Below, piece by piece: positions 1-22,128 of a DNA stretch of 22,128 nucleotides. A model generated the notes under the pieces. The model ran no database searches and was not told the origin of the DNA. It saw only the letters and a program-made list of their open reading frames with translations. Source of the stretch: a virus; the IMG/VR virus record IMGVR_UViG_3300042866_001100, positions 1 through 22,128 of that record; one strand, 5' to 3'. The first letter of the stretch is position 1; each line of letters starts with the position of its first letter. Both the position numbers and the translations under genes were made by a program.

Positions 1-22
1 TTAGTTCTTTAACAAAACAATT

Positions 23-109
23 TGCGGGGTGTCAGAAGCCTGGTATCTGGCCGGTTTCATAATCCGGTGCCTATGTGCCTCGGAGGTTCAAATCCTCCCC
101 CCGCTACCA
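23..109 (+). tRNA. tRNA-Met (CAT), initiator-like, with expanded variable loop
   Basis: The anticodon loop TTCATAA gives CAT. The acceptor pairs GCGGGG with CCCCGC, but the terminal 1-72 pair is a T-T mismatch. An unpaired 1-72 position is the hallmark of bacterial initiator tRNA, and the D-loop AGCCTGGTA matches that of E. coli tRNA-fMet. The T-arm is GGAGG-TTCAAAT-CCTCC and CCA is encoded. Two things are odd: the 31-39 pair is T-T, and the variable region is about 14 nt because the short word GTGCCT occurs twice in tandem. Initiator identity is inferred, since the usual three G-C pairs of the anticodon stem are not intact. Confidence 0.8.
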
Positions 110-115
110 TTTGAT

Positions 116-192
116 GGTCCGGTAGCTCAATAGAGCAGAGCAGTCTCTTTATAAGGGTCAGGTTGTGGGTTCGAAGCCCACCCGGACCACCA
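116..192 (+). tRNA. tRNA-Ile (TAT)
   Basis: A 7-bp acceptor (GGTCCGG with CCGGACC), A73 and an encoded CCA are visible. The T-arm is GTGGG-TTCGAAG-CCCAC. The anticodon loop TTTATAA reads TAT, which decodes AUA, a codon that is rare in many hosts but expected in an AT-rich phage. The D-arm is GCTC/GAGC with a 9-nt loop lacking a clear GG, and the anticodon stem has one mismatch, so it is a somewhat diverged but probably functional tRNA. Confidence 0.8.
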
Positions 193-203
193 AATTTTGA
201 TAT

Positions 204-287
204 GGGTATGTGATGGAATGGCAGACATGCGACTCTCAAAAAGTCGTGCTGAAAGGCGTGGGGGTTCGACTCCCTCCATACCCACCA
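204..287 (+). tRNA. tRNA-Leu (CAA)
   Basis: This is a class II tRNA of 84 nt. The acceptor GGGTATG pairs with CATACCC, the anticodon arm is CGACT-CTCAAAA-AGTCG (CAA), and a long variable arm precedes a T-arm with loop TTCGACT. A73 and CCA are encoded. It is the third gene of a four-tRNA run. Confidence 0.93.
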
Positions 288-297
288 AATTTAAAAT

Positions 298-381
298 GCC
301 ACCGTGGTGAAATAGGCAGACACAAGGCACTTAAAATGCCTCGCCAAAAGCGTGCCGGTTCAAGTCCGGCCGGTGGTACCA
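298..381 (+). tRNA. tRNA-Leu (TAA)
   Basis: This is a class II tRNA of 84 nt. The acceptor GCCACCG pairs with CGGTGGT (G-U at 1-72), the anticodon arm is AGGCA-CTTAAAA-TGCCT (TAA), the T-loop is TTCAAGT, and CCA is encoded. It is the last tRNA before a terminator. Confidence 0.93.
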
Positions 382-387
382 ATTTAA

Positions 388-419
388 AATGCCAGACATT
401 AAGTTGTCTGGCATTTTTT
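388..419 (+). terminator. Rho-independent terminator of the first tRNA run
   Basis: The inverted repeat AATGCCAGACA / TGTCTGGCATT with a 5-nt loop is followed by a T-rich tract. It sits 6 nt after the CCA of tRNA-Leu(TAA). Confidence 0.9.
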
Positions 420-430
420 ATGCGCAAATC

Positions 431-448
431 CATATATGCGCATATATG
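431..448. repeat. Perfect 18-bp palindrome
   Basis: CATATATGCGCATATATG is a perfect 18-bp palindrome between the tRNA terminator and the promoter of the outer-membrane protein gene, about 54 bp upstream of the -35 box. It could be a dimeric regulator operator. Because it is AT-rich and alternating, chance is not excluded. Confidence 0.5.
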
Positions 449-501
449 AAAATTCTTCAACTTTTATATCTGCCAGAACTATGTATCTCATGAAAAATCC
501 G

Positions 502-530
502 TTGACAAAAACGTTATATGACGGTATAGT
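502..530 (+). promoter_or_regulatory. Consensus sigma70 promoter of the outer-membrane protein gene
   Basis: The -35 box TTGACA (502-507) and the -10 box TATAGT (525-530) are separated by exactly 17 bp. This is the best host-type promoter in the window, which suggests strong transcription by unmodified host RNA polymerase. Confidence 0.85.
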
Positions 531-573
531 TACGGAGTACATGGTAGATGCGTATTTTTGAATCGATAATACC

Positions 574-607
574 TACAACAAACTCAATGAGTGTTGAGGT
601 GGTTGTA
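574..607 (+). promoter_or_regulatory. Leader hairpin in the 5' UTR of the outer-membrane protein gene
   Basis: TACAAC (574-579) pairs with GTTGTA (602-607), and inside it CTCAA (583-587) pairs with TTGAG (594-598), leaving a 6-nt loop. The hairpin ends about 15 nt before the Shine-Dalgarno AAAGGA (623-628). It could stabilise the mRNA 5' end or regulate translation; no known riboswitch is recognised. Confidence 0.55.
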
Positions 608-639
608 CAAAATGTAAAACTGAAAGGAATAAACATAAT

Positions 640-1338
640 ATGAAGAAGATGGTATCACTATTGGCAGTTCTTTGCGCTGCCTTGGTTGTCAACGCAGCTG
701 ATAACGCCAGTATTGGTGTGGAAGCTGGATATAACAACCATTACATCGTGAACGGTGTTTCACGTGCTGAGGGTACGCCATTTATTGGTGTCAATGCAAT
801 CAAGAGCCTCAAGTATGCTGATGTGTACGCTGGCGGAACTCTCCTACCGAACGAGGGATCTGATCAGTCACACTGGACGCTTGGTGCCGGTAAGAGCTTT
901 GGTCTAAGTGAGAAGTTCTCACTTCGTGCCACTGCTGATGTCACTCGTCACCAGAGTGGTATTGCTGGTATTCCAAACTCCACTGAGTTTGGTGCTAAGG
1001 TGGCTTTGAACAACCCATACGTTACTCCATACGTTCGTGGTGCGTTCGATATTGACCTTGATCAACAGGGCGTGTTTGTCGGTCTTAGCCGCACACAGAA
1101 CCTTTTCTATGGTTTCACTGTGACTCCTGCTGTTGAGTATGGTTATGTTGCTGAGTATACCGCTGTGAATGCTAAGGCTACTTTGGCTCGTCCATTCACG
1201 TTTTCATTTGGAAATGTGACTCCTTATGCTGAGGTTGGTTGGTTCGATAACAACTTCGATGGTACTAAGTACAACTGGGCAACCCGTGAGTTCTCCGGTA
1301 CTGTTGTTTACGCTGCTGGTCTCAAGTTGACCTTCTAA
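640..1338 (+). CDS. Outer-membrane beta-barrel protein (TorF/Gcw_chp-like putative porin)
   Basis: The 232-residue protein has a Sec signal peptide (MKK, a hydrophobic stretch at residues 5-17, and a likely cleavage after VNA at residue 19). The rest alternates short aromatic/hydrophobic strands with polar turns and ends in LKLTF. A C-terminal Phe on an amphipathic strand is the beta-barrel assembly signature of Gram-negative outer-membrane proteins. The Y-x-x-x-Y-x-x-x-G-V-S-R segment near residues 31-42 recalls the TorF-type putative porins, but the family call is from memory only. The start is supported by Shine-Dalgarno AAAGGA 11 nt upstream. It has its own consensus promoter and terminator, so it is a self-contained unit. 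It looks more GC-rich and evenly coded than its neighbours, consistent with high expression or acquisition from a host. Possible roles are receptor masking (superinfection exclusion) or altered permeability; both are inference. Confidence 0.8.
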   Translation: MKKMVSLLAVLCAALVVNAADNASIGVEAGYNNHYIVNGVSRAEGTPFIGVNAIKSLKYADVYAGGTLLPNEGSDQSHWTLGAGKSFGLSEKFSLRATADVTRHQSGIAGIPNSTEFGAKVALNNPYVTPYVRGAFDIDLDQQGVFVGLSRTQNLFYGFTVTPAVEYGYVAEYTAVNAKATLARPFTFSFGNVTPYAEVGWFDNNFDGTKYNWATREFSGTVVYAAGLKLTF

Positions 1339-1357
1339 GAAATAATAGTTGACATAA

Positions 1358-1397
1358 AACCGGCAGTGATGTAATGTCATTGCCGGTTAATTTTTTA
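1358..1397 (+). terminator. Rho-independent terminator after the outer-membrane protein gene
   Basis: AACCGGCA (1358-1365) pairs with TGCCGGTT (1381-1388), with a partly paired apical part, followed by AATTTTTTA. Confidence 0.9.
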
Positions 1398-1408
1398 TAC
1401 ACACAAAT

Positions 1409-1645
1409 ATGGCACACTTCATTAAACTCAACGTCCTAGATCCAAGCCACGATGGAAACACAAATAATAGGAAGTACATTCCAAATCTGATAAACTTGGA
1501 TATGATCATCAATATCGAACCATCTGTAGTTCACAGTTTGATTTTTACCAAGAATAACCACCAGCCAATTCGGGTGAGAGAATCGTTGGACGAGATTCTT
1601 GATCTTAGTAAGAGTTGTCATGGTAAAAACAAATTGAACGGATAA
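1409..1645 (+). CDS. Hypothetical small protein (78 aa)
   Basis: I do not recognise a family. The 78-residue protein has a mixed composition. Its middle (residues about 24-50) looks like beta strands, roughly 'pNLINLDMIINIEP', and a short acidic helix follows. There is no signal peptide or membrane segment. It lies alone between two terminators. Its start ATG has no good Shine-Dalgarno; instead a T-rich TTTTTATA sequence ends 9 nt upstream. The ORF is supported by fitting neatly between the two terminators on the strand of its neighbours. Confidence 0.6.
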   Translation: MAHFIKLNVLDPSHDGNTNNRKYIPNLINLDMIINIEPSVVHSLIFTKNNHQPIRVRESLDEILDLSKSCHGKNKLNG

Positions 1646-1650
1646 TATTC

Positions 1651-1674
1651 AACCACCTTCGGGTGGTTTTTTCT
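1651..1674 (+). terminator. Rho-independent terminator with TTCG tetraloop
   Basis: AACCACC pairs with GGTGGTT around a stable TTCG loop, followed by TTTTTC. It ends the 78-aa gene. Confidence 0.92.
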
Positions 1675-1707
1675 TTTTATACAATTCATCGTGATATATA
1701 AAAACAT

Positions 1708-2640
1708 ATGGATATCAACTCAAAGATTTACATTGCTGGACATAGAGGAATGGTTGGATCATCTATTTGGAGAACTCTTCTTAGTCACGGATATACCAAC
1801 TTGGTGGGAGTCACACATGACGGTTTAGACTTGACAAATCAAAAGGCAGTCAACGACTTTTTTGAAAAGACTAAACCAGAATATGTAATCATGGCAGCAG
1901 CAAAGGTTGGAGGAATTGTTGCCAACAGTACATATCCTGCTCAGTTCATTTACAACAATCTCCAGATCCAAAACAATTTGATTGATGCTTCACACAAATA
2001 TGGCGTAACCAAGTTGTTGTTTCTTGGAAGCAGTTGTATTTATCCAAAATTTGCTCAACAGCCAATTAAGGAAGAATGTTTGTTGACCGGTGATTTGGAA
2101 CCAACAAATCAATGGTATGCTATCGCAAAGATTGCTGGAATTAAAATGTGTCAAGCATATCGTCAACAATACAAATCTGATTTCATTAGTGCCATGCCTT
2201 GCAACTTGTATGGAATCAATGACAACTTTGATTTAAACAATTCACACGTGTTACCCGCTTTGATTCGCAAGTTTCATACTGCCATGATCAAGAATGAACC
2301 AGAGGTTATATGTTGGGGAACCGGAAGTCCAATGCGTGAGTTTTTGTACGTTGATGATTTGGCTGAAGCGTGTGTGTTCTTGATGAAAAACTACAGTGAT
2401 GACTTACATATCAATGTTGGATATGGAGATGACATCACCATCAAACAGGCCGTAGAAACCGTCTGTGAGGTTGTGGGCTATCAAGGCAACGTCGTGTGGG
2501 ATGATTCAAAGCCTGATGGTACTCCTAGAAAGGTTATGGATAGTTCACGCATACTGAAAATGGGATGGAAGCCAAATGTGAAATTGTTGGACGGTCTTGA
2601 AAAAACTTACTATTGGTTCAAAAATAATGTACATTTGTGA
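1708..2640 (+). CDS. fcl: GDP-L-fucose synthase (GDP-4-keto-6-deoxymannose epimerase/reductase)
   Basis: This extended-SDR enzyme converts GDP-4-keto-6-deoxy-D-mannose to GDP-L-fucose with NADPH. The 310 residues are close to the usual length (about 310-320). The NADP-binding G-x-x-G-x-x-G is at residues 11-17 (GHRGMVG). The catalytic set is visible: Ser108 in GSSCIYP, Tyr137 and Lys141 in Y-A-I-A-K, Cys110, and His180 in the segment N-N-S-H. The last two match the epimerase Cys and His of the E. coli enzyme. The partner GDP-mannose 4,6-dehydratase is not in the window, so the substrate must come from the host or from elsewhere in the phage genome. The protein probably supplies fucose for glycan modification together with the glycosyltransferases further right. 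The ATG has no clear Shine-Dalgarno. Confidence 0.93.
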
Positions 2641-2656
2641 AATTTGTTCATATATA

Positions 2657-2686
2657 TTGACATAATGAATTTGCTATCCGTACAGT
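2657..2686 (+). promoter_or_regulatory. Putative sigma70 promoter for a small RNA
   Basis: TTGACA (2657-2662) and TACAGT (2681-2686) are 18 bp apart. No ORF follows before the terminator at 2772, so a non-coding transcript of about 110 nt is predicted. The -10 is imperfect (4 of 6). Confidence 0.5.
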
Positions 2687-2691
2687 CAGTA

Positions 2692-2805
2692 GTAGCCAGT
2701 GGACAACCAAGTCCATCGGCACTCCCTAGCGCATGCTAGACTAGACTAACGGTAAAAGTTGCTTAAAGAACAAACCGTTGGTCCAAAAGATCAACGGTTT
2801 TTTGT
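2692..2805 (+). ncRNA. Putative structured small RNA with own promoter and terminator
   Basis: No ORF is present. Paired elements seen: TGGAC/GTCCA (about 2699-2715) enclosed by GCC/GGC; a perfect hairpin CTAGC-GCAT-GCTAG (2726-2739); and AACGGT (2748-2753), which can pair with ACCGTT (2774-2779), the left arm of the terminator. That last pairing would exclude the terminator hairpin, the layout of an attenuator. The family is unknown. The 5' end is inferred from the -10 box. Confidence 0.5.
2772..2804 (+). terminator. Rho-independent terminator (3' end of the putative small RNA)
   Basis: AAACCGTTG (2772-2780) pairs with CAACGGTTT (2792-2800), followed by TTTTG. This 9-bp stem separates the small RNA from the next tRNA promoter. 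Confidence 0.88.
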
Positions 2806-2817
2806 TTGAAAAGTTCA

Positions 2818-2845
2818 TTGACATTTTGAGATTTCGTGTTAGTAT
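2818..2845 (+). promoter_or_regulatory. Putative promoter of the main tRNA island
   Basis: TTGACA (2818-2823) is followed by TAGTAT (2840-2845) at 16-bp spacing. Transcription would start about 10 nt before tRNA-Val. Confidence 0.6.
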
Positions 2846-2862
2846 GTAATAACGATTGAGAT

Positions 2863-2937
2863 GCACGGTTAGCTCAGTGGTAGAGTAGCAGCCTTACACG
2901 CTGTTTGTCGGGGGTTCGAATCCCTCACCGTGTACCA
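2863..2937 (+). tRNA. tRNA-Val (TAC)
   Basis: The acceptor GCACGGT pairs with ACCGTGT (G-U at the end). The anticodon arm is GCAGC-CTTACAC-GCTGT (TAC). The T-loop is TTCGAAT and CCA is encoded. Confidence 0.93.
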
Positions 2938-2956
2938 ATTTTAACACTAAATTTTT

Positions 2957-3121
2957 ATGGAAAATAACGTTGACAAAGATATGCAATACGAGTATGTTAG
3001 AAACAAGATGATGACGGAGAATTATCCGTTGTACGCTTACTACACGGCGATTCAAACAGTTGCCGATAGTATTCTCCCCAAGAAGGAGACTCGATACTTG
3101 GATATTCTTGGTCTTGAGTAG
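2957..3121 (+). CDS. Small hypothetical protein (54 aa)
   Basis: The ATG at 2957 opens 54 codons ending in TAG. The protein starts MENNVDKDMQYEYVRNKMM and ends YLDILGLE. It is tyrosine-rich and likely helical, with no membrane segment. Support is moderate: the frame is open from the ATG, there is a T-rich stretch immediately upstream, and no competing gene covers it. It lies between tRNA-Val and tRNA-Pro, so it would be translated from the tRNA transcript or from its own start. I recognise no family. Confidence 0.5.
   Translation: MENNVDKDMQYEYVRNKMMTENYPLYAYYTAIQTVADSILPKKETRYLDILGLE
2970..2998 (+). promoter_or_regulatory. Possible internal promoter inside the 54-aa gene
   Basis: TTGACA (2970-2975) and TATGTT (2993-2998) are exactly 17 bp apart. 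It could drive the structured region and tRNAs downstream. It lies in a coding frame, so it may be chance. Confidence 0.35.
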
Positions 3122-3217
3122 TTGTCGGTACGGGCTTGAAACTCTATCTGGTGTGCCCTTAAACACTTGATCGGTCACTGGGTGTTATGCTTTGTGCAGA
3201 ACCCAACTGGCGATAAC
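3121..3217 (+). ncRNA. Structured inter-tRNA RNA of unknown class
   Basis: GTTGTCG (3121-3127) can pair with CGATAAC (3211-3217), a 7-bp closing helix with one G-U. Inside are GGGC/GCCC (3132-3135 with 3155-3158) and TGGGT/ACCCA (3179-3183 with 3201-3205). There is no T-arm consensus and no ORF, so it is not a standard tRNA. It begins on the last base of the 54-aa gene's stop codon and ends 22 nt before tRNA-Pro. Pairings were found by eye; the class is unknown. Confidence 0.4.
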
Positions 3218-3239
3218 TGAAATATAGTTTAGATTTTAT

Positions 3240-3316
3240 CGGAATGTAGCTCAACTTGGTAGAGCACTTGCTTTGGGAGCAAGTTGTTGCAGGTTCAAAT
3301 CCTGTCATTCCGACCA
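3240..3316 (+). tRNA. tRNA-Pro (TGG)
   Basis: The acceptor CGGAATG pairs perfectly with CATTCCG, giving the C1-G72 pair typical of bacterial tRNA-Pro. The anticodon arm is CTTGC-TTTGGGA-GCAAG (TGG), the T-loop is TTCAAAT, and CCA is encoded. Confidence 0.94.
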
Positions 3317-3321
3317 ATTTC

Positions 3322-3405
3322 GGGCGTATGGTGAAATGGCAGACACGTGAGTCTTAGGAACTCATGGAGAAATCCGTGTAGGTTCAAGTCCTACTACGCC
3401 CACCA
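3322..3405 (+). tRNA. tRNA-Leu (TAG)
   Basis: This is class II with acceptor GGGCGTA/TACGCCC, anticodon arm TGAGT-CTTAGGA-ACTCA (TAG), a long variable arm and T-loop TTCAAGT. CCA is encoded. It is the third Leu isoacceptor of the window. Confidence 0.93.
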
Positions 3406-3414
3406 AATTTGCTA

Positions 3415-3497
3415 GTTTGAACGTAACCACAATACGGTGGACGAGGAGATAGACTCCGCTTAGACTCATAGAGAAATCTATGAAGGCGGCTTCAAAC
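3415..3497 (+). ncRNA. Cloverleaf-like structured RNA that is not a canonical tRNA
   Basis: GTTTGAA (3415-3421) pairs perfectly with TTCAAAC (3491-3497). Three hairpins lie inside: CCAC/GTGG (3427-3430 with 3437-3440), GGAG/CTCC (3445-3448 with 3454-3457) and CATAGA-GAAA-TCTATG (3467-3482), the last with a GNRA tetraloop. The size (83 nt) and the four-way layout mimic a class II tRNA. However, there is no T-arm next to the closing helix, no 7-nt anticodon loop and no CCA. It sits between tRNA-Leu and tRNA-Ser. The class is unknown. Confidence 0.5.
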
Positions 3498-3512
3498 GGT
3501 ACACAATTTTAT

Positions 3513-3604
3513 GGTTGATAGGCAGATATAAGCTGGCTGCATCAGTCTTGAAAACTGAGTTCGTTGAAAGACGAAGGTCCGGGCAGTACGGACATCAACC
3601 GCCA
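3513..3604 (+). tRNA. tRNA-Ser (TGA) with non-canonical T-loop
   Basis: The acceptor GGTTGAT pairs with ATCAACC, G73 is the serine discriminator and CCA is encoded. The anticodon arm is TCAGT-CTTGAAA-ACTGA (TGA), and the long variable arm has stem TTCGT/ACGAA. The D-stem is GCAG/CTGC. The T-stem GTCCG/CGGAC is perfect, but its 7-nt loop is GGCAGTA, not TTCRANY, and position 8 is A instead of T. Every stem is intact, so this does not look like decay. Confidence 0.8.
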
Positions 3605-3610
3605 CTTTAT

Positions 3611-3700
3611 GGAAGTGACGTAGATAGTTAGGTTTCTACAGCAGTTTGCTAAACTGCCGTGGTCTAAAAGCCACTGAGGGGGCAGCACCCTTCGCTTCCG
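3611..3700 (+). tRNA. tRNA-Ser (GCT) with non-canonical T-loop, no encoded CCA
   Basis: The acceptor GGAAGTG pairs with CGCTTCC, with G73. The anticodon arm is GCAGT-TTGCTAA-ACTGC (GCT), the D-stem is GTAG/CTAC, and the variable arm is GTGG/CCAC. The T-stem GAGGG/CCCTT closes a loop GGCAGCA, nearly identical to that of the neighbouring Ser(TGA) tRNA, and position 8 is again A. The next three bases are CGC, so CCA must be added after transcription, unlike most tRNAs here. Confidence 0.78.
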
Positions 3701-3778
3701 CGCTATGAGAGTTAGATTACCTGTTCGTGGTTCATAGTACACATCAATTATTTGATGACTGAATATCTAATACTTTAC
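3701..3778 (+). other. Inter-tRNA spacer with weak pairing
   Basis: No gene is seen. CTATGA (3703-3708) can pair with TCATAG, ATCAA-TTAT-TTGAT forms a small hairpin, and TTAGAT can pair with ATCTAA about 45 nt later. It may be a processing spacer or another structured RNA. The evidence is weak. Confidence 0.3.
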
Positions 3779-3854
<76 letters not shown>

Positions 3855-3864
3855 GTTTTACAAC

Positions 3865-3938
3865 GCGGGTATAGCTCAACGGTAGAGTGCCAGTCTTCCA
3901 AACTGGCTATGCGGGTTCGATTCCCGCTACCCGCTCCA
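3865..3938 (+). tRNA. tRNA-Gly (TCC)
   Basis: The acceptor GCGGGTA pairs with TACCCGC, with T73 as is usual for tRNA-Gly. The anticodon arm is CCAGT-CTTCCAA-ACTGG (TCC), the T-loop is TTCGATT, and CCA is encoded. Confidence 0.94.
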
Positions 3939-3946
3939 ATTTTAAT

Positions 3947-4020
3947 TGCCCGATGGTGTAATGGTAGCACAAGAGACTTTGACTCTCTTTGTATTGGTTC
4001 AAATCCAGTTCGGGCAACCA
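3947..4020 (+). tRNA. tRNA-Gln (TTG)
   Basis: The acceptor TGCCCGA pairs with TCGGGCA; the weak T1-A72 pair is typical of tRNA-Gln. The anticodon arm is AGAGA-CTTTGAC-TCTCT (TTG), the T-loop is TTCAAAT, and CCA is encoded. Confidence 0.93.
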
Positions 4021-4029
4021 CTTTATATA

Positions 4030-4129
4030 TGTCGGTTAAGGGTGTAATTTTAGAGAAATTGTAATGAGTGATCATCAGTTACAGGAGTAAAAACTAGTGA
4101 TCGAAAGATCCGTTCATCAAACACCGACA
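4030..4129 (+). ncRNA. Second inter-tRNA structured RNA with 7-bp closing helix
   Basis: TGTCGGT (4030-4036) pairs perfectly with ACCGACA (4123-4129). Inside are AATTT/AAATT with a 5-nt loop and a perfect GATC-GAAA-GATC hairpin (4099-4110) carrying a GNRA tetraloop. A long closing helix plus a GAAA hairpin near the 3' side is also the layout of the element at 3415-3497. The only ORFs inside are 11 and 7 codons. The class is unknown; pairings were made by eye. Confidence 0.42.
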
Positions 4130-4140
4130 ATCATTTCAAT

Positions 4141-4214
4141 CAGAAAGTAGATAATAATATAGTCGCACAACTCTGGGTTGTGAGGTACGGGTGCGAATCC
4201 CGTCTTTCTGACCA
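4141..4214 (+). tRNA. Unusual tRNA, formal anticodon CTG (Gln) but Pro-like acceptor
   Basis: The acceptor CAGAAAG pairs perfectly with CTTTCTG, giving C1-G72, a proline-type end. The anticodon stem CACAA/TTGTG closes the loop CTCTGGG. Counting from T33 the anticodon is CTG (Gln), while the proline triplet TGG sits one base further 3'. The T-loop is TGCGAAT (G at 55). The D-arm is weak, without GG. CCA is encoded. It could be a diverged proline tRNA, a Gln tRNA or a tRNA with altered decoding. Confidence 0.6.
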
Positions 4215-4221
4215 TTTTAAT

Positions 4222-4298
4222 CGGGGTGTATTGTCAATTAGGAGACGGCCTGATCTGGAGTCAGGAAGCTGCAGGTGCAAGTCCTGTCACCCCGACCA
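4222..4298 (+). tRNA. tRNA-Pro (TGG), second copy, with C33 and G55
   Basis: The acceptor CGGGGTG pairs with CACCCCG (C1-G72). The anticodon arm is CCTGA-TCTGGAG-TCAGG, so TGG is at 34-36, but position 33 is C instead of the near-universal T. The T-loop is TGCAAGT (G at 55). The D-loop AATTAGGA keeps GG, and CCA is encoded. A canonical Pro(TGG) tRNA exists at 3240. Confidence 0.75.
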
Positions 4299-4313
4299 TT
4301 TTATATGCTAGCT

Positions 4314-4391
4314 GCAATCTGGTGAGAACGTTGGCTTAGGATTGAACCTAAGTTATCAGCGGTGATGGGTTCGATTCCCATAGTTTGCACC
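4314..4391 (+). pseudogene. Degenerate tRNA-like element
   Basis: A normal T-arm (ATGGG-TTCGATT-CCCAT) is followed by AGTTTGC, which pairs with GCAATCT except for one T-T mismatch. The 3' end is ACCG rather than ACCA. The central arm CTTAGG/CCTAAG leaves only a 6-nt loop (or 8 nt if the last pair opens), so no anticodon can be read with confidence. The D region is too short for a standard arm if that stem forms. It may be a decayed class II tRNA or a specialised tRNA. Confidence 0.5.
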
Positions 4392-4400
4392 GTTTTTATA

Positions 4401-4625
4401 CCAGACAATGGTAGAGGTTTGAACTTGGCTAGGTCCGAAACAATAACCAACGGCTGTGTTCGGCTAATAATCTGTGGGTTAAATATGCCCATAAAACCGC
4501 CAAGGTGTCTGACATAAAACAATGTGCGTGTTGGGGATTGACTCCAACAGCGTGAGGGACACGATACACCCCTGTATGTCTGACCCGGACGAATCTGATC
4601 CAGATAGGATAGGGTTGATTTTTTG
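4401..4625 (+). ncRNA. Long structured non-coding stretch before the second tRNA-Ala
   Basis: There is no plausible ORF on the + strand. CAGACA (4402-4407) pairs with TGTCTG (4506-4511), with CTTGG/CCAAG nested inside and a TGGG/CCCA hairpin further in. A second part has TGTTGGGG paired with CTCCAACA (loop ATTGA), ATACA-CCCC-TGTAT, and ATCTG-ATC-CAGAT, then a T6 run at 4619-4624. TGTCTGAC occurs twice (4506 and 4577). It starts right after TTTTTATA (4393-4400) and may contain one or two RNAs. No known class is recognised. Confidence 0.4.
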
Positions 4626-4627
4626 AT

Positions 4628-4656
4628 TTGACTTATACTATATATTGGTATAAGAT
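4628..4656 (+). promoter_or_regulatory. Putative promoter of tRNA-Ala and the two-HTH gene
   Basis: TTGACT (4628-4633) and TAAGAT (4651-4656) are 17 bp apart, placing the start of transcription within a few bases of the tRNA 5' end. Confidence 0.55.
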
Positions 4657-4664
4657 ATTTAAAT

Positions 4665-4739
4665 GGGCTGTTAGTGATAGTGGTAGCACAGGAGCTTTGC
4701 AAGCTTTAGGGAAGAGTTCGATTCTCTTACGGTCCACCA
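4665..4739 (+). tRNA. tRNA-Ala (TGC), second copy
   Basis: The acceptor GGGCTGT pairs with ACGGTCC and includes G3-U70 (alanine identity). The anticodon arm is GGAGC-TTTGCAA-GCTTT (TGC) with two G-U pairs, the T-loop is TTCGATT, and CCA is encoded. It differs clearly in sequence from the copy at 3779. Confidence 0.88.
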
Positions 4740-4753
4740 AATTTTAACGATAA

Positions 4754-5065
4754 ATGAAACCAAACAATCTAAATGAAAAGTATAGAGGTGTAAACACTTT
4801 TACCCCTGATGAATTGGTTTATTATATCAAGAAGGGTTATAACGCTTCGGAACTGGCAAAACTATTTAAAACGACAACCAATGTTATTGAACAAGCATTA
4901 GTTGAATATGAAATTGATCCGCCTCATGTAAGTACTAAAGAGGTTCTTGATTTATATAGATCTGGTACACCAACTGCTGTTATAGCTGATAAATTAAAGA
5001 TTACTCCATTGGCTGTATTTTACAAACTTGTAAAAAGCAGAAAGTTGAATTTAAACAAAAAGTAA
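4754..5065 (+). CDS. Small protein with two helix-turn-helix-like units
   Basis: The 103-residue basic protein contains two similar segments. Residues about 17-53 run from TPDELVYYIKKGYNASELAK to EYEI, and residues about 61-97 run from the S-T-K-E-V-L-D-L-Y segment to S-R-K-L-N. Each has the pattern helix, short turn, 'A-x-x-L/I-x-x-x-L' and recognition-like helix of resolvase or sigma-region-4-type HTH domains. It therefore probably binds DNA, and the duplication suggests recognition of a tandem or extended site. It lies 14 nt after tRNA-Ala on the same transcript and before tRNA-Gly. The ATG lacks a strong Shine-Dalgarno. The target is unknown; it could regulate the tRNA island or neighbouring genes. 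Confidence 0.65.
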   Translation: MKPNNLNEKYRGVNTFTPDELVYYIKKGYNASELAKLFKTTTNVIEQALVEYEIDPPHVSTKEVLDLYRSGTPTAVIADKLKITPLAVFYKLVKSRKLNLNKK

Positions 5066-5108
5066 AGTTTATAGTAAAGCAAATACTATATATTTTCAAT
5101 CAGAGAGC

Positions 5109-5182
5109 GCGGGTATGATGTAGTGGTAGCCTGCAACCTTGCCAAGGTCGATGTGCCGGTTCGATTCCGGCTACCCGCTCCA
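5109..5182 (+). tRNA. tRNA-Gly (GCC)
   Basis: The acceptor GCGGGTA pairs with TACCCGC, with T73. The anticodon arm is CAACC-TTGCCAA-GGTCG (GCC, one mismatch in the stem), the T-loop is TTCGATT, and CCA is encoded. Together with Gly(TCC) at 3865 it covers pyrimidine- and purine-ending glycine codons. Confidence 0.92.
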
Positions 5183-5185
5183 AAT

Positions 5186-5827
5186 ATGAACATAAATGAC
5201 GACTTAAAGGTTATATGGTGGTTACCTACACGAACTGCTAGTAGATCGGTAGCAGAAATTCTTGCTTACTATAAGTTTTATAATGCAATGTTAAATGTTC
5301 CTTTGACTCAAGAACATACACATTCAATCGGTGTACCTCCAAACGCAAGTGATTACACTGTAATATGTAATATCCGTAACCCTTATGCCAAAGTTTTATC
5401 TACATGGCATTTACGTCATTTTAAACAAGACCCAAAAACGGGCGATCTCATTATCGAATTGCCATTCGACGACTATTTGAGTGCATTAACTAAAAATACA
5501 GAAGAGCATGATATTCTAAGATATCCACGTAAACCCGATTTGTATGTACGTGTAGAACATTTAGTTGAAGACTTACGTAAGGTTAAGTTTATTAATTTTG
5601 ACGATCCCGTCACAAATTCCATTGTAGAATCTTGGATTAAAGTCAATAATTATACCTCCGAAGGTTGTGTAGAAAATAGAAATTTGAAGTTTGACTTGCG
5701 TAGAGATGCAAACAATGTTTCTATGACGGATTATAAAAGCTACTACACACAGAAACAACTTGACTTTGTGTGGGAAATATACGAAGATGTGTTCAATGAA
5801 TTTGGATACTCAAGAGAGTTTATCTGA
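5186..5827 (+). CDS. Sulfotransferase-family protein (PAPS-dependent)
   Basis: The likely start is the ATG at 5186, 3 nt after the CCA of tRNA-Gly; an upstream in-frame ATG lies inside the tRNA and is rejected. The 213 residues match small carbohydrate sulfotransferases. Near the N-terminus, LPTRTASRS (about residues 13-21) resembles the 5'-phosphosulfate loop. Further in, CNIRNPYAKVLSTW matches the R-N-P...S 3'-phosphate motif. The C-terminal segment YYTQKQLDFVWEIYEDVF...FGYS is typical of sulfotransferase family 2 and related Sulfotransfer_1-like proteins. It would move sulfate from PAPS to a sugar or another acceptor in the cytoplasm. The target may be phage or host glycan; this is inferred from the fucose and glycosyltransferase genes in the window. 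Confidence 0.78.
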   Translation: MNINDDLKVIWWLPTRTASRSVAEILAYYKFYNAMLNVPLTQEHTHSIGVPPNASDYTVICNIRNPYAKVLSTWHLRHFKQDPKTGDLIIELPFDDYLSALTKNTEEHDILRYPRKPDLYVRVEHLVEDLRKVKFINFDDPVTNSIVESWIKVNNYTSEGCVENRNLKFDLRRDANNVSMTDYKSYYTQKQLDFVWEIYEDVFNEFGYSREFI

Positions 5828-5835
5828 TATTTATA
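5828..5835 (+). promoter_or_regulatory. TATTTATA motif upstream of tmRNA
   Basis: The octamer lies 16 nt before the tmRNA 5' end and directly after the sulfotransferase stop codon. The same octamer precedes genes at 10528, 14415 and 16963, suggesting a phage promoter element. Confidence 0.4.
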
Positions 5836-5851
5836 ATTAGTTCTTTTTCAT

Positions 5852-6236
5852 GGGCGTGTACTGGTCTCGATTCAAAGATTAGTGTATGTTAGGCACGTAG
5901 AGGACGATAGTTGGCCTCTTTAATCATCTATCAAAAAATTAACTGCTACTAAGAAGAGCAAGGTAATCAGCTACAACTTTACTTCACGTAAGGAAGTCGC
6001 ACTCGCAGCCTAAGTGCTGCACATCTTTCACAATGATGTCTGATAATTGTGGAAGGTGTAAACTATCAGGCTAGACAATAAAATGTTCGGGTTTATTGTT
6101 TAAATCTTACTGAACAACCTTGATGTAAAGTTTGATGTTTTAGATTTACAACCATTGTATTGAAAAACAGATAAGCGTGTAGTCTGATGTATAACGATGT
6201 TTGAAGACGCGCGTTCGACTCGCGCCACGTCCACCA
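5852..6236 (+). ncRNA. ssrA: Transfer-messenger RNA (tmRNA)
   Basis: This one-piece tmRNA of 385 nt rescues stalled ribosomes and tags nascent chains for proteolysis. The 5' GGGCGTG pairs with the 3' CACGTCC, including G3-U70, the signal for alanine charging. The 3' part has the T-arm GCGCG-TTCGACT-CGCGC and CCA, and the 5' part has GGTCTCGATTC, a conserved tmRNA segment. The tag frame ends ...VALAA-stop (stop TAA at 6011), overlapping the usual GCAGC/GCTGC hairpin. If the resume codon is the Ala GCT at 5945, the tag is 22 residues, about twice the E. coli tag; a later resume codon cannot be excluded. The final ALAA is the classical ClpXP degron. The rest (about 6040-6190) holds the pseudoknot region. 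Confidence 0.93.
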
Positions 6237-6247
6237 TTTTACATTAT

Positions 6248-6273
6248 AACCCCGGGCTATGCTCGGGGTTTTT
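6248..6273. terminator. Terminator shared by tmRNA and the convergent small gene
   Basis: AACCCCG (6248-6254) pairs with CGGGGTT (6264-6270), with T-rich flanks on the right and A/T-rich flanks on the left. It can serve the tmRNA (+) and the minus-strand gene ending at 6275. Confidence 0.82.
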
Positions 6274-6274
6274 G

Positions 6275-6493
6275 TTATGGTTCGAAGTCAATGTAACTGT
6301 CCACGACCAAACAGTTGCATTTGTTTGGATCTATGTAACCTTCTTTCTCCAAATAGTCTAACATAGACTCACGGCAATGATCGTCTTCGTAAAGGTCACA
6401 CTTTTCAGGATGTCTCAATACGATAAATTGGTTTGCCCAAATTGTGATGTGGTGATCCTTAATATTTATATCGTGAAAAGTTACTTCTTTCAT
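6275..6493 (-). CDS. Small acidic hypothetical protein (72 aa), minus strand
   Basis: This is the only minus-strand gene I accept. The frame is open further upstream, but the best start is the ATG at 6493 (MKEVTFHDINI...). That leaves 25 bp to the divergent gene at 6519, and the stop lies at the shared terminator. The protein is rich in Asp, Glu, His and Cys (Cys in EKCDLYEDDHC and NKCNCLV), which could bind metal, though no zinc motif is clear. I recognise no family. Support comes from the 280-bp gap without any + strand gene and from the neat fit between the divergent start region and the terminator. Confidence 0.55.
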   Translation of the reverse strand: MKEVTFHDINIKDHHITIWANQFIVLRHPEKCDLYEDDHCRESMLDYLEKEGYIDPNKCNCLVVDSYIDFEP

Positions 6494-6518
6494 GCAACAA
6501 TAAATATGTATACGAACT

Positions 6519-6746
6519 ATGAGTAACATCAAATTGTCAAAGCTAGAAGCACAAAAGAAAGTTTACGAACTTACAGAAAAGTTGTTGCATACTAAGAAGG
6601 ATTTCAAGGACGTAGCAGCTGGATATAAGGAACGTATCAAAGAGTTGGAAAGTGAAATCAAAGCGGTTGTAGAGGATGCTGGAGGGTTGCCTTTGTCGGA
6701 TATCGGAGTGTTGCCTCAATCTGATACAATTGAAATGGATGGATAA
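6519..6746 (+). CDS. Small coiled-coil hypothetical protein (75 aa)
   Basis: Residues about 4-50 form one long charged helix with heptad spacing (L-x-K-L-E-A-Q..., K-E-R-I-K-E-L-E-S-E-I). A short Gly/Pro-containing tail ends in EMDG. There is no membrane segment. Its start has no Shine-Dalgarno; the upstream sequence shared with the divergent gene contains ATAAATAT. A terminator follows 23 nt after the stop, making it a single-gene unit. It may be a structural or scaffold-type helper, but nothing in the sequence decides this. Confidence 0.65.
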   Translation: MSNIKLSKLEAQKKVYELTEKLLHTKKDFKDVAAGYKERIKELESEIKAVVEDAGGLPLSDIGVLPQSDTIEMDG

Positions 6747-6769
6747 TTTATAGGTCATAATACACGAAG

Positions 6770-6795
6770 CCACAAACGAAAGTTTGTGGTTTTTT
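6770..6795 (+). terminator. Rho-independent terminator with GAAA tetraloop
   Basis: CCACAAAC-GAAA-GTTTGTGG is followed by TTTTTT. Confidence 0.95.
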
Positions 6796-6826
6796 GCTTT
6801 TGAAATGTAGTTATGTTGTAATTGTT

Positions 6827-8128
6827 ATGAAGCAACGTACTGTTAAAATTGTATTAAACGCAATGGTAAAGAATGAGTCAAAAATCATTCTTAGAATGTT
6901 AGAATCTGCATACAAATATATCGATTATTGGGTAATTCAAGATAACGGGTCTACAGATGGTACTCAATCAATCATTGAGAATTTTTTCAAAGAAAAGAAC
7001 ATTCCCGGCGTTTTATATTTTGAACCATGGCAATATCCTGGCTACAATCGAAATCACGCATTACAAAAGTGTGCAGAATCCAATCATGGATGTGAATATG
7101 TTTTGAGATTAGATGCGGATGAAATCTTAGAAGTTGATGAAGATTTTGATTGGGAAGAACTACGACGTGGCGATGAAATTTATGTTCACGCTGAATCTGC
7201 TAACAGAGATGTGGTTTTGACTAGACCGTGGATGTGGAAAGCTGACATCGATTGGGAATATTCTCTTAGTAAACGTCATGAGGTTTTGCTTCGTAAATCA
7301 CGTCAAGATTGGCGTAAATATGAGTTGTCTAAGTCATTCAGACAGATAATGTTGCCGGGTGGAGCGACATGGCAAAATCCACATAAGTACTATGTAGATT
7401 CTATTGAGTTGGAACAACAGGTTATGAAATATGAACCAAAAGATAGATCACATTTGGATTATAATTTGGATGCATATTATGTTTGGTATTTAGCAAAATC
7501 ATATATTGATTTTTTGGAGGATTGTCGTAATGGAAAAACCAAACTATTTTTTGGAAAAGATCACGAAGCAGAAATGGCCAGACGTGGAATATTCTACTAT
7601 AAGAAGTATTTGAAATTAGCGATGAACATTGATGACGACACTAATTTTGCTAAATGTTATGATCATGATAATTTGAGGGCGTTTAATTACGTCAATCAAA
7701 TGGCTTACGTTGCTATTGTTTACATTGGTCTTATGCATTTACGATATATTGATGTATCCGAGGGTATAAAATATTTGGTAAAAAGTTACGAGTTTGATCC
7801 TCTTAGAAATGAAGGCTTATATAATTTGGCAAATCACTTTCATGTCACTGACAATGAGAAGATGGTGTATTTGTATACTAGTCTTGCTATGAAAAACCGA
7901 AATGTAAATGTAACTCAACATCGTAATTTTTTGGTTGAGAGTGTTTGTTATCCTGATACTGGATATTCACTTTTAGATTTGCATTCGTTTGCCGCATATA
8001 AGTTGGGATACTATGAAGAAGCTAAAATAACTTGTAAACAGATGATTGATAATTTACACTTAGTACCAGAATATGAACATGAACGTATAAAGGTTAACTA
8101 TGAAGTTTTTTCTAAACTGACATCTTAA
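6827..8128 (+). CDS. Glycosyltransferase family 2 with helical C-terminal region
   Basis: The start is placed at the ATG at 6827 (MKQRTVKIVLNAMVKNES); an upstream TTG in frame overlaps the terminator T-run. In the 433-residue protein, residues 1-130 form a GT-A fold. The N-A-M-V-K-N-E strand/turn and the D39-N-G-S-T-D44 nucleotide-binding segment are visible, and LDADE (residues 95-99) supplies the D-x-D that holds the metal-NDP-sugar. Residues about 210-433 are rich in Tyr and look like repeated helices (TPR-like), as in many phage and bacterial GT2/tetratricopeptide proteins. It would transfer a sugar in the cytoplasm; donor and acceptor are unknown. The next gene overlaps by 1 nt (TAATG), so the two are translationally coupled. 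Confidence 0.85.
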   Translation: MKQRTVKIVLNAMVKNESKIILRMLESAYKYIDYWVIQDNGSTDGTQSIIENFFKEKNIPGVLYFEPWQYPGYNRNHALQKCAESNHGCEYVLRLDADEILEVDEDFDWEELRRGDEIYVHAESANRDVVLTRPWMWKADIDWEYSLSKRHEVLLRKSRQDWRKYELSKSFRQIMLPGGATWQNPHKYYVDSIELEQQVMKYEPKDRSHLDYNLDAYYVWYLAKSYIDFLEDCRNGKTKLFFGKDHEAEMARRGIFYYKKYLKLAMNIDDDTNFAKCYDHDNLRAFNYVNQMAYVAIVYIGLMHLRYIDVSEGIKYLVKSYEFDPLRNEGLYNLANHFHVTDNEKMVYLYTSLAMKNRNVNVTQHRNFLVESVCYPDTGYSLLDLHSFAAYKLGYYEEAKITCKQMIDNLHLVPEYEHERIKVNYEVFSKLTS

Positions 8129-8544
8129 TGAAAACCAAATTAAAAAATAAAGAGGAAACGAATCCAAAAAAGGTTGTAGTCAAAAAGCAATCAAAGGCTA
8201 CAAAGAAAGTGGTTCAAGATGTTGAAGACGGCGGTGGCAGTAAATACTTTAAATGTACTCAACGAGTTGTTTCACCCACATCAAATGTAACTCACTGGGT
8301 GTTTAATGATGTTGATGCCACGCACAAGGTAGATAATTTTACTGCCAAGGGAACTAGACTTTTAGTTGCCAGATATCCTGATTTTTACAAAATTTATTTG
8401 TATAAGACGCATAGAGCAGGAGAACCAAGTTGGCCAAACGGAGGAGTCATGGTATATAATGCCAATTACGAGACTATGCAGTATTTTTACTATGATAGTG
8501 TTGCTATACATCCAGAAGGTGGAATGTATAAATTCCAGACATAA
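8128..8544 (+). CDS. Hypothetical protein with basic N-terminal tail (138 aa)
   Basis: Residues 1-33 are a lysine-rich, probably disordered tail. Residues 35-138 look like a small beta-rich domain with many aromatic residues (YFKCTQRVV, THWVFNDVD, YDSVAIHPEGGMYKF). It is coupled to the GT2 gene by the overlapping TAATG, so it probably acts with it or at the same time. I recognise no family. The basic tail could bind nucleic acid or an acidic polymer, which is speculation. Confidence 0.7.
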   Translation: MKTKLKNKEETNPKKVVVKKQSKATKKVVQDVEDGGGSKYFKCTQRVVSPTSNVTHWVFNDVDATHKVDNFTAKGTRLLVARYPDFYKIYLYKTHRAGEPSWPNGGVMVYNANYETMQYFYYDSVAIHPEGGMYKFQT

Positions 8545-8559
8545 AGTGTTTTTATACAA

Positions 8560-8567
8560 TATTTATT
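8560..8567 (+). promoter_or_regulatory. TATTTATT motif 3 nt before the next start codon
   Basis: This is a variant of the TATTTATA element, here almost touching the ATG at 8571. TTTTTATAC lies a further 4 nt upstream. No Shine-Dalgarno is present. Confidence 0.35.
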
Positions 8568-8570
8568 GTC

Positions 8571-8879
8571 ATGAAAATCGTCGTAAATAGATCTAAAGGA
8601 CCAGACTGTGGGTATAAATTGTCACCTGAAGCATGTGATATGCTTGGGGTAACGGAGCAGTATTCATTTTATGCGTATGAAGATCGAACTCTCCAGAAAC
8701 TCATTGATGTCGTTGAGTTTCTTCAAGAACGTGTGAATGGTGAGGGTGCTGATCTTCGTGTTCTTTCTGTGCCAGATGAGTTGGAAATCAAAGACGAGTT
8801 GGGTAGAACTGTTCGTAATTGGCATTTGTCAGAGCGAGATGGTTACGAAGTGGTGCGTGAAAATCATAGATACTGGTAA
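8571..8879 (+). CDS. Hypothetical protein (102 aa) ending in HRYW
   Basis: The protein has 102 residues in a mixed alpha/beta pattern: an N-terminal strand MKIVVNRS, a predicted helix around L-Q-K-L-I-D-V-V-E-F-L-Q-E-R, then strands. It ends YEVVRENHRYW. The start is supported by the short spacing to the previous stop (26 nt) and by codon pattern, not by a Shine-Dalgarno. Its last residues resemble the end of the 59-aa protein two positions downstream (…HRIW), suggesting a shared terminal motif. I recognise no family. Confidence 0.7.
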   Translation: MKIVVNRSKGPDCGYKLSPEACDMLGVTEQYSFYAYEDRTLQKLIDVVEFLQERVNGEGADLRVLSVPDELEIKDELGRTVRNWHLSERDGYEVVRENHRYW

Positions 8880-8886
8880 AAAGTAG

Positions 8887-8914
8887 TTGACATTTGTAAG
8901 TTGTGTGGTATTCT
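8887..8914 (+). promoter_or_regulatory. Putative sigma70-like promoter
   Basis: TTGACA (8887-8892) and TATTCT (8909-8914) are 16 bp apart, upstream of the two small genes at 8965 and 9151. Confidence 0.5.
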
Positions 8915-8964
8915 GATCGTGTAAGTTGCAGTCTAAATATTAACAAATAAACTAAGTTATACTT

Positions 8965-9144
8965 ATGGAAAAGAAGAAGTATGTAGTTGTTCGTAGTGGT
9001 CTACGTGTGTCAGATCTGGAGTACGACTCTCCAGCCGAGGCCACGCAAGAGTTGGAACATTGGAAGTCTGTCATCAAACGTTGGCCTGATGGGTCAGCTG
9101 TTGTTGTCGTTGAAAAAGACGAAAAGAAACATCGTATCTGGTAA
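8965..9144 (+). CDS. Small basic hypothetical protein (59 aa)
   Basis: The ATG at 8965 opens 59 codons (MEKKKYVVVRSGLRVSDLEY... ending EKKHRIW). The pattern strand - helix (S-P-A-E-A-T-Q-E-L-E-H-W-K) - strand (S-A-V-V-V-V-E-K) suggests a compact alpha/beta protein. It is preceded by a promoter and followed 6 nt later by the next gene. A longer overlapping frame (8987-9295) was rejected. The product is unknown. Confidence 0.65.
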   Translation: MEKKKYVVVRSGLRVSDLEYDSPAEATQELEHWKSVIKRWPDGSAVVVVEKDEKKHRIW

Positions 9145-9150
9145 ATTGTT

Positions 9151-9357
9151 ATGGGTCTACGAGAACAAATCAAAAATGCTAAGTCAGAAGCCGAGATCGC
9201 AGAGTTGGTCTCAACGGGTAAGACATATGAATGGGCATCTGATCGAACCAAGAATTCTTGGAAGTCTACCGCCAAGTTCCGAATCGCTGAATTGAGCACC
9301 ACGATTCCGTCACAACCGGCTCCTTCGGATGCCCCTAAGAAGGTTAAGAATAAGTAA
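9151..9357 (+). CDS. Small hypothetical protein (68 aa)
   Basis: The protein has a helical N-terminal two thirds (MGLREQIKNAKSEAEIAELV...) with Trp residues, then a Pro/Ser-rich linker (S-Q-P-A-P-S-D-A-P) and a basic end KKVKNK. It lies 6 nt after the previous gene and about 30 nt before a terminator, so the pair forms a short operon. I recognise no family. Confidence 0.65.
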   Translation: MGLREQIKNAKSEAEIAELVSTGKTYEWASDRTKNSWKSTAKFRIAELSTTIPSQPAPSDAPKKVKNK

Positions 9358-9387
9358 CAGAACATAAACAAATAACTGCAATTTACA

Positions 9388-9414
9388 AACGCCATCTTTC
9401 GATGGCGTTTTTTA
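9388..9414 (+). terminator. Rho-independent terminator
   Basis: AACGCCATC-TTTC-GATGGCGTT is followed by TTTTTA. Confidence 0.94.
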
Positions 9415-9438
9415 TTGGTTTAACATGAGTCGTGGAAA

Positions 9439-9446
9439 TATTTATT
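9439..9446 (+). promoter_or_regulatory. TATTTATT motif upstream of the PhoH operon
   Basis: It lies 8 nt before the ATG at 9455, just after a terminator and with no Shine-Dalgarno, so it is a candidate promoter element for the two-gene unit. Confidence 0.4.
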
Positions 9447-9454
9447 AATGTTAT

Positions 9455-9775
9455 ATGGCAAAGAAGCAAAAATATAAACCTTTTGTGTTGCCCTCTGATT
9501 TTAAAGAGTTGGAATCGTATGTCAAATCGCATAAAACCGATTTGACAGAATGTGTTATATCCTCAATCGAATTCGCTATTGAAAAAAACTTACCAATGGC
9601 TGAAGTATTTAATTTCAAAAATTCCGACTTCGTTATTACTATTGCCAGAGAAGCATTTCGTGACAATATTCAAAATGTATATGACTTTTATCTTAAAGAT
9701 GAAAAGTACGAACTGTGTAGTAGGGTTAAACGAATCGAATCGTTATTAGATAATACAGTAAAACCAAAACACTGA
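9455..9775 (+). CDS. Hypothetical protein upstream of PhoH (106 aa)
   Basis: The mostly helical 106-residue protein has a basic N-terminus (MAKKQKYKPF) and several amphipathic helices (F-K-E-L-E-S-Y-V-K-S, C-V-I-S-S-I-E-F-A-I-E). There is no membrane segment or metal motif. Its stop TGA directly abuts the ATG of the PhoH gene, so the two are co-translated and may cooperate. I recognise no family. Confidence 0.7.
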   Translation: MAKKQKYKPFVLPSDFKELESYVKSHKTDLTECVISSIEFAIEKNLPMAEVFNFKNSDFVITIAREAFRDNIQNVYDFYLKDEKYELCSRVKRIESLLDNTVKPKH

Positions 9776-10498
9776 ATGAAAAAGAAAAAACACCTTGAAG
9801 ACAAGAGTCCTATTGTGCCACAAAAACACAAAATCAAAAATGAGATTGAAATACATCAACGGGAATTGACAAGTAAACAAAAACAGTTTTTGGATGTTGC
9901 ATTAGACAAAAATACAAAGGTAATGTTTGTTAGTGGTCCTGCTGGAACCTCAAAAACATACATGGCAATTTTAACATCGCTTATTCTTTTGAATCAAAAA
10001 AGGGTAAGCGATTTGTTGTATTTGAGAAGTGCAGTTGAAAGTTCTGATAGTAAACTTGGATTTTTGCCAGGTGAAGCTGATGAAAAAATGGCACCATATA
10101 TACAGCCATTGTTGGAAAAATTGTCAGAACTTACTACCAAGGCAAGCATAGATACTCTTCAGAAAGAACAACGAATTGATAGCATACCAATCGGCTTCTT
10201 GAGAGGATTGAACTGGAACGCTAGATGTATTGTTGCTGATGAATCGCAGAACATGACTTACAAAGAGTTGGTCACTCTAGTCACCCGTGTTGGTGAGTTC
10301 AGTAAAGTATTTATTTTGGGTGACCCAGATCAAAGTGATATCAATGGAAAGAGCGGGTTCGTTAAAATGATGAATCACTTTGAAGATACTGAAAGTCGTG
10401 AAAATGGTATTCACACGTTTAAGTTTGATGAAGACGATATTGTTAGAAGTGCATTGGTTCGATTTATAATAAAAAAACTGAAACAAACAAATGTCTGA
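9776..10498 (+). CDS. phoH: PhoH-like ATPase
   Basis: The 240-residue protein is a P-loop ATPase of the PhoH family, common in marine and T4-like phages and related to helicase-like cores. Walker A is GPAGTSKT (54-61), Walker B is CIVADESQN (151-159), and LGDPDQSD (181-188) is the family's third motif. The segment LRSAVESSDSKLGFLPGE (about 83-100) is also diagnostic. About 30 lysine-rich residues precede the core. The PIN domain of the longer PhoH2/YlaK types is absent. It is thought to act on RNA, but the phage role is not established. It is translated directly after the 106-aa gene with no gap. Confidence 0.93.
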   Translation: MKKKKHLEDKSPIVPQKHKIKNEIEIHQRELTSKQKQFLDVALDKNTKVMFVSGPAGTSKTYMAILTSLILLNQKRVSDLLYLRSAVESSDSKLGFLPGEADEKMAPYIQPLLEKLSELTTKASIDTLQKEQRIDSIPIGFLRGLNWNARCIVADESQNMTYKELVTLVTRVGEFSKVFILGDPDQSDINGKSGFVKMMNHFEDTESRENGIHTFKFDEDDIVRSALVRFIIKKLKQTNV

Positions 10499-10501
10499 TT
10501 A

Positions 10502-10509
10502 TATTTATA
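10502..10509 (+). promoter_or_regulatory. TATTTATA motif upstream of the IPT/TIG gene
   Basis: An exact octamer lies 18 nt before the ATG at 10528, right after the phoH stop codon. Confidence 0.4.
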
Positions 10510-10527
10510 ACCAAACATACATAAATT

Positions 10528-11037
10528 ATGGCTTCACCAACAATTACATCATTGTCTACTACAATTGGACCTGCTAATCAATGGATTTATATATTTGGCA
10601 CCGACTTCGTTGATGGTCAGACCCAGATCTATTTTAACGAATTGGTCTGTGATCCAGTTGCCGTTTTTAACACAACGCAGATTGGATTTTATTTGAATTC
10701 AGAAGCTACGGGTTCTGGTTTCTTTAAAGTGGTAACTCCAGAAGGCGAATTCACCAGTGATATTGAATACACTGTTGGTTCACCATCATTGCCTCCAACT
10801 GTAACTGATTTGAGAGATCATCCAAATCCCGATGTTAATTGGGTATATGTTGATGGTACTGAATTTGTTTCAGGTCAAACCACAATTGAGTATGATGGTA
10901 AAACTGTAGAGGTATTTGTTTATACAGTTGACCGTGGTGGATTTGCCAAGGTTGATATAGCTGATCAAGTTGCATCAATTGTATTGACAACTCCAAATGG
11001 ATCTGTTTCGTTTACACCTGCTGAACCAGTTGTATAA
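10528..11037 (+). CDS. Protein with two IPT/TIG immunoglobulin-like domains
   Basis: The 169 residues hold two repeats of about 80 residues. Each starts P-T-(I/V)-T-x-L with the strand 'W-(I/V)-Y-(I/V)-x-G-T-(D/E)-F-V-(D/S)-G-Q-T', followed by strands ending in '(V/L)-(V/T)-T-P-(E/N)-G'. The first runs about 4-83 and the second about 89-166. This is the IPT/TIG fold (transcription-factor Ig/plexin type), frequent in phage decoration and tail proteins, where it binds surfaces or sugars. There is no signal peptide, so a virion component such as a capsid or tail accessory is the likeliest role. It is preceded by the TATTTATA motif and followed by a new promoter. Confidence 0.8.
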   Translation: MASPTITSLSTTIGPANQWIYIFGTDFVDGQTQIYFNELVCDPVAVFNTTQIGFYLNSEATGSGFFKVVTPEGEFTSDIEYTVGSPSLPPTVTDLRDHPNPDVNWVYVDGTEFVSGQTTIEYDGKTVEVFVYTVDRGGFAKVDIADQVASIVLTTPNGSVSFTPAEPVV

Positions 11038-11050
11038 CTAAATTAAAAAA

Positions 11051-11079
11051 TTGACGTAAGCTCTTTTTCGATGTAGGAT
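11051..11079 (+). promoter_or_regulatory. Putative sigma70-like promoter of the HD/glycosyltransferase operon
   Basis: TTGACG (11051-11056) and TAGGAT (11074-11079) are 17 bp apart. The predicted transcript starts at or just before the ATG at 11087, so it would be nearly leaderless. Confidence 0.5.
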
Positions 11080-11086
11080 TTGGTTC

Positions 11087-11746
11087 ATGACTAAATCTTA
11101 TAACGAAAAAGAGCTTTTTGCTAATTACGAAAAATTCCTAAAACACCTTGAGAAATTCTTTTCCGGTGATCGACTTGAAAAGTTGAAGCACCTTTATAGT
11201 GAAAATGAATATGGTTACCGTGCTATTATGGCACCAGCCAGTGCCAAGGAACACTATCACAATGCTTACGCTGGTGGTTATCTTGACCACATCATGAATG
11301 TGTTGACCACTTCATTTGGTGTCAAGAAGTTGTATGAAGCCCGTGGGGGAACAATTGACTTTACCGATGAAGAGTTGGCGTTCGCTACTATTCACCACGA
11401 TCTTGGAAAGTTGGGTGACAAGGAACAGGGAGAGTATTACCTGATTCAAGAGAGTGAATGGCATAAAAAGAACAAGGGTGAAGTGTACAAGTTCAACTCA
11501 AATCTACAGTACATGGATGTTACTGATAGGGCGTTGTTTATTCTTCAACAGTACCAGATCACTTGTACTTGGAAGGAGACGTTGGCTATCAAGTTGTCGG
11601 ATGGTCTATATCATGAGGCCAATTCTTCCTACCTGATGTCATATAATCCGGACCACGAATTGAAAACAAATTTGCCCCGTATTGTTCACGTTGCTGACTA
11701 TATATCATGTAGATGTGAGTATGACATGTGGAAGTTAGAAAATTAA
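11087..11746 (+). CDS. HD-domain phosphohydrolase
   Basis: The 219-residue protein has the HD metal-binding set: HYHNAYAGGYLDH (residues 56-68) followed by TIHHDLGKLG (101-110) with the His104-Asp105 doublet. The order His...His-Asp is that of the metal-dependent HD superfamily, whose members cleave phosphate bonds in nucleotides or RNA ends. The nearest pattern I know is the YhaM-like or generic HD hydrolase type, but the substrate cannot be read from sequence. Later His/Asp residues (for example H207 in the segment V-H-V-A-D-Y) can complete the site. It begins a tight operon with two sugar-transfer genes (3-nt gap, then a 4-nt overlap). Confidence 0.83.
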   Translation: MTKSYNEKELFANYEKFLKHLEKFFSGDRLEKLKHLYSENEYGYRAIMAPASAKEHYHNAYAGGYLDHIMNVLTTSFGVKKLYEARGGTIDFTDEELAFATIHHDLGKLGDKEQGEYYLIQESEWHKKNKGEVYKFNSNLQYMDVTDRALFILQQYQITCTWKETLAIKLSDGLYHEANSSYLMSYNPDHELKTNLPRIVHVADYISCRCEYDMWKLEN

Positions 11747-11749
11747 GTT

Positions 11750-13036
11750 ATGAACGATGAATCAATTTTTGTACAAATAGCTTCGTATAGAGATCCAGAG
11801 TTGGTTCCAACTATTCTGGACATGTTTGAGACGGCAGAAAAGCCTGAAAATTTAAAGGTTTGTATCTGTTGGCAACATGATGATATTGAAAACTTGGATA
11901 TGTTTAAAACGTATCCAAACATTCAAATCATTGACGTTCCGTATAAGGAAAGTCGTGGAGCTTGTTGGGCAAGAAATTTGATTCAACGACAATACAACGG
12001 CGAAAGATACACATTGCAGTTGGATTCTCACCACCGATTTGTTCAGGGGTGGGATACAGAGTTGAAAAACATGTACCAGCAATGTGTATCGATGGGCAGT
12101 AGTAAACCTCTAATTACATCATATATACCAGCATTTGATCCTCTACGTTCAAAAGAGACTTATGAAATGGTACCGTGGAGAATGGATTTTCATACATTCA
12201 CGGATGAAAGCACAGTTATATTTATTCCAAATTTAATTGTCAAACATCAGTCATACACAAAGCCAATACCAGCCAGATTTTATTCTGCCCATTTTGCATT
12301 TACTGATGGTCAGTTTTGTGAAGAAGTGCCTCATGATCCTGAATACTATTTTTACGGAGAGGAAATCAGCATCTCTGTCAGAGCTTTTACTCACGGATAC
12401 GATTTGTACCATCCACACAAGGTGATTGCATGGCATGAATACACACGAAATAATCGTATGAAACATTGGGATGACCATGATTCTACAAAAGATATTTATC
12501 GTGGATATGAAAAATCTTGGTGGCAAAGAGACTCACAATCTCAGAAACGAAATCGCATATTGTTTGGTATAGAAACCGATAATTCTGTAGTGATTCCAAA
12601 GAAATATGGTTTTGGAAAAATTCGTACATTAGACGAATATGAACGATACGCTGGAATTAAATTCAAGACACGGGAAGTATCTTTATATACTCTTTCTGGA
12701 AAATTTGCACCGACCCCATATAATGAAAACTATGTATTTGGGAAAAATATCGATACATCTGAAATCACTACATTGACTAAGAACGTATCAATTCCATCCT
12801 ATCATTTTATATCGGACGATGTAGAACGTGTTAAAATTGAATTATACGATTCAGTGAATAAAGTTATTGTAGTACAGTCTTTTGAAAAACAACTAATTAA
12901 ATCAATGTGTCAGTCATTAGATGTATTGACACTTACGATAAACTTTGATGCGTTAAAGGAAACATCATATTATTGTAAGTTTTATACATTCGACAAGTTT
13001 GACCGAGTTATACATTCGAATACGTTAGATATATGA
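11750..13036 (+). CDS. GlcNAc-transferase-like glycosyltransferase (GT60/PF11397 type)
   Basis: The first 270 of 428 residues match the pattern of polypeptide/Skp1-type GlcNAc transferases. IFVQIASYRDPELVPTI (6-22) opens a GT-A fold, S-R-G-A-C-W-A-R-N (68-76) follows, and L-D-S-H-H-R-F (91-97) is the family's D-S-H metal/nucleotide motif, with G-W-D after it. A later segment Y-G-E-E-I-S-I-S-V-R-A-F-T-H-G-Y-D contains the likely catalytic acidic residues. Residues about 290-428 are an extra beta-rich domain of unknown role. In eukaryotes the family modifies hydroxyproline of Skp1; the phage acceptor is unknown. It overlaps the next gene by 4 nt (ATGA). Confidence 0.82.
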   Translation: MNDESIFVQIASYRDPELVPTILDMFETAEKPENLKVCICWQHDDIENLDMFKTYPNIQIIDVPYKESRGACWARNLIQRQYNGERYTLQLDSHHRFVQGWDTELKNMYQQCVSMGSSKPLITSYIPAFDPLRSKETYEMVPWRMDFHTFTDESTVIFIPNLIVKHQSYTKPIPARFYSAHFAFTDGQFCEEVPHDPEYYFYGEEISISVRAFTHGYDLYHPHKVIAWHEYTRNNRMKHWDDHDSTKDIYRGYEKSWWQRDSQSQKRNRILFGIETDNSVVIPKKYGFGKIRTLDEYERYAGIKFKTREVSLYTLSGKFAPTPYNENYVFGKNIDTSEITTLTKNVSIPSYHFISDDVERVKIELYDSVNKVIVVQSFEKQLIKSMCQSLDVLTLTINFDALKETSYYCKFYTFDKFDRVIHSNTLDI

Positions 13037-13719
13037 AAAAACTAAACGATGTAACTCTAGTATGTATTACTTCAATAAAACTCAACGAATCATGGATGTC
13101 AGTACGGCATTGTATGAATCAAATGGAATTTGGCGAAGTAAAATTCATCACACATGATTCTTCTATAGTAAGTAAAGACGGTATATCTGTAGAAAAGTGT
13201 AGATACCTAACATCTAGTGAAGCATATAGTTATTTTGTAATATTTGATTTACACAGGTACATTAATACCAAATACTGTTTAATTGTACAACATGATGGAT
13301 TTATTTTGGATCCGGAAATGTGGGATGATGATTTTTACAACTACGATTACATAGGTGCTCCTTGGCCATCTGTAGAGAATCATTGTTTAGATCCATTTGG
13401 AAAAGTACATCGCGTAGGTAATGGTGGCTTTAGCTTTAGATCTAAGAAATTATTAGAGGTATCGACGCACGAATATATTCCCTGTGTGTCTACAACGCAT
13501 GGTGATTTTTACAGACATCATGGTAATGGATATTTCGCTGAAGATTACAACATATGTGTTCACAATGCTCACATATATGAACGGTTCGGATGCGTATTTG
13601 CTCCGTATGAAGTCGCGTGTAAGTTTTCAAGAGAATGTACTGTTGATGCTCAGTTGCAGAGAAATACATTTGGAATTCACGGACCTATGACTATATGGAT
13701 TCCAGAGTACAAACTCTGA
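13033..13719 (+). CDS. DUF5672-family putative glycosyltransferase
   Basis: The 228 residues carry the features I associate with DUF5672. These are L-I-V-Q-H-D-G-F (83-90, with His87-Asp88 in the place of a D-x-D), the segment Y-D-Y-I-G-A-P-W (104-111), V-G-N-G-G-F-S-F-R-S (128-137) and a late E-D-Y-N-I-C (170-175). Members of this family occur next to glycosyltransferases in phage and polysaccharide clusters and are thought to be sugar transferases themselves. It is coupled to the upstream GT60-like gene by overlapping stop and start codons, suggesting successive steps on one glycan. The assignment is from motif memory. Confidence 0.78.
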   Translation: MKKLNDVTLVCITSIKLNESWMSVRHCMNQMEFGEVKFITHDSSIVSKDGISVEKCRYLTSSEAYSYFVIFDLHRYINTKYCLIVQHDGFILDPEMWDDDFYNYDYIGAPWPSVENHCLDPFGKVHRVGNGGFSFRSKKLLEVSTHEYIPCVSTTHGDFYRHHGNGYFAEDYNICVHNAHIYERFGCVFAPYEVACKFSRECTVDAQLQRNTFGIHGPMTIWIPEYKL

Positions 13720-13765
13720 TTATTTTATAATGAATTTTCAAAGGTTTTCAACTATATATTGATTG

Positions 13766-13831
13766 ATGAAACAAAGTGTTTCATTCTCTTAGGTCTATAA
13801 TAGAGTAAGAGATAATAGGTCCAAATGGACT
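13766..13831 (+). promoter_or_regulatory. Promoter with inverted repeat, and leader hairpin, of the Hsp20 gene
   Basis: The -10 box TATAAT is exact (13796-13801), but no TTGACA lies upstream. Instead, a perfect 8-bp inverted repeat ATGAAACA-AAG-TGTTTCAT (13766-13784) covers the -35 region, a good position for an operator or activator site. In the leader, GGTCC-AAAT-GGACT (13818-13831) forms a hairpin 9 nt before the Shine-Dalgarno AGGAA (13841-13845). A heat-responsive role is possible but not shown. Confidence 0.6.
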
Positions 13832-13852
13832 ATTAATGAAAGGAAATATAAT

Positions 13853-14341
13853 ATGAGTAACGTTCGTAAGTTCGATAAAAATACACTTCATGCACTTCAT
13901 CGTGATGAATTCTTGACACCGTTTGATAGAATTTTCGATGAATTCTTCGCAGCAAATGTTCCCAGTTTTTCCCAAGATTTCGGGGTAGACTTTTTTGAAA
14001 AGGGATCATATCCAAAGGTTAACATTATTGATTTTTCTGAAAAGATTGTGATTGAGGCAGAAGTGCCTGGTCTCGACAAGTCAGATGTTAATGTTGAGGT
14101 AGAATCAAACGTATTGACCATTCTAGGAAACAAAGCGGTTAACGTGGAACGTGATTCGAATCAGACTGGCACGTATCTACGTCGTGAATTGAAACGTTCT
14201 AGTTTTCGTAGAAGTTTTACATTGGGTGATAATATCTCTAAAGATACTATTGATGCCAAGTTTGAAAATGGAATTTTGTTAGTTACTTTACATAAAATCA
14301 AGCCAAACAAACCTGAAGTTAAAAAGATTACGGTAAAGTAA
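13853..14341 (+). CDS. Small heat-shock protein (Hsp20/alpha-crystallin)
   Basis: The 162-residue ATP-independent chaperone has a variable N-terminal arm (1-50; F-D-R-I-F-D-E-F-F) and an alpha-crystallin domain (about 53-145). The signature A-K-F-E-N-G-I-L-L-V-T-L lies near the end of the domain, and the terminal I-T-V tripeptide (in K-K-I-T-V-K) is the I-x-I-type oligomerisation motif. Hsp20 is a recurrent T4-like phage gene and may help fold or protect virion proteins. It has its own promoter, a strong Shine-Dalgarno 7 nt upstream and its own terminator, so it is expressed independently of its neighbours. Confidence 0.95.
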   Translation: MSNVRKFDKNTLHALHRDEFLTPFDRIFDEFFAANVPSFSQDFGVDFFEKGSYPKVNIIDFSEKIVIEAEVPGLDKSDVNVEVESNVLTILGNKAVNVERDSNQTGTYLRRELKRSSFRRSFTLGDNISKDTIDAKFENGILLVTLHKIKPNKPEVKKITVK

Positions 14342-14362
14342 CCCAAATATAATAAGTTATGT

Positions 14363-14391
14363 CACCCCACCTGTTAAAGGTGGGGTTTTTT
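14363..14391 (+). terminator. Rho-independent terminator after the Hsp20 gene
   Basis: CCCCACC-TGTTAAA-GGTGGGG is followed by TTTTTT. Confidence 0.95.
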
Positions 14392-14402
14392 ACTTTTTTA
14401 GA

Positions 14403-14410
14403 TATTTATA
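14403..14410 (+). promoter_or_regulatory. TATTTATA motif 4 nt before a start codon
   Basis: The exact octamer lies between the Hsp20 terminator and the ATG at 14415. If it is a -10-like element the mRNA would be leaderless. Confidence 0.4.
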
Positions 14411-14414
14411 TACT

Positions 14415-15482
14415 ATGAACAGAAACATACTAAATTTTAATCTGTTACTTGGATTTTCAGCACTATTCATTGCAGGATGTGCTGCATTCTTTTCCATTTG
14501 GGGTATCGGGTTGTTATTTTCTGGGGCGTCTATTGCTGCTATGATAATGGCATCATCGTTGGAATTGGGTAAACTTGTTGCTACATCGTTTTTGTATAGG
14601 TTTTGGAAACGGTCTCAGTGGATGTTGAAGTCTTATTTGTGCGGTGCGGTGTTTGTATTGATGTTGATTACATCTTTGGGTATTTTCGGATATCTTACCA
14701 GTGCGTATCAACAATCGTCTGTGAAATACGGAATGATGATGGATACAATTAAGACGTTGGAAGATCAAAAGAAACAGGAACTTGTTAAAATACAAGATGT
14801 CAAAGTTCGTATTGAATCTTTATCATCACTACGTAAAACACAAGAAGCAAGACTTAGCGAAATCAATACCAATGCGTTGCTTGCTAGAAATCCTATTCAG
14901 TTTAGACAAGTACAAGATCAAACAATGGAATTGATTGATCAAACTGATAAAAACATTCAAGCTGAAAATACCAAATCGTCTGGTTATTCAACAACAATTG
15001 ACAGTATTGATAAAAAGATTGTTGATTTGAAACTAAACACTGCGTCTAATAAAGATATTCAAACGTTTAAGTTTGTTGCTGATGAATTGAATGTAAGTCT
15101 TAACACTGTCGTCAAATGGTTTATTCTAGTATTGATTTTTGTATTTGATCCTCTCGCAGTTGCTTTGATATTAGCGTACAACATGGCTATCAGTAAAGAA
15201 TATGCTATATATACAAAAGTAGCAACTCCTGAACCAAAAAAGGAACCAGAGCCAGTTGTTAAAAAAGAAGAAACGTTTGTAACCGAACCACCTTTACAAC
15301 AGTCTATTCCACAACCAACTGAAACCGTAAACACCGAAGTTGTTGATATTGTTGAAAAATATGATACAAACAATGATGGTAAAATTGATACGGATGAAGC
15401 TAAAACAATGTCTGCTGAAGAGTTTAAGAAAATGGAAAATCACGGCGATGAATTTTTTAAACGATATTTCACTCACAGATAA
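14415..15482 (+). CDS. Polytopic membrane protein with coiled coil and C-terminal EF-hand
   Basis: The N-terminal 100 of 355 residues are strongly hydrophobic and hold three probable membrane helices (about 8-30, 33-55 and 74-95). Residues about 105-225 form a charged coiled coil (K-T-L-E-D-Q-K-K-Q-E..., D-S-I-D-K-K-I-V-D-L-K). A fourth membrane helix lies at about 233-258 (WFILVLIFVFDPLAVALILA). A Pro/Glu/Val-rich linker follows, then D-T-N-N-D-G-K-I-D-T-D-E (317-328), a perfect 12-residue EF-hand or dockerin-type calcium loop with acidic or amide residues at 1, 3, 5, 9 and 12. The protein may sense calcium at the membrane. No family is known to me with certainty. It starts a unit behind a TATTTATA motif, with no Shine-Dalgarno. 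Confidence 0.8.
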   Translation: MNRNILNFNLLLGFSALFIAGCAAFFSIWGIGLLFSGASIAAMIMASSLELGKLVATSFLYRFWKRSQWMLKSYLCGAVFVLMLITSLGIFGYLTSAYQQSSVKYGMMMDTIKTLEDQKKQELVKIQDVKVRIESLSSLRKTQEARLSEINTNALLARNPIQFRQVQDQTMELIDQTDKNIQAENTKSSGYSTTIDSIDKKIVDLKLNTASNKDIQTFKFVADELNVSLNTVVKWFILVLIFVFDPLAVALILAYNMAISKEYAIYTKVATPEPKKEPEPVVKKEETFVTEPPLQQSIPQPTETVNTEVVDIVEKYDTNNDGKIDTDEAKTMSAEEFKKMENHGDEFFKRYFTHR

Positions 15483-15525
15483 ATCAAAATTTTTTGTCGT
15501 TTACAATCATTGACACTATTTAATT

Positions 15526-15560
15526 TTAACTAACAACCAATAGCAGGTTGTTTAAGTTAA
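15526..15560 (+). promoter_or_regulatory. Long imperfect hairpin before the 45-aa gene
   Basis: AACAACC (15532-15538) pairs with GGTTGTT (15546-15552). TTAACT further out pairs with AGTTAA across a 2-nt bulge. Only a short T-run follows, so it may be a weak terminator or a leader element; it ends 7 nt before the ATG at 15567. Confidence 0.45.
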
Positions 15561-15566
15561 CTTTCT

Positions 15567-15704
15567 ATGAGTCAAGAAGAAATCTGTGAAATTGTACAAA
15601 TGTTACGAGAAGCCAAAACAGCCAAAGATTGGGATGTGGTTGATGAAGCTCTCATATATCTAACAAACTATTGTAATGAATGTGAAGAAGATGAAGAAGA
15701 ATAA
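15567..15704 (+). CDS. Small acidic hypothetical protein (45 aa)
   Basis: The 45 codons start MSQEEICEIVQMLREAKTAK and end in a run of Glu/Asp (C-E-E-D-E-E-E). It is predicted to be helical, with two Cys in N-Y-C-N-E-C. The stop is 3 nt before the ATG of the next gene, fitting an operon. The family is unknown; the acidic tail could mimic nucleic acid or bind a basic partner, for example the Lys-rich sigma-like protein nearby, but that is speculative. Confidence 0.6.
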   Translation: MSQEEICEIVQMLREAKTAKDWDVVDEALIYLTNYCNECEEDEEE

Positions 15705-15707
15705 GTT

Positions 15708-16022
15708 ATGATTATATTAAGTCTATTGTTGGGACTGTTTTTTGCCACGACAGTTATATTAGGTTATATCGTTTATATTTGTCAAAATAAAATTGACATT
15801 TATGAGGGTTGGATAGTAGAATTCAAGAATGATGTTAGTGAAGTTTATCAACAGATTAAATTAATCGATGATAAACAGTTATTTGAAAAAGACGATGAAG
15901 TGGGATCGATCTTTTCAGATTTATATTTAATAATCCAAAAACTCAATCAAAGGATAGAAGAAAATGTCAAAAACCAAAATCAAAACCAAGAAGACAAAGA
16001 AGACAAAGAAGACATCACCTAA
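15708..16022 (+). CDS. Single-pass membrane protein with acidic tail (104 aa)
   Basis: Residues 2-24 form one membrane helix (IILSLLLGLFFATTVILGYI...), followed by a soluble helical segment and a Gln/Glu/Asp/Lys-rich tail (N-Q-N-Q-N-Q-E-D-K-E-D-K-E-D). The last 59 nt overlap the start of the late sigma-like gene in another frame, across a 9-nt sequence repeat that gives Glu/Asp/Lys in this frame and Lys/Thr in the other. The function is unknown; it may tether a partner to the inner membrane. Confidence 0.7.
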   Translation: MIILSLLLGLFFATTVILGYIVYICQNKIDIYEGWIVEFKNDVSEVYQQIKLIDDKQLFEKDDEVGSIFSDLYLIIQKLNQRIEENVKNQNQNQEDKEDKEDIT

Positions 16023-16887
16023 GACTAAATCAACTAAAAAGGGCAAGAAGCCAGCGCCCAGACTGGTAACTCGTTTGACAAAAAAGAAGCCAGTCACTAC
16101 ATCCAAAAAGAAATCCGTGACAAAGACTGTAACCGAAAATCCGGTTACTATTGTGACTATTTCTGACGAACCTGTCATTTCTTCAAATGTTAAGAAGAGA
16201 AAGGCTCGTAAGCCTAAGGAAAAGATGTATTTTACATCTGATACCGAAGACGCTATTAATGAATATAACTCTACTGATGATCAATCGGTCAGAGATGAAA
16301 TTTATAACATCAAGATCAAGTATGCGTTTGAAAAGTTGGTAGAAAACGTGTTTAATACGTTTAAGTTCTGTTACTTTGAAACAAGTCCTATTGAAGTACA
16401 AAAGGAAACTGTCGCACATTTGGTTGCAAACATTCACAAGTTTGAAAGTGGAAAGGGTAAGGCATTTAGTTATTTTAGTATTATTGCCAAGAATTATCTG
16501 ATTTTCCAGAACAACACCAACTACAAACGTTTCAATCAACATGTTGAAATCGGTGATGATTCTGGTGAAAACACTTACAAGTTGCAACAGGAAGATGGTT
16601 ATTACAAGGATGAAGAAAACCGTGAGTTTCTTGACCTTATGGTGAGTTACTGGGAAAAGAATGTGAACAAGATCTTCACCAAACAACGTGACATCAATAT
16701 TGCTAATGCAGTTATTGAACTGTTTCGTAACAGTGATAGAATTGATGCTTTCAACAAAAAGGCACTGTATCTTTACATCCGAGAGATTTCATCTTGTAAG
16801 ACGCAACAAATCACAAAGGTGATCAATCGTATGAAGAATTATCAGAATAACATCACTAGAGCTTACGTTGATACTGGTAAGTTGTAA
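15964..16887 (+). CDS. gp55: Late-transcription sigma factor, T4 gp55-like, with Lys-rich N-terminal extension
   Basis: Residues from about 88 (MYFTSD...) to the end resemble phage late sigma factors. The stretch E-T-V-A-H-L-V-A-N-I-H-K-F-E (about 144-157) with K-A-F-S-Y-F-S-I-I-A-K-N-Y-L-I matches the sigma region 2 pattern 'I.....f....f..yf..ia.n', and a charged helical part follows. gp55 of T4 replaces sigma70 on RNA polymerase and recognises late promoters; this protein should do the same for the tail genes downstream. Its 307 residues exceed the 185 of T4 gp55, mainly because of about 87 Lys/Thr/Pro-rich residues at the N-terminus. An internal ATG at 16225 would give a core of 220 residues, so the real start may be there. 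The assignment rests on pattern, not on search. Confidence 0.7.
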   Translation: MSKTKIKTKKTKKTKKTSPKTKSTKKGKKPAPRLVTRLTKKKPVTTSKKKSVTKTVTENPVTIVTISDEPVISSNVKKRKARKPKEKMYFTSDTEDAINEYNSTDDQSVRDEIYNIKIKYAFEKLVENVFNTFKFCYFETSPIEVQKETVAHLVANIHKFESGKGKAFSYFSIIAKNYLIFQNNTNYKRFNQHVEIGDDSGENTYKLQQEDGYYKDEENREFLDLMVSYWEKNVNKIFTKQRDINIANAVIELFRNSDRIDAFNKKALYLYIREISSCKTQQITKVINRMKNYQNNITRAYVDTGKL

Positions 16888-16910
16888 TAGTGTTTTAAAA
16901 TAAAATAAGG

Positions 16911-16938
16911 AAAACCACTCCAAAAAGAGTGGTTTTTC
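16911..16938 (+). terminator. Rho-independent terminator after the sigma-like gene
   Basis: AAAACCACTC-CAAAAA-GAGTGGTTTT is followed by TCT; the right arm supplies the T-run. The A-rich left side could also work in reverse. Confidence 0.9.
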
Positions 16939-16946
16939 TATTTATA
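16939..16946 (+). promoter_or_regulatory. TATTTATA motif at the head of the baseplate operon
   Basis: The exact octamer is 16 nt before the ATG at 16963 and directly follows the terminator. It is the best candidate late promoter, because only structural genes follow. Confidence 0.5.
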
Positions 16947-16962
16947 ACAATAGATACTTAGC

Positions 16963-17328
16963 ATGGATAACGATATTGAAATATACAAAAACAAGAAGTT
17001 TTCGGATCTTTGCAAGGATATTGTAAAAAATTCAGAAAATAATCGGGATCAACTTGACATTCTTATTAGTGATCTTAGATCCTTGATTAAGACAGCAAAT
17101 GACGCATTAATGATTGTTCCATTGATAAAAGAATACTTGGATGTACAAGTAAAGAACGATGAACAGTTGGTTAAATTGGCAGCAGTAATTCAACGTATTT
17201 TGTCCAAACAGACAGTTGGTGCTGACGGAGAAATGACGGGGTTTTTGACAGAAGATGAAAAACGTCAACTCATGAAAGAAATTGAAGTTATTAACACATC
17301 TTCCGAAATAAAGATTAATAAGTCGTAA
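16963..17328 (+). CDS. Hypothetical helical protein at the head of the baseplate operon (121 aa)
   Basis: The protein is nearly all helix with charged and hydrophobic heptads (N-R-D-Q-L-D-I-L-I-S-D-L-R-S-L-I; D-E-Q-L-V-K-L-A-A-V-I-Q-R-I-L). There is no membrane segment. The stop is one nucleotide before the ATG of the gp5-like gene, so the two are co-expressed and probably belong to the same baseplate or hub assembly pathway. No family is recognised. A chaperone or a small baseplate component are both possible. Confidence 0.7.
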   Translation: MDNDIEIYKNKKFSDLCKDIVKNSENNRDQLDILISDLRSLIKTANDALMIVPLIKEYLDVQVKNDEQLVKLAAVIQRILSKQTVGADGEMTGFLTEDEKRQLMKEIEVINTSSEIKINKS

Positions 17329-17329
17329 T

Positions 17330-19030
17330 ATGAACGCTCCTATCGCAATGGATCAGTCAAAAGATGTAAATCTTTTGGCAACAAAAAGAGACCTGAAGTT
17401 TTTACTTACAGATGTTTCACAGACACCACAGTTTGAACCAGCTGTAGTTCTTGATATCATTCTGGATGACACGCATCCTGAAATTAGTGAAAACGGACAT
17501 TATTTGGATCCAGATCAATGGCCAGAAAATTACATTGGAAAAAAGCCATCCATAGATGACTTTGATTATACGTGGGTCGGACGTGTTAAGTTGCGATTGT
17601 TAAATACACAAACAACTTTACCTAAAGAAGGACTTTCATGGGCACTTCCTTTGGAAAACAATATATCAGAATATCCTCTTGTAAACGAAATCGTCGGTGT
17701 AGTAAAATATAACGAAAACTTGTATTATACTCGTAAAATTAACTACAAAAATTTCATAAACAATAATGCTGATATTGGTTTTGAACAAACGTATGGTGCT
17801 AACATGGGCAACCGTGAAGAGTATAAGTCACCAGATGATCCATTTATTGATTATAAAGGACCAGTAAGCAAACTAAGGGCTGAAGGTGGGTATGGGTTTG
17901 AAGGATCTCTAGGTAGATACTTTTTGCACAATCCTTACATTCGTTCATTGAAACGTTTTGAAGGTGATACGTTGATTGAAAGTAGATTCGGTCAATCAAT
18001 TCGATTTGGTGGATATGACGATAATCGTGAAAACGATAAAGCATATAGCACAAATCCCGCACACGATTTTGAAAAGGGATATGCTGATTATAACATTGGA
18101 CAAAAGAAAACCAATAACTTCTACAATAATGTATATGAAGTTGGTGGTGGAAATCCAATGATTTTGTTTAGAAACCGTCAACGTCCTTTGAGAAAAGACA
18201 AAGAAATCAAACTTCATGATAGGTTACCACCCATTCCACCAATTGATCCATCTGATTTGACACATCCAGAAAGAAATACTGGTGGATTTTTGCTGGAAGA
18301 TATTAATAATGACGGTACTTCAATTCACATTACTTCTGGTTGTACTATTTCTAAATACGTTACAACGTGTTACAAAAAGTTATTTGGTAATGATGTACGT
18401 GAAGAGGTTGCTGCATTTTGTCCTGATGGTGCTACAACGTTTAACTATCCGATACTAAATAAAGACCAATTGATAGTAAACACTGATCGTTTGATTTTAA
18501 GTAGCAGATTTTCTGAGACTATACATTTTTCTAAGAAACGATATGCTATTGTTACAGACAGTGAATATACAGTTGATGCTCACGAACAGATTGTAATGAC
18601 TACCAATACTAAAACAGTATTTAACAGTCCTGCGATTTATTTGGGGCAATACAATGAAACCAACGAACCTGCACTGTTAGGACAAACTACGGTTGATTGG
18701 TTGTTTGATTTGTGTGAATGGTTAAAAACTCACGTACATTGGTATTTTCATTCACATCCTGACGCTGGAGGTGCTTCACTTCCATTTACCCAAATTCCAG
18801 TTCAGTTATTTGATTTACAGGAATTGCAAAACCGATTGTCAACATTGATGAGCAGACGTGTATTTTTGACCGGTGGTGGATATGCTCCGGGTCAAGATGG
18901 TGCAACAATACAGGATGGATCACAACCCGTTAGTGTTAACGTTGAGACGGGTGATGGTGTTCCGGGTGGATTTTTCGGTATAGATCGTCGTAATAGACAA
19001 GTTGTAGATGTTTTGGAAACTGAAACATAA
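17330..19030 (+). CDS. gp5: Baseplate hub / tail-tip protein with gp5-type OB-fold
   Basis: The 566-residue protein has an N-terminal domain whose segment W-V-G-R-V-K-L-R-L-L (about 81-90) followed by an L-P-L-E-N-N-I-S-E-Y-P-L-V-N-E-I-V-G-V-V stretch matches the OB-fold of T4 gp5 and related phage hub proteins. The middle motif E-S-R-F-G-Q-S-I-R-F-G (about 219-229) and D-G-T-S-I-H-I-T-S-G are typical of this marine T4-like hub family. No lysozyme catalytic domain is apparent, unlike T4 gp5. The C-terminal half has repeated short strands that may build a needle-like trimer, then T-H-V-H-W-Y-F-H-S-H and a Gly-rich part. It acts in the central spike that pierces the host envelope. It follows the 121-aa gene and precedes the gp25 and gp6 genes, as expected. 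Confidence 0.78.
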   Translation: MNAPIAMDQSKDVNLLATKRDLKFLLTDVSQTPQFEPAVVLDIILDDTHPEISENGHYLDPDQWPENYIGKKPSIDDFDYTWVGRVKLRLLNTQTTLPKEGLSWALPLENNISEYPLVNEIVGVVKYNENLYYTRKINYKNFINNNADIGFEQTYGANMGNREEYKSPDDPFIDYKGPVSKLRAEGGYGFEGSLGRYFLHNPYIRSLKRFEGDTLIESRFGQSIRFGGYDDNRENDKAYSTNPAHDFEKGYADYNIGQKKTNNFYNNVYEVGGGNPMILFRNRQRPLRKDKEIKLHDRLPPIPPIDPSDLTHPERNTGGFLLEDINNDGTSIHITSGCTISKYVTTCYKKLFGNDVREEVAAFCPDGATTFNYPILNKDQLIVNTDRLILSSRFSETIHFSKKRYAIVTDSEYTVDAHEQIVMTTNTKTVFNSPAIYLGQYNETNEPALLGQTTVDWLFDLCEWLKTHVHWYFHSHPDAGGASLPFTQIPVQLFDLQELQNRLSTLMSRRVFLTGGGYAPGQDGATIQDGSQPVSVNVETGDGVPGGFFGIDRRNRQVVDVLETET

Positions 19031-19069
19031 GTACATTTTGAACTATAAATCTTGATATTTAATAATAAT

Positions 19070-19489
19070 ATGACAAAAGACCTACTAAGACAAATGATTA
19101 GAGAGATGGTTAAGGAAGAAGTACGTGCAGCAATTCCTGAAGTTCTTTCAGAGATTTTTGCTAAACCTGAACAACAGGTGATCAATACTGCTCCAAAGAT
19201 AAAGACAACATCTACTCCAGTACAACCTGTTGTTCAACCAAAGAAAGAGTATAAGAAGTATACAAGTAACGAACTTCTAAATAAGGCGTTGAATGAGACT
19301 GTTGGTGGACTTCCAAAAGAAGGTGGTATGGTAACATCGGAACTAGCTGCTCCATCCGTAATGGATAATGTTAAACAAGCACCACCCGTTGTAGCACAAG
19401 CATTAACAAAGAATTATTCAGCATTGATGAAGGCAATTGATAAAAAGAAGTCTGGTGGACTTTCATCTGGGTCCGTATCAATGATGTAA
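19070..19489 (+). CDS. Hypothetical protein between hub and gp25 genes (139 aa)
   Basis: The preferred start is the ATG at 19070 (MTKDLLRQMIREMVKEEV); an upstream in-frame TTG at 19052 would add six residues. Residues 1-32 form a charged amphipathic helix or coiled coil, a Pro/Val/Lys-rich linker follows (about 40-60), and the tail is low-complexity (GGLSSGSVSMM). The stop is one nucleotide before the gp25 ATG. The position among baseplate genes suggests a small virion protein or an assembly helper. I recognise no family. Confidence 0.7.
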   Translation: MTKDLLRQMIREMVKEEVRAAIPEVLSEIFAKPEQQVINTAPKIKTTSTPVQPVVQPKKEYKKYTSNELLNKALNETVGGLPKEGGMVTSELAAPSVMDNVKQAPPVVAQALTKNYSALMKAIDKKKSGGLSSGSVSMM

Positions 19490-19490
19490 T

Positions 19491-19880
19491 ATGGCAACAT
19501 TATATCCAATTGGGTTGACATTACCTATTCAAAATGGTGCTGGAGGATTTTTCAACCAGACCATTTACACTTTGGAACAGGTAAAAACGAACATAATTAA
19601 CCTTTTGAACACACGAAAGGGAGAACGTCGTATGCAACCTACCTTTGGACACTCATTGAATAACTTTGTGTTTGATCCAAATGACACAACGTTACCACAA
19701 CGTGTTAAACAATCTTTGACAACTGACATCAACTTTTGGATTCCAGTTGCAACTATTGATAATATTGACATTAAAGTTTTAAAAAAAGAAGACGTGGATA
19801 TTTATAGATTATACATTAATTTGACCATTTCTGTCAATAACGATCAGGCTCAAATCGAAATGTTTTTGGAAAATAACTAA
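19491..19880 (+). CDS. gp25: Baseplate wedge subunit gp25-like
   Basis: The 129 residues match the length of T4 gp25 (132). The family features are visible: a strand-rich N-terminus, the helix Y-T-L-E-Q-V-K-T-N-I-I-N-L-L-N-T, the strongly conserved T-R-K-G-E-R-R-M-Q-P-T-F-G (about 41-53; the 'E-R...P-x-F-G' signature), and a C-terminal beta sheet (I-Y-R-L-Y-I-N-L-T-I-S-V). gp25 joins the wedge core with gp6, gp7 and gp53 and links it to the sheath start. It lies next to the gp6-like gene, as in T4 relatives. Confidence 0.95.
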   Translation: MATLYPIGLTLPIQNGAGGFFNQTIYTLEQVKTNIINLLNTRKGERRMQPTFGHSLNNFVFDPNDTTLPQRVKQSLTTDINFWIPVATIDNIDIKVLKKEDVDIYRLYINLTISVNNDQAQIEMFLENN

Positions 19881-19882
19881 TT

Positions 19883-21838
19883 ATGGCATCGACTACACAG
19901 AAAACATTTAAACCTCTAACAAATAAGGACATATCTTATTTGAACAGAGATTTTTCTCAGTTTAAGAAGAACCTGATTGAGTATACCAAGACGTATTTTC
20001 CAAAGAACTATCAGGATTTTTCAGACTCTTCTCCCGGTACCATCTTCATTGATATGGCTGCCTATGTTGGAGATGTACTTTCATTTTACTTGGATCAACA
20101 GTTCAAGGAAAGTTTGTTTCCATACACCGAAGAACGTAAAAACGTACTAGCATTATCCAAATTCTTGGGATATAAGCCAAAGGTATCTCGTCCATCGTTA
20201 ACCAACTTCGATGTGTATCAATTGGTACCATCAATTAAAAACGATGTGGGTGAATATGTTCCTGATGAAAAGTATACTCTACGTATCAAATCTGGAATGC
20301 AGTTAATTAACAGTGCTGGAGTAGCATTTGTTACAGCTGATGTTATTGATTTTTCTATGGATACTGTTAACTCTCCAAGAGAAATAACAGTCAGTTCCAG
20401 AGATGAATATGGTATTCCACAGTTCTTTTTGATAAAAAAAACAGCAAACGGAATTTCTGGACAAATTGTAACTAAGACTTTTATTGTTGACGAAAGTACT
20501 CCATACTACAAATTGTATTTGGATGAACCAAACCTTCTTGAAATTTTGGATATACGTGATCAAGACAATGTACCTTGGTATGAAGTTGAATATCTTGCTC
20601 AAGATATTGTGTTAACATCATATGAAAACGTATCTTTGAACGATGATCGATTCATTCAATATCAATCGTCCGTTCCCAATATCGTTAAGTTGTTGAGAAC
20701 TCAACGTAAATTTGTTACAAATATTGACCAAAACAATTTGACTTATTTAGAATTTGGACCGGGAAATCAGGGTGTGAATGATGAAATTGTTATTCCATCA
20801 GCTGAAATTCTTGGTGTGAGTTTGTCAAATTTGAACAACTTGAATGTCAATATTGATCCGTCAAACATTGTTAATTCTGATTCGTTTGGTGTGTATCCTA
20901 AACAAGGTACTCAATTTACGGTCAAATATTTGGTTGGTGGTGGAGTTGAATCAAACAGTCAAACTGGAGATATCAACAAAATCGTCAGTGTTGAATACGA
21001 AAATGACATCTCGATATTGTCAAATGCAGAACAAAGTTTGTTTCAGGTAGTACGTAATTCATTGGCAGCAGAAAACAATGTTCCTGCTGTTGGTGGCGAC
21101 GGACCCGAATCAAGTGACGAAGTTAAACAAAACGCCACTGCGTTTTTTGCAGCTCAAAATCGTGTTGTGACTGCTGATGATTATATTGCTCGTAGTTACG
21201 CTATGCCCGCCAAGTTTGGATCCGTAGCTAAAGCAACAGTAATATCCGACAACAACTTGAACGCTAATTCTATTGTCGATGGACAGTTGACACAAAACAA
21301 TGAAGTGATCAGCAATCGACAAATTAGTGGTAATCTGAAGAATCCATTTTCAGTTAATTTGTATTTGTTGAGTTATGATGAAAACAAAAACTTGACAAAA
21401 CCAAATCAAGCATTGTTGCATAATCTTCGTCAATATTTGAGTAGATATCGTATGATGACTGACGGTATCAATTTGATTGATGGTTATATCATCAATATTG
21501 GTGTGGACTTTAAGATTGTCACTTACAACAATTTCAACAAAAAAGAAGTGTTGGCAAATTGTGTACAGACCATCAAGGATTTCTTTAATATTGATTTGTG
21601 GGGATTCAATCAACCAATTAACTTGAGTCAATTGGAATTAGAAATCGCCAAAGTGGAAGGAGTTCAATCTGTTGCGTATCTGAAGATCAATAATTTGACA
21701 TCAAGAAATGGAACGTACTCGGATGTAGAATATAACATTGATGCTGCAACCGTAAATAAAATCATTTATCCATCTCTTGATCCGTGTGTGTTTGAACTTA
21801 AATACCCAGACGTAGACATAAAAGCCACATCAGTATAA
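19883..21838 (+). CDS. gp6: Baseplate wedge subunit gp6-like (baseplate J family)
   Basis: The 651-residue protein is close to T4 gp6 (660). The N-terminal part has the conserved 'D-I-S-Y-L-N-R-D-F-S-Q-F-K' start, followed by F-P-K-N-Y-Q-D-F-S-D-S-S-P-G-T-I-F-I-D and M-A-A-Y-V-G-D-V-L-S-F-Y-L-D-Q-Q, the clearest baseplate J/gp6 signature. Later, Q-N-R-V-V-T-A-D-D-Y (about 427-436) is the 'R-x-V-T-x-x-D-Y' motif of the family. The C-terminal domain ends with the paired alpha/beta unit around 'L-S-Q-L-E-L-E-I-A-K-V-E-G-V'. gp6 forms the ring that connects six wedges around the hub. The gap from the gp25 stop is 2 nt. Confidence 0.95.
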   Translation: MASTTQKTFKPLTNKDISYLNRDFSQFKKNLIEYTKTYFPKNYQDFSDSSPGTIFIDMAAYVGDVLSFYLDQQFKESLFPYTEERKNVLALSKFLGYKPKVSRPSLTNFDVYQLVPSIKNDVGEYVPDEKYTLRIKSGMQLINSAGVAFVTADVIDFSMDTVNSPREITVSSRDEYGIPQFFLIKKTANGISGQIVTKTFIVDESTPYYKLYLDEPNLLEILDIRDQDNVPWYEVEYLAQDIVLTSYENVSLNDDRFIQYQSSVPNIVKLLRTQRKFVTNIDQNNLTYLEFGPGNQGVNDEIVIPSAEILGVSLSNLNNLNVNIDPSNIVNSDSFGVYPKQGTQFTVKYLVGGGVESNSQTGDINKIVSVEYENDISILSNAEQSLFQVVRNSLAAENNVPAVGGDGPESSDEVKQNATAFFAAQNRVVTADDYIARSYAMPAKFGSVAKATVISDNNLNANSIVDGQLTQNNEVISNRQISGNLKNPFSVNLYLLSYDENKNLTKPNQALLHNLRQYLSRYRMMTDGINLIDGYIINIGVDFKIVTYNNFNKKEVLANCVQTIKDFFNIDLWGFNQPINLSQLELEIAKVEGVQSVAYLKINNLTSRNGTYSDVEYNIDAATVNKIIYPSLDPCVFELKYPDVDIKATSV

Positions 21839-21839
21839 T

Positions 21840-22128
21840 ATGCATATCTTTATTTTTCCATCTAAAGACACATACGTAACTAACTTTACCAACTTTGAAA
21901 ACAAAAATTTTGGTATTGATGAACTGTTGAATATCAGTTCGGTTGCGTCAAGCGTCAAATCTGTTGTCAAATATCAATCAGGAAGTTTAGATTCAGACAA
22001 TTACATCATCAATAATGTTGTAAATTTCAGTGGATCATTGGTAGGATATTTTACAGGCAGTACCACCAACGTTATTGCGTTGGATACACCCAACGAAATA
22101 TCCGTAGTTTACGGTACTGTGGTGGCGT
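21840..22128 (+). CDS. Baseplate/tail structural protein (partial, 5' end only)
   Basis: The ATG at 21840 follows the gp6 stop by 1 nt and the frame stays open to the window edge (96 codons). The start MHIFIFPSKDTYVTNFTNFE followed by N-F-G-I-D-E-L-L-N-I-S-S resembles 'P-x-x-D-T-Y-I...N-F-G' openings of DNRLRE-type (disaggregatase-related) beta domains found in phage baseplate and tail-fibre proteins. The rest is beta-rich with many Ser/Val. The length and C-terminus are unknown. Confidence 0.75.
   Translation, partial: MHIFIFPSKDTYVTNFTNFENKNFGIDELLNISSVASSVKSVVKYQSGSLDSDNYIINNVVNFSGSLVGYFTGSTTNVIALDTPNEISVVYGTVVA

Follow-up and report, generated by a model that had tools for sequence, protein, structure and literature searches.

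Two phage serine tRNAs point to a large set of tRNAs with compensated changes at the elbow

Background

The T-psi-C loop and the G18-G19 dinucleotide are textbook constants of tRNA. Alternative elbow pairs have been obtained in laboratory-selected suppressor tRNAs, and T-loop cleavage is reported for some contact-dependent inhibition toxins. The published geometry of the elbow comprises a reverse-Hoogsteen pair between positions 54 and 58, which closes the T-loop, a pair between positions 18 and 55, and an exposed pair between positions 19 and 56 (PMC4810234, PMC7912444).

In the non-proteinogenic tRNA-Gly of Staphylococcus aureus, a single isotype, GG is replaced by UU or CU, and weak EF-Tu pairs are considered to keep these tRNAs out of translation (PMC4052509). 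A spare tRNA set, arranged as a long array, is found in the trn operon of Anabaena, which stands beside the housekeeping set and is induced together with rtcB under translational stress (PMC10272220). For tRNA-targeting defenses, the sites of attack described in the open-license literature are the CCA tail, the anticodon loop and the variable loop, and escape through the T-loop is unreported there; Cas12a3 also contacts the T-arm backbone (PMC12851939). In the same literature we found no earlier report of elbow-rewritten tRNAs such as those described below.

Two serine tRNAs with an altered elbow

The window analyzed here is a virus record of 22,128 bases, which carries T4-like baseplate genes and PhoH. 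ARAGORN finds 12 tRNAs and one tmRNA in it. Two adjacent serine tRNAs (Table 1), to which an earlier note had drawn attention, are reported neither by ARAGORN nor by an Rfam tRNA search of the window, even at E<=5. Both genes have the long variable arm and the 7/4/5/5-bp cloverleaf of a bacterial class II tRNA-Ser. All stems pair, as the note had stated (acceptor 7/7, D 4/4, anticodon 5/5 and T 5/5 in each gene, including one T-G pair in the acceptor stem and one G-T pair in the T stem of tRNA-Ser(GCU)), and we confirm its reading of the serine anticodons TGA and GCT, here found with T33, of G73, of A8 and of the two T-loops. The genes thus depart from the tRNA-Ser norm in having no TTCRANY T-loop, no G18-G19 and no U8. 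Minimum-energy folding predicts essentially the cloverleaf for both genes (z = -3.0 and -3.7), and we found no alternative fold with TTC as part of the T-loop.

The D-loops of both tRNAs carry A-G at the expected position of G18-G19. The T-loop change therefore has a D-loop partner, which the earlier note had missed: G18-U55 becomes A18-G55, U54-A58 becomes G54-G58, G19-C56 is kept, and U8-A14 becomes A8-A14. Of note, the GGCAGYA heptamer alone was rejected as a signal, with 10 matches in the window against 1.8 expected, mostly outside tRNAs; what lies above chance is its position within full cloverleaves.

Two further tRNAs of the cluster carry G55. We define the rewritten set by G55 with A18, the 54-58 pair being either other than U-A or kept as U54-A58. 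Both serine tRNAs and the Pro-like tRNA belong to this set, and tRNA-Gln(CUG) does so in part: its D-loop lacks a clear G19, making it an imperfect member. Identical copies of the tRNA-Gln(CUG) gene occur in two other loci (L030 and L039). The Pro-like gene gives a sub-threshold Rfam tRNA match at 4224-4292 and has blastn matches in the loci of 31 relatives, the best of them at 98-100% identity.

Table 1. Features of the tRNA cluster and its surroundings in the window
Position	Strand	Feature	Observations
25-103		tRNA-like gene, CAT anticodon	Unusually long variable region; sub-threshold in Rfam
3130-3232		Conserved non-coding stretch inside the tRNA cluster	Found in 27 related loci
3406-3512		Conserved non-coding element adjoining the Ser tRNAs	89% identical in L016; contains a hairpin whose arms vary in matching fashion
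3513-3604	+	tRNA-Ser(UGA), class II	T-loop GGCAGTA; D-loop ATATAAGCTGG; A18 G19; A8; G73; coordinates include encoded CCA
3611-3700	+	tRNA-Ser(GCU), class II	T-loop GGCAGCA; D-loop ATAGTTAGGTTT; A18 G19; A8; G73
4021-4140		Conserved non-coding stretch inside the tRNA cluster	Found in 11 related loci
4141-4214	+	tRNA-Gln(CUG), G55	T-loop TGCGAAT; D-loop AATAATATA
4222-4298	+	Pro(UGG)-like tRNA, G55	T-loop TGCAAGT; D-loop AATTAGGA; A18-G19; C33 replacing U33; CCA encoded
4306-4390		tRNA-like sequence	Odd six-base anticodon-type loop; normal T-loop TTCGATT; weak tRNA-Sec match; 97-100% conserved across 7 loci
4396-4664		Non-coding stretch between tRNAs, including GTGAGGGACACGATACACCCCTGTAT	Conserved in 31 related loci; best identity about 95-97% over 265 bases; possibly an unknown structured RNA
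5852-6236		Phage-encoded tmRNA	Canonical T-loop; tag peptides differ among relatives' tmRNAs

Conservation among relatives

We searched IMG/VR for relatives of tRNA-Ser(UGA) with a bait made of the D arm only, leaving the T-loop unconditioned. This search returned 18 contigs, and GGCAGTA is present in 17 of the 17 with a readable T arm. For tRNA-Ser(GCU), a first bait contained the T-loop, and the loop invariance that it gave was set aside; repeated with the D and anticodon arms and the T arm left out, the search returned 22 contigs, all with a GGCAGYA loop (22/22) and none with TTC. That relatives keep the loop even when it is left free in the search supports the proposal of the earlier note that it is selected rather than decayed, and relatives with intact stems and random T-loops were not encountered among them.

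Among 15 distinct tRNA-Ser(GCU) sequences, in which the T-loop was fixed by the bait, most stem pairs vary and are always compensated; A8 and G73 are invariant. A8 is present in all 22 distinct variants of the two serine tRNAs compared. In one locus (L016), the variant tRNA-Ser(UGA) adjoins a canonical tRNA-Ser(UGA). A bait for canonical tRNA-Ser(GCU) found no matches and hence gave no control, and blastn of the serine tRNAs against cultured phages found no close relatives.

Covariation of the elbow across isotypes

Fetched loci were then analyzed with a custom scanner that disregards the T-loop and requires the acceptor, D, anticodon and T stems, at standard lengths, as well as U33. It recovers both serine tRNAs and every ARAGORN tRNA of the window, misses the Pro-like gene (C33) and the Met-like gene at 25-103, and gives 0 matches in 1.6 Mb of dinucleotide-resampled sequence. 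G55 replaces U55 in about 400 distinct tRNAs of all 20 isotypes, mostly from uncultured phages; these counts are of distinct sequences, not of independent events, and the baits bias the TGC class and the serine T-loops. A serine-only explanation was thus ruled out, the same change being seen in every isotype. The G55 T-loops fall into four classes, TGCRANY, GGCRGNA, AGCRTNA and CGCRA, and the D-loops have A-G at the G18-G19 position.

When the count is restricted to 7-nucleotide D-loops, which leave no ambiguity about positions 18 and 19, and all bait-matching tRNAs are removed, 169 tRNAs have G,U at positions 18 and 55 and 68 have A,G; the remainder are G,C (4), U,U (3), A,U (1) and G,G (1). 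GG D-loops accompany T-loops of the TTCRA class in 151 of 152 cases and of the ATC class in 6/6; AG D-loops accompany the TGCRA (88/89, bait-matching TGC tRNAs included), GGC (10/10), AGC (21/21) and CGC (3/3) classes. The 54-58 pair is U-A, G-G, A-U or C-A, with few exceptions. The ATC class, in which 54-58 is swapped and U55 and G18 are retained, indicates that 18-55 and 54-58 vary independently. Where C56 differs, position 19 usually differs too: A19-U56 occurs in five unambiguous cases, and U19-A56 and C19-G56 were also seen by inspection. All three elbow contacts therefore covary. Positions 53-61 are G-C in 1091 of 1103 tRNAs.

The earlier note had expected a different elbow in the two serine tRNAs. 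The contacts have indeed changed; however, since the partners changed together, the elbow is probably rebuilt with matching partners rather than lost, and the change is specific neither to serine nor to this phage. The A-G and G-G pairs would then physically form in the rewritten elbow.

Same-anticodon tRNAs in U55 and G55 versions have cores 84-96% identical. Examples are the Leu(UAG) tRNAs of L034 (TAATAGAAGC/TGCAAGT) and L044 (TAATGGCAGC/TTCAAGT), whose cores are 94-96% identical, and the Gly(UCC) tRNAs of L036 (AATAGTA/TGCAATT) and L018 (AATGGTA/TTCGATT), 92% identical. One isotype takes different elbow solutions in different genomes. These pairs show repeated and recent switching between U55 and G55 with both loops changed.

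Relaxed constraint or decay into pseudogenes is hardly tenable as an explanation. One might invoke the C33 of the Pro-like gene or tRNA-Ser(GCU), where G73 at 3700 is followed by CGC and CCA is therefore not encoded; however, this reading is contradicted by the covarying elbow, and against it also stand the compensated stems, the retention of identity elements and the loop shared by relatives that were fetched with the T-loop left free.

Genomic distribution and neighboring genes

Many IMG/VR contigs carry such tRNAs among the matches listed, and some of these 'virus' records could be bacterial. Among 289 genomes of the phylum of one Verrucomicrobia genome (G001), 9 match one bait, and five of the 9 have chromosomal arrays in which almost all of the 11-28 tRNAs have G55. 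In another part of its genome, G001 has a normal tRNA set as well, with high scores. In 447 genomes of Pseudomonadota and Bacteroidota, the same bait gave 10 pattern matches, with no cloverleaf among them.

RNA-repair genes lie near several arrays: RtcB, TROVE/Ro60 or the RNA-repair polymerase RlaP adjoins four of the five Verrucomicrobiota arrays, and RtcB or TROVE is found in 6 of 19 virus records. TROVE lies within the tRNA cluster in two of these records and about 3.5 kb off in one; RtcB lies about 0.9 to 4.2 kb from the tRNAs in three. Neither RtcB, TROVE nor RlaP was seen next to the tRNA array in the window's own fragment, and no RNA ligase was found in the searched records of its family. 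Three loci (L227:8043-11650, L234:5676-9060 and L235:5402-8450) have, close to RtcB, an array of 26-31 tRNAs whose elbows are nearly all rewritten.

The one case that we found among cultured phages is a tRNA-His. Its D-loop is AAAAGTA and its T-loop is GGCAGTA or GGCGGTA; 33 Streptomyces phage records contain matches to it, and the stem differences among the seven copies read are compensated. In phage Jay2Jay it adjoins a second annotated tRNA-His, and the corresponding neighbor in phage Evy has a canonical T-loop. Clusters in Arthrobacter phage Atuin, Pseudomonas phage PaP1 and Streptomyces phages Ankus and Byblos likewise cover many isotypes in large phage genomes, but they differ in having no G55 among the 85 tRNAs of the four regions. 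In Atuin, the region (L209, 16543-22226) contains a Ro-like protein gene and three ATC-class T-loops. No G55 was found in tRNA arrays on Bifidobacterium, Mycobacterium and Curtobacterium plasmids. On the Bifidobacterium breve megaplasmid pMP7017 (L253), a tRNA array that encodes an RNA ligase as well contains two tRNAs, at 6702 and 8063, whose T-loop is TCCGANT, with C55; a few IMG/VR loci have C55 too.

Integration into tRNA genes is common, and dense arrays with varied T-loops may suggest selection on the DNA itself: rewriting would prevent recombination between tRNA genes or integrase attachment at the T-loop, the D-loop change being mere compensation. We consider this very improbable, since lone rewritten tRNAs are common (many contigs have a single Met gene, for example), canonical loops are the rule in tRNA-rich cultured phages and plasmids, and the rewritten loops are not randomly diverse but return to fixed solutions such as GGCAGYA.

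Charging determinants and use as tRNAs

The rewritten tRNAs retain the elements expected for charging. Ala G3-U70 is present in 13/13 G55 tRNAs, and position 73 is G in Asp (12/12), U in Cys (20/20), G in Trp (10/10), A in Pro (18/18), A in Leu (26/27) and G in Ser (24/26). CCA is encoded by 381 of 410 G55 tRNAs, as compared with 645 of 694 U55 tRNAs; a purine occupies position 37 in nearly all of the G55 set, and long variable arms are found mainly in Ser, Leu and Tyr. In five loci (L124, L106, L139, L148 and L202), the rewritten Met(CAT) tRNA shares the C1-A72 mismatch of initiator tRNA, which suggests that initiators may be rewritten too. Judging from these comparisons, the rewriting, its covariation, its recurrence and the retention of charging determinants are very probably genuine.

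Such determinants bear on the idea that these are decoys, that is, tRNA-like RNAs with no role in translation that would occupy a host nuclease, a tRNA-fragment sensor or the Ro60 protein. A tRNA-like RNA of the Salmonella repair operon has been proposed as a nuclease inhibitor (PMC7790460), Ro60/TROVE genes lie inside or adjoin some of our arrays, and 20 loci contain both a canonical and a rewritten copy for one anticodon. However, the sets span all 20 isotypes, their anticodons, discriminators and CCA being as expected of proper tRNAs, and a decoy needs neither Ala G3-U70 nor an amino-acid-specific position 73; we therefore hold this explanation to be improbable.

Proposed escape from an elbow-reading enzyme

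The best explanation, in which our confidence is about even, is that these are spare tRNAs in working order, and that their rewritten elbow lets them escape an enzyme reading the T- and D-loops. They would be functional elongator tRNAs in which the D-loop/T-loop contact is altered by compensated substitutions; three-dimensional contacts are probably rebuilt, and use in translation is likewise probable. The L-shape should persist, as should the exposed 19-56 platform on which the ribosome and RNase P rely, and the letters recognized by elbow-reading enzymes (U54, U55, G18 and A58) are gone. Phages and RNA-repair-linked arrays would thus carry spare tRNAs, usable when such an enzyme attacks or alters those of the cell. 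Avoidance of a host nuclease or modification enzyme, as the earlier note had suggested, may be at work here. In favor of this explanation we count the covariation, the retained charging determinants, the recent switches, the RNA-repair neighbors and the elbow-specific look of the pressure. Against escape, no elbow-reading enzyme is tied to these genomes, RNA-repair neighbors are not unique to rewritten tRNAs (as seen in Atuin), and many relatives retain canonical tRNAs alongside the rewritten ones.

The other reading that we still regard as serious, and rate as rather unlikely, is modification independence: the elbow would be stable without m5U54, pseudouridine 55, Gm18 and m1A58, and tRNAs produced in a burst while the cell is infected or under repair would fold and function ahead of host modification enzymes or without them, so that an attacker would not be required. 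All four elbow modification targets do change together, no TruB gene was found in 20 records of the window's family, and pooled G55 tRNAs have fewer U at positions 8, 16, 20 and 39. However, most tRNAs of the same phages have a canonical elbow, and a general loss of modification sites is not seen within loci: U16, U20, U32 and U39 are not depleted there in G55 tRNAs, the decrease at U8 is no more than modest (z = -2.1), and U34 is lower (z = -2.6), possibly through the anticodon mix. Escape predicts elbow-specific change, several solutions and repeated switching, whereas modification independence predicts a general loss of modification-site uridines. The pressure thus looks elbow-specific, although this names no enzyme, and the within-locus result favors escape over modification independence, with limited power.

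More tentatively, we propose a 'stealth' second tRNA elbow, that is, translation-competent sets, carried by phages and RNA-repair islands, on which elbow-attacking or elbow-modifying enzymes could not act. If true, this implies widespread, still undescribed defenses or toxins that attack tRNAs by reading the elbow. Compensated natural replacements would also show the elbow to be a shape with an exchangeable code; rewritten sets would supply natural covariation data for its tertiary pairs and point to unknown elbow-reading enzymes. Jay2Jay and its relatives, with a rewritten tRNA-His beside a second one, offer a cultured system in which these ideas are testable now. The rewritten set is large and mostly overlooked, in phages as in bacteria: ARAGORN detects 2 of 60 GGC-class tRNAs, and since standard annotation misses almost all of this class, phage tRNA counts and codon-compensation studies are affected.

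Comparison with known systems

Phage tRNAs that evade host defenses are likewise altered to resist an attack on host tRNAs, by anticodon-loop mutations; the text describing them is silent on the T-loop, the D-loop and the elbow (PMC10264068). RtcB and Ro60 genes, which stand beside several rewritten arrays, also form an RNA-repair operon; in Salmonella this operon has Y RNAs with a tRNA-like domain, with no mention of a tRNA array or of elbow rewriting (PMC7790460). Unusual elbows are not described for the Anabaena spare set in PMC10272220, the single text on which this comparison is based.

The S. aureus tRNA-Gly likewise lacks G18-G19 (review PMC4052509). The serine tRNAs of the window differ from it in isotype and in having A18-G19 instead of UU or CU, and in the rewritten set as a whole, which covers all 20 isotypes, A18-G19 is accompanied by paired changes of the T-loop. 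Metazoan mitochondrial tRNAs also depart from the universal elbow (PMC4810234), but there the elbow is lost, whereas in the tRNAs described here it covaries and is probably kept.
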